Assembly: GCF_008065155.1 (NCBI RefSeq)
Contig: NZ_CP042819.1
Location: forward strand, 1,302,001 to 1,366,000
DNA from: Octadecabacter sp. SW4
Lineage (GTDB): Bacteria > Pseudomonadota > Alphaproteobacteria > Rhodobacterales > Rhodobacteraceae
Length of the DNA stretch: 64,000 bases
Direction: 5' to 3'
This document shows positions 1 through 64,000 of this stretch, piece by piece. The notes under the pieces were generated by a model. The model saw only the letters and a program-made list of their open reading frames with translations, was not told the origin of the DNA and did not search any database. Numbering within the stretch: position 1 is the first letter of the stretch; each line of letters starts with the position of its first letter. The position numbers and the translations under genes are program-made.

Positions 1-798
1 TCCGGCACGCGGTTCGGCCCCAAACAGGTGCGCGAACAAAGCGCGATGATCCGCCCCTATAACATTCAGACGGGGGCTGCGCCGTTCGATAGCCTGCACT
101 GTGCAGACCTTGGCGATGTGGCGATTAATACCTTTGATTTGAAGGCAACAATTGACATTATTACAAAGGATTACGACGCACACTTAAGGCATAACATGAT
201 CCCGATCGGCATTGGCGGTGACCACACCATGACCCTGCCAATCCTGCGCAGCATCGCACGCAAGCACGGCCCTGTGGCACTGGTGCATGTGGATGCCCAC
301 GCCGATGTCAGCGAGGACATGTTTGGTGTCAAAGTGGCCCACGGCACCCCGTTTCGCCGCGCATATGAAGAAGGTCTGATAACGCCTTCAAAAGTATGGC
401 AAATCGGCCTGCGTGGCACAGGCTATTCCGCCGATGACTTTACCGAGGCCGCGGGCTGGGGGTTCAACCAGTATCTTGCTCCAGCTTTGTGGCACAAGTC
501 ACTGACTCCACTCGCAAAAGATATTGTGACAGCGATTGGCGATCAGCCCGCATATATCACTTTTGACATCGACAGCCTTGATCCGGCATTCGCGCCCGGC
601 ACCGGCACACCTGAAATCGGCGGGCTGACAACAATGCAGGCGATGGAGCTGATCCGCGGCTTGCGCGGCCTCAACATCGTCGGGGCGGATATGGTCGAGG
701 TCTCGCCGCCCTATGACACCAGCGGCAACACTGCACTCGTCGGGGCCAACATCATCTACGAGATTCTCTCTGTCCTGCCGGGGGTGAAATACCGATGA
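1..798 (+). CDS. speB: Agmatinase / ureohydrolase family (5' end outside window)
   Basis: The reading frame is open from base 1, so the true start lies upstream and 265 residues are visible. The protein carries the arginase-fold manganese motifs GGDHT (about visible residue 72), DAHADV and DIDSLDPAFAPGTGTPE. These are the ligands for the binuclear Mn centre that splits agmatine into putrescine and urea. Established family knowledge: related ureohydrolases act on guanidinobutyrate or other guanidino compounds, so the substrate is not fixed by these motifs. The stop overlaps the start of the DUF1499 gene by 4 bp, implying co-translation. An internal GTG at 28 is not a plausible start because conserved sequence (GTRFGP) precedes it. 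Confidence 0.85.
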   Translation, partial: SGTRFGPKQVREQSAMIRPYNIQTGAAPFDSLHCADLGDVAINTFDLKATIDIITKDYDAHLRHNMIPIGIGGDHTMTLPILRSIARKHGPVALVHVDAHADVSEDMFGVKVAHGTPFRRAYEEGLITPSKVWQIGLRGTGYSADDFTEAAGWGFNQYLAPALWHKSLTPLAKDIVTAIGDQPAYITFDIDSLDPAFAPGTGTPEIGGLTTMQAMELIRGLRGLNIVGADMVEVSPPYDTSGNTALVGANIIYEILSVLPGVKYR

Positions 799-1268
799 AA
801 ATAACGGTCATTCTGCTTGCGGTCCTGATCGTTCTGGCGGTGCTTTATATCCGCCTTGCGCCAAGCGATCCCGCGCGCTGGCATATCGATATTGCCGATC
901 CCGCCTTTGAGCCTGACCCGAATTGGGCGGTGTTTTGTCCGCCCAGTGACAGCCGCTACGGACTGGCGACCGATCTTGCGGCGATTGAAGCCCAGGCGAT
1001 GAATTGGCCACGCACGAAACGACTTGCGGGCAGCGTGCAAGAGGGGCGGATCACGTGGATCACACGCTCGGCGGTGTTCGGGTTTCCCGATTACACGACC
1101 GCAGCGCTGCGCGAAGACAATGGGCAGATGCTGCTTTGTATCGTCGCGCGCCAGCGGTTCGGGAAGCTGGACGGCGGCGTCAATGCGCGGCGTATTCAAG
1201 CGTGGGTGCAATCCGCCTATGGGCTGAACGAGGTGCCGGATTTGATTTGGCACACGGCAAGCCCTTGA
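795..1268 (+). CDS. DUF1499 family membrane-anchored protein
   Basis: This 157-residue protein has one N-terminal hydrophobic segment (about residues 2-22) that would act as a membrane anchor or uncleaved signal, followed by a soluble domain resembling DUF1499 (motifs around FPDYTTAAL and [11 protein letters not shown]). No catalytic residues can be assigned and the family function is unknown. It starts inside the stop of the agmatinase gene (ATGA overlap), so it is probably translated from the same mRNA. prfA follows after about 30 bp. The hydrolase gene upstream gives no clear clue to its role. Confidence 0.7.
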
Positions 1269-1299
1269 CCGTGTCGCCCTGATCGCCCATGCCCAACCC

Positions 1300-2355
1300 A
1301 TGATACCAGAAGACAAACTGATCCAGATCACGCAGCGGTTCCAATTCCTTGAGGCCAAAATGTCCGAGGGGCTGTCGGGCGATGAATTTGCCTCGGTGGC
1401 GCGCGAATACGCAGATCTCAAACCGGTCGTTGAAACCGTCAGCGCCTATCAGACCCTGACCCGCGATATCGACGAGGCGGAAGCGATGCTGCGCGACCCC
1501 GAAATGCGCGAGCTGGCCGAGGCCGAACTGCCCGAATTGCGTAAAAACCTGCCCACGATGGAAAAGGCCGTGCAATTGGCGCTGCTGCCCAAGGATGCCG
1601 CCGATGCGCGCCCCGCCTTGCTGGAAATCCGGCCCGGCACCGGCGGGGACGAGGCGGGATTGTTCGCCGCTGACTTGCTGCGCATGTATCAGCGCTATGC
1701 CGAGGCGCGGGGCTGGCGCTTTGAAATTCTTGAACAAACCCTCTCCGAATTGGGCGGGATCAAGGAAGTGACCGCGCGGATCAGTGGCGACAATGTTTTC
1801 GCACGCATGAAATACGAAAGCGGCGTGCACCGCGTGCAGCGTGTGCCCGAAACCGAAAGCGGCGGGCGGATTCATACCTCGGCTGCCACGGTCGCGGTGC
1901 TGCCCGAAGCGCAGGATGTGGATATCCAGATCAACGCCAACGACATCCGCATCGACACCATGCGCGCATCGGGTTCGGGCGGGCAGCACGTCAACACCAC
2001 CGATTCAGCCGTGCGCATCACCCATATTCCCAGCGGAATCGTCGTGACCAGCTCGGAAAAATCCCAGCACCGTAACCGCGAGATCGCGATGAACGTGCTG
2101 AAAACGCGGCTTTATGATCTGGAGCGCCAGCGGGTGGATGATGAACGCAGCGCCGATCGCAAAAGTCAGGTCGGCTCGGGCGATCGCTCTGAGCGTATCC
2201 GCACCTATAACTTCCCGCAGGGGCGGATGACCGATCACCGCATCAACCTCACGCTTTATGCGCTTGATAAGGTGATGCAGGGCGATCTGGATGAAATCAT
2301 CGACGCGCTCATTCAGGACGCGCAGGCCACCGCATTGGCCGAAATGAACGGATGA
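1300..2355 (+). CDS. prfA: Peptide chain release factor 1
   Basis: The 351-residue protein matches RF1, which recognises UAA/UAG stop codons in the ribosomal A site and triggers peptide release. The GGQ motif is at residues 227-229 (GSGGQHVN) and the stop-codon-reading tripeptide region is PET at 183-185 ([13 protein letters not shown]), the PxT form typical of RF1 rather than the SPF of RF2. Length is normal for the family. It overlaps prmC by 4 bp. PrmC methylates the GGQ glutamine, so enzyme and substrate are encoded together, as in many proteobacteria. Confidence 0.97.
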
Positions 2356-3263
2356 CAGGGGCCGAAGCCCTGGCGCAGGCCGTGGCCGATCTGCGCGCCA
2401 TCGACGGGGGCGCGCGGGATGCGCGGGTGCTGCTGGCCCATGCCTTGGGGGTGGATCGCACGCGCTTGACGCTGGTGCTGGCTGACCCGATGACGTCTGC
2501 CCAGCAGGCAACATTCGCGGGCATGATTGCGCGCCGCGCGGGCAATACGCCTGTGTCGCATATTGTTGGGTCGCGTGAATTTTACGGGCGCCGGTTCATC
2601 GTTACGGCGGATGTGCTTGACCCGCGCCCCGAAACCGAAACCCTGATCGCGGCGGCGCTTGAGGTGCCGTTCACACGCGTGCTTGACCTTGGCACCGGAT
2701 CGGGGTGCATCTTGCTGACGCTTTTGGCCGAACGGGCCGGGGCCACGGGGGTCGGCACGGATCACAGCAATCTGGCCCTTGAGGTTGCGCGCGAGAATGC
2801 GCAGGCGCTGGGGCTGGAGCAGCGCTGCACGTTTTGCTGGGGCGATTGGTATGACGGCGTGCCGCGCCCCGAAATCAGCGACGATTGGGAGGTGCGTGAC
2901 GACGAAAGGGTCGGCGGCGGCGGGCCGAAAACGCGCGCCCTGCCTGTCGTGCCGCAGTTTGATCTGATCGTCGCGAACCCGCCCTATATTGCGCTCGCTG
3001 AAATGGATGGGCTTGCCCCGGATTTGTCGTTCGAGCCGCGAATGGCGCTGACCGACGGTGCCGACGGGCTGGACGCCTACCGCGCGATTTGTGCGGGGGT
3101 GGGCCAGCATTTGCTGGCGCAGGGCTGGTTGGCGGTAGAGATCGGCCCAACCCAGGGGCGCGCGGTGGCCGACATGATGCGCGCCGCCGGAATGGAATCA
3201 GTCGACATCCGCGCCGATCTGGACGGGCGCGACCGTGTTGTTTTGGGGCAAAAAATCGCCTAA
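2352..3263 (+). CDS. prmC: Release factor N5-glutamine methyltransferase with an extra loop
   Basis: PrmC (HemK) methylates the glutamine of the RF1/RF2 GGQ motif using S-adenosylmethionine. The SAM-binding glycine motif LDLGTGSGC and the catalytic NPPY (residues 209-212) are intact. At 303 residues it is longer than the roughly 275 usual for the family. The excess sits just before NPPY, in a charged, glycine-rich stretch (about residues 172-199, bases 2865-2950, containing DDERVGGGG) where most PrmC proteins pass directly from GDWY to FDLIV. The reading frame is kept, so the protein is probably functional. The start overlaps the prfA stop. Confidence 0.95.
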
Positions 3264-3484
3264 ACGCAACAAACGGGCCGATAAATGCCTGATCGGGGCC
3301 TTTGTGGACGATTTACGCTTGCCCTGCGACCCCGTGCATGGTTATCCCTGTTTATCGGCTGGGCAGAGGGCACTGCGCCTTCCCCCCGATGAGTCGCCAG
3401 AACATCGCACGGCCCCGAAATTGCAGCGCGCATGAGGCGCGCGAGGGCCATGCAAAAGCAAAGAATGCTGGACGAAAGAAACCT

Positions 3485-4027
3485 ATGAGATCATCCAAGT
3501 CACGGTCGCGGGGCAAGAACCGCAACAACAACCGCCCCTCGGGCGGAAATATCATCAACCGGGTGTTTGACAGCAACGGGCCGGATTCCAAGGTGCGCGG
3601 CACCCCCCAGCAGATCATCGACAAATACAACCAGCTGCACCGCGATGCACAGCTGTCGGGGGATCGCGTGGCGGCCGAAAACTGCGCCCAGCACGCTGAA
3701 CACTACACCCGGATGCTGGCCGAGGCGCAGCGCGAAATCGACGCCAAGCGCGACGAACAGGAAGAACAAAACCGCCAGCGTCAGGCCGAGCGTGACCGCG
3801 AGCGCGCAGAGCGCCTGAAAGCACAGGAAGCGGCGGCAAACGATCCGGCGAATATGGAACAGCCCCGCGGCGAGGATGCGGGTCTTGTCGAGACACCCGA
3901 AGCCGCACCCCAGCAGGATGCGCCCAAACCGCGCCGTCCGCGCAAACCGCGCCAGCCCAAGGCCGACAAGGCTGACCAGCCCGATCAGGGCGGCTCGGAC
4001 GATGGTGCCCCAGAAGCGGCGGAATAG
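3485..4027 (+). CDS. DUF4167 domain-containing protein
   Basis: The 180-residue protein has a basic, Asn/Arg-rich N-terminus (MRSSKSRSRGKNRNNNRP), then the conserved DUF4167 block (about residues 20-75, including GTPQQIIDKY and AENCAQHAEHY). A charged helical, Gln/Glu/Arg-rich stretch that may be coiled coil follows (about 75-120), then a Pro/Lys-rich acidic tail. The family is alphaproteobacterial and has no established function; the basic N-terminus suggests nucleic-acid contact (inference). The start at 3485 is chosen because conserved sequence begins there; an upstream in-frame ATG at 3302 would add 61 residues of unrelated sequence. A strong terminator follows at 4050-4075. Confidence 0.85.
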   Translation: MRSSKSRSRGKNRNNNRPSGGNIINRVFDSNGPDSKVRGTPQQIIDKYNQLHRDAQLSGDRVAAENCAQHAEHYTRMLAEAQREIDAKRDEQEEQNRQRQAERDRERAERLKAQEAAANDPANMEQPRGEDAGLVETPEAAPQQDAPKPRRPRKPRQPKADKADQPDQGGSDDGAPEAAE

Positions 4028-4049
4028 GTCAGCTTAAGGCGAGATAAAT

Positions 4050-4075
4050 AGGCGCGTCCACGGGCGCGCCTTTTT
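4050..4075 (+). terminator. Intrinsic terminator after the DUF4167 gene
   Basis: A GC-rich 7-bp stem (AGGCGCG / CGCGCCT) with an 8-nt loop is followed directly by a run of five T. It lies 22 bp after the DUF4167 stop codon and faces the right way to end the transcript. Confidence 0.85.
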
Positions 4076-4118
4076 CATGCGCGACGGTCGCGGAACGCCT
4101 CGCCCACATCCTTGGTGA

Positions 4119-4166
4119 TTGGGGGTCTGCCCCCAACCCGCCAAAGTATTTTTTGAACAGAAGAAG
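4119..4166. repeat. Dispersed intergenic hairpin repeat, copy A
   Basis: A 7-bp stem (TTGGGGG / CCCCCAA, 4119-4136) is followed by the tail AAAGTATTTTTTGAACAGAAGAAG. An inverted copy of the tail's end (TTTTTTGAACAGAAGAAG) lies at 13609-13626 next to another G/C hairpin. A more distant copy (59391-59439) shares the hairpin-plus-tail design. Units of this form between genes are common in Rhodobacteraceae and probably act as terminators. This copy sits between the convergent DUF4167 and rsmA genes. Confidence 0.6.
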
Positions 4167-5009
4167 TCAGTTGCCCGATAGGCTGCGGGTCAGGGCGCAA
4201 AAGCGTTCAAGGTCGATCTGTTCTGCCCGATCCGTGGGGGCGATGTCGGCGGCGCGCAGATGGTCCTCGATATTCGGTGACAGCGCCTTGAGCGAAGAGC
4301 GCAGCATCTTGCGCCGCTGGTTGAAGGCGGTGGCGACCACATGCGACAGCATCTTGGCATCGGCCGGATAGCGCGGCGCGGGCAGGGCGGTGAAATGCAC
4401 CACGGCACTGCTGACCTTGGGCGGGGGCGAAAATGCCTCGGGCGGGAGATCAAGCACGATCCGTGCATCCGTGCGCCACTGGGCCAGCAGGGCAAGCCGC
4501 CCGTAAGCCTTTGATCCCGGGGTGGCGGTGATCCGCTGTGCCACCTCGCGCTGGAACATCAGTGTCAGGCTGGTCCAGACGGGTGGCCATGTGTCGGGCG
4601 TCAGCCAGCGCACCAGCAGTTCGGTGCCGATGTTATAGGGCAGGTTGGCGCAGATGCGGATCGGCGGGGTCAGATGATCGAGCGGGTTGATCTCAAGGGC
4701 ATCACCGTTGATGACCTGCAACCGGTCGGGATAAGCGGCGCTGATCTCGGCCAGGGCGGGCAGGCAGCGCGCATCCTTTTCGATCGCCAGCACGCGGCGC
4801 GCGCCCTCGGCCAGTAATCCGCGTGTCAGGCCGCCCGGTCCCGGCCCGACCTCGAGCACATCCGACCCTGTCAAATCCCCTGCAAGCCGCGCAATTTTCG
4901 ACGTCAGGTTCAGATCAAGCAGGAAGTTCTGCCCGAGGGTCTTTTTCGCGGCGATCCCGTGGGTGTCGATCACGGTGCGCAGGGGTGGCAGGCTGTCGAT
5001 CTGGCTCAT
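4167..5009 (-). CDS. rsmA: 16S rRNA (adenine1518/1519-N6) dimethyltransferase
   Basis: RsmA (KsgA) dimethylates two adjacent adenines near the 3' end of 16S rRNA during small-subunit maturation. The 280-residue protein shows [11 protein letters not shown] at the N-terminus, the SAM site [11 protein letters not shown] and the NLPYNIG catalytic motif, all intact. It is the last gene of the lptF-lptG-lptD-surA-pdxA-rsmA operon and overlaps pdxA by 4 bp. The surA-pdxA-rsmA order is widespread in proteobacteria and ties outer-membrane protein folding, vitamin B6 synthesis and ribosome maturation in one transcript. Confidence 0.97.
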
Positions 5010-5992
5010 CCATCGGTCCCGTGTCGCGCCTGTGCCATCTGGTCGGCCATGCGCAGGGCGGCGATCAGCGATGTGGCATCAGCCAGGCCCTTGCCTGCGA
5101 TATCGAACGCCGTGCCGTGATCGGGCGATGTGCGCACGAACGGCAGGCCCAGCGTCACATTCACGCCGCCGGAAAAATCCAGCGTCTTGATCGGGATCAG
5201 GGCCTGGTCGTGATACATGCAGACGGCCACGTCATAGCCCGCCCGTGCAGCTGCGTGAAACATCGTATCGGCGGACATCGGCCCGGTGAGATCCATCCCT
5301 TGGGCGCGCAGGGCATCCAGAACGGGGATGATCAGGTCGATCTCCTCGCGTCCCATCTTGCCGCCTTCGCCCGCGTGCGGGTTCAATCCCGCCACGGCAA
5401 TGCGCGGACGCATGACGCCAAAGTCGCGGCGCAGGGCGGCGTGGGTGATCAGCAGCGTATCCGTCAAAAGGGCGGCCGTCAGGCTGCGCGGCACCTCGGC
5501 AAGGGGGATATGGATCGTGGTGGGCACGACCCGCAACATATCGCAGGCCAGCATCATCACCACGCGGTCAACGCTTGCAAGTGCGGCCAGGTATTCCGTG
5601 TGGCCGGGATAGACAAACTGCGCCCCATCGGCGAGCGCCTTTTTGTGGATCGGTGCAGTGGTCAGCGCGCGGCACTGCCCGCCCTGCACCAGATCAACGC
5701 CACGCGCGATCACGTCGATCACCCCTTGCGCATTGGCCGGGTCGGGCTGGCCGGGGGTGCGTGCGCCGCCAAAACCATGGGCCAGCACGGGCATCGCATC
5801 TGCTACCACGCCAGCGGCCTGATCGGCGCTTTCGATCACCTGAAACGGCGTGCCCGCGGGCAGGTGGCGCGGATCGCCAAGCCAGACAAACGGCAGATCA
5901 GCGCGTAGGGCGCGCCACGCGGCCAGGGCGATTTCGGGGCCAATCCCCGCCGGTTCACCGCATGACAGCGCAAGCGGCGCGCGCGCGATCAT
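5006..5992 (-). CDS. pdxA: 4-hydroxythreonine-4-phosphate dehydrogenase
   Basis: PdxA oxidises 4-phosphohydroxy-L-threonine with NAD(P)+ and decarboxylates it, feeding the deoxyxylulose-5-phosphate-dependent route to pyridoxal phosphate. The 328-residue sequence begins with the family signature [11 protein letters not shown] and has conserved metal-binding histidines in TTAPIHK / [18 protein letters not shown] and GTAFDIAG. Length is normal. Four-base overlaps with both surA upstream and rsmA downstream indicate translational coupling. Confidence 0.96.
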
Positions 5993-7212
5993 GGGAATGT
6001 GATGGTGGCCGAGGCTTGCAAATCGGCCAGAAGCGCATCGGCATACCCCGCAAGACGCTGGCTGATCAGTTGCGACCGGATCGCATCGCGGTCCACATCA
6101 CCTTCAAGGGTGGGTGTGCGCCCGCACAGCATCAGGAACACCAGTGTTTCCCCATTCGCACGGGTCAGGGAATAATCCACTTCGCCAGCATCCAATGCGG
6201 CAAGGCGCATCGCCACATCCTGCGGAATATCGGACGGGGGCAGGGTGTCGCGTTGCAAGACATCTTCGGGCTGTCCCTGGGCGATACCATAAAGATCATC
6301 GCAGGTGTCCACATTGGCGGCGACCTGCGCGGCGCGGCGCAGTCCCTGATCGCTCAGGCCGCCAGCGATGTAATAGGCGGCGTATTCGATCGCGGCGGGG
6401 GCGGCGGCCGCTTGCGGCACTTCGCGCACCGCGCGCATCTGGAAGAGGGCGATCCCGTTGGTGATCGGGATCGGGGCGGTCACTTCGCCGGTGCCAAGCG
6501 CCAGAAGGATCGAGCGCAGCTGCGGCGGGTAGTTGCTGATCGGCAGCCAGTCGAGGCGGCCCCCACGCGTGCGCGACGGCAGGGCCGACACTTGGCGCGC
6601 CTGTGCCTCGAATGCGGCCGTGCTGGTAAGGGTCGCGATCTGTTCGGCCTGCGCCTGCGCCTGCGCTGCGCGCGGTGGCGGGGCGGGGATGATAATTTCG
6701 CTCAGAAGCACTTCGATGCCCGTGGAGGCACCCGCGGACTGGCCAAGCGCCTGATCAATCTCTGCCTCGGAGATCTGCACGCGGCTGCCATAGCGCGAAC
6801 GGACGAAATCGCGCCAGCTGACACCGACACGGACAAAATCGCGGAAGGTTTCACGCTCGACCCCGTTCTGGTCTAGCACCGCCAGGAACTGGTCCAGATC
6901 AAGATCGGCCCGTTCTGCGAACATGGCCATCTGTTCTTGCAGGGCCTCCTCGGTCAGGCGCAGACCGGCGCGATCCAGTTCTTCGAGTTTCAGACGATCC
7001 GCGATCAACTCCTCGCGGGCGACCTCGGGGAGATTCCCGGGTGCGCGAAATACGCGCAGCAGCCCGATACGTTGATCCAGTTCAAACTGGGTGACGACAC
7101 GGTCGTTGACGATGATCGCAGGTGAAAACGGGCTTTGCGCCGTGCCCTTGCTGGGCAGCGCCGCTGCCAGTGTCAGGGCCAGAAGGGCGGAAAGTGTCAG
7201 TCCTATGCGCAT
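5989..7212 (-). CDS. surA: Periplasmic chaperone SurA / parvulin-type peptidyl-prolyl isomerase
   Basis: The 407-residue protein starts with a Sec signal peptide (residues 1 to about 25, ending near GTAQS). The SurA N-terminal chaperone domain follows (VNDRVVTQFELDQRI, ELIADRLKLEEL), then one recognisable parvulin-like region and a C-terminal segment. SurA escorts unfolded outer-membrane proteins across the periplasm; LptD is a known client, which fits its place directly downstream of lptD. The parvulin part is divergent, as in many alphaproteobacterial SurA proteins, so isomerase activity is uncertain. It overlaps pdxA by 4 bp. Confidence 0.9.
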   Translation of the reverse strand: MRIGLTLSALLALTLAAALPSKGTAQSPFSPAIIVNDRVVTQFELDQRIGLLRVFRAPGNLPEVAREELIADRLKLEELDRAGLRLTEEALQEQMAMFAERADLDLDQFLAVLDQNGVERETFRDFVRVGVSWRDFVRSRYGSRVQISEAEIDQALGQSAGASTGIEVLLSEIIIPAPPPRAAQAQAQAEQIATLTSTAAFEAQARQVSALPSRTRGGRLDWLPISNYPPQLRSILLALGTGEVTAPIPITNGIALFQMRAVREVPQAAAAPAAIEYAAYYIAGGLSDQGLRRAAQVAANVDTCDDLYGIAQGQPEDVLQRDTLPPSDIPQDVAMRLAALDAGEVDYSLTRANGETLVFLMLCGRTPTLEGDVDRDAIRSQLISQRLAGYADALLADLQASATITFP

Positions 7213-7239
7213 TGTTGCCTCGCTCGTTGGTCTGCTCGT

Positions 7240-9321
7240 TTAGTTCACACAGCTTCGCGTTGCCTGCCCGGCCGTGCGCCCCGCGGAAAATCCGCGTAGT
7301 TCAACCGTTAACCCAAAGTCGGTCACAGGGTCTACAGTAGTCGAAGACGAAAAGCGGCGCGAGACAGAAAGGTCAACCGCCAGACATTCATTTTGCCAGC
7401 CCACCCCGATGGTCGCACGCGCCGCCCGATTGGTGACGAAATCATATGACGCATCGGCGCTGACGCTCCAGATGTCATTGATTTGATAGGCACTTTCGAG
7501 GGTCCATTCCGACACGGCGGTGGTGTCGTCAATCCAAAGATAAGAGGCGGCCAGATCAAGATGTTCATCGCTCCAGCTGACGCGGGCCTCGGTTTTGGCG
7601 AAATTCAGGCTATCGTCAAAAAGCGTGCGCCCATCAATCGCCAACCCGTTGGGAAAATCGACCTGCCCGGCCAAGAGCCAGTCCGATGCGCGGCCCTGCA
7701 ACCCCGATGAGGTGGTGAAAGCGCTGTTGGCCTCTTCGCGCAGGATACGCCCGAAGGTCAGCGTGGCGTTCCATGCATCCGGTGACACCCGCGTCCAGCG
7801 CGCACCATATGCCACCCGCGCCCCGGTCTCGCGCGCATCCTGGCCGGGAAAGCGCGACAGGGCAAAAAGATTGGCCTGATCAAATTCGGTTTCGGTGCTG
7901 TCCTCGTTGGGGACATCGCCACCGTAGACATCTGACCACGCGACCTGCACAACCGGTTCGATCACATGGGTCGCGCGCCCGGTGGTGCGGATCAGCGGAT
8001 AACGCAGGGTCAGCGCCGCGCTGGGGGTCGTGCGCATGATGTCGGCGTCAAAGGCCAGGTCCTGAGTGATCGCGTAGTAGTCAAACGCCACCCCGATCTG
8101 CCCATCAATCAACAGCCCCGCAGGCGTGACCCAGTTGCGCTGCCAATCGGCACCAAGGCCAAAGCGGGCCACATCGCGCCCGTCCGCATCAACGTCTGAA
8201 TAGCGAAACAGCGTTTGCGCATCGGCTGTCAGGGTCGCAACCCCGCCGAACCCGTCAAGCCGACGTTCGTAGGAAACATCGCTGACGATGCTGGGCAAAA
8301 CCGCGTTGTCATCGCCCAGCCGCAGGGATTCAAAATGCGTCAGGGCGGCGCGGAAATAGTCGTCCGCGCCCACGCGGGTGATCGCGATCTCGCTATCAAG
8401 GCGGTCTTTTTCGGAATAGCCGTAATCAAGCAGGTAATCGCGATCTGTCGTCGCCTCAAGGCCGAACGTCAGGGTATAATCCCCGCCCAGATCAAACGTG
8501 CCTTCGGCAAAGATATAGCCGCGTCCGGTATCGGGCAGCAGATCGTCGGTCGTGCCCGCAAGGTTGATTTCGATGTCGCCATTCAGAAAGGCCTGGCGAT
8601 AGCGCGCCTCGAGTGTCGTGGTGCGCGGCGAAATATAGGGTGTCAGCGTCAGGTCGCGATAGTCACCCAGCCGGATGAAATACGGCAGCTTGATCCCGGT
8701 GCCCAATTGATCGGTGGTGCGAAATTGCGGGATCAAGAGGCCAGTCGCGCGGGTCAGCGTGGGATCGGGCAGGCGCATCCGTGGCACCCAAAAGACCGGC
8801 ACGCCCTTGATGCGAAACTGTGCGTCGTCAAAATAAAGCTGGCGCTCTTGCTGGTCATGAACAACGCGGCGCGCGCGGATATCCCACAGCGGTGTTTCGC
8901 GTGAACAGACCTGACAGGATGTGGCAACCACGCGGTAGAGCTGGCTATAGCGCCCGTCGATACGATTGATCTGGTTGGCGGCAAGCTGCAACTGCTGGTC
9001 CAGCACCAGCCGCGCGCCGCGCAAAATGCCGTTTTCGAGGGTAGGATCAAGTTGCGCGCCATCGGCTGTCACGATCGAGCCGTCGCCGTCTGTAATAAAA
9101 ATCGGGCCGGTGATGATAAGCCGATCGGTGCTTTGATCATAGCTGATCGCGGCGGCCGAAAGGCGGGTGCCGTCATACAAGACTTCGACGTTGCCTTGCG
9201 CCACCAGACGCTGGCCATCGGTGACAAAGACGGTATCAGCCACCAAGGTGGCGGCCCCCTGGGCCTGCACCAGGTGCGGCACAACCAGGGCCATCAGCAG
9301 GACCAAAGCACGCCAAAGCAT
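7240..9321 (-). CDS. lptD: LPS-assembly outer-membrane protein LptD
   Basis: LptD forms, with LptE, the outer-membrane channel that places lipopolysaccharide in the outer leaflet. From the ATG at 9321 the product has 693 residues: a signal peptide (MLWRALVLLMALVVPHLVQAQ), an OstA/LptA-like periplasmic domain (about 25-150) and a long beta-barrel to the C-terminus. Cysteines in the SCQVCS motif and near the C-terminus (NECLAVD, SCVN) fit the paired disulfides required for LptD function. The 9321 start overlaps the lptG stop by one base; a longer frame upstream only runs through lptG coding sequence. Confidence 0.95.
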   Translation of the reverse strand: MLWRALVLLMALVVPHLVQAQGAATLVADTVFVTDGQRLVAQGNVEVLYDGTRLSAAAISYDQSTDRLIITGPIFITDGDGSIVTADGAQLDPTLENGILRGARLVLDQQLQLAANQINRIDGRYSQLYRVVATSCQVCSRETPLWDIRARRVVHDQQERQLYFDDAQFRIKGVPVFWVPRMRLPDPTLTRATGLLIPQFRTTDQLGTGIKLPYFIRLGDYRDLTLTPYISPRTTTLEARYRQAFLNGDIEINLAGTTDDLLPDTGRGYIFAEGTFDLGGDYTLTFGLEATTDRDYLLDYGYSEKDRLDSEIAITRVGADDYFRAALTHFESLRLGDDNAVLPSIVSDVSYERRLDGFGGVATLTADAQTLFRYSDVDADGRDVARFGLGADWQRNWVTPAGLLIDGQIGVAFDYYAITQDLAFDADIMRTTPSAALTLRYPLIRTTGRATHVIEPVVQVAWSDVYGGDVPNEDSTETEFDQANLFALSRFPGQDARETGARVAYGARWTRVSPDAWNATLTFGRILREEANSAFTTSSGLQGRASDWLLAGQVDFPNGLAIDGRTLFDDSLNFAKTEARVSWSDEHLDLAASYLWIDDTTAVSEWTLESAYQINDIWSVSADASYDFVTNRAARATIGVGWQNECLAVDLSVSRRFSSSTTVDPVTDFGLTVELRGFSAGRTAGQATRSCVN

Positions 9322-10418
9322 CAGCCGTCCTCCAGATGCAGCAACAGGCCCAGCGACAGGCCGATTGCCGCCAGGGGCGGGGCCCATACCGCCAGCAAGA
9401 CCGGAATCTGGCCGTTTTCACCCAAGACCTGCGCGAAATTGCGGATGAAATAGAGGCCAAAACTGACGAGGATCGCAAACAGCACCATCACGCCTGTGCG
9501 CCCGCTACGTTGGTGGCGCATGGTGAACCCCGCGCCGATCAACACCATCGACACCAGAAAGGCGGGCAGGGCCAGTTCCATCTGCAGCCAGACCTGATGG
9601 CGGCGCGCCGAAAACCCGGCCTGTTGCAGATCGCGGATAAAGGCGGGCAGTTCCCATACGGGAATGGACGAGGGCATGCCGAAACTGTCGCGGATCTGGT
9701 CGGCTGTCAGGGTCGAGGGCACGTCGAGCGTGGGATAGGTCGTGGCCCATTCCTCGGGATTGCGGGTGTCCGACAACGGCCAGGCCTTGGCGTCTTCCAG
9801 CGTCCATGCGCCCGCGGTCAAGGTGGCGCGGGCAGCTTCGATCCGGCGGATCGGCCCGCCCTCGGGGCTAAAGGTGATAAAGCTCACGTCGCGCAATTGA
9901 GTGCCGTCCGCATTGGCCGCAGCGGCGCGAATAACCGTTTGGCCGCGTTCGCTGCCCTGGCGCAACCACAGGCCCGACCGGGTAATCGACATGACATTGC
10001 CACCGTCAAGGGTCAAGTCGCCCACGCGGGCGTCATATTCCTTGGAAGTGGCCGCGACAATCGGGTTCATAATGGTCACGCCAAAGATGCCGATCACCAG
10101 GGTCACCAGAACAGGTGCCACCAATGCGCGCATTGCCGAACGCCCGGCCGCCCGTGTCACCACCATTTCCGACGACCGTGCCAACGCCAGAAACAGCCCG
10201 ATGGTCGAAAGGATCAGGATCAACGGCAGGATCGCGTAGATCGACTGCGGCAGGTTCAGCAGACTAAGGCCGACAAAATCACGAAAAACCGCGCCCGTGT
10301 CGCCGAAACGGCGCGCCTGTTCGACAACGTCCAGCAAGGCCATGAAGGCCAGAAACACGGCAAAGGTTCCGGCAAACATCACCGCAAAGCGGCGCGCGAA
10401 ATAGCGGTGCAGGATCAT
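9321..10418 (-). CDS. lptG: LPS export ABC transporter permease LptG
   Basis: LptG pairs with LptF in the inner-membrane LptB2FG transporter that extracts lipopolysaccharide and feeds it to the periplasmic bridge. The 365-residue protein has N-terminal transmembrane helices, a large periplasmic beta-jellyroll-like domain (about residues 120-260) and three C-terminal helices ending in LLLHLEDG. The start (MILHRYFARRFA) overlaps the lptF stop by 4 bp. lptB and the lptA/lptC genes are not in this window. Confidence 0.95.
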   Translation of the reverse strand: MILHRYFARRFAVMFAGTFAVFLAFMALLDVVEQARRFGDTGAVFRDFVGLSLLNLPQSIYAILPLILILSTIGLFLALARSSEMVVTRAAGRSAMRALVAPVLVTLVIGIFGVTIMNPIVAATSKEYDARVGDLTLDGGNVMSITRSGLWLRQGSERGQTVIRAAAANADGTQLRDVSFITFSPEGGPIRRIEAARATLTAGAWTLEDAKAWPLSDTRNPEEWATTYPTLDVPSTLTADQIRDSFGMPSSIPVWELPAFIRDLQQAGFSARRHQVWLQMELALPAFLVSMVLIGAGFTMRHQRSGRTGVMVLFAILVSFGLYFIRNFAQVLGENGQIPVLLAVWAPPLAAIGLSLGLLLHLEDG

Positions 10419-11542
10419 GCGGGCACCCCGCTTGTGCGGCGCTTGAACAGATAGGGGCGCGAGGCCGCGAACAGCGACGTCCAGACAATCACGGCCCCAC
10501 CCACAACAGGCAGATAGACCATTGGCCAAAGCGCGGGATTGGCGCGTGCGATGCCCGCACCTGTGCTTTCCAGAACTTTGACAACGATCACCAGAAACAC
10601 CGCCGCGATGATCTGACGCCAAAGGCCAAAGCGGCTAAAGCCCCCCGTCAGCAGTGTCGCAAAGCCGATCAATGCCGCGACGGTTGCCAGAAATGCCTGA
10701 TCAAAGCGGTCATGCCCCTCGACGATCAAGGCACCCGCACTGCGACCGGTTTCGGCCTCAAGTTCCGGCGTCGGGTTGAGCAATTCCAGCGTGGTCAACT
10801 CGCGCGACGACCTGTTGCGCACGCCCGCTTCGGGAATTAGCGCACCGATATCAAAGGCGAAATCGGTAAAGGTTGTCGTGAACAGGCGCTGTGTCTCGGT
10901 ATCAAGCGTCTGCGCCATCCCGTCGATCATCACCAGTTGCGGCCCGTTGTCCGTGCGCACCAGGTAGGCGCGGTTCGTGGTATAGGTGATGCTTTGATCG
11001 GCGTCGCGGTTGTCAGACAGGAATACATCCAGCAGTTCGCCCGCCGGCGTGATCTCGCGGATATAAAAGGTGATGCCATCTGCGGGGTTCGTAAATGTCC
11101 CCTCGGTCAGCAGACGCGCTGTCATGTTGCGCGAAATTTCGGCGCTGCGTTCGGCCAGCCGCGCCGAACTCATCGGGGCCAGAAAGTGGGTCAGCACCAG
11201 CATCATCCCCGTAACGATCAAGCCAAAGACCAGCACAGGCCGCGCCAGACGAAATGCAGAATAGCCGGTGGCCTGCACCACCGTCAGTTCACTGTCCGAG
11301 GACATCCGGTTGGTCACATAGGTGGCCGCGACAAAGGCCGCGAGTGGCAGCACGATCCGGATGATCTGCGGCAGGGTCATGGCGGTGAATTCCAGAAAGA
11401 CGATGGCTGTCTGCCCATCGGCGATCAACTGGTCAAACAGGCGCACCGCGCGGTTGATCCAGTAGATCAGCACCAGCACCAACGAAAAAAAACCGAACAG
11501 CGTGAACAGTTGCGACAGCATGTATCTGTCGAATCGTGCCAC
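10415..11542 (-). CDS. lptF: LPS export ABC transporter permease LptF
   Basis: This is the partner permease of LptG, with the same helix - periplasmic domain - helix plan (375 residues). A GTG start at 11542 (VARFDRYMLSQLF) is preferred. It is preceded by the Shine-Dalgarno-like AGGGGG at a fitting distance, and homologues begin at this FDRYML block. An ATG 9 codons upstream is possible but has no obvious ribosome site. It is the first gene of the operon running to rsmA and is divergent from pepA; the shared control region is 11543-11675. Confidence 0.93.
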   Translation of the reverse strand: MARFDRYMLSQLFTLFGFFSLVLVLIYWINRAVRLFDQLIADGQTAIVFLEFTAMTLPQIIRIVLPLAAFVAATYVTNRMSSDSELTVVQATGYSAFRLARPVLVFGLIVTGMMLVLTHFLAPMSSARLAERSAEISRNMTARLLTEGTFTNPADGITFYIREITPAGELLDVFLSDNRDADQSITYTTNRAYLVRTDNGPQLVMIDGMAQTLDTETQRLFTTTFTDFAFDIGALIPEAGVRNRSSRELTTLELLNPTPELEAETGRSAGALIVEGHDRFDQAFLATVAALIGFATLLTGGFSRFGLWRQIIAAVFLVIVVKVLESTGAGIARANPALWPMVYLPVVGGAVIVWTSLFAASRPYLFKRRTSGVPA

Positions 11543-11675
11543 GTGCCGTCCCCCTGTTGCTGGTCCCAAGTGCGGGCAAACTAGCCGATTGGCGCGCGGG
11601 ACAAAACTGCTATCTGGTCAATCGGCGGGGGGCGGGCTACCAATTGCCCAAATCCGCAAAATCACGAGGTATATC

Positions 11676-13145
11676 ATGACCACCCCCGCCCAGATCACCT
11701 TTGCCGCCGTCGACATCGACCCGATTGCCGAAACGACGGGTAAGATCGCCGTGCTGATCAGTGGTGATGGCAAGCTCGACAAGGGCGCGCGCCGCGTCAA
11801 TGCGCTGATGCGCAAGGCGCTGACGCGGTTTGCCGAAAGCGCGCGTTTCACCAAGATGAAGGCGGGCGATGCGGTGGAACTGGCTTTCCCCGCCAATATG
11901 GCCGCCGATGGGGTGATCGTCGCCAAGGTCGAAAACCGCCGCGATGTGGCCGAGGCGCGCAAGATCGGCGTGTCCATCGCCAAACTGCGTGGTGCTGGCC
12001 CGCTGCTGGTTCTTGCCGGCCCCTCTGCGCGCGCAAGCGAGATCGCGTTGGGCATCGCACTGCGCGGCTACACCTTCAGCGATCACAAGCAGGACAAGGG
12101 CGATGCAGCAGGCGACGTCACCATGATGGTCGCCAAACCCGATGATGAAACCGCCGCCTATGCCGCCAAGGCCGCTGTGGCCGAGGGTGTGTTCTTTACC
12201 CGCGATCTGGTCACTGAACCCGCCAATGTGCTGACCACCACCGAATTTGCCAATCGTCTGGTCGCCCTGAAGGACATCGGCGTCAAGGTCGAGGTCCTGG
12301 AAGAAAAAGACCTTGAGAAACTGGGGATGGGGTCACTGCTGTGTGTGGGCCTTGGCTCGGCCAGCCCCTCAAAGGTGGTGGTGATGCAATGGGAGGGCGG
12401 CAAAAAAGGCGCAGCCCCGTTTGCCTTGGTCGGCAAGGGCGTGGTGTTTGACACAGGCGGGATCAGTCTGAAACCTGCGGCAGGCATGGAAGACATGACC
12501 ATGGATATGGGCGGCGCGGGCGTCGTCGCGGGTGTGATGAAAACGCTGGCGCTGCGCGGGGCCAAGGCGAATGTGGTCGGCCTTGTGGGCCTCGTTGAAA
12601 ACATGCCATCCGATCGCGCGACCCGTCCCGGCGATGTGGTGAAATCCATGAAGGGTGACACGATCGAGGTGATCAACACCGATGCCGAAGGGCGGCTCGT
12701 GCTGGCCGATGTGCTGTGGTATGCGCAGGACCGTTTCAAACCCACAGGCGTGATCAACCTGGCGACCCTCACCGGGGCGATCATCATCGGCTTGGGCCAT
12801 GAAAACGCAGGGGTTTTCAGCAATGACGACACCCTGTGCAACGCCTTCCTGAAATCGGCGCAGGCCGAGGGCGAAGGGGCCTGGCGCATGCCGATGGGGC
12901 AGGCCTATGACGACATGCTCAAAAGCCAGGTGGCGGACATGAAAAACGTCGGCAGCCGCGCGGCAGGGTCAATCACGGCGGCGCAGTTCCTTAAACGGTT
13001 CATTCAGGACGGGATGCCGTGGATTCACCTTGATATCGCGGGCACGGCCTCGGTCAAGGAAGACACGGCCTATGCCCCAAAGGGCGCGACCGGCTGGGGT
13101 GTCATGGCGCTTGACCGCCTGATTGCCGACACGGTCGAGGGGTAA
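11676..13145 (+). CDS. pepA: Leucyl aminopeptidase (M17 family)
   Basis: PepA is a cytoplasmic two-metal aminopeptidase that removes N-terminal residues from peptides. The 489-residue protein has the catalytic C-terminal domain with the M17 signature NTDAEGRLVLADVL and the metal-binding GVVFDTGGISLKP, plus the N-terminal macro-like domain. The ATG at 11676 is chosen because GAGGT lies 8 bp upstream; an earlier ATG at 11502 would lie inside the lptF start region. holC begins one base after its stop, an arrangement common in alphaproteobacteria. Confidence 0.96.
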   Translation: MTTPAQITFAAVDIDPIAETTGKIAVLISGDGKLDKGARRVNALMRKALTRFAESARFTKMKAGDAVELAFPANMAADGVIVAKVENRRDVAEARKIGVSIAKLRGAGPLLVLAGPSARASEIALGIALRGYTFSDHKQDKGDAAGDVTMMVAKPDDETAAYAAKAAVAEGVFFTRDLVTEPANVLTTTEFANRLVALKDIGVKVEVLEEKDLEKLGMGSLLCVGLGSASPSKVVVMQWEGGKKGAAPFALVGKGVVFDTGGISLKPAAGMEDMTMDMGGAGVVAGVMKTLALRGAKANVVGLVGLVENMPSDRATRPGDVVKSMKGDTIEVINTDAEGRLVLADVLWYAQDRFKPTGVINLATLTGAIIIGLGHENAGVFSNDDTLCNAFLKSAQAEGEGAWRMPMGQAYDDMLKSQVADMKNVGSRAAGSITAAQFLKRFIQDGMPWIHLDIAGTASVKEDTAYAPKGATGWGVMALDRLIADTVEG

Positions 13146-13146
13146 C

Positions 13147-13605
13147 ATGGGGGCTGCGTTCTTTTATCACCTGACTCAGACGCCTTTGGAAAGCACCCTG
13201 CCGATGCTGATCGCCAAAAGCCGCGAAAAGGGCTGGCGGATCGAAGTGCGCGGACAGGACGCCGACCGTATGGCGCAGCTTGATGTCGCGCTCTGGCGTG
13301 GCCCCGACGACAGCTTTGCGCCCCACGGGATCGCTGGGGGGCCCCATGATGCCGACCAGCCAGTGCTGCTGACCACGGGCGCGGGCGCGGCCAACGCCCC
13401 GGCCTGCCTGATGGCGGTGCACGGGGCCGATGTCACGGCCGATGAGGTCAGCACGATGGCGCGCACCTGCATCCTGTTTGACGGTCTTGACGCGGATGCC
13501 GTGGCCCATGCGCGCACCCAATGGAAGGCGCTGACCGACGCGGGCTGCGCGGCGCAATACTGGGCCCAGGACGGCGGACGCTGGGCGATGAAGGCACAAA
13601 AATAG
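13147..13605 (+). CDS. holC: DNA polymerase III chi subunit
   Basis: HolC is the clamp-loader subunit that contacts single-strand binding protein at the replication fork. The 152-residue protein starts MGAAFFYHLTQTPLE and carries the family pattern LDVALWRGPDDSFAPHG followed by the PVLLTTG block. The ATG at 13147 lies immediately after the pepA stop (13145), consistent with coupled translation. Length is normal for alphaproteobacterial chi proteins. Confidence 0.92.
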   Translation: MGAAFFYHLTQTPLESTLPMLIAKSREKGWRIEVRGQDADRMAQLDVALWRGPDDSFAPHGIAGGPHDADQPVLLTTGAGAANAPACLMAVHGADVTADEVSTMARTCILFDGLDADAVAHARTQWKALTDAGCAAQYWAQDGGRWAMKAQK

Positions 13606-13608
13606 CCC

Positions 13609-13661
13609 CTTCTTCTGTTCAAAAAACTCCGGGGGGGCCGCAAGGCGGGGGCAGCGCCCCC
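13609..13661. repeat. Dispersed intergenic hairpin repeat, copy B (inverted)
   Basis: CTTCTTCTGTTCAAAAAA at 13609-13626 is the exact reverse complement of the tail in copy A. It is followed by the hairpin GGGGGC-agc-GCCCCC (13647-13661). It lies between two convergent genes (holC and the protease gene) and would serve as a two-way terminator. Confidence 0.6.
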
Positions 13662-13662
13662 T

Positions 13663-14241
13663 CTAGCGTGTGAGGATCAGCGCATCGCCGGTGATTTCGA
13701 TCCGCTCGAACAAATCAAGATAGGACATGCCCAGCAGCGATTGATCCAGTTCGCCCTTGTTCACCAGCGCACGGATATCGGTATCTTCCATCTCGCCCAA
13801 GGCGACAGTGTTAAGACGCACACTTGCCACATCGACAGGGCCGTTGGCGGTATAGGCCGTTCCCAGGAATGCCAGATTGGCCACATCGATGCCGACACGA
13901 TCCGCATCACTTTGGGTCAATACAACCTGTGTCGCGCCGGTATCCACAAGAAATTCAATCGCCTGGCCGTTTACATCCAACGTCAGATAAAAATGGCCGT
14001 CACGCTGGCGTGGCACTTCGGTGATCCCGCCTGCAAAGGCTGTCTGACGCGGCATGATATCATCGCGAATGTCGCCCCACAGGCCGACCGCCGCGATGGC
14101 ACCCAGAAAGATCAGCGCCCAGACGGCAGCCTGTTGCGCGACCTTGCCCATCTTCTTGCGATGCTGCACCAGATAGCCACCCGCAATCGCCCCGCCAAGC
14201 AGGGCCAAAAAGATGAAACGGGCTGTCTGATCACCATCCAT
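13663..14241 (-). CDS. Retropepsin-like clan AA aspartic protease (TIGR02281 type)
   Basis: The 192-residue protein has two N-terminal hydrophobic helices (about residues 8-26 and 38-55) and then a single aspartic protease half-domain. The active-site motif is FLVDTGATQVVL, and the later motif SLLGMSYLDLF matches the family. One DTG motif implies that it works as a dimer, like retroviral proteases. It is predicted to be membrane-anchored with the catalytic domain in the periplasm. The substrate is unknown. The marC gene lies upstream with a 16-bp gap. Confidence 0.85.
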   Translation of the reverse strand: MDGDQTARFIFLALLGGAIAGGYLVQHRKKMGKVAQQAAVWALIFLGAIAAVGLWGDIRDDIMPRQTAFAGGITEVPRQRDGHFYLTLDVNGQAIEFLVDTGATQVVLTQSDADRVGIDVANLAFLGTAYTANGPVDVASVRLNTVALGEMEDTDIRALVNKGELDQSLLGMSYLDLFERIEITGDALILTR

Positions 14242-14257
14242 AGGTCAGATATAGGGC

Positions 14258-14887
14258 TTAGGCAGCAAAACCAAAAGAGCGCAGACCGTCCAAAATGAAC
14301 TGCACCGCGAGGGCGGCCAGCAGCATCCCCAACAAGCGGGTGATCACGTTGATACCGGTCTTGCCAAGTGCGTGTTCGATCAGGCCGGAGGCCATGAAGA
14401 AGGCAAAGTTGATCGCCATGACAGCCAGCAGCACAGCGACAAGGGCCGCAAACCCCAGCGCGCCTTCGGTTTGCCCGACCAACAGGATCATCGTCGCAAT
14501 GGCACCAGGGCCAGCGATCAGCGGCACGGCCAGCGGGAAAACCGACGGATCATGATCCGGCTCGGCTTCTTCTTCCTCGGCGGTGTCCTCGCGGCGTTTC
14601 TGGCGGCGCTCGAACAGCATGTCCAAGGCCGTCAGGAACAACAACACGCCCCCCGCCACGCGAAACGCGGGCATGGAAATGCCGATAAACCCCAGCAGGG
14701 CTTCGCCAAACAGACCAAAGCCCAGCAGAATACCAATGGCAACGAGGCTGGCACGAATGGCAATCGCGCGGCGCTGTGGCCCTGTCATGCCTTGGGTCAA
14801 GGCAAGGAACAGCGGTGCCAATCCCGGCGGATCAATGATCACGAACAGCGTGGTAAAGGCAGTGATCAGGGCGGCGGTTTCCATCAT
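14258..14887 (-). CDS. MarC family integral membrane protein
   Basis: The 209-residue protein has about six hydrophobic segments and the MarC/UPF0056 hallmark NxxG-like region DPPGLAPLFLALTQG near the N-terminus. An acidic cytoplasmic loop (EDTAEEEEAEPDHD) separates the two halves. Despite its name the family has no proven role in multiple antibiotic resistance, and its transport substrate is unknown. It overlaps the ABC-F gene upstream by 4 bp. Confidence 0.85.
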   Translation of the reverse strand: MMETAALITAFTTLFVIIDPPGLAPLFLALTQGMTGPQRRAIAIRASLVAIGILLGFGLFGEALLGFIGISMPAFRVAGGVLLFLTALDMLFERRQKRREDTAEEEEAEPDHDPSVFPLAVPLIAGPGAIATMILLVGQTEGALGFAALVAVLLAVMAINFAFFMASGLIEHALGKTGINVITRLLGMLLAALAVQFILDGLRSFGFAA

Positions 14888-16737
14888 TTTTCAGCCGCTT
14901 CCAACCGTTCGAGTGCGGCCATCCACATGGCCTCGGCCTTGCCCAGCCCATCCATCACTTCGGCGTATTTGCGGTTCCATGTTTCCAGCTCGCCCTTGCG
15001 CGCGTCCTCGTAAAGCACCGGATCGGCCAGCTTTTTTGCCAGCTTGTCGCGCATGTCGTTGATCTTGGTGACGCGATCCTCGCATTTGCGCACATCCGCG
15101 CGCAAGCCCATGACCTGTTCGCGGGTCGCCTTGGGTTTGGCGGGTTTGACAGGTTTCGGTTTGTCACTGGCAGGTTTGTCGGGCGTCAACAGCATCCGCC
15201 GATAGGCCTGCAAATCGTCGTCGTAGGGTTTGACATGACCGTCCTTGACCAGCCACAGCCGGTCTGCGACCATCGACAACAGGTGCATGTCGTGGCTGAC
15301 CAGAATGACCGCGCCGGTATAGGCGGTCAGGGCCTCGACCAGTGCCTCGCGGCTTTCGATATCAAGGTGGTTGGTCGGTTCGTCCAGGATCAGCAGATGC
15401 GGCGCGGGCAGGGTGGCCAGCAACAGCGACAGACGCGCCTTTTGCCCACCTGACAGGCGTCCGACCTCGGTTTCGGCCTGCGCCGCCATCAGGCCAAAGC
15501 CCGCCAGACGGGCGCGCAATTTGGCCTGACCTTCCTCGGCGCGTTCGCGGATCAGGTGTTGCAGCGGCGTTTCCTCGACGCGCAATTCATCCACCTGATG
15601 CTGGGCAAAAAAGCCGATCCGCAGTTTTGTGCTGCTGACCTGACGCCCGTCCATCACTTCAAGTCTGTTCGATAACAGCTTGGCAAGTGTGGATTTTCCT
15701 TCACCGTTGCGCCCTAGAAGGGCGATGCGATCGTCCTGATCAATGCGCAGGTTCAGATCGCGCAAAACCACATGTTCGCCGTAGCCCGTTGATGCGTTTT
15801 CCAGCGCGATGATCGGCGGTGACAGTTCCTCGGGACGTGGGAACGTGAACACCGTGCGCGCCGCATCTTCGGGCACGCGGATGGTTTCCATCTTTTCCAG
15901 CATCTTGACGCGCGATTGCGCCTGTTTCGCCTTTGAAGCCTTGGCCTTGAAGCGGCTCACGAAGCTTTCCAGATGGGCGCGCTTGGCCTCTTGCTTTTTG
16001 GCGGCTGAAACCAAAAGTGACCGTTTTTCAGCACGTTGCTTGACGAAGCTATCGTAAGGGCCGGTGTAATAGGTCAGCTTCTTGTCTTCCAGATGCAGGA
16101 TGCCGCCGACGGACCGGTTCAGCAATTCGCGGTCGTGGCTGACGATCAGGACCGTGTGTGGATATTTGACCAGATAGTTTTCGAGCCACAGCGCGCCTTC
16201 GAGATCAAGATAGTTGGTCGGTTCGTCCAGCAGCAGCAGATCGGGTTCCGAAAACAGCACGGCCGCCAAGGCCACGCGCATCCGCCAGCCACCGGAAAAT
16301 GCGCTACAGGGTTGTTTTTGCTCGCTATCCGTGAATCCCAACCCCTTGAGGATGCTTGAGGCGCGCGCCTCCGCGCTCCAGGCGTCAATGTCTGTAAGGC
16401 GGGTCTGGATATCGGCGATGCGGGCGGGATCGGTGGCGGTGTCGGCCTCGGCCAGCAGGTCGGCACGTTCCACATCCGCAGCCAGCACCGTGTCGATTAG
16501 CGAGACCTCGTTGCCGGGCACTTCCTGGCTGACGCCGCCAATCTTCCAGCCGCGGGGCAGGGTTATTTCGCCCGTATCAAGGATCAGCTCGCCACGGATC
16601 ATCTTGAACAGGGTTGTCTTACCCGTGCCGTTGCGCCCCACAAGGCCCACCTTGTGGCCCGTCGGAATGACGGCCGTTGCATTTTCGATCAGGACACGCC
16701 CGTCGATGGAATAACTGATGTCTGTGATGCGTAACAT
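14884..16737 (-). CDS. ABC-F family ATPase (Uup/YheS-like)
   Basis: The 617-residue soluble protein has two ABC ATPase domains and no membrane segments. Domain 1 has Walker A GRNGTGKTT, signature FSGGWRMR and Walker B LLLLDEPTNYLD; domain 2 has GRNGEGKST, LSGGQKAR and LLILDEPTNHLD. A charged interdomain linker and a C-terminal coiled-coil-like tail (DVRKCEDRVTKIND region) follow. ABC-F proteins act on ribosomes (translation factors or antibiotic protection) or in DNA transactions (Uup). The exact subtype is not fixed by sequence seen here. Its start codon lies inside one copy of the 38-bp repeat noted at 16735-16772. Confidence 0.9.
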   Translation of the reverse strand: MLRITDISYSIDGRVLIENATAVIPTGHKVGLVGRNGTGKTTLFKMIRGELILDTGEITLPRGWKIGGVSQEVPGNEVSLIDTVLAADVERADLLAEADTATDPARIADIQTRLTDIDAWSAEARASSILKGLGFTDSEQKQPCSAFSGGWRMRVALAAVLFSEPDLLLLDEPTNYLDLEGALWLENYLVKYPHTVLIVSHDRELLNRSVGGILHLEDKKLTYYTGPYDSFVKQRAEKRSLLVSAAKKQEAKRAHLESFVSRFKAKASKAKQAQSRVKMLEKMETIRVPEDAARTVFTFPRPEELSPPIIALENASTGYGEHVVLRDLNLRIDQDDRIALLGRNGEGKSTLAKLLSNRLEVMDGRQVSSTKLRIGFFAQHQVDELRVEETPLQHLIRERAEEGQAKLRARLAGFGLMAAQAETEVGRLSGGQKARLSLLLATLPAPHLLILDEPTNHLDIESREALVEALTAYTGAVILVSHDMHLLSMVADRLWLVKDGHVKPYDDDLQAYRRMLLTPDKPASDKPKPVKPAKPKATREQVMGLRADVRKCEDRVTKINDMRDKLAKKLADPVLYEDARKGELETWNRKYAEVMDGLGKAEAMWMAALERLEAAEK

Positions 16738-16772
16738 GGGCGGGCAGTGCCAGAGCGGCGCGGCGGCGTCAA
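16735..16772. repeat. 38-bp imperfect direct repeat, copy 1
   Basis: This stretch and 18157-18193 align at 34 of 38 positions, with one single-base gap and three substitutions. On the minus strand both copies run from TTGACGCCGCCGCGCCG to an ATG. In this copy that ATG is the ABC-F start codon. The two copies bracket the MFS gene. Confidence 0.8.
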
Positions 16773-16785
16773 CGGGGATTGAGGG

Positions 16786-18114
16786 TCAGCCGTGAGTTGG
16801 CCAGACGCGGTGTTCATCATCTAGCACGATTGCGTGGGCATGGGCCGCGCCCTGTCCATATGCGCGCAGGTGCGGATGGGACGCAGGCAGGTCGGGGTGA
16901 GAATGCGGTAGCGGCCCGTCGGCGGCGCGGGGCCAGAGATAAAGCGCAGCCAGAAGCCCCGCAAACGCCAAAGCCGCAAGGATAAGAAGTGTCGGCGCAG
17001 GGCCAAGGCGTGTCATCGCGCTGCCCGCGATCGGATAGGCGATCAGCCAGCAAACGTGCGACAGTGCGAAATGCGCGGTGAACAGGGCTGCGCGGTCATC
17101 AGGTGCCGAGGATCGCCGCAAAAGCCGCCCCGAAGGCGTGAGGATTGCCGCATAGGCGATGCCAAAGGCGGCCCAGAGCACCAGCAGCGCGATCCAGTCG
17201 GGCCGCGCGAGGGATTGCCAGATACCATGCATTGCCAGAAGGCCCGCAAGCGCCGCCGCAGCGATAAGCATCACGGGGCGGTCGCCCGTGCGGCGCAAAA
17301 GGCGCGGCAGGGCAATGGCCGCGAACATCGAACCCGCGCCAAAGGCGGCAAGCGCGGTCGCGACATCGGCCTCGCTGCCGTTGTATGTGTCGCGCACCAG
17401 CACAACGGTATCGACGATCACAAAGGCGCTGGCGCTTGCAGCCGTCAACACCAGTGCCAGCATCCCGCGCAGGCGCGGTGTGGCCAGATAGATGCGCACA
17501 CCGCGTGTGAGGCGGTCGTGAAACGGGCGGTCCCGCGTCGGGATGGGCGCGGGCAGGCGGGTCGTGACCACCAGGAGCGCCGAGAGCGCAAAGCCCAAGG
17601 CGGTGCCCGCAAAAAGCCAGTGATAACTGACGACGAGCAGCAAAAGACCAGCCAAGGCCGGGCTGATCAGGTTTTCAAGATCGTAGGCCAGCCGCGACAG
17701 CGACAGCGCGCGGGTATAGTCGTCTTCATCGGGAAGCACATCGGGGATCGTCGCCTGAAAGGCGGGGGTAAAGCTGGCCGAGGCGGATTGCAGCACGAAG
17801 ATCGCCAGATAAATCTGCCAGACTTCGGTGATGAAGGGCAGCGACAGCGCGACCCCCGCGCGCACCAGATCAGCGGCGACAAGCACACGGCGGCGCGGCA
17901 GGCGGGCGAACAGCGCCGAAAAAACCGGCGAAAGGCCGACATAGGCCACCATCTTGATCACATAGGCAAGACCAAGCACCGAGGCCGCGCGCGGGCCGGC
18001 CAGATCATAGGCCAGCAGACCCAGCGCCACGGTCAGAAGGCCAGTGCCGACAAGGGCCACCACCTGGGCCGAAAACAGACGCCCGAACGCGGGATTACGC
18101 AGAATCGAAAGCAT
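16786..18114 (-). CDS. MFS exporter with histidine-rich tail (NreB-like)
   Basis: The 442-residue protein has about 12 hydrophobic helices typical of major facilitator exporters (N-terminus LSILRNPAFGRLFSAQ). The C-terminal 45 residues are cytoplasmic-looking and rich in histidine (HSHPDLPASHPHL, AHAHAIVLDDEHRVWP). A His-rich tail on an MFS protein of this type is known from NreB nickel exporters, so divalent metal export is a reasonable inference, not proven. No metal regulator gene is adjacent. The gene lies between two 38-bp imperfect direct repeats, suggesting a rearrangement history. Confidence 0.75.
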   Translation of the reverse strand: MLSILRNPAFGRLFSAQVVALVGTGLLTVALGLLAYDLAGPRAASVLGLAYVIKMVAYVGLSPVFSALFARLPRRRVLVAADLVRAGVALSLPFITEVWQIYLAIFVLQSASASFTPAFQATIPDVLPDEDDYTRALSLSRLAYDLENLISPALAGLLLLVVSYHWLFAGTALGFALSALLVVTTRLPAPIPTRDRPFHDRLTRGVRIYLATPRLRGMLALVLTAASASAFVIVDTVVLVRDTYNGSEADVATALAAFGAGSMFAAIALPRLLRRTGDRPVMLIAAAALAGLLAMHGIWQSLARPDWIALLVLWAAFGIAYAAILTPSGRLLRRSSAPDDRAALFTAHFALSHVCWLIAYPIAGSAMTRLGPAPTLLILAALAFAGLLAALYLWPRAADGPLPHSHPDLPASHPHLRAYGQGAAHAHAIVLDDEHRVWPTHG

Positions 18115-18156
18115 GTCGTAAGGCTAGCGCGCCACGCAGATGCGATCACGTCTTTT

Positions 18157-18193
18157 CATGGCGGGCAGAACCAGAACGGCGCGGCGGCGTCAA
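18157..18193. repeat. 38-bp imperfect direct repeat, copy 2
   Basis: This is the partner of 16735-16772, located 43 bp upstream of the MFS start codon. The minus-strand ATG it contains opens no substantial reading frame, so it looks like a copied ABC-F leader and start region. Confidence 0.8.
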
Positions 18194-18347
18194 TCGAGTA
18201 GGTGAGCAATTTGCGCAGGTCGGTTTGCCAACTGGAGTAAGTTGCACTTTGGTCCGCAGCAAAGGCCGCAAGCATTTGCATTCGTTCGGGCGCGGTGCCG
18301 CGGAATCGACGCCAACCGACCAGAAAGCAGGAACTGCCAGTGAAACG

Positions 18348-18827
18348 TTACTCGTTTAGCGTGACCTGACCCTCAACCGTGGTGATGATCCGGCCTGATG
18401 CTGGGGAATAGATACTGTAATAGGTGCCACGGGACTGAACGCCCTCCTGGGCACCAGTGCCACCAATCGAGTACCAAGTACCAGCATTCCGGCCTTCTGA
18501 AACATGGGTGACGGAGGTGGCAATGATCGACCGGTCACCGTCAACATTTTCCATCAGGCAGTGTCCTTCGCCACTTGGGATACCGCGGACAATGACGAAG
18601 CTACTATTGCACGTCCAAGTCTTCGGTGGGACGTATGATGGATGTTCCGCCGTATATTCGACCAGTTCTTGCGTATTGGTCCCGGACCACAACTGAAGAT
18701 CGCCGGAGAGCGGTGTGAATGTGGAGCTCGACTGCCCCTCGGTGGTGAGTGTGAAGCGATAGGTCTCCTGCGCGGCGGCGGAAGTTGCAAGGAGCGTGAT
18801 GGCAAGTGCTGCGTGAGTCATTTGCAT
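18348..18827 (-). CDS. Hypothetical secreted protein
   Basis: The 159-residue product has a signal peptide (MQMTHAALAITLLATSAAAQ) and a mature part rich in Thr, Ser, Gly and Tyr. The mature part contains two cysteines (TWTCNSS, GHCLMEN) that could form a disulfide. I do not recognise the family. Start 18827 is chosen because GAGAAAG lies about 8 nt before it; ATG 18821 is an alternative. It stands alone between the MFS gene and ndk. Its base composition is visibly less GC-rich than its neighbours, which could mark recent acquisition. Confidence 0.6.
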   Translation of the reverse strand: MQMTHAALAITLLATSAAAQETYRFTLTTEGQSSSTFTPLSGDLQLWSGTNTQELVEYTAEHPSYVPPKTWTCNSSFVIVRGIPSGEGHCLMENVDGDRSIIATSVTHVSEGRNAGTWYSIGGTGAQEGVQSRGTYYSIYSPASGRIITTVEGQVTLNE

Positions 18828-19041
18828 AAGATGGTCTTTCTCAAAAAGGAAATACCTGCAGAGTGTTTCGCAAAACTGGCAAACACGCAACTTTTTCAAA
18901 GGAATGCAGCGCCAAGGGACGTGAGCCTGAGGCGGCAAGGGTCGTGCCCCGTCACCGGCGATATCCGCAGATCACATCTTTCCAACCCTCAGCACCCATG
19001 CTAGCAGCGCCCCAAATCATTCAACCCCTATGAGGTCCATC

Positions 19042-19464
19042 ATGGCTATCCAACGCACCTTTTCGATCATCAAACCCGACGCCACCAAACGCAACCTGAC
19101 CGGCAAGATCGCCGCCAAGTTCGAGGAGGCCGGCCTGCGCATCGTCGCCTCCAAGCGCATTCAGTTGACACTGGCCCAGGCGCAGCAGTTTTATGGTGTC
19201 CACGCCGAACGTCCCTTCTTTGATGAGCTTTGTGAATTCATGATCTCCGAACCGATCGTCGTGCAGGTTCTGGAAGGCGAAGACGCCATCGCGAAAAACC
19301 GCGAAGTCATGGGCGCCACCAACCCTGCCGATGCGGCTGACGGCACGATCCGCAAGGAATTCGCGCTCTCGATCGGCGAAAACTCGGTCCACGGGTCAGA
19401 CGCACCTGAAACCGCAGCCGAAGAAATCGCATTCTTCTTCTCGGGTCTTGAACTGGTCGGCTAA
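19042..19464 (+). CDS. ndk: Nucleoside diphosphate kinase
   Basis: Ndk transfers the gamma phosphate between nucleoside triphosphates and diphosphates through a phosphohistidine. The 140-residue protein is full length, with the N-terminal [10 protein letters not shown] and the active-site block NSVHGSD, where His117 is the phosphorylated residue. The ATG at 19042 is preceded by GAGG about 8 bp upstream; the in-frame ATG at 19030 is too early for the conserved N-terminus. Confidence 0.97.
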
Positions 19465-19855
19465 GCCACTGTCAGAGGTCAGGCAAACTGACCACCCTGA
19501 TACGTTATGACCCCGTATTGCATGCGAAAAACAAGCGGTCGCTCGCGCCTGATGTTGCGAGCGACCGTTGCGCGCCGTTTCAATTGAAAAACACAGTGAC
19601 TGAACGCATCGACACTTGCGCGGTGTCGTCGGGTATGGACGCCCCCAAGACAGGCAGTGGGACGAACCTATCACGGCGCGTTATTGCAACGCCGGTTGGC
19701 GCTCTCCTGATAATCTTCTGCCATTCTTTGCGGAACGCACCGGGATTAGGCATATCGCACGGTCGTGCCTTTTCCATAGGCGGGTGACCTCAAAAATGCG
19801 GTGGAGAATACACGTCTGAAATTGACCTTCGCGACAGGGAGTTCAATTACAGCGC
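19465..19855. other. 391-bp intergenic region between ndk and nasT with two hairpins
   Basis: No gene is recognised here. A 6-bp stem (GGTCAG / CTGACC, 19477-19493) lies just after ndk. A long perfect 11-bp stem (CGGTCGCTCGC / GCGAGCGACCG, 19536-19567, 10-nt loop) follows; neither has a T run. Short frames on both strands (for example 19580-19777 minus) give no recognisable protein. The promoter of nasTS must lie in the right part; GGGAG near 19836 could serve as its ribosome site. Confidence 0.5.
19536..19567. repeat. Perfect 11-bp inverted repeat upstream of nasT
   Basis: The arms 19536-19546 and 19557-19567 are exactly complementary and the loop is 10 nt. It extends by a G-T and an A-T pair. 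It could be a U-less terminator for ndk or the end of a lost mobile element; the sequence does not decide. Confidence 0.6.
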
Positions 19856-20440
19856 ATGGCCACCTCCTTACGCATCCTTGTTGTTGAACCGGACCCCGAC
19901 CGCGCGCGTGACATTATCGATGCACTGGCATCGGCGGGCTGGTCTGATGTCAAAGCGGTCGCGCAAATCTCAGCTCTTGAGAGGACCGTGAAAGACTTTG
20001 CGCCAGATATCGTCCTGATTGACCTGGCCAACCCTGATCGCGACACGCTTGAGCACATTTCCCACGCCACGGAATCGACAAAACGCGCAGTGGCCCTGTT
20101 TGTCGATCAGACGGACGACGCCTTGACCAAGGCGGCGCTCAATGCGGGTGTCAGCGCCTATGTTGTCGATGGTCTCAAGATGGAGCGCATCAAGTCGGTT
20201 CTGGAAACCGCGATCGCGCGGTTCGGGTTCATGCGCCAAATGCAGTCCGAACTCGATGCGGCCAAACAAGCGCTGGAAGACCGAAAGACCATTGACCGTG
20301 CCAAAGGCATATTGATGGGGCAACGCCAGATTGGTGAGGACGAGGCCTATACGTTGTTGCGAAAAACGGCGATGAGCCAAGGGCGCAAGGTGATAGATGT
20401 TGCGCACGCATTGGTTATGGCCGCGGATCTTTTGGCATGA
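19856..20440 (+). CDS. nasT: Nitrate-responsive antiterminator NasT (receiver-ANTAR)
   Basis: The 194-residue protein has an N-terminal response-regulator-like domain (1-120) and a C-terminal ANTAR RNA-binding domain (about 132-190: EDRKTIDRAKGILMGQRQIGEDEAYTLLR region). Asp56 (VLIDLA) is at the phosphorylation site, but the usual receiver Lys is replaced (AYVVDGL), as in other NasT proteins. Control is thought to come from binding NasS rather than phosphorylation. Freed by nitrate, NasT binds paired hexaloop hairpins in leader RNA and prevents termination. A fitting target is seen at 21680-21796. It overlaps nasS by 4 bp. Confidence 0.93.
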   Translation: MATSLRILVVEPDPDRARDIIDALASAGWSDVKAVAQISALERTVKDFAPDIVLIDLANPDRDTLEHISHATESTKRAVALFVDQTDDALTKAALNAGVSAYVVDGLKMERIKSVLETAIARFGFMRQMQSELDAAKQALEDRKTIDRAKGILMGQRQIGEDEAYTLLRKTAMSQGRKVIDVAHALVMAADLLA

Positions 20441-21579
20441 ATGGTGCGGTCCTGAATTGCGGGTATGTTCCGCTGGTAGATAGCGCGCCTTTGATTGTCG
20501 CCAAAGAACTCGGGTTTGCGGCGGATCACGGGCTTGCGCTTAACCTTGTGCGCCAGCCTTCCTGGTCAGCGTTGCGCGATATGCTGGCGCTGGGGTATCT
20601 GGATGCCGCACATATGTTGGCACCGATGCCCGTCGCGATGTCGCTGGGGATGGGGGGGCTTCCGGCAGAAATCGATGCCTTGATGGTTCTGTCGGTGAAC
20701 GGCACCGTCTTTGGGCTATCCAACGCGATCGCTGCGCGTGTCGGGGATGTTGCGTTTGGCGACGCAAACGCGCTTTTGGCAGCACTGACCACAACCCTGC
20801 ACGAGCCTTTACGCGTTGGTGTGCCGTTTCACCACTCCATGCACCGATTGTTGCTGTCCTATTGGACCACTGCGGCGCCGAACCCGCGCATTGAGGTCAT
20901 CACTGTGCCCCCATCGCGCATGGCGGATGCTGTGGCTGACGGTTTTGTCGATGCGTTCTGGGTTGGGGAACCTTGGGGCAGTGCCGCCGTGCAGCGCGGT
21001 GTCGCGCAGCTGATGATGACGGGGCGCGATGTCTGGCAGTTCGCCCCTGAAAAAGTCCTTGCCGCGCGGCGTGATTGGATTGAACAAAATGACGATATCG
21101 CGGCCAGATTGATGCGCGCAGTCCTACAGGCGGCAGCATGGCTGGACACGCCCAGGAACACGCCGCTCGCGGTTGAGGTTCTGGGCCGCAGCGAACACCT
21201 TAGTATGCCAATAGACCTTATCGATCCGGCATTAAGCGGGCGCATAGCGCCCAAGTTGGGGGCGGTTCCGGTCAAGGTCGATAGATTTGTGCAGTTCCAT
21301 AACCACGCCGCAAACTTTCCGTGGCGCAGTCAGGCCGCATGGATCGCGCATCAGTTGGGTGCGGATGCTGCGGGCCTGGAGCGGGCCAAAGACTGTTTTC
21401 GCTCGGATCTATACCGGAAAAACCTTGCTGATGCTGGCGCAGACATGCCCGGCGCGTCTGAAAAAGAAGAAGGGTCGTTGCAAGTTGCAACGGCTGTCGC
21501 ATCGTCGCGCGGTCAAATGATTCTTGCGCCGGATGCTTATTTTGACGGCAGGACATTTGATTTCAGCGGGCAAAGGTGA
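20437..21579 (+). CDS. nasS: Cytoplasmic nitrate/nitrite sensor NasS
   Basis: The 380-residue protein resembles the nitrate-binding proteins NrtA/NasF (compare GYVPLVDSAPLIVAKELGF with the NrtA sequence here) but has no signal peptide, so it stays in the cytoplasm. In the known NasST system it holds NasT inactive in the absence of nitrate or nitrite and releases it on ligand binding. Its gene follows nasT with an ATGA overlap, giving matched amounts of the two partners. A 243-bp leader with RNA structure separates it from nrtA. Confidence 0.9.
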   Translation: MNGAVLNCGYVPLVDSAPLIVAKELGFAADHGLALNLVRQPSWSALRDMLALGYLDAAHMLAPMPVAMSLGMGGLPAEIDALMVLSVNGTVFGLSNAIAARVGDVAFGDANALLAALTTTLHEPLRVGVPFHHSMHRLLLSYWTTAAPNPRIEVITVPPSRMADAVADGFVDAFWVGEPWGSAAVQRGVAQLMMTGRDVWQFAPEKVLAARRDWIEQNDDIAARLMRAVLQAAAWLDTPRNTPLAVEVLGRSEHLSMPIDLIDPALSGRIAPKLGAVPVKVDRFVQFHNHAANFPWRSQAAWIAHQLGADAAGLERAKDCFRSDLYRKNLADAGADMPGASEKEEGSLQVATAVASSRGQMILAPDAYFDGRTFDFSGQR

Positions 21580-21605
21580 TGAACATTTGAGCACATACTG
21601 CATTG

Positions 21606-21620
21606 CGGCAATTTTAATGC
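21606..21620 (+). promoter_or_regulatory. Possible sigma-54 promoter of the nrtA operon
   Basis: CGGCAA-N5-ATGC matches 7 of 10 positions of the sigma-54 consensus TGGCAC-N5-TTGC and keeps the invariant GG-N10-GC core. It would start transcription near 21632, just upstream of the NasT target hairpins. Nitrogen-starvation control through NtrC would suit the operon, but no clear NtrC site was found. Confidence 0.4.
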
Positions 21621-21679
21621 GGCGATGCAGAAAAAAGAATTGAAACGCCGACTCGTCTTGCGTCACGTTTAGGCCAAGA

Positions 21680-21718
21680 GGCAACGAAGCCGACACCGCA
21701 CCGCCACTGACGGGGTGC
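21680..21718 (+). ncRNA. NasT (ANTAR) target: tandem hexaloop hairpins in the nrtA leader
   Basis: Hairpin P1 is GGC-AACGAA-GCC (21680-21691). Six bases later P2 spans 21698-21718, with a 7-bp stem interrupted by one bulged G and the loop ACTGAC. Both loops are six nucleotides with A at position 1 and G at position 4, the signature of ANTAR-binding RNAs. P1 has only a 3-bp stem, which is weak. A terminator begins 16 nt downstream, as needed for antitermination. Regulator (nasT) and target lie within 2 kb of each other. Confidence 0.75.
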
Positions 21719-21733
21719 ATTTTCTCAGAGCAA

Positions 21734-21796
21734 AGCCGCTCGTTTAGACCACGGACCTCCTCCCCCGTGATCTCGACGTGCGGCTTTTTTGTTTTT
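21734..21796 (+). terminator. Leader terminator controlled by NasT
   Basis: The outer stem AGCCGC-t-CGT / ACG-t-GCGGCT (21734-21743 with 21776-21785) encloses an inner hairpin CACGG / CCGTG. It is followed by TTTTTTGTTTTT. It ends 27 bp before the nrtA start, so it would stop transcription before the operon unless NasT bound to the upstream hairpins prevents it. Confidence 0.85.
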
Positions 21797-21822
21797 CGAC
21801 AGGACCACAAAGGGACTCCAAA

Positions 21823-23193
21823 ATGAAAAAGACGTTATCCGTATTGCTTGCCACCAGCTGCCTCATTGCGCCGGCCGCCTTTGCGCAAAACCTCGATCTT
21901 GAAAAAGAGGACCTGACCCTTGGCTTTATCAAGCTGACCGACATGGCCCCCTTGGCCGTCGCCTATGAGCTTGGCTATTTCGAAGACGAGGGCTTGTTCG
22001 TCACGCTGGAGGCACAAGCCAATTGGAAGGTTTTGCTGGATGGTGTGATCAGCGGCCAACTGGATGGTGCCCACATGCTAGCCGGTCAACCATTGGCCGC
22101 CACGATTGGTTACGGCACAGAGGCGCATATCATCACGCCCTTTTCGATGGACCTGAATGGCAACGCCATCACGGTTTCCAACGAGATTTGGGACGAGATG
22201 CGTCCGAACGTGCCACTGATGGAGGACGGCCGCCCCCAGCACCCGATCAGCGCCGCCGCGCTTGCGCCTGTGGTTGAGGACTACCTTGATCGCGGTGAGC
22301 CGTTCAACATGGGCATGGTCTTTCCCGTCTCAACCCATAACTACGAAATCCGTTATTGGTTGGCCGCGGGCGGCCTTGAGCCTGGCTATTACAGCCCACA
22401 AGATATCTCGGGTCAGATCGGCGCGGATGTCTTGCTCTCGGTGACGCCTCCGCCGCAAATGCCTGCGACGATGGAAGCAGGCACGATCTATGGCTACGCC
22501 GTGGGCGAGCCGTGGAACCAGCAGGCCGTGTTCAAAGGGATCGGCGTCCCCGTCATCACCGATTACGACATGTGGAGCAACAATCCAGAAAAGGTCTTTG
22601 GCATCACCGATGAATTCGCCGAGGCCTATCCCAACACCACAATCGCGATGACCAAGGCCTTGATTCGCGCGGCGATCTGGCTTGATGAAAACGACAACGC
22701 CAACCGCGAAGAGGCAGTGGAGATTTTGGCGCGCTCTGAATATGTCGGCGCAGATGCCGAGGTCATCGCCAATTCCATGACCGGCTTCTTCGAGTTTGAA
22801 AAAGGCGATGTACGCCCTGCACCTGATTTCAACGTCTTCTTCCGCTACAATGCGACCTATCCGTTCTATTCAGACGCGATCTGGTATCTGACGCAGATGC
22901 GTCGTTGGGGCCAAATCCCTGAAACGATGCCAGATGACTGGTATTTCGAGACCGCTGCCGAGGTTTATCGCCCCGACATCTACCTTGAGGCCGCACGTCT
23001 GCTGGTTGACGAAGGCTTGGCCAATGAAGCGGATTTCCCATGGGACAGTGATGGCTTCAAAGAACCGACACCGGCCAGCGATATCATCGACGCCATTCCT
23101 TATGACGGCCGCGCGCCCAACGCCTACATCGACAGCCTGCCCATCGGCTTGAAGTCCGGCCAGACCGTCGTTGATAGCGAAATCCAAGGCTAA
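21823..23193 (+). CDS. nrtA: Nitrate/nitrite ABC transporter, substrate-binding protein
   Basis: The 456-residue protein has a Sec signal peptide ([22 protein letters not shown]) and the nitrate-binding fold of the NrtA/SsuA superfamily. It would be the periplasmic binding protein that delivers nitrate or nitrite to NrtB. The start at 21823 follows AAAGGGA and begins the signal peptide; an earlier in-frame ATG lies within the leader terminator. A strong hairpin pair follows the stop (23202-23236) and probably protects the nrtA part of the mRNA, giving excess binding protein. Confidence 0.93.
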
Positions 23194-23201
23194 TCAAACG
23201 G

Positions 23202-23236
23202 CCCCTTCGGCCTTTGCCGAAGGGGTCAGACCCCTT
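23202..23236 (+). other. Overlapping alternative hairpins between nrtA and nrtB
   Basis: Hairpin 1 has a perfect 10-bp stem (CCCCTTCGGC / GCCGAAGGGG, 23202-23225, loop CTTT). Hairpin 2 (AAGGGGT / ACCCCTT, 23220-23236) reuses its 3' arm, so they exclude each other. No long T run follows. Such structures after binding-protein genes usually stabilise upstream mRNA or partly terminate transcription. Confidence 0.75.
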
Positions 23237-23261
23237 TCAAAACCAGTAGCTGGACCCAGAT

Positions 23262-24335
23262 ATGACCGCGATTGATCCCCAGACACTTGACCAAGAAGAC
23301 CGCCGCGCCCGCCGTTTCGCGCGCATCAACAAGGCCGATGCGTGGTTTCGCGTTTTGGGTCTGTCGTGGCTCACGCCCGTTCTAAAGGCCGCAGCGGGTG
23401 ATAATCCGCGCGCGCAGATGGGTGAAATCTGGCGGCTGTTGGGGGTGCCGTTACTGGCCATCGCGATTTTCCTGATGATGTGGGCGACACTGGCCCCACG
23501 GGTGCAAACATCGCTGGGTGCCGTGCCCGGACCGGTTCAGGTCTGGGAACAGGTGGGAGAGTTGCATCAAGACGCCCTTCGCGAAGGTGAAAAAGCCACC
23601 GCCTTTTATGAACGCCAGGACGCGCGCAACGCCGAGGCCATAGCCGAAGGCAACCCCGACGCAGTTCGCGACCGGGTATATACGGGCAAACCAACGTATT
23701 ACGATCAGATATGGACCTCGATCAAAACGGTATTCTTCGGCTTTCTGATCGCGTCTATCTTTGCCATTCCACTGGGTATCGCGGCGGGTCTGTCAGTGAC
23801 GGCAAACGCCGCCCTCAACCCGCTGATCCAGATATTCAAACCTGTCTCGCCTCTGGCCTGGCTCCCGATCGTCACGATGGTGGTCTCAGCGGTCTACACC
23901 ACCAATGACGGGATGTTCTCGAAATCCTTTCTGATCTCGGCCGTGACCGTGACGCTGTGTTCGCTGTGGCCAACGCTGATCAATACGGCACTTGGTGTGT
24001 CCAGCATTGACAAAGACCTTGTTTCGGTCAGCCGCGTTCTGAAAATGAACACCTACACCAAGATCACCAAACTGGTCTTGCCGTCCGCGCTACCGTTGAT
24101 CTTTACCGGATTGCGTCTGTCGCTTGGGGTCGGCTGGATGGTGTTGATTGCGGCCGAAATGCTGGCGCAAAACCCGGGCCTGGGCAAATTTGTCTGGGAT
24201 GAGTTCCAAAACGGATCATCGCAATCGCTGGCACGGATCATGGTCGCGGTCTTTACGATTGGCATCATCGGCTTCCTCTTGGATCGCGTGATGTATGCTC
24301 TGCAATCCATGTTCACATTCTCAAACAACCGGTAG
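23262..24335 (+). CDS. nrtB: Nitrate ABC transporter permease
   Basis: The 357-residue inner-membrane protein has a first helix near residues 65-85. A hydrophilic, probably periplasmic insert of about 60 residues follows (QTSLGAVPGPVQVWEQVGELHQ onward). The standard binding-protein-dependent permease core comes next, with the EAA-like motif region (AAEMLAQNPGLGKFVWDEFQ). It forms the channel for nitrate with the fused ATPase encoded next. Start ATG 23262 lies 7 bp after a purine-poor stretch; no better start is seen. Confidence 0.92.
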   Translation: MTAIDPQTLDQEDRRARRFARINKADAWFRVLGLSWLTPVLKAAAGDNPRAQMGEIWRLLGVPLLAIAIFLMMWATLAPRVQTSLGAVPGPVQVWEQVGELHQDALREGEKATAFYERQDARNAEAIAEGNPDAVRDRVYTGKPTYYDQIWTSIKTVFFGFLIASIFAIPLGIAAGLSVTANAALNPLIQIFKPVSPLAWLPIVTMVVSAVYTTNDGMFSKSFLISAVTVTLCSLWPTLINTALGVSSIDKDLVSVSRVLKMNTYTKITKLVLPSALPLIFTGLRLSLGVGWMVLIAAEMLAQNPGLGKFVWDEFQNGSSQSLARIMVAVFTIGIIGFLLDRVMYALQSMFTFSNNR

Positions 24336-24378
24336 CCCGCGCGCAAGAAGCGTAGCGATCGCGCACAAAGGAAAAACG

Positions 24379-26043
24379 ATGAGCATTCTTTCCCTCAAAG
24401 GCGTCTCAAAAAGCTATGGTGATGTGCCGGTTTTGAAAGACATCAATCTGGATGTGGCAGCAGGTGAATTCGTGGTCATCCTCGGGTTTTCCGGCACCGG
24501 CAAGACGACACTGATCAACCTGATGGCGGGGCTGGAACCGCCCACCGCTGGTGCCGTGACGTTCAAAGGCGCGCCGATCACTGAACCGGGTCGGGAACGC
24601 GGTGTGATCTTTCAAAGCTATTCTTTGATGCCGTGGCTGACTGTGACTGGAAATGTGGCTTTGGCGGTGGATACGATGTTTCCCAACCTGGGCAGACAAG
24701 ACCGCGCTACCAAGGTTGACCACTACGTTGATATGGTCGGCCTGAGCCACGCCGCCACCCGCCGCCCTGCGGAACTTTCGGGCGGGATGCGCCAACGGGT
24801 GAACGTTGCCCGCGCCCTTGCGATGGACCCCGAAGTCCTGCTGCTGGATGAACCGCTGTCCGCGCTTGATGCGCTGACCCGCGCCAATCTGGCAGATGAG
24901 ATCGAGGCGATTTGGGACAAGGATAGAAAGACCTGCGTTCTGATCACCAATGACGTGGACGAGGCTATCATTCTGGCCGACCGCATCATTGCGCTGAACC
25001 CGGATGGCACCTTGGGCAATGAATTCAAGGTGGATATCCCGCGCCCGCGCGATCGCGTCGCGATGAACAGCGATGCCACGTTCAAAAAACTGCGCGGGCA
25101 AGTAACGAATTTTCTGATGGATGTCGGTATTGCCGCGAAGGTGGAAGGCGGACGCATATTGCCCGATGTGACACCAATCCACGCTGTTCCCGCAGTTGTC
25201 GCCAAGGCACAGGAAGGTGCGATTGAAGAAAAGTTCCTGAATTTCTCTCAACTCGACAAGGTGTATCCCACGCCCAAAGGGCCGCTGACCGTCGTTGAGA
25301 ATTTCGACCTGAAGATCAACAAAGGCGAGTTTATCTCGCTGATCGGGCATTCGGGCTGTGGGAAGTCCACCGTGTTGACAATGGCGGCAGGACTCAATGA
25401 GATTTCCAAAGGCGCCATCCGCTTGGATGGTTGGAACGTTGAAGGGGCCGACCCCGAACGCGCCGTTGTGTTTCAATCGCCCAATCTGTTCCCGTGGCTG
25501 ACCGCCAAAGAGAACGTCGCGATCGGCGTCGACAAGGTCTACCCACGCGCCTCGCAGGCCGAACGACAGGACGTGGTGGAATACTATCTTGAACGTGTGG
25601 GGCTTGCCGACAGCATGGACAAAGGGGCCGCAAGCCTCTCGAACGGGATGAAGCAGCGTGTGGGTATTGCGCGCGCCTTTGCTTTGTCGCCCAAATTGCT
25701 GTTGCTCGATGAACCCTTTGGGATGCTTGACAGCCTGACACGCTGGGAACTGCAAGAGGTCTTGATGGAGGTCTGGTCGCGCACCAAGGTCACTGCGATC
25801 TGCGTCACGCATGACGTGGACGAGGCCATACTACTGGCAGATCGTGTGGTCATGATGACGAATGGACCGCGCGCGACAATTGGCAAAATCACGGATGTAG
25901 ACCTGCCGCGCCCACGCACCCGCAAAGCGCTGCTCGAACACCCGGATTACTATGCCTACAGGCAGGAAGTGCTCGATTTTCTTGAGGCGTATGAGCATGG
26001 CGCAACGCCCAAATCAAAACCCAACGCCATCGCAGCGGAGTAA
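24379..26043 (+). CDS. nrtC: Nitrate ABC transporter ATPase, two ATPase domains in one chain
   Basis: The 554-residue protein carries two complete ABC ATPase modules. Module 1 (about 1-250) has Walker A GFSGTGKTT, signature LSGGMRQR and Walker B LLLLDEP. Module 2 (about 285-540) has GHSGCGKST, LSNGMKQR and LLLLDEPFGMLD. Cyanobacteria use separate NrtC and NrtD, with NrtC carrying an extra binding domain; here both ATPases are fused and that domain is absent. The switch histidine is present in module 2 (VTHDVDEA) but is Asn191 in module 1 (ITNDVDEA), pointing to one weak ATP site. The start follows AAAGGA. Confidence 0.92.
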   Translation: MSILSLKGVSKSYGDVPVLKDINLDVAAGEFVVILGFSGTGKTTLINLMAGLEPPTAGAVTFKGAPITEPGRERGVIFQSYSLMPWLTVTGNVALAVDTMFPNLGRQDRATKVDHYVDMVGLSHAATRRPAELSGGMRQRVNVARALAMDPEVLLLDEPLSALDALTRANLADEIEAIWDKDRKTCVLITNDVDEAIILADRIIALNPDGTLGNEFKVDIPRPRDRVAMNSDATFKKLRGQVTNFLMDVGIAAKVEGGRILPDVTPIHAVPAVVAKAQEGAIEEKFLNFSQLDKVYPTPKGPLTVVENFDLKINKGEFISLIGHSGCGKSTVLTMAAGLNEISKGAIRLDGWNVEGADPERAVVFQSPNLFPWLTAKENVAIGVDKVYPRASQAERQDVVEYYLERVGLADSMDKGAASLSNGMKQRVGIARAFALSPKLLLLDEPFGMLDSLTRWELQEVLMEVWSRTKVTAICVTHDVDEAILLADRVVMMTNGPRATIGKITDVDLPRPRTRKALLEHPDYYAYRQEVLDFLEAYEHGATPKSKPNAIAAE

Positions 26044-26047
26044 GAAC

Positions 26048-28480
26048 ATGACCCAAAAACTGGTCGTCATTGGCGCAGGAATGGCCTCGGGGCGGGTGTT
26101 GGAACACCTGTTCGATGCGGGCGCAGATTATGAGGTGACGCTGTTTAACGCCGAAGCGCGCGGGAACTATAACAGAATCATGCTGTCGCCCGTCTTGTCG
26201 GGTGAAAAGTCATATGATGATATCGTTACCCATGATGCTGATTGGTACGAAAATCATGGTGTCACCTGCCGCTTCGGAGAGCATGTGACCGCGATTGATC
26301 GCAGCGCCAAAACAGTCACGGGCGAGAATGGCACCGTGCCTTACGACAAACTGCTGATCGCCACAGGATCGGCCCCCTTCATCATTCCGGTGCAGGGCAA
26401 GGATTTGCCGGGAGTCATCACCTACCGCGATCTTGATGATACCAATGCGATGATCGCGGCGGCAGCCAAAGGCGGCAAGGCTGTTGTCATTGGCGGCGGC
26501 CTGTTGGGGCTGGAAGCTGCGGCGGGCCTGACCGAACGCGGCATGGAGGTGACGGTGCTGCACCTCATGGGCCATCTCATGGAGCGACAGCTTGATGAAA
26601 GTGCCGGCTTCCTGCTGCGGCGTGATTTGCAGAACAAGGGCGTCAAGGTGATCTGTCAGGCGTCAACCGCCGCCATCCTGGGTGATCGTCACGTTGAAGG
26701 CGTGATGCTTGAAGATAACACTGGGCTGGAAGCAGATCTGGTTGTCATGGCCGTCGGTATTCGCCCCGAAACCCGGCTTGCAAATGATGCAGGGCTTGAG
26801 GTTGCGCGCGGGATCGAGGTCAACGCGCAGATGCAGACCTCTGACCCTGATATTCTTGCCGTCGGCGAATGCATCGAATTTGACGGCCATCTTTTTGGTC
26901 TGGTCGCCCCACTTTATGATCAGGCCAAGGTGGTCGCAAAGACGCTGATGGATGAACCGGACGCCTTTGTGGCGAAAGAGCTGTCGACCAAGCTGAAGGT
27001 CACCGGATGCGATCTGTTTAGCGCGGGTGATTTTTCGCAAGGGGAAGGGCGCGAGGATATCGTATTTCGCGATCCCGGGCGCGGCGTTTACCGCCGCCTT
27101 GTGGTTGAGGACGACGTGCTGGTGGGGGCCGTCATGTATGGCGATACATCTGACAGCAACTGGTTCTTTGGTCTGATCCGCGACAAGACCGACATCGCCG
27201 GGATACGCGATACCCTCATCTTCGGCCCAGCCTATCAAGGGGGGACCCCCCTGGACCCTTTAGCGGCTGTTGCAGCCTTACCGCGTGACGCGGAGATCTG
27301 CGGCTGCAACGGTATCTGCAAAGGGCAAATCGAAGACGCGATCGCAGCGGGTGCCTCTGATCTGGGCAGCGTGCGGGCAACCACCAAAGCATCCGGGTCC
27401 TGCGGGACATGCACGGGGCTGGTCGAACAAGTGCTGGCGGTTCGCTTGGGCGATGATTTCGTCGCGCCCGCCGCGGCCTCGGTCTGTGGCTGCACAGACA
27501 TGACGCACGAAGATGTCCGCCGCATGATTAAGTCACAAAAGCTGACGTCGATGCCTGCGGTTTGGCAGGAATGCGGGTGGAAAACATCCTGCGGCTGTCA
27601 TGTCTGCCGCCCCGCGTTGAACTTTTATCTGCTGGCCGATTGGCCGCTGGAGTATCAGGACGACCCGCAAAGCCGGTTCGTCAACGAACGCAAGCACGCG
27701 AATATCCAAAAGGATGGGACATTCAGCGTTGTGCCGCGCATGTGGGGTGGACTCACAACGCCCAACGAATTGCGCGCAATTGCGGATGCGGCGGACAAAT
27801 ACATGGTGCCTACTGTCAAGGTTACAGGCGGCCAACGCATCGACCTGTTGGGCGTCAAAGGCGAAGACCTGCCCGCCATCTGGGCGGATCTCAACGATGC
27901 GGGCATGGTGTCCGGACATGCCTATTCCAAGGGGCTGCGTACGGTGAAAACCTGCGTCGGCACGGACCATTGCCGCTTTGGCACGCAAGACAGCACCGGC
28001 CTTGGCATCAAGCTTGAAAAGGAACTGTGGGGGTCGTGGACGCCGCATAAGCTCAAGCTGGGCGTATCGGGGTGCCCACGCAATTGCGCCGAAGCGACGT
28101 GCAAAGACATCGGCATCATTTGCGTCGACAGCGGTTACCAGATCAGCATCGGCGGGGCGGCGGGCATGGACGTGCGCGAAACCGAATTGCTGGTGCAGGT
28201 GCCAACCCAAGAGGAAGCGCTATACGTGATCAAGGCGGTCACGCAGCTTTACCGCGAGAACGCCAAATATCTCGACCGGATCTACAAATGGATGGGCAAG
28301 GTCGGCCTGGATTGGATCAAAGAACGGATCGTCGATGATCAGGACAGCCGCGCGGACCTCGCCACGCGATTTGACCTCAGCCAATCCATCTATCGCAAGG
28401 ATCCTTGGGCCGAGCATGCGCAAACCAAAGTCGAGCGCTACCAGCCCCTTGCTACCCTCGCGTTGGAGGCCGCAGAATGA
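26048..28480 (+). CDS. nirB: Assimilatory nitrite reductase [NAD(P)H], large subunit
   Basis: NirB reduces nitrite to ammonium with six electrons from NAD(P)H. The 810-residue protein has an N-terminal FAD/NAD oxidoreductase region (VVIGAGMASG; second dinucleotide motif VVIGGGLLGLE). Two BFD-type [2Fe-2S] segments follow (CGCNGICKG near 418 and VCGCTDMTHED near 480 with CGCHVC). The sirohaem/[4Fe-4S] domain has its cysteines in CVGTDHCRFG (about 636) and GCPRNCAEATC (about 675). The start at 26048 is set by the FAD motif. It overlaps nirD by 4 bp. Confidence 0.97.
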   Translation: MTQKLVVIGAGMASGRVLEHLFDAGADYEVTLFNAEARGNYNRIMLSPVLSGEKSYDDIVTHDADWYENHGVTCRFGEHVTAIDRSAKTVTGENGTVPYDKLLIATGSAPFIIPVQGKDLPGVITYRDLDDTNAMIAAAAKGGKAVVIGGGLLGLEAAAGLTERGMEVTVLHLMGHLMERQLDESAGFLLRRDLQNKGVKVICQASTAAILGDRHVEGVMLEDNTGLEADLVVMAVGIRPETRLANDAGLEVARGIEVNAQMQTSDPDILAVGECIEFDGHLFGLVAPLYDQAKVVAKTLMDEPDAFVAKELSTKLKVTGCDLFSAGDFSQGEGREDIVFRDPGRGVYRRLVVEDDVLVGAVMYGDTSDSNWFFGLIRDKTDIAGIRDTLIFGPAYQGGTPLDPLAAVAALPRDAEICGCNGICKGQIEDAIAAGASDLGSVRATTKASGSCGTCTGLVEQVLAVRLGDDFVAPAAASVCGCTDMTHEDVRRMIKSQKLTSMPAVWQECGWKTSCGCHVCRPALNFYLLADWPLEYQDDPQSRFVNERKHANIQKDGTFSVVPRMWGGLTTPNELRAIADAADKYMVPTVKVTGGQRIDLLGVKGEDLPAIWADLNDAGMVSGHAYSKGLRTVKTCVGTDHCRFGTQDSTGLGIKLEKELWGSWTPHKLKLGVSGCPRNCAEATCKDIGIICVDSGYQISIGGAAGMDVRETELLVQVPTQEEALYVIKAVTQLYRENAKYLDRIYKWMGKVGLDWIKERIVDDQDSRADLATRFDLSQSIYRKDPWAEHAQTKVERYQPLATLALEAAE

Positions 28481-28824
28481 GCGGCTGGATCGATATCGCG
28501 GCACTTGATGACATCCCGCAGCGCGGCGCACGCGTCGTCAAAACGGCGCTGGGTTGCGTGGCGGTTTTTCGCACGGGCGAGGACGAGGTGTTCGCGCTCA
28601 ACAATGCATGCCCGCACAAATCCGGCCCCTTGGCCGAGGGCATCGTGCATGGCAAGTCAGTGACATGCCCGTTGCATAATTGGGTGATCTCGCTCGAAAC
28701 CGGTGAGGCGCAAGGCGCCGACGAAGGACGCGTCGCCACATATCCGGCCCGCGTGGAACAGGGGCGCATTTTGCTGGACCCTGCGGTGCTGCAAGCGCAA
28801 TCCATTCAAGGGTCTGCCGCATGA
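28477..28824 (+). CDS. nirD: Nitrite reductase [NAD(P)H], small subunit
   Basis: The 115-residue Rieske-fold subunit of nitrite reductase. The cluster-binding-type motifs CPHKSG and CPLHNW are both intact here (Cys-x-His and Cys-xx-His), unlike many enterobacterial NirD proteins that have lost them, so it may hold a [2Fe-2S] cluster. ATGA overlap with nirB and a further 4-bp overlap with nasA show tight coupling of nitrite and nitrate reductase synthesis. Confidence 0.95.
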   Translation: MSGWIDIAALDDIPQRGARVVKTALGCVAVFRTGEDEVFALNNACPHKSGPLAEGIVHGKSVTCPLHNWVISLETGEAQGADEGRVATYPARVEQGRILLDPAVLQAQSIQGSAA

Positions 28825-31397
28825 GCCTGACCCGCACCACGTGCCCTTATTGCGGCGTGGGCTGCGGTGTGCTGGCGGGCGCGGACGGGACCATCAAGGG
28901 AGACCCCGATCATCCGGCCAACTTCGGTCGGCTGTGTTCCAAAGGGTCTGCCTTGGGCGAAACGATTGATCTTGAAGGACGCCTGTTGCACCCAAAGATC
29001 GAAGGCCGCAAGGCGAGTTGGGACGAAGCGCTTGATCTGGTGGCCGCCAAGTTCACGGAAGCAATCCAAAAACATGGCCCCGAAAGCGTGGCATTCTACG
29101 CCTCGGGCCAATTGCTGAGCGAAGATTATTACGTCGCCAACAAGCTGATGAAAGGCTTTATCGGCGCGGCCAATATCGACACGAATTCGCGCCTTTGCAT
29201 GGCGTCTTCTGTTGCCGGACATAAACGCGCGTTTGGCACGGATACGGTTCCAGGGATCTATGGCGACCTTGAGGAAGCGGATTTGGTTGTGCTGGTGGGA
29301 TCGAACCTGGCGTGGTGTCATCCGGTTCTCTACCAACGGATCGCCGCCGCCAAAGATGCACGCCCGCACATGCGCGTGGTCAATATTGATCCGCGCCGCA
29401 CAGCGACGACGGATTTGGCGGACCTGCATTTGCAGATCGCACCCGACGCTGATGTTGCGCTGTTTAATGTCCTGTTGGCACATCTCGCCAAGGCGGGGGC
29501 TTTGGATCACGGGTTTGTCGCAAACCATGTGAACGGATTGGACAAAGCGCTGACGGCGGCGGGTCAATCAAACCTCGCCGACACGGGATTAAGTGCGCAA
29601 GACCTTCAGTTGTTCTTGTCACTTTGGGCCAAGACCGAAAAGGTCGTGACCGTCTATTCGCAAGGCGTGAACCAGTCAGAGTCGGGCACTGACAAGGTAA
29701 ACGCGATCTTGAATTGCCACTTGGCGACGGGCCGCATCGGCAAGCCCGGCATGGGGCCGTTTTCCATCACGGGCCAACCCAACGCCATGGGCGGGCGCGA
29801 GGTTGGCGGGCTGGCGAACATGCTGGCCAATCATCTTGAGCTGGACAACGCCGATCATCGTGCAGCCGTGCAAACGTTTTGGAACAGCCCGACCATTTGC
29901 ACCCAGCCAGGCCTGAGGGCTGTCGATTTGTTCGACGCCTGTGCCAATGGCAAAATCAAGGCGCTTTGGGTCATCTCAACGAATCCGGCGGCGTCTTTGC
30001 CCGATGCAGACGGGGTGGCAGCGGCGATCGCCAACGTGCCATTTGTCGTGACATCTGACATCATCGAAAAGACGGACACCAATGATCTGGCGCATGTCCT
30101 GCTGCCCGCAACCGGGTGGGGTGAAAAGGATGGTACCGTCACCAATTCCGAACGCCGCGTGTCGCGCCAACGCGCCTTTTTGCCCGCACCGGGACAGGCG
30201 CGACCTGATTGGCAGATTATGAGCGATGTGGCGTCGCGCATGGGGTTTGCCGATGCGTTTCACTATCGCGCCCCGTCGGATGTCTTTGCCGAGTATGTCG
30301 CGCTTGATACCGCTACTTCTCAGTTCCCGCGTGACCTGGACCTGAGCATTTTTGCCGATGCGGATTATGCTGAAATGATCCCGTCGCAATGGCCCCGCGA
30401 CGATCATCGCTTTTTTGCGGATGGTCGATTTTACCACCCCGATGGCAAAGCCAGAATGATCGCCGTGAAGGCGCCAACCCTCACCAAAACCCGCTTTGCC
30501 TTGAACACCGGGCGCAATCGTGACCAATGGCACACCATGACGCGCACCGGAAAATCCGCGCGTTTGGGGATGCATCTGGCCGAACCCTACGTCGAAATTC
30601 ATCCCGAAGATGCGCATGCGTTAGAGTTGGGGCACGGCGACCTTCTGCGCGTTGAGAGCGTTTATGGCGGCGTGATCCTGCGTGTCCTGATCACGCCTCG
30701 CACGGCACCGGGACAATTGTTTGCGCCGATGCATTGGACACGGAAGCGCAGTGCGGGCAGTCCTGTCAACAGCCTCGTCGCCCCCTTCACCGATCCGGTT
30801 TCGGGCCAACCTGCATTGAAAGCTGGCGCTGTCACCGCCACGAAATTCAAGCCGAAGTGGTATGGATATCTCGCGACCGCTTCAACGCTTTCCCCGCAGA
30901 CGACCTATGCAGCGATTGCCCGCACCCAAACAGGCTGGCAGGCCGAACTTGCCAGCGCGCAAACCCCGCACGATTGGCAAGCCGAGGCGCGGCGTTTGTC
31001 CGGCCAAACGACGGGCGATGCCTCGGTGCAGGGCGATGCCGCAACTGGCGTGGTCCGCATAGCCATCGTTCACAATGGTCTTATTACTGCGTTGTTCTTT
31101 GCCTCGCCAGAACCTGTCACATTGTCACGCACGGCGGTGATTGGCTTGATTGGCAGCAATACCTCCCCGCTCGCCGCTCTTGCGGGGCGCAACCCTGCTG
31201 ATATGCCAGATGCAGGTGCCACGGTCTGTGCGTGTTTCAAAGTGGGCCGCAACACGCTTCTGGGCGCTATTTCCGAGGGCGCGCACAGCGTCGCGGCTTT
31301 GGGCGAAGCCACCTGCGCCGGAACAAATTGCGGGTCATGCAAGCCCGAGCTGAAAGCCCTGCTTTCGGAACAGACCCTCAGGGTCGCGGCACAATGA
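28821..31397 (+). CDS. nasA: Assimilatory nitrate reductase catalytic subunit
   Basis: NasA reduces nitrate to nitrite in the cytoplasm at a molybdenum bis-MGD centre. The 858-residue protein begins with a [4Fe-4S] motif (CPYCGVGCGV ... LCSKG, about 8-41). Next come the molybdopterin domains, with the probable Mo-ligand cysteine at about 126 (NSRLCMASSV). It ends with a BFD-like [2Fe-2S] domain (about 802-850: CACFKVG, CAGTNCGSC). No NasB/NasC flavoprotein gene is seen, so the electron donor is unknown; NirB or a ferredoxin are candidates. Confidence 0.96.
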   Translation: MSLTRTTCPYCGVGCGVLAGADGTIKGDPDHPANFGRLCSKGSALGETIDLEGRLLHPKIEGRKASWDEALDLVAAKFTEAIQKHGPESVAFYASGQLLSEDYYVANKLMKGFIGAANIDTNSRLCMASSVAGHKRAFGTDTVPGIYGDLEEADLVVLVGSNLAWCHPVLYQRIAAAKDARPHMRVVNIDPRRTATTDLADLHLQIAPDADVALFNVLLAHLAKAGALDHGFVANHVNGLDKALTAAGQSNLADTGLSAQDLQLFLSLWAKTEKVVTVYSQGVNQSESGTDKVNAILNCHLATGRIGKPGMGPFSITGQPNAMGGREVGGLANMLANHLELDNADHRAAVQTFWNSPTICTQPGLRAVDLFDACANGKIKALWVISTNPAASLPDADGVAAAIANVPFVVTSDIIEKTDTNDLAHVLLPATGWGEKDGTVTNSERRVSRQRAFLPAPGQARPDWQIMSDVASRMGFADAFHYRAPSDVFAEYVALDTATSQFPRDLDLSIFADADYAEMIPSQWPRDDHRFFADGRFYHPDGKARMIAVKAPTLTKTRFALNTGRNRDQWHTMTRTGKSARLGMHLAEPYVEIHPEDAHALELGHGDLLRVESVYGGVILRVLITPRTAPGQLFAPMHWTRKRSAGSPVNSLVAPFTDPVSGQPALKAGAVTATKFKPKWYGYLATASTLSPQTTYAAIARTQTGWQAELASAQTPHDWQAEARRLSGQTTGDASVQGDAATGVVRIAIVHNGLITALFFASPEPVTLSRTAVIGLIGSNTSPLAALAGRNPADMPDAGATVCACFKVGRNTLLGAISEGAHSVAALGEATCAGTNCGSCKPELKALLSEQTLRVAAQ

Positions 31398-32329
31398 GCC
31401 TTGCCCCATTTGTCCAGATCGTCGCCCGCGGCAAGGGGCGCACACGGGCCATGACGATGGATGAAGCGCAGGATGCGATGGGCATAATCCTGAACGGGGA
31501 GGCCGCCCCCGAAGCGGTTGGCGCGCTTTTGATGGTGATGCGCTTGCGCGGAGAAACCGCCGCGGAAATCGCGGGCTTTACCGCAGCCCTGCGCGCGCAT
31601 GTCGATGGGGCCTTGCCCAGGTCTGACCTTGATTGGCCGTCTTATGCCGCCGGCCGTAGCCGCGGCGCACCCCTGTTTTTGCTGGCCGCAGCGCTGGTCG
31701 GCCAAGCGGGCTATCGCGTGTCCATGCATGGTTGGAATTCCCACCAATCTGGGGTGGCGTCCGTGCGTGATGCGCTGCCCCTCGTCGGGCCGAATGTTGC
31801 CTATTTCCCGCTGGAGACCCTTAGCCCGGTTGCATTTGATTTACTGGCCTTGCGCGACACGTTCGGGCTGCGATCCTGTTTCAACACAGTTTTACGCATG
31901 TGGAACCCATCAAACGCCCCCGCAACCGTGCAAGGCGTGTTCCACCCGTCCTATCGCAGTTTACAGGCGCAAGCCGCCGCAATGCTGGGGCAAGAACAGC
32001 TTTGCATCATCAAAGGCGGCGGTGGTGAATTCGAGCGCCATCCATCCAAGGACATCACCGCCTTCGGGTTGCGCGATGGTGTGCACATCAAGCAGAAAAC
32101 CCGCCCGATTGCCGATGACACACGCCGCCTGCACGAGGCCGATGCTCCTGTCGACCTCAACGCCCTTTGGCATGGCAAGTCACATGACCGCTTTGCCATT
32201 GCCACCATTACCGGCACCGCCGCACTCGCCCTGTGGACCTTGAAAGCCACGCCAACCGTGGCCGAAGCGCAGGACATGGCGCAAGACCTTTGGGCAACCC
32301 GACACCAACATGAAAGCCTGTCCGCATGA
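31394..32329 (+). CDS. TrpD2-like protein (anthranilate phosphoribosyltransferase fold)
   Basis: The 311-residue protein has the TrpD-type fold: an N-terminal helical domain (DEAQDAMGIILNGEAAPEAVGALLMVMRLRGET), then the catalytic-like domain (VSMHGWNSHQSGVASVRDAL, IIKGGGGEFER). The PRPP-binding GTGGD loop of true TrpD is missing; SYAAGRSRGAP stands in its place. It is therefore unlikely to make phosphoribosyl anthranilate and resembles the TrpD2/YbiB group, whose E. coli member binds nucleic acid. It sits between nasA and cysG with 4-bp overlaps on both sides, so it belongs to the nitrate operon, but its role there is unknown. Confidence 0.8.
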   Translation: MSLAPFVQIVARGKGRTRAMTMDEAQDAMGIILNGEAAPEAVGALLMVMRLRGETAAEIAGFTAALRAHVDGALPRSDLDWPSYAAGRSRGAPLFLLAAALVGQAGYRVSMHGWNSHQSGVASVRDALPLVGPNVAYFPLETLSPVAFDLLALRDTFGLRSCFNTVLRMWNPSNAPATVQGVFHPSYRSLQAQAAAMLGQEQLCIIKGGGGEFERHPSKDITAFGLRDGVHIKQKTRPIADDTRRLHEADAPVDLNALWHGKSHDRFAIATITGTAALALWTLKATPTVAEAQDMAQDLWATRHQHESLSA

Positions 32330-33723
32330 AAACCTTTCCGATGTTCCTTCAAATGGCAGGCCGCCGTGTTGTGATCCTGGGCGGCGGCGAGCAAGCGGCA
32401 CAAAAAGCGCGTCTGATCCTGAAAACCGAAGCCTCGGTTGACGTCTACGCCCCGACACTTGATCCGGAATTGGCGGGTCTTGTCGCACAGGGGCGTCTGC
32501 ATCACCATATCGGCCCTGTTACTCCGTCCTGTTTCGCGAACGCGGCGCTGACCTTTATCGCAACGGGCTGTCCCGGCCTTGACAGCGCGTTACACGCGCT
32601 CGCAAAAGAGGCAGGGGCGACGGTCAATGTCGTGGATCAGCCGCACCTTTGCGATGCGATAACCCCGTCAATTGTAGACCGTGACCCTGTCGTTGTGGCC
32701 ATCGGAACCGAAGGCACAGCGCCCGTTCTGGCCCGCCAGATCAAAACAAGACTGGAGGAAACACTTGAACCGCGCCTGGGCGACCTGGCGGCTTTGGCTG
32801 GCCGCCTGCGTGCATCGGCCGCTGCCCGCCTCGCGCCCCGCGCGCGTCGCGATTTATGGCGTTGGGTGTTCAACGATCAACCGCGCCAACTGTTCACAAG
32901 CGGGGCCGAGCGGGACGCGGCAAAGCAAATCAAGACCGCCATCGCAACAGGCGAGTTCGGTGCAACCAAAGGCGGCAGCGTCAGCCTTGTCGGTGCCGGA
33001 CCGGGGGCCAAGGACCTTATCACGCTGCGCGGGGTGCAACGCCTGCAAGAGGCAGATGTGATCTTTTATGATCGTCTGCTGGACCCTGAAATCCTCGATC
33101 TTGCGCGCCGCGACGCGGAACGCATCTATGTTGGCAAGGCCCCGGGATGCCACAGTTGGCCACAGGACAAAATCACGCAGACTTTGGTCTTTGCGGCACA
33201 GCGTGGCCAAAGGGTCGTCCGTCTCAAATGTGGCGATCCGGGTGTGTTTGCGCGCAGCACCGAAGAAATCGATGCGTTCAAGGCCAATGGCATTGCGTTT
33301 GAAATCGTTCCCGGTGTGACGGCGGCCTGCGCCGCAGCGGCAACCCTGGGCGAAAGCCTGACAGAGCGCGGCGCCGTTGACAGCTTGGTCCTGACCACGG
33401 GGCATCTAGAACAAGGCTATGCTGTTCCTGATGCGATCAAAGACCTCAAACCGGGAACCTGCGTCGCGCTCTATATGGCTGTGGGCGCTGCCCCTCAGAT
33501 CATGGCGCAGCTGGACCGCAGTCACCCCGATGCAGGGCTGGACGTGCAGGTCGTCGCCAGGGCACAACGCAAACAACAGGTTGTTTTCAACTGCACACTC
33601 TGCGCGCTTGAAGATAGGTTAATGGCCCATGAGATCACTGGCGAAGCGATGCTGTTTATCCGCTGGCCGCGCAACAAGCGGCTTGACGCGCGTGCTGCTT
33701 GCAGATCTTGCGCAGTCGCGTGA
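32326..33723 (+). CDS. cysG: Sirohaem synthase (trifunctional CysG)
   Basis: CysG makes the sirohaem that NirB needs. The 465-residue protein joins an N-terminal precorrin-2 dehydrogenase/ferrochelatase (VVILGGGEQAAQKARLIL, about 1-200) to a C-terminal uroporphyrinogen-III methyltransferase. The latter shows LVGAGPGAKDLITLRG, DRLLDPEIL, the motif LKCGDPGVFARS, and VPGVTAACAAA. The order matches the trifunctional enzyme. It is the last gene of the assimilation operon, so cofactor and enzyme are made together. No terminator was recognised in the 250 bp downstream. Confidence 0.95.
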   Translation: MKTFPMFLQMAGRRVVILGGGEQAAQKARLILKTEASVDVYAPTLDPELAGLVAQGRLHHHIGPVTPSCFANAALTFIATGCPGLDSALHALAKEAGATVNVVDQPHLCDAITPSIVDRDPVVVAIGTEGTAPVLARQIKTRLEETLEPRLGDLAALAGRLRASAAARLAPRARRDLWRWVFNDQPRQLFTSGAERDAAKQIKTAIATGEFGATKGGSVSLVGAGPGAKDLITLRGVQRLQEADVIFYDRLLDPEILDLARRDAERIYVGKAPGCHSWPQDKITQTLVFAAQRGQRVVRLKCGDPGVFARSTEEIDAFKANGIAFEIVPGVTAACAAAATLGESLTERGAVDSLVLTTGHLEQGYAVPDAIKDLKPGTCVALYMAVGAAPQIMAQLDRSHPDAGLDVQVVARAQRKQQVVFNCTLCALEDRLMAHEITGEAMLFIRWPRNKRLDARAACRSCAVA

Positions 33724-33970
33724 CCGAGGTTTGCGTAGTTCTCTCCCCTCCGGTGTCAGTGCGCCCTTCGCGAAAGATGGCCATGACGATGCGCCCGAAG
33801 GCATCACGCAAGGGCTGCTTCAGACTATAGAAGTTTGGCCTTCTTGGTGTTGCGGCCCGCTGGCGCAATTGGGAAAATCGGCCGCCGTGAATCACTGATG
33901 TGCGAGGGTCGACACCACTGGTTGAGCAAAAGAGAATTGCCACCCCGCCTTGTGCGGCGCGGGCCAGGTT

Positions 33971-34462
33971 TTAAGTGCGGGACGGGCAGTCGCGGCGCAC
34001 TTCGCGGGTGCGCAATCCGGTTTCCACCAACATGCACCGGTCGCGCGCCTCGTAGTAATAGCCGCGCGCATACCACATGACCGCCTCGTTGATATCACCA
34101 TCCGATACCAGCCAGGCGCCGCGCAGATACCGCCCCGCGTAGATCAGCGTGGTTTCCGCATCCAGCAGCGTCGAGGGCGGGCCGCGATGGCCCATCTGTG
34201 CCGCGGTTTCGGGAAGAATCTGCATCATCCCCCAATAGGGGCCGTTACGCGCGCGCGGACGGTAATCGCTTTCGCGCTGGATCACGCGGTGGATCAGCGC
34301 CTCGGGGATGTCATGCACCTGGGCGTATTTCACGATCAACGCGCGGATTTCCGGCGTTTCACCGGGATAAAGCGCAAGGGCCGCAGGCGGCGGGGCAGGC
34401 GGGTCCGTGCGGGCGCAGGCCGATAGCACCAGCACGCCGATAAGGGCGATATATTTGATCAT
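33971..34462 (-). CDS. Lytic transglycosylase domain lipoprotein
   Basis: The 163-residue protein has a lipoprotein signal with a lipobox (VLVLSAC, acylated Cys about 16) and then a compact SLT/lysozyme-like domain. The catalytic Glu is in VIQRESDYRP, followed by GPYWGMMQILPETA and AGRYL. It would cleave peptidoglycan glycan strands with formation of 1,6-anhydro ends. It is short, holding only the catalytic domain. It is unrelated to the nitrate genes on either side. Confidence 0.88.
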   Translation of the reverse strand: MIKYIALIGVLVLSACARTDPPAPPPAALALYPGETPEIRALIVKYAQVHDIPEALIHRVIQRESDYRPRARNGPYWGMMQILPETAAQMGHRGPPSTLLDAETTLIYAGRYLRGAWLVSDGDINEAVMWYARGYYYEARDRCMLVETGLRTREVRRDCPSRT

Positions 34463-34537
34463 GACAAATGCCTAGCCCGCGCAGGGCACACGCGTCCAGA
34501 GCGCAGGCCAATGCCCCAGCGGATTATCGCGCGCCTT

Positions 34538-34870
34538 TCAGGATTTATTGACCTCGACCAGCCCGATCCGGTCCATGAAGTTTTGCAGCTCTGATCGCCC
34601 CGCGTCAAAATGGGCGGCCTTGATCGCGTCGAAACGGACGCGAAGCGCTTGTTTCTCGGCGCCCTTGCAATCGTTCCAGGCGCGGCCCTGCAACCCCATG
34701 ACCAACACGTAGTATCCGATGAAATGCGGGCGGGTGCCGCTGGCCAAAAGGCGTCCGTAAGCCGCGTCAGCCCCCAGGGCGGCGACTTCTGCGGCGGTGG
34801 TTATCCCGGCCCGGGCAAATTCGGCCGCCATCGCGGGGCCAAGGTTGCGAATGGTTGTGATACTTGCCAT
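34538..34870 (-). CDS. TfoX C-terminal domain protein
   Basis: The 110-residue protein matches the TfoX C-terminal domain (SITTIRNLGPAMAAEFARAGITTAAEV, GYYVLVMGLQGRAWNDC), a helix-hairpin-helix-like fold. The TfoX N-terminal domain that acts in competence control in gammaproteobacteria is absent. Stand-alone versions are frequent in roseobacters and have no assigned role. Confidence 0.85.
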   Translation of the reverse strand: MASITTIRNLGPAMAAEFARAGITTAAEVAALGADAAYGRLLASGTRPHFIGYYVLVMGLQGRAWNDCKGAEKQALRVRFDAIKAAHFDAGRSELQNFMDRIGLVEVNKS

Positions 34871-35314
34871 CCGCCCAGTTTAGGGTCGGCACAAAAAAAG
34901 ACCAGAGGGCGCGGGTGCAAGGGGGGAGAAACCCAAGGGCACCGTGCCCGTCTGGTCTGCATATCTGCGCCGCGCGAGGGGAGGATCTGCGCACCGCAGG
35001 GTTGTTCGCGGCCAGTCAGATGCTGGCGAAATCCGTAAAGACAACCGGTTTGGGGCTGGGGCGTTTGCGGCCCTGCACGGGAATGGTTTTCGGCGCTGGG
35101 GGCCGAGGCGCCGGTTTGGGCGCGCGAATGGGGGTCGATTGTGCCATATTCGTGATCCTGCTTTGCCTCGGTATCACTGCCGGTTTGACCTCTTGTCGGG
35201 CCATAAAATAAGGCTGCTACAAAACTATGCCGCTCAAAGGGCCAAAATATGGCAACTTTGGGGCAAGGTAGGCAGGGTCGGACAAAGCGTCTCACTGTCT
35301 ATCGATGAAAGTAT
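34871..35314. other. 444-bp region between the TfoX-like gene and tRNA-Asn
   Basis: No conserved gene is recognised. It contains one possible 43-codon frame on the minus strand (35016-35147), listed separately. No hairpin with a T run and no known regulatory site was seen. Confidence 0.4.
35016..35147 (-). CDS. Possible small Pro/Lys-rich protein
   Basis: A 43-codon frame begins at an ATG (35147) preceded by AGGA at a fitting distance. It encodes a basic, proline-rich peptide (MAQSTPIRAPKPAPRPPAPK...). No family is recognised. Low-complexity composition in GC-rich DNA can arise by chance, so this is a weak call resting on the ribosome site. Confidence 0.3.
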   Translation of the reverse strand: MAQSTPIRAPKPAPRPPAPKTIPVQGRKRPSPKPVVFTDFASI

Positions 35315-35389
35315 TGGCTCCGGCGGTAGGGATCGAACCTACGACCAATTGATTAACAGTCAACTGCTCTACCGCTGAGCTACGCCGGA
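35315..35389 (-). tRNA. tRNA-Asn (GTT), CCA encoded
   Basis: The 75-nt cloverleaf on the minus strand has a 7-bp acceptor stem (TCCGGCG / CGCCGGA), D-arm GCTCAGCGGTAGAGC, anticodon GTT in CTGTTAATC, T-arm GGTTCGATCC, discriminator G and an encoded CCA. It reads AAC/AAU codons. Confidence 0.95.
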
Positions 35390-35457
35390 AAACCTTGGGC
35401 CGTATAGCAACCTCGTTTGAAGGCGTCCAGTGGGTTTGCGCAGAAAAATGCACCGCT

Positions 35458-36366
35458 TCAGGTGGCGAGCGCGAAAACCGCTGTGCTGGATAGGTCTGGG
35501 GTCGCGACAACCATGTTTTTTCCATGAAGATCAATGAGATGTGCAATGACATTACGCTCGGCGGCGGGTCGCAGGGCGAGGGGGGCATCGGCGTAAATCC
35601 GTGTGGTCAGTTGCGTCGGTGTGGCGGGTCCATCGCCCAGAGTGGTCAGGATTTGCGCCGTGCGGGCCTCGCGGTGCGCGATCAGCCAGTCAAGCCGCGC
35701 ATGGGGGTCCCCGATTGGGGCACCGTGGCCGCTGTGGTAGCGCCTGGCAGGAATAGCGCGCAGGCGCGCGCAGGAGGCCATGAAATCCGCCAAGTCACCA
35801 TCGGGTGGCGACACAAGCGAGCTGGCCCAGCCCATCACATGATCGCCGGTAAAGACCTGATCGCCCCAGACCAGACAGATGTGATTGCCCAGATGACCGG
35901 GGGTGTGCAGCACGTCCAGATCACCAAAGCCACCCGAGACCCGCGCGCCATCCGCGAGGTGCAAATCGGGGGCAAAGCTGTGGTCGATCCCTTCGCCGCC
36001 ACCGGTGAACCCCGCGCTGGCAAGGGCCGTCATCACGCCAGATCGCCCCGCCAAAGCATCGCCAAAGGCGCTGACAGGCGCGCCGGTGGCCTGTGCAAGG
36101 CGCGCGGCCAGTGGCGAATGATCCACATGGGCGTGAGTGACGATAATCTGCGATACCCGTGCGCCACCAATCGCCGCCAGCAGGGCCGCCATATGGGCCG
36201 GATGATCAGGGCCGGGATCAATCACCGCCAGATCGTCGCTGCCCAGCAAATAGGTATTGGTCCCACGATAGGTCATCGGCGAAGGGTTGGGCGCAAGCAC
36301 ACGGCGTAGCCCGTCGTCCAGGTTTTCGGCCAGGCCCGCCGTCGGGTTAAAATCGCTGTCATCCAT
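35458..36366 (-). CDS. MBL-fold metallo-hydrolase (LACTB2-like)
   Basis: The 302-residue protein has the metallo-beta-lactamase zinc motif THAHVDHS, later ligands in LHTPGHLGNH and TGDHVMG, and a C-terminal winged-helix-like extension typical of LACTB2-type hydrolases. The start at 36366 is placed at MDDSDFNPTAG; upstream sequence in frame runs into the opposite-strand kinase gene. Substrate unknown; RNA or thioester hydrolysis occurs in the family. It is divergent from the kinase gene with only 45 bp between starts. Confidence 0.85.
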   Translation of the reverse strand: MDDSDFNPTAGLAENLDDGLRRVLAPNPSPMTYRGTNTYLLGSDDLAVIDPGPDHPAHMAALLAAIGGARVSQIIVTHAHVDHSPLAARLAQATGAPVSAFGDALAGRSGVMTALASAGFTGGGEGIDHSFAPDLHLADGARVSGGFGDLDVLHTPGHLGNHICLVWGDQVFTGDHVMGWASSLVSPPDGDLADFMASCARLRAIPARRYHSGHGAPIGDPHARLDWLIAHREARTAQILTTLGDGPATPTQLTTRIYADAPLALRPAAERNVIAHLIDLHGKNMVVATPDLSSTAVFALAT

Positions 36367-36411
36367 CGCTTCGTGCTTTCCCCGCCCTGATGCGCCCGCT
36401 ACGTTTAGCCC

Positions 36412-37740
36412 ATGTTCTTTGCGATGCTCAAACACTACATGCCGCGCTCGCTTTATGGGCGGGCGGCGCTGATCCTGCTTTTGCCGGTGATCTCGCTGCA
36501 ATTTGTGGTGTCGGTCGTATTTATCCAGCGCCACTTCGAGGGTGTGACCGAACAGATGACCGGCTCGATGATCCCCGAACTGGCACTTCTTGTGCAAACT
36601 GTCGAAAACGCGCCTGATCTGGCGCTTGCCCAAGGCCGGGGGCGGGCATTGGCCGCGCCGCTCGAACTTGAGATGACCCTGCCGACTGGCGGGATGCCAG
36701 CGGCAGACATACGCCGGTTTTACGACTTTTCCGGCATTGTCGTGATGCGCAGGTTGCGGGAGTCCCTGCCTGAGCTGCGGACCGTATCGCTGCCCGATGA
36801 TCGCGAGATTTCGCTTTGGTTCGATACCCGCCACGGGGCGCTGCAGGTTACATTCGCCCGCGGGCGGGTCTCGGCGTCAAACCCGCATCAGTTGCTGGTC
36901 CTGATTGTGGTCCTGGGCATCTTGCTGACGACGATTTCCTTTGTTTATCTGCGCAACCAATTGCGCCCGATCAAACGGCTGGCCAAGGCATCGGCTGAAT
37001 ATGGCAAGGGGCGCGTGGTCCCCTATAACCCCTCTGGGGCCACCGAAGTCCGCGCGGCGGGGGCGGCCTTTCTGGACATGCGCAACCGGATCGAGCGCCA
37101 GACAGCCGCGCGCACGATGATGTTGTCGGGGGTCAGCCACGATCTGCGCACGCCGCTGACCCGTCTGCGCCTTGGGCTGACCCTGCTGGACGACCCGGAC
37201 GAGGCCGCACCGCTGATCCGCGATGTCGATGACATGCAGCGCCTGCTTGACGGCTTTCTTGATTTCGCACGCGGTGATGCGGGGGATGAACCTGATATGG
37301 TCGATCCTGCCGCGTTGTTGCAAAAGGTGATTGCCGATGCGCAACGCATGGGGCAGGCGGCGCAGCTGGGCGGGCTTGATGGTGTGGACCCGCCGCAATT
37401 GGTGTCCCTGCGGCCGATGGCGATCCGGCGCGCGCTGGAAAACCTGATCGGCAACGCCCTGCGCTATGGCTCCCGCTGCGAGGTGTCCCTGACCCTGAGT
37501 GATCGCGCGATCCGCTTTTCGGTCGAAGACGATGGCCCGGGCATTCCTGCGGACAAGCGCGAGGAAGCCCTGCGCCCCTTTGCCCGCCTTGATCCGGCGC
37601 GCAATCAGGATCGGGGCACCGGCGTTGGGCTGGGGCTTGCGATTGTTGCCGATATTGCCCGCAGCCACGGTGGCACCCTTCGCCTTGACGATAGCGCGCG
37701 TCTGGGGGGCTTGCGCGCCGATCTGGTGCTGGCCCGCTAA
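36412..37740 (+). CDS. EnvZ-like sensor histidine kinase
   Basis: The 442-residue kinase has a first transmembrane helix (about 18-38), a periplasmic sensor region (about 40-160), a second helix (about 163-183) and a HAMP linker (LRNQLRPIKRLAKASAEYGKG). The dimerisation domain has phospho-acceptor His243 (SGVSHDLRTPLTRLRLGL), and the HATPase has N, G1 and G2 boxes (LIGNALRYG, EDDGPGIP, GTGVGLGLAIV). No response regulator gene is adjacent, so it is an orphan in this window; by sequence an OmpR-type partner is likely. Its stop overlaps that of the opposite-strand RTX gene. Confidence 0.88.
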   Translation: MFFAMLKHYMPRSLYGRAALILLLPVISLQFVVSVVFIQRHFEGVTEQMTGSMIPELALLVQTVENAPDLALAQGRGRALAAPLELEMTLPTGGMPAADIRRFYDFSGIVVMRRLRESLPELRTVSLPDDREISLWFDTRHGALQVTFARGRVSASNPHQLLVLIVVLGILLTTISFVYLRNQLRPIKRLAKASAEYGKGRVVPYNPSGATEVRAAGAAFLDMRNRIERQTAARTMMLSGVSHDLRTPLTRLRLGLTLLDDPDEAAPLIRDVDDMQRLLDGFLDFARGDAGDEPDMVDPAALLQKVIADAQRMGQAAQLGGLDGVDPPQLVSLRPMAIRRALENLIGNALRYGSRCEVSLTLSDRAIRFSVEDDGPGIPADKREEALRPFARLDPARNQDRGTGVGLGLAIVADIARSHGGTLRLDDSARLGGLRADLVLAR

Positions 37741-39883
37741 AGGATGAAATCCGCCGCCGTCAGGGTGCTGGCATCGACGCCGGTCAGGGTCACTTCACCG
37801 TAGGGGCCCGCCATCATGTCAAAGCTGGCGATAACGCGCAACTGGGTGTCCGCCCCGTCCTGCCAGATCAGCAATCGCCCGATACTGGGGGCAGGGGCGA
37901 CGCAACTGAACCCATCCGACAGAATGCCGGCCCCCGCAAAGGGATCGTCAAAGCGCAGAAACGACGCCGTAATTGCCGACAGGTCAATAAGGTCGCCACT
38001 GGTGAAATCGGTGATCGTATCCCGGCCTTGGAAGGGCGCAAAGATGAACACATCCGCACCCGTCCCCCCGCGAGGCTGTCATTGCCCGCCCCGCCCGCGA
38101 TCGTGTCATCGCCCGCGCCCGCCGCGATCGTGTCATCGCCCGCACCCCCCGCAAGGGTCACGCCTGCGCTATCGGCGCTGGCATCCAATATGTCGGCAAA
38201 GCCGGTGCCGATGATGTCAGAAAGGTTCACAAACAGCGATGGCGTCGTCGGATCATACCCGCCACCCCAAAGTGCGCCGCTGCCATCTCCGTCAAACAGG
38301 GCCGTGAGGGCGCTGCCCGCACTGGTGAGGTCAAGCGTGGCCGCGCCGCCGGTCGCGCCATCGTTCAAGGCGGTGACGGTCAGGGCGCTCTGGCCCGTTG
38401 AGACCCCAAGGATGTAACTGAAATCAACGTCTTGGCCGGTGATATTCATGTTGACATCCAGACCCGACAACCCGGTCGTCGCACTGGCAAGTGTCAGCAC
38501 GGTGCCTTGGCTGATTGCGGTGCTGGTCAAGGTCATGTTGACATCGCCAAGGTCCAGTGTTCCGCTGCTGGTGATCGTATCGGACTGGCTGCCGTTGCTG
38601 TGCAGGATCAGGGTGGTGCCCGCATCAAGCACCAGATTGTCGGTGGTGACTACCGCATCGCCCGCGCCGTCACCGATCACCAGCGTGGCGGTATCAAGGC
38701 CGATACCGCTGCCCAGATCGGCGCCATCAAGCAGGGTCAGCACACCCGCCACCGCGAGGGTATATGCGCCATTCAAGGTGCCCGTTGCGGTCATGTCGCC
38801 CGTGATCGTCGCGGCCTCGGACAGGGTAAAGCTGCCGCCGGTCTGGGTCACGTCGCCGTCAAACAGTGCGCCGCCAAACATGATCAGTGTCGTGCCGGAA
38901 CTTGTGTAATCGCCCGTCACGCTGGCCCCCAGGGCAAGGCGCAGCAGGGCAGCGTTATCGACTGCGCCGACGATGTCGCCATAGCTGGTCAGCGTGCCGC
39001 CGGTCAGGGTCAGATCGCCGGTGATCACGGCGCCGCCATAGTTGGTGAGGTTCGCGCCCAAGCTTTGCGACAGGCTGGCGGTGATGGTGCCAAAGTTGGT
39101 GATATAGCCGTTTTCGCCATTGGCCAGTGAGACCGCATTCAATGTGGTGCCGCTGTTGACGGTCAGTTGCGCCAGCCCGCCCAGACTGTCGCCAAGGTTG
39201 GTGAATGTGCCCACTCCGCCCAGATTGCCGTCCAGTGTAAAACTGGCCGTGGCGGCGGTGCCGCCTGTGTCATTGGCGACGTTCTGCCCGCTCAGGGTTA
39301 GCCCCGCTGCGGCGATTGTGGTTGAGCCACTCGCGTCAATGCCTGCGGCTGTGCCTGACAGGGTCGCCACGCCGCTGTTGCTGAATGTGTCCAGCAGCGT
39401 GCCGGAACTGGTGAAATTGCCCGCCGAAGCGATCAGTCCGTCCCATGTGCCCGTCACGACCAGCCCCGCCGAGGAGGCCACGATCACGGGCACAACTGCC
39501 CCGATATCAGTGCCCGCGACGGTCAATGTGCCCGACCCGGTCAGCGTCACCAGTCCGGTGCCGGTAAATGGTGTGGTGATCGCCGCCGTCTGCCCGAAGT
39601 TGGCGATATGGATGGTCAGCCCGCTGCCCGTATCGATCAGCGCGCCGACTGTGCTGGACAGGACATAGCCGCTGGCGGCAAAGCTGATCTCGGCGGGCGC
39701 CACCGTGGGCGACAGATCGACGGTGCCACCGATTCCGCCAAAACTGACGCTGTCGCCATTGCTGAAGGTGGTATTGGTGACGCCGCCATCGGCCGTGAAA
39801 TACGACAAGCCAAAGGACCACGCACCCGCGCCCCCTGTGACAGCACTGTCACCGGTTACCGTATCCCATTGCAGGATCGCCAT
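37737..39883 (-). pseudogene. RTX/beta-helix surface protein gene with a frameshift in a C6 tract
   Basis: The main frame (from 39883) gives 607 residues of Thr/Ser/Gly/Asp-rich beta-helix repeats resembling autotransporter passenger repeats. These end in three RTX calcium-binding nonapeptide repeats (GGAGDDTIA, GAGDDTIAG, GAGNDSLAG). At a run of six C on the plus strand (38064-38069) the frame shifts into unrelated sequence that stops near 37868. The typical RTX C-terminus (ADVFIFAPFQGRDTITDFTSGDLIDL) continues in the next frame to a stop at 37737. One added G on the coding strand would restore a protein of about 715 residues. This is either a sequencing error, a dead gene or phase variation. 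Confidence 0.75.
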
Positions 39884-39900
39884 GATCTACCCGTTCTTGC

Positions 39901-39917
39901 GTTAAGAAACGCTTAAC
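39901..39917. promoter_or_regulatory. Inverted repeat between the RTX gene and nnrS
   Basis: GTTAAG-N5-CTTAAC is a perfect 6-bp inverted repeat, 17 bp upstream of the RTX gene start and about 125 bp upstream of nnrS. It has the size of an operator for a dimeric regulator but does not match FNR/NnrR sites. Confidence 0.4.
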
Positions 39918-40040
39918 CTTGACAGGGTTAATTTTTGGTTAACGCCGGGCCGGTCTGGATGGTCATATTTGAATTGGTATTTACAATGCGTATTAAAGCG
40001 CCTATCGCCAAGCCAGATTTTCGTATCCGGGGACAGGATC

Positions 40041-41246
40041 ATGGCCACGACCGCCGAACAAATGCGCGCCTGGCGCGGGCCTGTGATTTTCAGCTTCGGG
40101 TTTCGCCCGTTCTTTCTTGGAGCGGCTGTTTGGGCTGCGCTGGCGATGGTCCTTTGGATAGCCATGCTGGCGGGCAAAATCGCCCTGCCGACCGCGTTTG
40201 ATGCGGTGTCCTGGCACGCGCATGCCTTCTTGTTTGGCTATCTGCCCGCAGTCGTTGCCGGGTTCCTGTTGACGGCGGTGCCAAACTGGACAGGCCGCTT
40301 GCCGATTGTCGGCTGGCCCTTGGCGGCGCTGTTTTCGCTATGGGTTGCGGGGCGGGTGGCGGTGACGCTGTCAGCTTACCTGACGCCGCTCAGCGTCGCG
40401 GTGATTGATCTGGCGATGCCCGTGGCCCTTGCCGCGCTGATCGCCCGCGAGATCGTCGCGGGCAAGAACTGGCGCAACCTGATCGTGCTGGCGATGCTTG
40501 TGGCGCTGATCCTTGGCAACGGCGTGTTTCACTACGAGGCGGCGCGCGGTGTTTACGCGGCCCAGGGCTATGGGCTGCGCATTGGCCTTGGGGCAGCCAT
40601 GATGATGATCGCGGTGATTGGCGGGCGCGTCGTGCCATCGTTCACCCGCAACTATCTGGTGAAACAGCAATCCGCGACGCTGCCCGTGCCGCCGATGCAG
40701 CGGTTCGACAAACTTGCCTTGCTGGCGTTGCTGGCGGGCCTGCTGTTCTGGCTGGCGGCACCCGTGTCCGGTTTCACCGCCGCGCTTTTGGCCCTTGCAG
40801 GGGCACTTCATGCCGCGCGCTTGTCGCGTTGGGCGGGGCTGCGCACGTTGCGCGATCCGCTGGTGGTGGTTTTGCATCTGGCCTATGCCTTTGTGCCGCT
40901 GGGCGCGCTTGCGCTGGCAGCCGGGATCGCCTGGCCCGGCGCGGCGGGGCTGGGCGCGGTGCAACACCTGTGGATGGCGGGGGCGATCGGCCTGATGACC
41001 GTTGCGGTAATGACGCGCGCCAGCCTGGGGCACACCGGGCAGGCGTTATGGGCCGGGCCGGGCACCGTCACGATCTATGTCACGTTATTTCTGGCCGTGA
41101 TCTTGCGGGTGTTTGCGGGGCTGTTTCCCGCCTTTGCGGCGACGGTCTATGCCCTGTCCGGTCTGTTCTGGATCGCCGGATTTACCGGCTTCGCGCTGCT
41201 TTACGGCCCGCTGTTGCTGCGCGCTCGTCCGGCCAAATCGCGCTAG
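40041..41246 (+). CDS. nnrS: NnrS family haem-copper membrane protein
   Basis: The 401-residue protein has about 12 hydrophobic helices and the conserved NnrS blocks FGFRPFFLGAA, WHAHAFLFGYLPAVVAGFLLTAVPNWTG, IGGRVVPSFTRNYL and AVMTRASLGHTG. In denitrifiers NnrS eases nitrosative stress caused by nitric oxide. Start 40041 follows GGGACAGGATC. It lies beside narR, with which it overlaps convergently by 4 bp, placing NO defence next to respiratory nitrate reduction. A 14-bp FNR-type box was not found upstream. Confidence 0.92.
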   Translation: MATTAEQMRAWRGPVIFSFGFRPFFLGAAVWAALAMVLWIAMLAGKIALPTAFDAVSWHAHAFLFGYLPAVVAGFLLTAVPNWTGRLPIVGWPLAALFSLWVAGRVAVTLSAYLTPLSVAVIDLAMPVALAALIAREIVAGKNWRNLIVLAMLVALILGNGVFHYEAARGVYAAQGYGLRIGLGAAMMMIAVIGGRVVPSFTRNYLVKQQSATLPVPPMQRFDKLALLALLAGLLFWLAAPVSGFTAALLALAGALHAARLSRWAGLRTLRDPLVVVLHLAYAFVPLGALALAAGIAWPGAAGLGAVQHLWMAGAIGLMTVAVMTRASLGHTGQALWAGPGTVTIYVTLFLAVILRVFAGLFPAFAATVYALSGLFWIAGFTGFALLYGPLLLRARPAKSR

Positions 41247-41938
41247 GTATTGCGCCCATCGATCAGCGGGCTGGGTTTGGCAAAGCCTGACAGGTCTTCG
41301 GGGTCCATCAAGGTGATCTGGGTGCCGGTGACCTGCACCCCGTAAGCTTCAAGCGCCTTGAACGCGCGGCTGAGGTTTTCCGGCGTCATCCCCAGTGACG
41401 AGGCCAGGCGCCGCTTTTCCATCCGCAGCGTAAAGGCATCCGCCCCTTCGCGACCGCGTTCACGCAGCAGGTAATTGGCCAGCCGCTCTAGCGAGCTGCG
41501 CAATTTCAGGTCTTTGGTGTTCTTGACCACCGCGCGGTAACACTGCGCCAGTTCCGTGACGATCGCACGGGCAAAATCGTGATCGATATCAAAGATCGCG
41601 CGCACGTCCTCGGAGGGCAGCAGCACGATGCGGCTTTTCTCAAGGGTGCGGGCCGACATCAGATAGGGGGCATCCTTGACGCTGGCGGCCAGAATAAAGG
41701 TCGACACGGGTCGCACCGTCGCCATGCTGGTTTCGCGCCCATTCCAGGTTGAAAACAAATCAACCGATCCGGTCAGCACCACATGCAAAAAGTCGGGCGT
41801 GTCGCCTTCGTGGATCAGATCGATGCGCGGCGGGAAATTCTGAACATAGGCGGCCCGCATCAACGAATCGAAATTCGCCCGCTGCATGTTGCGAAACAGG
41901 TCGAGACTGCGGAGGTCGTCGCGATACGACTCAGACAT
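41243..41938 (-). CDS. narR: Crp/Fnr family regulator of nitrate respiration (NarR-like)
   Basis: The 231-residue protein has a cyclic-nucleotide-binding-like sensor domain (about 15-130) and a C-terminal helix-turn-helix (RRLASSLGMTPENLSRAFKAL). The recognition helix has E-xx-SR, the same contacts FNR uses for TTGAT half-sites. It lacks the N-terminal cysteines of oxygen-sensing FNR, so it cannot hold a [4Fe-4S] cluster there. This fits NarR of Paracoccus, a nitrate/nitrite-responsive activator of narKGHJI, and the divergent narK1 supports that. A near-perfect box (41988-42001) lies before its own start, suggesting autoregulation or FNR control. Confidence 0.82.
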   Translation of the reverse strand: MSESYRDDLRSLDLFRNMQRANFDSLMRAAYVQNFPPRIDLIHEGDTPDFLHVVLTGSVDLFSTWNGRETSMATVRPVSTFILAASVKDAPYLMSARTLEKSRIVLLPSEDVRAIFDIDHDFARAIVTELAQCYRAVVKNTKDLKLRSSLERLANYLLRERGREGADAFTLRMEKRRLASSLGMTPENLSRAFKALEAYGVQVTGTQITLMDPEDLSGFAKPSPLIDGRNT

Positions 41939-41987
41939 GGATCAGAAGCTTTCGGGTTACGAGCATCACGGGAAAAGACGTGAGCAG

Positions 41988-42001
41988 TTGATAAATGTCA
42001 A
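41988..42001. promoter_or_regulatory. FNR/NarR-type box upstream of narR
   Basis: TTGATAAATGTCAA matches TTGAT-N4-ATCAA except for one base in the right half. It is centred 56 bp from the narR start codon, so it probably governs narR. Confidence 0.75.
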
Positions 42002-42102
42002 GTGGTTAATTGATGTATCTCAGTGCCCCTCTTGATGATCCAAAGTCGGCAAGCTGACATTGTTCACGGCGCGATTTATTTCGCATGGTTTGGCAGCGTT
42101 TT

Positions 42103-42116
42103 TTGATCCAGATCAA
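42103..42116. promoter_or_regulatory. Perfect FNR-type box upstream of narK1
   Basis: TTGATCCAGATCAA is an exact match to the FNR consensus. It is centred about 87 bp before the narK1 start codon, at a place suited to activation of the nar operon by FNR and/or NarR. Confidence 0.9.
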
Positions 42117-42196
42117 CCATTCTGCACCCGCAAAGGCGCACATCCCGCCCAACCCATAACGGCAGAGGAAAATCTGCCAAGGACGGAGGGACCGGA

Positions 42197-43606
42197 ATGG
42201 AACTGCAAAACAAGGCCACGGCGCTGTGGTCGAATTTCCTGAATGTGAAGATGGTGCAAATCCGGACATTCCACATGACGTGGTTTGCTTTTTTCGCATG
42301 TTTCTTTGCCTGGTTCGGGATTGCCCCGCTGATGAGCGTCGTGCGCGACGAACTGGGTCTGACACCCAACCAGATCGGCTGGGCCATTATCGGCTCGGTT
42401 TCGATGACAATTTTCGCCCGGCTGTTTATCGGCTGGCTCTGTGACCGGATCGGGCCACGGAAATCCTATACCTGGTTGCTGCTTGTCGGCTCGCTGCCCG
42501 TCATGGGGATCGGCCTTGCGCAATCGTTTGAAACCTTCCTGTTGTTCCGCGTGCTGATCGGCGGGATCGGGGCATCCTTTGTGATCACCCAATACCACAC
42601 ATCGGTGATGTTCGCGCCCAACGTGGTCGGGCAGGCCAACGCCACATCCGCAGGCTGGGGCAATCTGGGCGGCGGTGTCACACAGTTCGTTATGCCATTG
42701 CTGTTTTCGGTCATGGTCATCGGTTTCGGCTTTTCCGAAGCGGTGGGCTGGCGCCTGTCGATGGTTGTCGTCGGTGTGATCATCTTCCTGATCGGGATTG
42801 GCTATTACTTCCTGACCCAGGACGCGCCTGACGGCAACTATGACGATTTGCGCGCCCAAGGCAAAATGGAAGAAAAGAAAAAGGTGACCGGCAATTACAT
42901 GCATGCGCTCAAGGACCGCCGGGTCTGGGTCTTGTTTGTCATTTACGGTGCCTCATTTGGCATCGAGCTGACGGTGAACAACGTCGCGGCGCTGTATTTC
43001 ATGGACTATTTCGATCTGAGTTTGGTTGCCGCCGGTTTCGTTGCTGCATCCTTTGGCCTGATGAACCTTTTTGCCCGCACCCTGGGCGGTATCTTTGGCG
43101 ATAACTTCGGCGCGCTTTGGGGTCTGCGGGGGCGCAGCTTCTGGCTGTTCATCTGCCTGTTCTTCGAAGGATTGGCCCTGCTGGTCTTTAGCCAGATGCA
43201 GGTTCTGTTCCTGGCGTTGCCCGCGTTGATCGTTTTCTCGCTGTTCACGCAGATGGCCGAAGGCGCCACCTATTCGGTTGTGCCCTTCATCAACAAAAAG
43301 GCGCTGGGCGCTGTTGCCGGCGTGGTTGGTGCGGGCGGTAACACCGGCGCGGTTCTGGCAGGCTTCCTGTTCAAGAACGTCATCGACTGGTCCGAGGCCT
43401 TCTTCATCCTTGGCCTGGTTGTGACCGCGGCGTCGTTCCTTGCCTTCTTCGTGCGGTTCTCGACCCGCCAGGAAGATGAAGAGCGCGCGAACTTTGCGGC
43501 GGCCAATATCGATACACTTCGCCTGCGCGCTGCCAAGGCCAATGCAGCCCTCGAAGAGGGTCTGCAGGCGATCTCTGACAAGAATGGCAGGGCAAACCCC
43601 GCCTGA
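42197..43606 (+). CDS. narK1: Nitrate/nitrite MFS transporter, NarK1 type
   Basis: The 469-residue protein has 12 predicted helices and the nitrate-porter regions FAWFGIAPLMSVVRDELG and, late in the protein, GVVGAGGNTGAVLAGF. NarK1-type proteins are usually proton-linked nitrate importers that start respiration. In Paracoccus the two NarK types are fused in one chain; here they are separate genes 64 bp apart. GGAGG lies before the start. A hairpin (43624-43645) follows the stop. Confidence 0.92.
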   Translation: MELQNKATALWSNFLNVKMVQIRTFHMTWFAFFACFFAWFGIAPLMSVVRDELGLTPNQIGWAIIGSVSMTIFARLFIGWLCDRIGPRKSYTWLLLVGSLPVMGIGLAQSFETFLLFRVLIGGIGASFVITQYHTSVMFAPNVVGQANATSAGWGNLGGGVTQFVMPLLFSVMVIGFGFSEAVGWRLSMVVVGVIIFLIGIGYYFLTQDAPDGNYDDLRAQGKMEEKKKVTGNYMHALKDRRVWVLFVIYGASFGIELTVNNVAALYFMDYFDLSLVAAGFVAASFGLMNLFARTLGGIFGDNFGALWGLRGRSFWLFICLFFEGLALLVFSQMQVLFLALPALIVFSLFTQMAEGATYSVVPFINKKALGAVAGVVGAGGNTGAVLAGFLFKNVIDWSEAFFILGLVVTAASFLAFFVRFSTRQEDEERANFAAANIDTLRLRAAKANAALEEGLQAISDKNGRANPA

Positions 43607-43670
43607 CGACATCACCAAACAAAGGCGGGCCATCTGGGGCTCGCCGTAACCTCGCCCGAGGAGAATACAA

Positions 43671-45287
43671 GTGGGACAAGACCTAAGAAACTGGAACATC
43701 GAGGACGAGGCCTATTGGGCCTCGACCGGCAAGGCGATTGCCACGCGCAACCTGTGGATTTCGATCCCGTCCTTGCTGTGTGGCTTTGCCGTCTGGCTTT
43801 ACTGGGGGATCATCACCGTTCAGATGATCAACCTTGGCTTTGCCTTTGATCAATCGCAGCTCTTTACGCTGGGGGCGATTGCGGGCCTGACAGGGGCAAC
43901 GCTGCGTATCCCTTCGACCTTCTTTATCCGTATCGCGGGCGGCAAGAACACCATCGTGTTCACGACCGCGCTTTTGATGATCCCTGCCATTGGCGCGGGT
44001 CTGGCCCTGCAAGACCCTGATACACCGCTGTGGTATTTCCAGATCCTTGCCTTCCTGTCGGGGATCGGTGGCGGTAACTTCTCGTCGTCGATGTCCAACA
44101 TCTCGTTCTTTTATCCCAAGAAGAAACTGGGCTACGCGCTGGGCATGAACGCCGGTCTGGGCAACTTTGGTGTGACCACCATGCAAATCCTGATCCCGCT
44201 GGCCATGACAATGGGCCTGTTTGGTGGGGAAAGCCGCACGCTGGTCAATACCTCGGGCACGCTGATCGGGAAAATTCCGGCAGGCACCGAAACCTACATC
44301 CAGAACGCCGGGCTGATCTGGCTGGTGTTCCTTGTGCCGCTGGCACTCATCGGCTGGATGGGGATGAACAACATCCGCGATGAACATGTGTCGCCAGAAA
44401 TCCCCAACCCGCTGGGATCCTTTGCCATCATCACCGGCATGTTGCTGCTTGGTCTGGCCGCATCCGCGTTCGGTATCTGGCTGCTTTTGCCCCAGACAGA
44501 AGGTGGCCTGCCCACATCCGGCATTGGCCTGTCCAAGTGGATCGTTCTGCCGATCGTGATCGCGCTGACCGTGTTCCTGCTGAAAATGATCCCCGGTGCC
44601 GTCGGCCAGAACCTGAGCCGCCAATACAAGATTTTCGGCAACAAGCACACCTGGGCCATGACCGTGATCTATACCATGACATTCGGGAGCTTTATCGGCT
44701 TTTCGGCCGCGCTGGCGCTGACCATCAAGGTGGTCTTTGGTTTCAGCCACGTCGAAGTGGACGGCGTGTTGACCCATGACATCGTGAACCCCAACGGCCC
44801 CTCGGCCCTGATGTTTGCATGGATGGGGCCATTCATCGGTGCGTTGATCCGCCCGATTGGCGGCATCTGGGCCGACAAGGCCGGTGGCGCAAAGGTGACG
44901 CAGATCATTTCCGTGGTCATGGTCATCTGTGCCTTGGGCGTGGCCTACTTCATTCAGGCGGCCTATGCCTCGGCCACTCCTGAACAGTATTTCTACCCCT
45001 TCCTGGGGCTGTTCCTGATCCTGTTCGCGGCCACCGGCATCGGCAATGGATCGACCTTCCGCACGATCGGCGTGGTGTTCAACAAGGAACAAGCCGGCCC
45101 TGCGCTGGGGTGGACGGCTGCTGTGGCTGCCTATGGTGCTTTCATCATCCCGCAGGTCTTTGGCGAGCAACTGAAGGCCGGATCGCCCGAACTCGCGCTC
45201 TATGGTTTCGCGATCTTCTACGCGGTCTGCATCGTGATCAACTATTGGTTCTACCTGCGGCCCAACGCCTACGTGAAGAACCCTTAA
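43671..45287 (+). CDS. narK2: Nitrate/nitrite MFS transporter, NarK2 type
   Basis: The 538-residue protein begins at a GTG with GAGGAG about 8 bp upstream. It has 12 helices with nitrate-transporter motifs (GNFSSSMSNISFFYPKKKLG, NAGLGNFGVTTMQ). NarK2-type proteins act as nitrate/nitrite antiporters that export the nitrite made by NarG. Together with NarK1 it balances import and export. The C-terminal frame runs into narG territory in another frame; narG starts 63 bp after its stop. Confidence 0.92.
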   Translation: MGQDLRNWNIEDEAYWASTGKAIATRNLWISIPSLLCGFAVWLYWGIITVQMINLGFAFDQSQLFTLGAIAGLTGATLRIPSTFFIRIAGGKNTIVFTTALLMIPAIGAGLALQDPDTPLWYFQILAFLSGIGGGNFSSSMSNISFFYPKKKLGYALGMNAGLGNFGVTTMQILIPLAMTMGLFGGESRTLVNTSGTLIGKIPAGTETYIQNAGLIWLVFLVPLALIGWMGMNNIRDEHVSPEIPNPLGSFAIITGMLLLGLAASAFGIWLLLPQTEGGLPTSGIGLSKWIVLPIVIALTVFLLKMIPGAVGQNLSRQYKIFGNKHTWAMTVIYTMTFGSFIGFSAALALTIKVVFGFSHVEVDGVLTHDIVNPNGPSALMFAWMGPFIGALIRPIGGIWADKAGGAKVTQIISVVMVICALGVAYFIQAAYASATPEQYFYPFLGLFLILFAATGIGNGSTFRTIGVVFNKEQAGPALGWTAAVAAYGAFIIPQVFGEQLKAGSPELALYGFAIFYAVCIVINYWFYLRPNAYVKNP

Positions 45288-45298
45288 ACCAACGCCTG

Positions 45299-45325
45299 CC
45301 TGCCCCGGCCCGGTGTCGGGGCAGG
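45299..45325 (+). other. Intercistronic hairpin between narK2 and narG
   Basis: A perfect 9-bp GC-rich stem (CCTGCCCCG / CGGGGCAGG) with a 9-nt loop lies between the narK2 stop and the narG ribosome site. No T run follows, so mRNA processing or stabilisation is more likely than termination. Confidence 0.65.
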
Positions 45326-45349
45326 ACCACCCCCACAGGAGACAATAAC

Positions 45350-48300
45350 ATGAGCCACCTGCTCGACAGATTGAACTTCCTCCAGTCCAAGGAATTGGAG
45401 AAATTTTCGAACGGCCACGGGCAAGTGACCCGCGAAAATCGCGATTGGGAAGACACCTATCGCAACCGCTGGCGCCACGACAAAGTCGTCCGCTCGACCC
45501 ACGGTGTGAACTGCACGGGGTCTTGCAGCTGGAAAATTTACGTCAAGTCCGGCATCGTCACCTGGGAAACCCAGCAAACTGATTATCCGCGCACCCGCCC
45601 CGATCTGCCCAACCACGAACCACGCGGCTGCGCGCGCGGCGCGTCCTACAGCTGGTATCTTTATTCCGCCAACCGGGTGAAAAACCCGCTCGTGCGGGGC
45701 CGGTTGATGAAGGTCTGGCGCAAGATGCGCGAAACGATGGACCCGATCGCGGCATGGACGAAATTGCAGGCCGATCCTGTTCTGCGTGCCTCATACGTCG
45801 AAACCCGTGGCAAGGGCGGCTTCGTGCGCGCCACATGGGACGAGGCGACTGAAATCACCGCCGCCGCCAATGCCTATACAGCGAAAACATACGGGCCTGA
45901 CCGCGTGTTCGGCTTTTCGCCGATCCCGGCCATGTCGATGGTCAGCTACGCTGCCGGGTCGCGTTACCTGTCGCTGATGGGCGGTGTGTGCATGTCGTTT
46001 TATGACTGGTATTGCGATCTGCCGCCCGCGTCACCGATGACATGGGGCGAACAGACCGACGTGCCGGAATCGGCCGATTGGTATAACGCCGGTTACTTGT
46101 TGCTTTGGGGGTCCAATGTGCCACAGACCCGCACGCCGGATGCGCATTTCTATACCGAAGCGCGCTACAAAGGCACCAAATCCGCCGTCATTTGTCCCGA
46201 TTATTCCGAGGCCGCCAAGTTCGGCGATGTCTGGCTGAACGCCAAACAGGGCACGGATGCCGCGCTGGCGATGGCCTTTGGCCACGTCATCTTGCGTGAA
46301 TTCCACCTTGATCGCCAGACACCCTATTTCGAGGACTACGTGCGCAAGTATTCCGACTTTCCGATGCTGGTCCAGCTTGAGGAACAGGAGGGGCGCATGG
46401 TGCCGGGCCGGTTCCTGCGCGCGGATGATCTGGCGGGCAAACTGGGCGAAAAGAACAACCCGGAATGGAAAACCGTGGCCTTTGATGAGCTGTCGAACGC
46501 GCTGGTATCGCCCAACGGGTCGGTCGGCTATCGCTGGGGTGAAGACGGCGAATGGAACCTTGAAGAAAAGGCCAGCACGGCCGAAACTAAACTGAAACTC
46601 AGCCTTGTTCTGGACGACGATCACGATGATGTCGTCGGCGTTGATTTCCCCTACTTTGGCGGCGAAGCTTACGGCCAGTTTGAAACGGACGCCGATCACC
46701 CCGATGTGCTGACGCGCAACATTCCGGTCAAGATGATCAAGGGGCCAAAGGGCAAGAAGATCGCCGTGGCCACGGTGTTCGATCTGTTTTGCGCCAACTA
46801 CGGGCTTGACCGTGGTCTGGGTGGTGACTGGGTCACCTCTGATTTCGCTGACGACATGCCCGGCACACCGGCCTGGGCGGAAAAGATCACCGGCGTTCCT
46901 GCCGACAAGATCATCCATGTCGCCCGTGAATTTGCCGATAACGCCGAAAAGACCACCGGCAAGTCGATGATCATCATCGGTGCGGCGATGAACCACTGGT
47001 ATCACATGGACATGAACTATCGCGGCGTGATCAACATGCTGGTCATGTGTGGCTGCGTTGGGCAATCGGGCGGCGGTTGGGCGCACTATGTGGGTCAGGA
47101 AAAGCTGCGCCCGCAAACCGGCTGGCAGCCGCTGGCCTTTGCGCTGGACTGGAACCGTCCGCCACGGCACATGAACTCGACCTCGGCCTGGTATGCGCAT
47201 ACCGATCAGTGGCGCTATGAAACCCTCGAGGCCAAGGAAATTCTGTCGCCCACAGCCCCCGCCGGGGACTGGGACATCAACCTGATTGATTACAACATCC
47301 GCGCCGAACGTATGGGCTGGCTGCCCTCGGCGCCACAGTTGAAAACCAATCCGCTCGAGGTGGCCAAGGCTGCCAAGGCCGCAGGCAAGGACATCCCCGC
47401 CTATGTGGCCGAGCATCTGAAATCAGGCGATCTGGAAATGTCCTGTGAAGACCCGGATGCGCCCGAAAACTGGCCCCGCAACCTGTTCGTCTGGCGTTCC
47501 AACCTGCTGGGATCATCGGGCAAGGGCCATGAATACTTCCTCAAGCACCTGCTGGGCACCGATCACGGTGTCATGGGCAAGGACCTGGGTGAAGATGGCG
47601 CGCAATTGCCAAAAGAGGCGACCTGGCACGACAACGCGCCGCGCGGCAAGCTGGACCTGCTGGTCACGATCGACTTCCGCATGTCCACGACCTGCGTCTA
47701 TTCCGACATCGTTTTGCCCACGGCCAGTTGGTACGAAAAGGACGATATGAACACGTCCGATATGCACCCGTTCATTCACCCGCTTCAGGCGGCGGTGGAC
47801 CCCGCATATGAATCCAAGTCGGACTGGGAAATCTTCAAGGCGATTGCCAGGAAGTTTCAGGAAATCACCCCCGGCTATCTGGGTGTGGAAACGGATATCG
47901 TCGCCCTGCCGATCCTGCACGACACCCCTGCGGAAATTGCGCAGGATCAGGTGCTGGACTGGAAGAAAGGCGAATGCGATCTGATCCCCGGCAAAACCGC
48001 GCCGAACTATGTGGCGGTAGAACGGGATTACACGGCGATCTACGACCGCTTTACCGCGCTTGGCCCATTGATGGACAAGCTGGGCAACGGCGGCAAGGGC
48101 ATCGGCTGGAACACCCAGACGGAAATCGACAACCTGTCGGATCTGAACGGTGTGCAACTGGACGGCGCAGCGACGGGACGCCCCAAGATCGAAAGCGCGA
48201 TCGACGCCTGCGAGGTCATCCTGATGCTGGCCCCCGAAACCAACGGCGAAGTGGCCGTCAAGGCGTGGCAAGCCCTTGAAAAGGCAACAGGGCGCGAACA

Positions 48301-49077
48301 TGCCCACCTGGCCGAAGGCGAACATCACAACAAGATCCGGTTCCGCGATATCGCCGCGCAACCGCGCAAGATCATCTCCTCGCCCACGTGGTCAGGGATT
48401 GAATCCGAAAAGGTCAGCTATAACGCCGGCTACACCAACGTCCACGAATTGATCCCCTGGCGCACACTCACGGGACGCCAACAGCTTTATCAGGATCACC
48501 TGTGGATGCGGGCATTTGGTGAAGGATTCATGTCGTATCGCCCGCCCGTTGATCTCAAGACGATCACGGCGGACGTGCTGGATGCAGGCGACACACTGGT
48601 GTTGAACTTTATCACGCCCCACCAGAAATGGGGGATCCACTCGACCTATACCGATAACCTGTTGATGCTGACGCTGAACAGGGGCGGGCCGGTGGTCTGG
48701 ATTTCCGAAGTCGATGCCAAATCGGCAGGGATCGTCGATAACGACTGGATCGAGGTCTATAACATCAACGGGGCGCTGACAGCGCGCGCGGTGGTGTCCC
48801 AGCGGATCAAGGAAGGCACGACCTTCATGTATCACGCGCAGGAAAAGATCGTGAATACGCCCGGCTCGGAAAAGACCGGCAACCGCGGCGGTATCCACAA
48901 TTCGGTCACCCGCACGACGTTGAAACCGACCCATATGATTGGCGGCTATGCCCACCAGTCCTATGGTTTCAACTACTACGGCACGGTCGGGTCCAACCGC
49001 GACGAATTCGTCGTGGTCCGCAAAATGAAAAAGGTCGACTGGCTCGACGATGAAGCAACCCCTGTGGAGGCAGCCCA

Positions 49078-49081
<4 letters not shown>
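45350..49081 (+). CDS. narG: Respiratory nitrate reductase alpha subunit
   Basis: NarG is the cytoplasm-facing catalytic subunit that reduces nitrate at a Mo-bisMGD centre. The 1243-residue protein has the FS0 cluster ligands (THGVNCTGSCSW ... PRGCARG), in the His-Cys3 pattern, and the probable Mo-ligand Asp223 (YCDLPPAS), matching Asp222 of E. coli NarG. Length fits the family. The start at 45350 follows AGGAGA. It overlaps narH by 4 bp. Confidence 0.98.
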
Positions 49082-50600
<1,519 letters not shown>

Positions 50601-50601
<1 letters not shown>

Positions 50602-51305
50602 TGGACCGCACATTCAAAGCGCTTTCACTGATCCTGAGTTACCCGACGACCGACCTGCAGCAGGCGATGCCGGAAATCGGTGGCGTTCTTGCCGCTGACA
50701 GCCGCCTTACCGCTGCGGCACGTCGGGACCTGCGCCCGCTAGTGGAGGAGCTTGGCGGGCGCGACATTTACGAGCTGCAAGAACAATATGTGATGCTGTT
50801 TGACCGCTCGCGCACATTGTCGCTGAACCTGTTTGAACACGTGCATGGCGAAAGCCGCGACCGTGGCGGCGCAATGGTGTCACTGGTGGAAACCTACCGC
50901 GATGGCGGGTTTGAACCTGTGACCAGCGAACTGCCCGACCATCTCCCGGTCCTGCTCGAATTCCTGGCCACGCGTTCCCAAACAGAAGGTCAGGAAACCT
51001 TGGCGGACGCGGCCCATATCTTTGAGGCTCTGGCGGTGCGCCTTGCGCGTCGTGACAGCCCTTATGGTGCCGTGTTCGCCGTCCTTTCACAGCTTGCCGC
51101 CGTGCAGGCCGACACCGGGGCCGTGGCCGATATGCTGGCCCAACCCGAAGTCGACCCAACCGACCTGGAAGCCCTAGACGAGGTCTGGGAGGAAAGCGAG
51201 GTGCTTTTTGGTCCCGACCCGAACGCAGGCTGCCCGCAGGTGCGCGATATGCTGTCGCGCATGGATACGCCGATCACCCCCAACCCACGCCATGCGGCAC
51301 AATAG
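50601..51305 (+). CDS. narJ: Nitrate reductase assembly chaperone NarJ
   Basis: NarJ is a cytoplasmic chaperone that binds apo-NarGH, guides molybdenum cofactor insertion and prevents early membrane docking. The 234-residue all-helical protein has the family blocks LILSYPTTDLQ, YVMLFDRSRTLSLNLFEHVHGESRDRG and the TorD/NarJ core. Start 50601 overlaps the narH stop by one base. An acidic C-terminal tail is present (EEVWEESEVLF). Confidence 0.95.
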
Positions 51306-51317
51306 GGAGAGAGAGAC

Positions 51318-52055
51318 ATGCAAGAACAACTTGATTATTTCATCTTTGGCATCATGCCCTATATCGCGCTGACCGTGCTGATTGTCGGGTCAATCGCCCG
51401 CTATGAACGCGATCCCTACACGTGGAAATCGTCCTCGAGCCAGCTTTTGCGGCGCAAGCAACTGGTCTGGGGCTCGATCCTGTTTCACGTTGGCATCATC
51501 ACCGTGTTTGGCGGCCATCTGGTTGGCCTTTTCACGCCCGTTGCCGTGCTCGATGCGCTGGGCATCCCCTATGTCGCCAAACAGTGGGCGGCGGTGGTGC
51601 TTGGCGGGGTGGCCGGGTTCACGGCGCTGATCGGTGCCACGATCCTGATCCATCGCCGCGTCAGCGATCCGCGCATCTGGCGGCACACAAGTTTCGCCGA
51701 CATCGGCATTCTGGTGCTGCTTTGGCTGCAACTGTTCATCGGGCTGGCGACGATCACCCTGACGCTGCAACACATGGATGGCGTTGAAATGGTGCGCTTC
51801 ATGACATGGTCGCAGTCGGTAGTGACGCTGAACCTCAATGCATGGGAATTGGTCGTTGACGTGAACTGGCTTTACAAGGTGCACATCTTCCTTGGCTTGC
51901 TGATCACCATTCTGTTTCCGTTCACGCGTCTTGTGCATCTGATTTCCGGCTTTGCGGCACCGTTCCGGTATCTGCTGCGTCCGGGTTATCAGATCGTGCG
52001 GTCGCGCCGTCAGAAACCACTTGCTGACCGCAAAACCACAACACCGGCGGAGTAG
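51318..52055 (+). CDS. narI: Respiratory nitrate reductase gamma subunit
   Basis: NarI is the membrane cytochrome b that oxidises quinol at the periplasmic side and passes electrons to NarH. The 245-residue protein has five helices and four haem-ligand histidines at 57, 67, 189 and 207, which line up with His56, 66, 187 and 205 of E. coli NarI. GGGAGAGAGA lies directly before the start. Confidence 0.97.
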   Translation: MQEQLDYFIFGIMPYIALTVLIVGSIARYERDPYTWKSSSSQLLRRKQLVWGSILFHVGIITVFGGHLVGLFTPVAVLDALGIPYVAKQWAAVVLGGVAGFTALIGATILIHRRVSDPRIWRHTSFADIGILVLLWLQLFIGLATITLTLQHMDGVEMVRFMTWSQSVVTLNLNAWELVVDVNWLYKVHIFLGLLITILFPFTRLVHLISGFAAPFRYLLRPGYQIVRSRRQKPLADRKTTTPAE

Positions 52056-52060
52056 GGCAC

Positions 52061-52873
52061 ATGAACGCAGCACTTTTCCCCGATCTGGTCGTGAATGGCG
52101 AAGCGGTGCCCCATGCCGTTGTCGCCGCCGAGACGCAAAATCAGGACGCGCCTGCGGGCAAACCGGGCATCGCCTGGCGCAAGGCCGCCAATGCGGTCGC
52201 GATCCGCACCCTGCTGTTGCAAGAGGCACGGGCACGCGATCTGCAGGCGACACCCGAAGAAGTCGCCCCGGGCCGCTTTGAAACAGACGAGGAGGCCCTG
52301 ATCAGGGGGCTTCTTGACGGGGCCGTGGATGTGGCCCCCCCCAGCGCGGCCGACGTCAAGGCCGAATGGGACAAAGACCCCGCGCGCTTTCGCTCGCATC
52401 CCTTGTGGGAGGTTTCGCATATCCTGTGCGCCTGCGATCCGCGCGACACCGCGGCCACCGCCAAGGCGCTGACCCGGGCGAACGGTCTTTTGGCGATTGT
52501 GCAGGGGGCCGATGCCAAGGGCTTTGCCGCGTTGGCCGCGCGCGAAAGCGATTGCGGCTCGAAATCCTCGGGCGGGGCGCTGGGCCAGTTGGGGCCGGGT
52601 GACACGGTGCCCGAATTCGAAGATGCGCTGCGCGGACTGGCCGAGGGCGAAATGACCCAGGCCCCCGTGCTGACGCGCCACGGGTATCACCTGATCCGCA
52701 TGGATGCAGTGGCGCCGGGGCAGGTGCTGCCCTTTGACGCCGTGCGCGACAAGATCGCCGCCGCGCTGGAAAAGGCCGCGTGGGTGCGCCAGTCGCGCGC
52801 CTTTATCGCCAGTCTGGTCGCCACGGCCGACATTCAGGGGGCCGAATTGGGGAAGGCCATACCACAAGGATAA
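52061..52873 (+). CDS. Parvulin-type peptidyl-prolyl isomerase of the nar operon
   Basis: The 270-residue protein has a PpiC/parvulin domain (about 118-225: EVSHILCAC, KGFAALAARESDC, GGALGQLGPGDTVPEFEDAL, HGYHLIRMD). No signal peptide is seen, so it should act in the cytoplasm, in contrast to SurA. It lies 5 bp after narI and overlaps no other gene. Parvulins in this place are known from other alphaproteobacterial nar operons and probably help fold or assemble NarGHI (inference). Confidence 0.88.
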   Translation: MNAALFPDLVVNGEAVPHAVVAAETQNQDAPAGKPGIAWRKAANAVAIRTLLLQEARARDLQATPEEVAPGRFETDEEALIRGLLDGAVDVAPPSAADVKAEWDKDPARFRSHPLWEVSHILCACDPRDTAATAKALTRANGLLAIVQGADAKGFAALAARESDCGSKSSGGALGQLGPGDTVPEFEDALRGLAEGEMTQAPVLTRHGYHLIRMDAVAPGQVLPFDAVRDKIAAALEKAAWVRQSRAFIASLVATADIQGAELGKAIPQG

Positions 52874-52877
52874 ACGC

Positions 52878-53429
52878 ATGGGCCGCCGCGACATCCGTCT
52901 GTTAGCGCACGCGAAAAAGGCACTGCCGGAACTTCCCGGTTTTGCCAATCCGCTTGATTTCATCGCCGAGGACCATCTGGCCGAACGAGAAATCTGTGCG
53001 CTGATGGACGGTGTTGCCGCCAGCGCCGCCCCTGACGGTGACATCTGCGAACGTATCACCGCCTTTCTGAAATACCAGTTACCCGCCCATCTTGAGGACG
53101 AGGAACAAGACCTGTTCCCGATGCTGCGCCGCAGATGTGACCCCGAAGATGAAATCGACAAAGCCTTGAACAAAGTGCAAAACGATCACCGGCACGCAGG
53201 TGACGACACGCCGGTTGTGATTGCACTTTTGGCGGAGCCGGGGATCGACGCGGCGGGGCGGGCGGTTCTGGTCGATTACGCCCGCAATGCGCGCCGCCAT
53301 CTGATCTTTGAAAACGCCATCATCCTGCCGCTGGCACGGCTGCGGCTGCGCAGTTCTGACCTGAACCGGATGCGCCGGAACATGCTGAAACGCCGCGGCC
53401 TTGACCGCCTGCTGGACGCGCCATGCTGA
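52878..53429 (+). CDS. Hemerythrin-domain protein
   Basis: The 183-residue protein fits the hemerythrin HHE fold: iron-ligand-type motifs FIAEDHLAERE, QLPAHLEDEEQDLFP, NDHRHAGDD and ARRHLIFENAIILP. A di-iron centre could bind O2 or NO. It starts 5 bp after the PPIase stop and is the last clear gene of the nar operon. A role in NO or oxygen sensing, or in iron-sulphur repair as in other HHE proteins, is an inference. Confidence 0.82.
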   Translation: MGRRDIRLLAHAKKALPELPGFANPLDFIAEDHLAEREICALMDGVAASAAPDGDICERITAFLKYQLPAHLEDEEQDLFPMLRRRCDPEDEIDKALNKVQNDHRHAGDDTPVVIALLAEPGIDAAGRAVLVDYARNARRHLIFENAIILPLARLRLRSSDLNRMRRNMLKRRGLDRLLDAPC

Positions 53430-53532
53430 ATGACCTTTTCAAATGCGATGTGCAGCGGTCGCGCGATCCCGGTAACGCGGTCGGGTCGGGGCATTTTCAA
53501 CACACAGACAACCACAGTGATAGGACCACACA

Positions 53533-54051
53533 ATGAAGATTGCATACACAATGGCGCAGGGGCGCGGCGATACGGACCTTTTGCTGCACGCGCTGGCCCG
53601 GTCTTTGGGGGCGCAGGGCTATCGCACCTGTGGCCTTGTGCAGACCAATACCGACCGCGCCGATGCCGGCCCCTGCGATATGGACGTTCAGGTGCTGCCC
53701 GATGGCGCCGTCCTGCGGATTTCACAGGCCTTGGGGCGCGCCTCGCACGGGTGCCGGCTTGACCCAGACGCACTGGAAACCGCCGTTGCGATGGTGGCCG
53801 CCAGTCTGGAACAGGGGGCGGATCTGCTGATCATCAACAAATTCGGCAAGCACGAGGCCGAAGGGCGCGGTTTCCGCAGCGTCATTGCCGATGCGCTGGC
53901 GATGGACATCCCTGTGCTGGTGGGGCTGAACACGCTCAACAAGCCCGCGTTCGAGGAATTTTGCGGCGGCATGGCCGAAGAAATCGCGCCCGACGTGATC
54001 GCACTTGCGGCATGGCTGCGCGCAGCTACAGGCGAATCCTGCGCGGCATGA
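53533..54051 (+). CDS. DUF2478 domain protein
   Basis: The 172-residue protein matches DUF2478, which resembles nucleoside-triphosphatases of the THEP1/MobB type (MKIAYTMAQGRGDTDLLLHALARSLGAQGYRTCGLVQ). A canonical P-loop is not visible, as GRGDTD stands where GxGKT is expected. Homologues occur beside molybdenum cofactor and molybdate transport genes, so a link to Mo supply for NarG or NasA is possible. It follows the hemerythrin gene by 103 bp. Confidence 0.75.
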   Translation: MKIAYTMAQGRGDTDLLLHALARSLGAQGYRTCGLVQTNTDRADAGPCDMDVQVLPDGAVLRISQALGRASHGCRLDPDALETAVAMVAASLEQGADLLIINKFGKHEAEGRGFRSVIADALAMDIPVLVGLNTLNKPAFEEFCGGMAEEIAPDVIALAAWLRAATGESCAA

Positions 54052-54059
54052 CGGGGAAT

Positions 54060-54136
54060 TGGTAGGCCCGGCAGGACTTGAACCCGCAACCAAAGCGTTA
54101 TGAGCGCTCTGCTCTAACCAGTTGAGCTACAGGCCC
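54060..54136 (-). tRNA. tRNA-Ile2 (CAT, lysidine type), CCA encoded
   Basis: The 77-nt cloverleaf has acceptor GGGCCTG / CGGGCCT, D-arm GCTCAACTGGTTAGAGC, anticodon CAT in CTCATAA, T-arm GGTTCAAGTCC and an encoded CCA. The sequence resembles alphaproteobacterial tRNA-Ile2 (C34 modified to lysidine to read AUA) more than elongator tRNA-Met, but this is from memory of typical sequences. The first pair is G-U. Confidence 0.8.
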
Positions 54137-54253
54137 CGTGCAGTGTCGTATCATGGCGGGCGGGGCGGTCAAGCTGCCGGGACAAATTTGTGGCGCGGTG
54201 CGGCTGTGTCTGTTAGCGTTTTCCATATTGGGAAACGAAGACGGGGAAATGTA

Positions 54254-54493
54254 ATGAAGTTCTTACTTGCTGGGATGGCCATTGTGTCGGCCACGTCTGC
54301 GGCAGCGGGTGCTGTCGCGACATCCTATTCAACGGCGCTGCCTGCGGGCTCGGGCTCGGGCGAGGGTGTGTTGTTTGTGCTTATCGTCGTGGGGGCGCTG
54401 ATGCTTATCAACGGTCGCGGCACGACCACGCGCAACACCGCACCACGCGACACCACCGATCAGACCGATGATGATGTGATCATGAAGTTCTGA
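54254..54493 (+). CDS. Small hypothetical membrane or secreted protein
   Basis: The 79-residue product has an N-terminal hydrophobic segment that may be a signal peptide (MKFLLAGMAIVSATSAAAG) and a second helix (GVLFVLIVVGALMLI). A Thr/Asp-rich hydrophilic tail follows (TTDQTDDD). GGGGAAA lies just upstream. No family is recognised. Confidence 0.6.
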   Translation: MKFLLAGMAIVSATSAAAGAVATSYSTALPAGSGSGEGVLFVLIVVGALMLINGRGTTTRNTAPRDTTDQTDDDVIMKF

Positions 54494-55408
54494 TCACCCG
54501 CCGGACTTTGGAAACACCATCCGGCGCAACGGATCAATCAGGATCGGCGCCAATCGCTGTGTCATCAAGGGCGCATCGACGGGGCCTTCCAGCCCGAATG
54601 TGATCTGTTCATCCTCGCCGATCAGGTAAAGCGTGCCAAACATCCAGTCCCATAGCGCAAGGGATTGACCATAATTCTTGTTGTAATGCTGCGGGTTGAT
54701 CGAGTGGTGCACCTGATGCTGCGCCGGAGAGATCACCAGACGTTCAAGCGCGGGACCAAAGCTGATCCAGATATGCGAGTGGTGAAAGTTCGTGAGCACA
54801 AGGTTAACGGCCACCACAAAGGCGTTCGCGCCGGCGATTTCCGCAATGCTCAGCTCCGCGCCAAGCCCGCCAAGCAACAGCCCGAAGATCGTCCCGAAAA
54901 TCACCGCGTTGAACGACGTCGTCACAAGGCTGCCGACGGGGTGGATGCGATAGGCTGTAAGCGGCGTCAGAACGGCCGCACTATGATGCACGGCGTGTAG
55001 CGGCCACAGCGTGGCAATCGTGTGATAGCCGCGATGGATCCAGTAAAGCGAAAAATCGGCAATCAGAAACATCAGCAGGGCGATTGTCACCGGCGATATC
55101 TGCGCGTGGTCGATCACCGGTCCGGGACCAAATTGCGCGACCCAGGCCGCGACAATCGGTGTAGCGGCAAAGCGCGCGCCAAACCGGAAAAATACCATCA
55201 ACTGACCAAGAGCGAATAACGACAGGTCCGCGCGCGTCGATTCGTGTGACCAGATCGCCTTGGGGAACAGGTAGGCCCAGAAACTCCCCCTGATGTGGCG
55301 ATATTTGAACCAGGCCCAGCCGATCATGACAAATGTCACGACATAAACCGGTGACAAAAGCTCACCCAGCCCCAGAAAACCTGTCAGATATTCGCGAATG
55401 CGCTCCAT
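54494..55408 (-). CDS. Sterol desaturase / fatty acid hydroxylase family protein
   Basis: The 304-residue membrane protein has several helices and the di-iron histidine boxes HRGYH, HAVHH, NFHHSH and HQVHH of the fatty acid hydroxylase superfamily. These enzymes use O2 to hydroxylate or desaturate lipids; roseobacter members act on membrane lipid or carotenoid-like substrates, but the substrate is not shown here. Its stop meets the end of the small gene opposite it. Confidence 0.87.
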
Positions 55409-55509
55409 TGGCGCAAGATTTCAGCCAGTGGCCGCCGCGTCAAGCGCGCCTGTTGCCCGTGGCCGCCAAAAGCGCTATCGCCTGCGGGCAGGTTTCAAGG
55501 GGATGTGAC

Positions 55510-56562
55510 ATGGCAGCAGATCACTGCAAAAACGGGCTGACCTATGCGGATGCAGGTGTTGATATTGACGCGGGCAATGCGTTGGTGGATCGTATCAAAC
55601 CTGCGGCCAAACGCACCCAGCGCAGCGGCACGATGTCGGGCCTCGGCGGGTTTGGTGCGCTGTTTGACCTAAAGAGCGCGGGATTTGTCGATCCGGTTCT
55701 CGTCGCGGCCACGGATGGTGTCGGCACCAAGCTGCGCATCGCCATTGATACCGGAAACGTCGATGGCGTGGGCATCGATCTGGTCGCGATGTGCGTCAAC
55801 GATCTGGTGTGCCAAGGTGCAGAGCCATTGTTTTTCCTTGATTATTTTGCGACTGGCAAGCTTGAACTGGATCAGGCCGCGCGCATCATCGAGGGCATCG
55901 CCGAAGGCTGCGTGCGATCGGGATGTGCGCTGATCGGCGGTGAAACGGCGGAAATGCCGGGCATGTATCCGGCGGGGGACTTTGATCTGGCTGGCTTTGC
56001 CGTGGGCGCGATGGAGCGTGGCACGGACCTGCCCGCAGGCGTGGCAGTGGGCGATGTGCTGCTGGGGCTTGCCAGCGACGGTGTGCATTCCAACGGCTAT
56101 TCGCTGGTGCGCCGCGTGGTCGAACGCTCGGGACTTGGATGGGGCGATGCCTGTCCGTGGAGCGACGCACCCCTCGGCACGGCGCTGCTGACGCCGACGC
56201 GGCTTTATGTGAAACAGGCGCTGGCGGCGGTGCGGGCAGGGGGCGTGCATGCGCTGGCGCATATCACCGGCGGGGGCCTTACGGAAAACCTGCCGCGCGT
56301 TCTGCCGGACGGCATGGGCGCGGCGATCGATCTGGACAGCTGGACCCTGCCACCGGTCTTTGCCTGGCTTGCCGATCAGGGCGGGATGGACGCGGGTGAA
56401 ATGCTCAAGACCTTCAACAGCGGTGTTGGCATGATGCTGGTCGTGGCCCCCGATCAGGCCCGGTCGCTGACCGCGCTGCTGACGGATATGGGCGAAACGG
56501 TCTATCAGATGGGCCATGTGACCGATACCGCAGGGGTCGCCTACACGGGCAACCTGCTGTGA
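55510..56562 (+). CDS. purM: Phosphoribosylformylglycinamidine cyclo-ligase
   Basis: PurM (AIR synthetase) closes the imidazole ring in purine synthesis with ATP. The 350-residue protein has the motifs [37 protein letters not shown] and [18 protein letters not shown]. The start at 55510 ([19 protein letters not shown]) gives the family length; earlier ATGs overlap the opposite gene's start region. It overlaps purN by 4 bp; the purMN pair is conserved in proteobacteria. Confidence 0.97.
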
Positions 56563-57152
56563 CAAAACGGGTCGCCATCCTGATCTCTGGTGGCGGGTCG
56601 AACATGGTCGCGCTGGCGCAGTCCATGACGGGCGACCACCCTGCAAGGCCCGTTCTGGTGTTGTCAAACGATCCAGAGGCGGGCGGGCTGGCGAAAGCGG
56701 CCGAATTAGGTATTGCCACGGCAGTTATTGACCATCGCAAATTTCACAAAGATCGCAGTGCGTTCGAGGGCGCTCTTAATGCATCACTTGAAGTTGCGAA
56801 CCCCGATATCATCTGCCTGGCCGGTTTCATGCGTATCCTGACGGCCGATTTCACCGCCAAATGGGAAGGCCGGATGCTCAATATCCATCCGTCACTATTG
56901 CCGAAATACAAAGGGCTGCATACCCATGCGCGCGCGTTGGACGCGGGCGACAGCGAACATGGCTGCACCGTGCATCAGGTCACCGCCGCGCTTGACGATG
57001 GGCCGATCCTGGGGCAGGCCCGTATCGCCATAAACAAGGGCGACACGCCCGAGACATTGGCCGCCCGCCTTTTGCCGATGGAACACGCGCTTTATCCTGC
57101 GGTGCTGCGCCGATTTGCCAGTGGTGACAGCCGTCCGGTGATGCTGGGCTAG
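56559..57152 (+). CDS. purN: Phosphoribosylglycinamide formyltransferase
   Basis: PurN transfers a formyl group from 10-formyl-tetrahydrofolate to GAR. The 197-residue protein starts at a GTG within the purM stop. It contains [10 protein letters not shown], the conserved [20 protein letters not shown] with catalytic Asn/His, and [16 protein letters not shown] with the catalytic Asp. Length is normal. Confidence 0.96.
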
Positions 57153-57215
57153 CGCCCTTTCCTTTGGCGGGGGCTTGGCCTATCACTGTGAAAACGCGCA
57201 GTGGAACAGGCCATA

Positions 57216-58376
57216 ATGAAAACCATCACAACGACCGACGATCTCGCGGAGTTTTGCACGCGGGCAGCCGCATTTCCTTATGTGACGGTCGATACCGAGT
57301 TCCTGCGCGAACGCACCTACTATTCCAAACTGTGCCTGATCCAGCTTGCCTTTGCGGGGGATGGCAAAGATGATGCGGTGCTGGTTGATCCGCTGGCGGA
57401 CGGGCTGTCGCTTGACCCGCTTTATGCCCTTTTTGCAGATCACGGCGTTGTCAAAGTGTTCCACGCCGCGCGTCAAGATCTTGAAATTTTCTATGTGGAC
57501 AAAGGCGTTATCCCCGAACCTCTGTTTGACACCCAGGTCGCGGCGATGGTCTGCGGTTTTGGTGAACAGGTCGGATACGAGACCCTGGTGCGCAAGATCG
57601 TGCGCGAACAGGTCGATAAATCCTCGCGCTTTACCGACTGGTCACGCCGCCCGCTGACTGATGCACAAAAAACCTATGCGCTGGCCGATGTGACCCACCT
57701 GCGCGGCGTTTACGAATTTCTCGCCGCGGAACTGGCCAAGTCGGGGCGCCACAAATGGGTCGCCGAGGAAATGGCGATCCTGAATGCGCCTGAAACATAT
57801 CGGGCCGATCCCGATCGGGCGTGGGAACGGGTCAAGACGCGCACCAATTCGGGCAAGTTTCTGGCGATTGTGCGTGAATTGGCGCGGTTTCGCGAGTTTT
57901 ACGCACAATCGCGCGATGTGCCGCGCACGCGGGTGTTCAAGGACGATGCGTTGGTCGAACTGGCTTCGACCAAACCGGCCAGTGAACAGGATTTGGGCCG
58001 CTCGCGCCTGTTGCTGCGCGAGGCCCGGCGCGGCGAGATCGCAGAGGGGATTCTGGCTGCCGTGCAGGCCGGGATCAACACCCGCCCCGAAGATATGCCC
58101 AACCCCGACAGATCACGTGAAAAGCTGCAGGTGAACCCCGCTTTGGCGGACCTGTTGCGCGTGTTGCTGAAAGCCAAGGCCGAAGGCGAGGGGGTCGCGC
58201 AAAAGCTGATCGCCAATGCTTCTGATCTTGATCTGATCGCGGCGGGGCAGCGCGATGTCGCAGCCCTGAAAGGCTGGCGCAAAGAGGTGTTTGGCGAGGA
58301 TGCGCTGCGCCTGTGTGATGGCAAGGTGGCGCTGGCCGCCAAGGGCGGCAATGTGATCGCCGTCAATCTGGATTAG
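57216..58376 (+). CDS. rnd: Ribonuclease D
   Basis: RNase D is a 3'-5' exoribonuclease that trims tRNA and other stable RNA precursors. The 386-residue protein has the DEDD exonuclease motifs VDTEFLRE (Exo I), FHAARQDLEIF (Exo II) and YALADVTHLRGVY (Exo III), plus a C-terminal HRDC domain. The start at 57216 is preceded by AGG. The lipoprotein gene on the opposite strand overlaps its stop. Confidence 0.95.
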   Translation: MKTITTTDDLAEFCTRAAAFPYVTVDTEFLRERTYYSKLCLIQLAFAGDGKDDAVLVDPLADGLSLDPLYALFADHGVVKVFHAARQDLEIFYVDKGVIPEPLFDTQVAAMVCGFGEQVGYETLVRKIVREQVDKSSRFTDWSRRPLTDAQKTYALADVTHLRGVYEFLAAELAKSGRHKWVAEEMAILNAPETYRADPDRAWERVKTRTNSGKFLAIVRELARFREFYAQSRDVPRTRVFKDDALVELASTKPASEQDLGRSRLLLREARRGEIAEGILAAVQAGINTRPEDMPNPDRSREKLQVNPALADLLRVLLKAKAEGEGVAQKLIANASDLDLIAAGQRDVAALKGWRKEVFGEDALRLCDGKVALAAKGGNVIAVNLD

Positions 58377-58855
58377 CGACGGGCGGTGCGGGCGTTTTGT
58401 GCGCCCTGCACGCGGACCGTGCGGATCCCCGCCAGTTCAGCCGCCGACAACGTATAGGCGGCATCGATTCGGCGCGAGCGGTCCGGCCCGATCGCCTGAA
58501 ACCCAGCCGGCACTTCGGCGCGGAAATCCAGCGTCATTACGCCGTTTTCGATACCTGCGAGCACAAGCTGCGCGTTGAAATATCCCTGCGTCGCGGCCAG
58601 GCCCGTGGCATGCACGATTGCGCCGCCCGGCGTGCGGTCAATCCGCATGGCGGTCACGCTTTGCACGAGTTCACGCCCTTCCACGACCTGGGCGCGGCGC
58701 CCTTCGGGGACCAGCGGGCGGATTTCCGTGGGCGCTGACGCCTCTACGGTGCTGCGTCCAAACCAGTTCACCGGATTGAAACGCGACTCCGCGATGCGCG
58801 CGCATCCCGAAAGGGTGAGGGCAATCGCAGCCGAGAGGAGCAGGGGACGGATCAT
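58373..58855 (-). CDS. Hypothetical lipoprotein
   Basis: The 160-residue product has a lipoprotein signal ending in the lipobox LTLSGC, followed by a short linker (FNPVNWFGRS) and a small beta-rich domain with two conserved-looking strands (GGAIVHATGLAATQGYFNAQL, GIRTVRVQGAQN). The start at 58855 (MIRPLLLSA) is preferred since AAGG lies about 8 nt upstream; ATG 58870 is an alternative. Function unknown; it resembles a roseobacter-restricted family. Confidence 0.7.
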   Translation of the reverse strand: MIRPLLLSAAIALTLSGCARIAESRFNPVNWFGRSTVEASAPTEIRPLVPEGRRAQVVEGRELVQSVTAMRIDRTPGGAIVHATGLAATQGYFNAQLVLAGIENGVMTLDFRAEVPAGFQAIGPDRSRRIDAAYTLSAAELAGIRTVRVQGAQNARTARR

Positions 58856-58973
58856 GATCAGGACCTTCATTTCGCTTTGCCAATTGCTAGCCGATCAGCG
58901 CGCGCTTGAAAAGCACGCACTGGACCTCTGGTGTCACAGACCCTAAATCAAGGGCAGTCAAAAGGGGACAGGC

Positions 58974-59381
58974 ATGGCCACCGAGAGTTTTGAAGATATC
59001 GCGGAAACCTTTGAATTCCTTGACGATTGGGAAGATCGTTACCGTCATGTGATTGATCTGGGCAAGGGGCTGGAGCCGTTGGAGGACGCATTCAAGGTGC
59101 CCGCGACCAAAGTTGACGGCTGCGCCTCGCAGGTCTGGTTGTTGCCAAACACCGATGGCGGCGTGTTTTCCTTTCGTGGCGACAGCGATGCGATGATCGT
59201 GCGCGGGCTGATCGCGGTGCTGGCCGCGCTTTATAACGGGGTGCCCGTGGACCAGGTCGGGGCGATCGATGCAAGGGCCGAACTGGGGCGGCTGGGACTG
59301 AACGATCATCTTTCGGCGCAACGCTCTAATGGGCTGCGCGCGATGGTTGAACGGATCAAATTGGCTGCTGCGCAGGCATGA
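58974..59381 (+). CDS. sufE: SufE family sulphur acceptor
   Basis: SufE accepts persulphide sulphur from a SufS-type cysteine desulphurase for iron-sulphur cluster assembly. The 135-residue protein has the active-site Cys50 in KVDGCASQVWL and normal length. The suf operon is not nearby, as is frequent for alphaproteobacterial sufE. Demand for clusters from NasA, NirB and NarGH in this window is high, but no direct link is shown. Confidence 0.92.
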   Translation: MATESFEDIAETFEFLDDWEDRYRHVIDLGKGLEPLEDAFKVPATKVDGCASQVWLLPNTDGGVFSFRGDSDAMIVRGLIAVLAALYNGVPVDQVGAIDARAELGRLGLNDHLSAQRSNGLRAMVERIKLAAAQA

Positions 59382-59390
59382 TATTTTGAT

Positions 59391-59439
59391 GAGGGGCGCC
59401 GCCCCTCAAACACCCCGAGGTATTTTCGGCAAGATGAAA
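59391..59439. repeat. Dispersed intergenic hairpin repeat, copy C
   Basis: A perfect 7-bp stem (GAGGGGC / GCCCCTC, loop GCC) is followed by the tail GAGGTATTTTCGGCAAGATG. It has the same hairpin-plus-tail plan as copies A and B. It sits between two convergent genes, sufE and the DUF1638 gene. Confidence 0.55.
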
Positions 59440-60075
59440 CTAGGTGCGCGGGATTGCGGCCAGCGTCGTGGCCAGATCGCCGTAGCCTGTCGCGCGCCGC
59501 TCGAATTTCAGCCCAAGGCGGGCGGCGCAGTCTTTGGCCTTGGCCGTGAGCGCCGGATTATCGGTTTGTGCCTGATAGACCAGTTTTTCGTAATTGCCGA
59601 AATACATGTCGCGCAGCTCCGGGTGGCGATCCAGGCCCAGCGGTTTCCACACGAAGGCGTCAAACTGGCGCACAAGGAAGTCCGTCAGGTAGAAGGCGGT
59701 GACTTCTTCACGCGCCGCAAAGGCATCGTTGCCTTCAAAAAACGAATAACAATGCGGGCCCTCCACCATTTTAACGCCCAATTCCTTGCACTTTTCCAAC
59801 AACTGCCCGCCTGTGCCGCAATCGGCATAGACGACAAAGATGTCGTCGTAAGCGCCACGATGTTTTGTCACGGCGGCCTCGATCGCGGGGGTGATCTTGT
59901 CTGGCGTGTTGTGAAAGATCGCCGGAAGGCAGTGCAAATCCAGATGATCCCAGCCGTTTGTGGCTTTCAGCGCGAGGATTTCATGGGCCAGCGCACCACA
60001 GGCGAGCAACAGCACCCGACCTTGCCCCTTGGCGGGCAGTCCGCTGGTTGTCAGGCTGTGATCGTCCGGTCGCAT
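59440..60075 (-). CDS. DUF1638 family protein
   Basis: The 211-residue protein matches DUF1638 (LLACGALAHEILAL, LDLHCLPAIFHNTPDKI, VYADCGTGGQL). Conserved Cys and His residues in these blocks (CG, HC, DCGTGG) may bind metal or a cofactor. The family often lies next to corrinoid methyltransferase genes, as here: the corrinoid protein gene is 72 bp upstream on the same strand. A role in corrinoid-dependent methyl transfer or its upkeep is inferred from that linkage only. Confidence 0.82.
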   Translation of the reverse strand: MRPDDHSLTTSGLPAKGQGRVLLLACGALAHEILALKATNGWDHLDLHCLPAIFHNTPDKITPAIEAAVTKHRGAYDDIFVVYADCGTGGQLLEKCKELGVKMVEGPHCYSFFEGNDAFAAREEVTAFYLTDFLVRQFDAFVWKPLGLDRHPELRDMYFGNYEKLVYQAQTDNPALTAKAKDCAARLGLKFERRATGYGDLATTLAAIPRT

Positions 60076-60147
60076 CGTTTGATCCCATGAAAAAGCCCCG
60101 CGCCAGCATGGGACACGGGGCCGGATTGTGCAAATCCAGTGCGTGTC

Positions 60148-60849
60148 CTAGGCGCTGGCACCCTGATTGTGTTTGCGCGCCATAAAGGTTTTTGCGGTTT
60201 CCACGGCCACGGCGGCGTCGCGGCAGTAGGCGTCCGCACCGATGGCCTTGCCGAATTCCTCGTTCAGGGGGGCGCCGCCGACCAGCACCGTGTAATCCTC
60301 GCGGATGCCTTTTTCGACCAGCGTATCAATCACGACCTTCATGTAGGGCATGGTGGTGGTCAGCAGGGCGGACATGCCAAGGATATCGGGTTGTTCGGCC
60401 TCGAGCGCCTCAAGATAGGCCTCGACCGCGTTGTTGATGCCAAGGTCGACTACTTCGAAACCGGCGCCTTCCATCATCATGCCCACAAGGTTCTTGCCGA
60501 TGTCGTGGATATCGCCCTTGACGGTGCCGATCACCATCTTGCCCACCCGCGGCGCACCGGTTTCGGCCAAAAGCGGCTTGAGGATAAACATCCCGCCCTT
60601 CATGGCGTTGGCGGCGAGCAGCACTTCGGGGACGAACAGAATGCCGTCACGGAAATCATGACCGACGATGGTCATGCCGCCGACCAGCGCCTCGGTCAGG
60701 ATGCGGTAAGGCTCCCACCCGCGGTCCAGCAGGATATGCACGCCTTCCTCGATCTCTTCCTTGAGGCCATCGTAAAGGTCGTCGAACATCTGCGCGACAA
60801 GATCTTCGTCGTTCAATTCGCTCAGGATGATGTCGTCGTCTTCGGACAT
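60148..60849 (-). CDS. Methyltransferase corrinoid protein (B12-binding)
   Basis: The 233-residue protein has a helical cap domain (about 15-95) and a Rossmann-like B12-binding domain with the signature DIHDIG-K (His115 as lower cobalt ligand) and GGAPLNEEFGKAIGADAYCRDA. It shuttles a methyl group between partner methyltransferases, as do MtbC/MtmC proteins and the middle domain of MetH. The start at 60849 follows GGGAGCGA. The nearby homocysteine methyltransferase gene is an obvious partner. Confidence 0.9.
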   Translation of the reverse strand: MSEDDDIILSELNDEDLVAQMFDDLYDGLKEEIEEGVHILLDRGWEPYRILTEALVGGMTIVGHDFRDGILFVPEVLLAANAMKGGMFILKPLLAETGAPRVGKMVIGTVKGDIHDIGKNLVGMMMEGAGFEVVDLGINNAVEAYLEALEAEQPDILGMSALLTTTMPYMKVVIDTLVEKGIREDYTVLVGGAPLNEEFGKAIGADAYCRDAAVAVETAKTFMARKHNQGASA

Positions 60850-60995
60850 GGGTCGCTCCCGCATGGGTGTTTCTTGGCGCCAGAATTGCGCTGAAACGTC
60901 GCAACTGGCTGAACCGATTGCGACACTGCCTGAACCGTGACCGACGTTAACACAAATGAAAAATTTGCGGAATCGTGATGCGGGTCTTTCATGCG

Positions 60996-61010
60996 TTCCT
61001 GTTATGTTCT
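60996..61010. promoter_or_regulatory. LexA (SOS) box upstream of the radical SAM gene
   Basis: GTTCCTGTTATGTTC is a perfect GTTC-N7-GTTC direct repeat, the LexA operator of alphaproteobacteria. It lies 12 nt before the radical SAM start codon, where a bound repressor would block transcription. Confidence 0.8.
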
Positions 61011-61021
61011 AATGTTGGCCC

Positions 61022-62104
61022 ATGTCGCATGCACCGCCACCCCTGCACGGGACCGCCCGCGGGCGGGCAGCCCAAAGCAATGACACCAACCGCTTTGAAC
61101 CCTACAGTCGCGAGGCGGTGGATGATGGCTGGGCGCGGATGGATGATTTGCCGCCCCTGCGCACCGAGGTCCGCGAGGAGGTGTCGCGCCGTGTGATTTC
61201 GCGCAATACATCGCCCGATTTGTCGTTTGATCGCTCGGTGAACCCTTATCGCGGCTGCGAACACGGTTGTATTTACTGTTATGCGCGCCCCGGGCATGCC
61301 TATCTGGGCATGTCACCCGGGCTTGATTTCGAGACACGTCTGGTGGCCCGCCCCAGTGCGCCTGAACAGTTGCGCCGCGAGCTGTCGCGCAAAGGCTACG
61401 TGCCCGATACACTGGCGATTGGCACCTATACGGACCCCTATCAACCGATTGAAAAGGCGCATGAAATCATGCGCGGGTTGGTGCAGGTGCTGGCGGCTTT
61501 CAATCACCCGCTGGCGATCGTGACCAAGGGTGTTCTGATTGAACGCGACATTGATATTCTGGCACCGATGGCGGCCAGAGGGCTGTTGCGGGTCGGCATT
61601 TCGGTCACCAGTCTGGACGCGAAAATCTCTCGGGCGATGGAGCCGCGCGTACCCGCCCCCAAACGGCGCCTGCAAACGATCCGTCGCCTGGCCGATGCCG
61701 GGATTCCGGTGCGCGCGATGGTGTCACCGGTGGTGCCCGGGCTGACCGATCACGAGGTTGAGGCGATACTGGCCGCCTGCGCCGATGCGGGCGCGGTGGC
61801 GGCCAGTTCCATCGTGCTGCGCCTGCCGCGCGAGGTTGCGCCGCTGTTTGCCGATTGGGTGCAGGCGCATTTTCCCGATCGCGCCGCGCGGATCATGAAC
61901 CGCGTGCGTGATTTGCATGGCGGCAAGGATTATGATCCCGCCTTTGGCAGCCGCATGACGGGGCAGGGGGAATGGGCGGCCCTTTTGCGCGCAAGGGTCA
62001 AGCTGGCCACGGCGCGGCTGGGCCTGGATCGCAGGCTGACACCGCTGCGCAGGGACCTGTTTGCGGTGCCACCAAAAGCGGGCGACCAACTGGCGCTGTT
62101 TTAG
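61022..62104 (+). CDS. PA0069-family radical SAM protein (SplB-related)
   Basis: The 360-residue protein has the radical SAM cluster motif C-x3-C-x2-C at Cys79, Cys83 and Cys86 (CEHGCIYCYARP) and the family's GTYTDPYQPIE block. PA0069/Rv2578c-type proteins are related to spore photoproduct lyase; a DNA-repair role has been suggested but not settled. The LexA box directly upstream supports a DNA-damage link. It lies between, and opposite to, the corrinoid and homocysteine methyltransferase genes, with a 4-bp convergent overlap with the latter. Confidence 0.9.
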   Translation: MSHAPPPLHGTARGRAAQSNDTNRFEPYSREAVDDGWARMDDLPPLRTEVREEVSRRVISRNTSPDLSFDRSVNPYRGCEHGCIYCYARPGHAYLGMSPGLDFETRLVARPSAPEQLRRELSRKGYVPDTLAIGTYTDPYQPIEKAHEIMRGLVQVLAAFNHPLAIVTKGVLIERDIDILAPMAARGLLRVGISVTSLDAKISRAMEPRVPAPKRRLQTIRRLADAGIPVRAMVSPVVPGLTDHEVEAILAACADAGAVAASSIVLRLPREVAPLFADWVQAHFPDRAARIMNRVRDLHGGKDYDPAFGSRMTGQGEWAALLRARVKLATARLGLDRRLTPLRRDLFAVPPKAGDQLALF

Positions 62105-63114
62105 GCCTTGCGCCGACCACGGCGGGGCGCGCGCACAGGGCCGGCCCCATCCGTGCCATCCGAGGCCGAGGAAAATGCGCCAAGCTGCGCGGTGATCTGG
62201 TCCAACGTCGGACGCGGACCCGCGGGCAGTGTTTCCAGCGCCTCGCGCATCGCCGCCAGATGTTCGGGCGTGGTGCCACAGCAGCCGCCGATGATCGTCG
62301 CGCCTGCATCACGCGCCAGCACGGCGTAATCGGCCATCAACGCTGGCGTGCCGTCATAGTGGATATGTCCGTCATGATATTTCGGGATGCCAGCGTTGCC
62401 TTTGGCGATGATCGGCTGTTGCGGACCAAGTGCTGAAAACCCAAGGATCGTGCGCATCAGGTCGGACGCGCCCGTGCCGCAGTTTGCCCCGAATGCCAGG
62501 GGTTTATGCGTCAGTTTATTGACCATCTTGACCATTTCCGCGCTGGTCAGCCCCATCATCGTGCGCCCGGCTGTGTCAAAACTCATCGTGCCGCACCAGG
62601 GCATATCGGCCAGCGCGAATGCCTCGCTCGCGGCGATGAATTCCTCGGCGGCGCTGATCGTTTCGACCCAGAGCACATCGGCCCCGCCCGCCTTGAGCCC
62701 CTCGGCCTGTTCGTGGAACATTTCCACCGCGCTTTCATGGGTCAAGGTGCCCATCGGCGACATGATTTCGCCCGTGGGGCCGACAGAACCGGCAACGACG
62801 ACCGGGCGGCCGGCGGCGTCGGCCACCTCGCGCCCGATTGCCGCGGCGATTCGGTTCAGATCATGCACGCGTGACTGCGCCCCGTGCAGTTTCAGGCGCG
62901 AGGCGTTGCCGCCAAAGCTGTTGGTCAGGAAAATGTCGCTGCCCGCGTCGACTGCCCCCTGATAAAGGGCGGTGATCCGGTCGGGGTGGTCTTCGTTCCA
63001 CATTTCCGGTGCATCGCCCGACATCAGCCCCATGTTGAACAGGTTTGTGCCTGTCGCGCCGTCGGCCAGCAGCCAGTCGCGGGTTTCAAGGAGGCGGGAA
63101 AGGGCGTTTGTCAT
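62101..63114 (-). CDS. bmt: Betaine/homocysteine S-methyltransferase family
   Basis: The 337-residue protein is a homocysteine methyltransferase barrel with the zinc ligands Cys212 (FGANCGTG) and Cys278-Cys279 (IIGGCCGTTPEH), and an N-terminal LADGATGTNL. It corresponds to the N-terminal module of B12-dependent methionine synthase. It could transfer methyl from betaine or, more likely given the neighbouring corrinoid protein, from a methylcorrinoid to homocysteine. Split methionine synthases are reported in Rhodobacteraceae. A folate-binding module was not found in the window. Confidence 0.87.
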   Translation of the reverse strand: MTNALSRLLETRDWLLADGATGTNLFNMGLMSGDAPEMWNEDHPDRITALYQGAVDAGSDIFLTNSFGGNASRLKLHGAQSRVHDLNRIAAAIGREVADAAGRPVVVAGSVGPTGEIMSPMGTLTHESAVEMFHEQAEGLKAGGADVLWVETISAAEEFIAASEAFALADMPWCGTMSFDTAGRTMMGLTSAEMVKMVNKLTHKPLAFGANCGTGASDLMRTILGFSALGPQQPIIAKGNAGIPKYHDGHIHYDGTPALMADYAVLARDAGATIIGGCCGTTPEHLAAMREALETLPAGPRPTLDQITAQLGAFSSASDGTDGAGPVRAPRRGRRKA

Positions 63115-63149
63115 GATCGGGCAGCCTGTTCATATGGCAAGGGGTATCC

Positions 63150-64000
63150 CTAGCCAGTAAGAGTTGCCAATGGGCCATGACACGGGTTGCCCGGGGTTTC
63201 AAATGTATTTTCTGCATAAAGATTATCATCCTGATGCAGCATAGACTGGCTGCGCAGGGGTGGCGGGCGGTGAATGGCCACTGCCAGCGCCAGACCTGCA
63301 TAAAACAGGGCCAGCCAACCGGGCGCCGCCAGATAAAGCGGTTGCCAGCGCGGGGCAAAGCTTTGCTTGAAGCGGATCAGCCCCTGCGCGGTGCGTGCCA
63401 AACGGTCGGGCAAGCCAAGCGGCGCGGCGGCAAGGCTGAGGCGGGCGATACCCTGTCGGTGCGCGGCATCAATCGCGGCGGTGACAAGCGCATGCATCGT
63501 GCCATCGGGCAGATCGTCATCGTGGCGCATCAGATCAAGCGACCAGGCCGTGGGGCTGGTGTGAAACGTGACAAAACCGATCAGCGCGCCGCCCACATGG
63601 GCCAGAAACACCTGCTGCCCGGGAAGGATGCGCAGATCGAACCGTCCCATCGATACGCCTTTTTCGCCGCCGTGCCGTGCAGCCCACCTGCGGGCCAGCG
63701 CGCGCATCTCGGCAATGGGCAGGGTGCCCGTCTGGCTGATCGTCACGCCAGCCTTTTCGGCCTGGCGCAGCTTGCGCCGCAACTGACGGTGTTGCGGGCC
63801 GTCCTTGGACCATTGCGCCGGTGTGATCTGTGCCTCGGCCCCGATCCGGCGCACGGCCCAGCCCGCGCGGCGCGCGCGCAGGGCGCTGGCGCAGTCGCAT
63901 TTGTACAAGACAGGCCGACGCCCCAGGCGGCGCGCGATCTGCGTGATATCCGCGTGGCTGGCCGCGCCCTTGGGCGGGCCGATGGTGCAGGCGTGCCCCG
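63150..64000 (-). CDS. DUF2156 / phosphatidylglycerol lysyltransferase-like protein (5' end outside window)
   Basis: The frame is open to the right edge of the window, so the N-terminus is missing; about 283 residues are visible. The sequence has the DUF2156 (GNAT-like) pattern seen in MprF C-terminal domains (PVLYKCD, QLRRKLRQAEKAG, RFDLRILPGQQVFLAHVGGALIGFVTF, ALVTAAIDAAHRQGIARLSLAAAPLG). One hydrophobic segment lies near the end (WLALFYAGLALAVAIH), with a short tail. It may move an aminoacyl or acyl group to a lipid, but the acceptor is unknown. Confidence 0.7.
   Translation of the reverse strand, partial: GHACTIGPPKGAASHADITQIARRLGRRPVLYKCDCASALRARRAGWAVRRIGAEAQITPAQWSKDGPQHRQLRRKLRQAEKAGVTISQTGTLPIAEMRALARRWAARHGGEKGVSMGRFDLRILPGQQVFLAHVGGALIGFVTFHTSPTAWSLDLMRHDDDLPDGTMHALVTAAIDAAHRQGIARLSLAAAPLGLPDRLARTAQGLIRFKQSFAPRWQPLYLAAPGWLALFYAGLALAVAIHRPPPLRSQSMLHQDDNLYAENTFETPGNPCHGPLATLTG

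Follow-up and report, generated by a model that had tools for sequence, protein, structure and literature searches.

The PA0069-family radical SAM gene of Octadecabacter sp. SW4 lies directly downstream of a LexA operator that is conserved at the same place in most of its alphaproteobacterial orthologs, and its upstream sequence indicates that it very probably belongs, as a single-gene unit, to the SOS regulon, repressed by LexA and predicted to be damage-inducible. The gene occupies positions 61022..62104 (+ strand) of the 64,000-nucleotide stretch analysed here (the window) and encodes 360 amino acids, the ATG at 61022 being the earliest possible start of an open reading frame that runs to 62104. 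With an operator conserved in about 150 sampled genomes, this radical SAM family of poorly defined role is firmly tied to the SOS response.

The LexA operator and its conservation

The operator, GTTC-CTGTTAT-GTTC (GTTCCTGTTATGTTC; 60995..61009, + strand), was identified by motif match and by its conservation in orthologs, and is separated from the ATG by 12 nt (61010-61021). A GTTC-N7-GTTC repeat 12 nt before the start codon had been reported in the initial annotation of this DNA; the element is indeed present, although it had been made to start at 60996, one base too late. The same annotation had cautioned that so short a repeat can occur by chance, which is correct: the number of copies in the window is what chance would give (two observed vs. 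1.83 expected), and 94 perfect copies are found in the 3.54-Mb genome, 82 of them inside genes as delimited by crude gene calls. When these 94 sites are scored with a matrix of ortholog boxes, which includes the window box itself, the window operator ranks first.

We sampled upstream regions from 80 genome contigs, 30 Rhodobacteraceae loci, and 100 other genomes from the same phylum. A perfect GTTC-N7-GTTC lies upstream of 154 of the 165 alphaproteobacterial orthologs, these counts being not fully independent because a few loci represent the same genome drawn from two collections. The 11 exceptions comprise seven Rhodobacteraceae, three members of other alphaproteobacterial families, and one locus (L046) without upstream sequence; six of the seven Rhodobacteraceae carry a single mismatch at the expected operator place, and the seventh is truncated, with only 63 nt upstream. 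Among the 163 orthologs with at least 150 nt of upstream sequence, the spacer is of seven nucleotides in 153, and each of the other spacers occurs in 0-5 orthologs, except for a spacer of 11 (23 orthologs). The latter signal, GTTC-N11-GTTC, was rejected as an operator, as it falls within codons of the divergently oriented corrinoid gene. The background in ortholog flanks amounts to seven sites in 446 kb over the two strands, equivalent to 0.0027 per strand and 350 bp. That orthologs in other Rhodobacteraceae should keep the repeat at the same place, the check proposed in the initial annotation, is borne out by the operator-to-ATG distance in this family: of 99 cases, 65 have exactly 12 nt and 79 fall within 11-13 nt. 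Two records labelled Actinomycetota, Mycobacterium sp. KBS0706 (L054) and Enemella evansiae (L030), have alphaproteobacterial-type genes with GTTC-N7-GTTC and are probably mislabelled or contaminated assemblies.

Outside the Alphaproteobacteria the operator changes type. In place of GTTC-N7-GTTC, 32 of 47 beta- and gammaproteobacterial orthologs carry upstream CTGT-N8-ACAG, which is the LexA box of these two classes; it is present in all five betaproteobacterial loci (Duganella, Caballeronia, Burkholderia, and two Paraburkholderia) and, as CTGTATATATAAACAG, in the gammaproteobacterium Aeromonas caviae, while the Legionella adelaidensis ortholog, counted within the 47, has neither motif upstream. 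Among 40 sampled non-alphaproteobacterial genomes of the phylum, CTGT-N8-ACAG was found in 26 and was absent from 14 orthologs, two of which have TTAG-N6-TACTA, presumably the Xanthomonas/Xylella-type LexA box; in the other 12 of the 40, no recognised operator was found. Four actinobacterial relatives were also inspected, and none had a perfect GAAC-N4-GTTC immediately upstream. At one further locus (L124, genome G587), a long palindrome, CCCTCTGATCAATATAGTACGATCGTTCTATATTGATCAGAGGG, lies about 50-100 nt upstream of the ortholog match, taking the place of a known LexA box, and is perhaps another operator or a terminator.

That the operator is conserved, in a form matching the LexA motif particular to the lineage, argues strongly that damage-inducible expression has been selected for. 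A chance repeat before a gene outside LexA control would fit the number of copies in the window and the location of most genome copies inside genes. It would not account for the same place and exact spacing in nearly all alphaproteobacterial orthologs, nor for the substitution elsewhere of the LexA boxes proper to other lineages. The count being at chance level, yet conservation coming with an exact spacing, we therefore reject this explanation as highly improbable.

Predicted promoter architecture and the SOS regulon

Alignment of 78 Rhodobacteraceae promoters on the operator gave a consensus consisting of TTGCAA, 17 bp that include the whole 15-bp operator, TATATT, about 6 nt, and the start codon. 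The first T of the -35 element is found in 92% of these promoters, and the T, A, and last T of the -10 element in 81%, 92%, and 77%, respectively. On this alignment, the window gene has a predicted -35 element TTTCAT (60987..60992, + strand) and, directly 3' of the operator, a predicted -10 element TAATGT (61010..61015, + strand), spaced by exactly 17 bp. In the whole 3.54-Mb genome, the composite pattern T-N7-GTTC-N6-TGTTC-TA-N3-T has a single match, which is that at the window gene. Because only 6 nt separate the -10 element from the ATG, as in 65 of 99 Rhodobacteraceae orthologs, the mRNA is predicted to start on the A of the ATG (61022, + strand) or on an adjacent nucleotide, and is probably leaderless. 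With such a geometry, LexA bound to GTTC-N7-GTTC would fill the interval from the -35 to the -10 element, sterically blocking RNA polymerase; upon DNA damage, RecA would trigger LexA self-cleavage, and the probably leaderless mRNA would be made.

The genome encodes LexA, and perfect GTTC-N7-GTTC boxes also precede lexA, recA, uvrA, uvrD, and a SRAP gene. Membership of the radical SAM protein in the SOS response, as initially proposed, is thus supported by a conserved box, by the sharing of its motif with core SOS genes, and by an operator that follows the lineage. The box of the SRAP gene, carried by the 104-kb replicon C3, is located 40 nt before the ATG, and imuA/imuB-like frames follow; on this replicon (locus L284), the LexA box at 2819-2833 and the genes at 1193-2778 constitute a SOS mutagenesis cassette, besides which a chromosomal imuA/imuB pair exists (L223). 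High-scoring boxes at L223 and at L284:1621 were rejected as imuB operators, as they lie inside imuA codons (KNKxGT). Another LexA-like box, GTTCTTCAATTGTTC (L265:6959-6973; G000:C1 near 2695467), is among the best-scoring sites and sits between a ribonucleotide reductase gene, 141 nt off, and a DUF1489 gene whose ATG is about 9 nt away.

Protein family and relation to spore photoproduct lyase

The family assignment made initially is confirmed: the protein matches the PA0069-family radical SAM profile NF033668 over its full length (1-348) with 495 bits, for a cut-off of 360, and the Radical_SAM domain PF04055 with an E-value of 1.3e-20. All 37 diverse homologs keep the cysteines of its CX3CX2C motif (C79, C83, and C86), and no other column contains cysteine in more than nine of them. 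Residue 136, close to the presumed active site, is a tyrosine in the window protein and an asparagine in 105 of 110 motif matches (GTNTDPYQP); the tyrosine variant was observed in the genus of the window and at one other locus. The Rv2578c-family radical SAM proteins of Actinomycetota (NF038135) form a sister family, to which the window protein scores 225 bits, below the cut-off of 430. PA0069 and Rv2578c belong to the Pseudomonas and Mycobacterium LexA regulons, Rv2578c being under LexA control in M. tuberculosis; nothing usable linking either gene with LexA was found in the literature searched. The window protein has no match among PADLOC defence families, and phage records gave only short, remote matches.

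An AlphaFold model built from the 37 homologs (mean pLDDT 79, pTM 0.79) was used to search the PDB for similar folds. The top six matches are all spore photoproduct lyase (TM 0.53-0.55), the best with an E-value of 5e-10, a TM of 0.54, and 13% identity, which in this model amounts to a moderate fold match; the next protein is SkfB, at 3e-7. The lyase was found by the fold search alone, as searches of PDB sequences with the protein or its profile did not retrieve it. We then compared the two proteins by MAFFT alignment, using the letters of PDB chain 4fhc_A. SplB (4fhc), the nearest solved fold, likewise has CX3CX2C, and the two proteins align co-linearly across this motif and the C-terminal half; the second tyrosine of the SplB HYCY motif is a phenylalanine in the PA0069 family consensus and a tyrosine in the window protein.

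The hydrogen donor of spore photoproduct lyase is Cys140/141. No counterpart of this cysteine was found in the 37 homologs, in which the corresponding region reads G-T-N/Y-T-D. Moreover, the spl-family profile TIGR03886 matched nothing in the genome of the window, the radical SAM gene included, and in 61 Rhodobacteraceae genomes it gave below-cut-off matches in two and none in 59. The protein thus appears, from these alignments, to have a lyase-like framework in which one defining feature of spore photoproduct lyase fails. Because the catalytic, hydrogen-donating cysteine is missing, it should not be called a spore photoproduct lyase, and the name "SplB / DNA photolyase" is unwarranted. The initial description of the gene as SplB-related should accordingly not be taken to mean a photoproduct lyase. 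Control differs too, SplB being under spore control, as opposed to the predicted SOS control in vegetative cells for the window gene. The genome of the window encodes one protein of the DNA_photolyase family.

Proposed function and earlier reports

The product would be a radical SAM enzyme holding a [4Fe-4S] cluster on C79/C83/C86, with a fold nearest to that of spore photoproduct lyase, and would most likely reverse a DNA lesion directly, although we favor such direct repair only by a modest degree. Both the lesion and the route of hydrogen transfer may differ from those of spore photoproduct lyase. Under LexA control, the enzyme might alternatively be a true spore photoproduct lyase that, like the Bacillus enzyme, repairs 5-thyminyl-5,6-dihydrothymine. 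This possibility is supported by the top PDB fold matches, the co-linear alignment, and the SplB-like name that annotators give to such proteins (PMC3323433 and PMC3925955), but it is improbable because the cluster cysteines alone are invariant in the family, Cys140/141 being without counterpart, and because TIGR03886 finds no member in this genome.

It is somewhat less improbable, though still unlikely, that a LexA-controlled enzyme acts on RNA, the nucleotide pool, or a protein rather than in DNA repair: enzymes of the radical SAM type act on many substrates, the model also matches several other radical SAM folds, and SOS regulons include non-repair genes. Against such targets, the nearest fold is that of a DNA-repair enzyme, and damage control has been retained across lineages whose LexA motifs differ; DNA is the presumed substrate. 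Extended to the whole family, direct reversal leads to a tentative proposal, to which we give slightly less than even credence, namely that PA0069 proteins are widespread SOS enzymes of Pseudomonadota that reverse DNA lesions directly and independently of light, through a chemistry unlike that of spore photoproduct lyase, and that they have stayed under LexA despite the change of motif.

LexA control of a gene named splB was predicted in alpha- and betaproteobacteria, Rhodobacteraceae included, as early as 2012, in BMC Genomics (PMC3323433). That article uses a species set including Paracoccus denitrificans and Rhodobacter sphaeroides, presents splB as the first SOS-regulated photoreactivation enzyme, and states that its regulation was not seen in gammaproteobacteria. 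This splB is very probably the PA0069 gene, because P. denitrificans DSM 413 (L078) carries a PA0069 gene with the box and because 59 of the 61 Rhodobacteraceae genomes searched lack the true spl family. Our data likewise show, in both alpha- and betaproteobacteria, a SplB-like gene with the LexA box of its class, but differ in that a gammaproteobacterium, Aeromonas caviae, has a LexA box, and in that the photoproduct-lyase function assumed there gains no support from a protein lacking the cysteine; no description of the splB promoter geometry was found in the text consulted.

Other reports count splB among the core SOS genes of Bacteroidetes and describe it as under SOS control in several species (PMC8565304), link SplB-like radical SAM proteins to SOS gene neighborhoods (PMC3765255), and enter a radical SAM gene of Streptomyces venezuelae, vnz_31145, in the table of the LexA regulon, together with values from ChIP-seq and from RNA-seq under mitomycin C (PMC9380542). 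Since SOS control was published in 2012, the window gene represents a well-supported further case of a regulation already known, to which the present analysis adds the assignment to the PA0069 family, the promoter geometry, the gammaproteobacterial extension, and the failed test for spore photoproduct lyase. The initial annotation had seen in the operator a functional clue for this family; the SOS context stands, but its novelty does not, in view of the 2012 prediction (PMC3323433), and regulation shows in what context the enzyme works rather than what it acts on.

The radical SAM gene is monocistronic, the upstream corrinoid-protein gene being divergent and the downstream betaine-homocysteine methyltransferase (BHMT)-like gene convergent, an arrangement kept in 27-28 loci. 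A PA0069-family match was found in 183 of 249 Rhodobacteraceae genomes; since about a quarter of them lack it, the gene is common but dispensable and not essential to the SOS response. At 59440-60864 of the window, a DUF1638 gene adjoins the MtgC-like corrinoid-protein gene, and together with the nearby BHMT-like gene (62101-63114) they look like a methyl-transfer cluster. At six loci from several Hyphomicrobiales and other alphaproteobacteria (L026, L028, L050, L053, L057, and L066), an RNase HII gene lies 3' of the PA0069 gene on the same strand, with gaps of 15-192 nt, and rnhB is possibly SOS-inducible where it occupies this downstream position.
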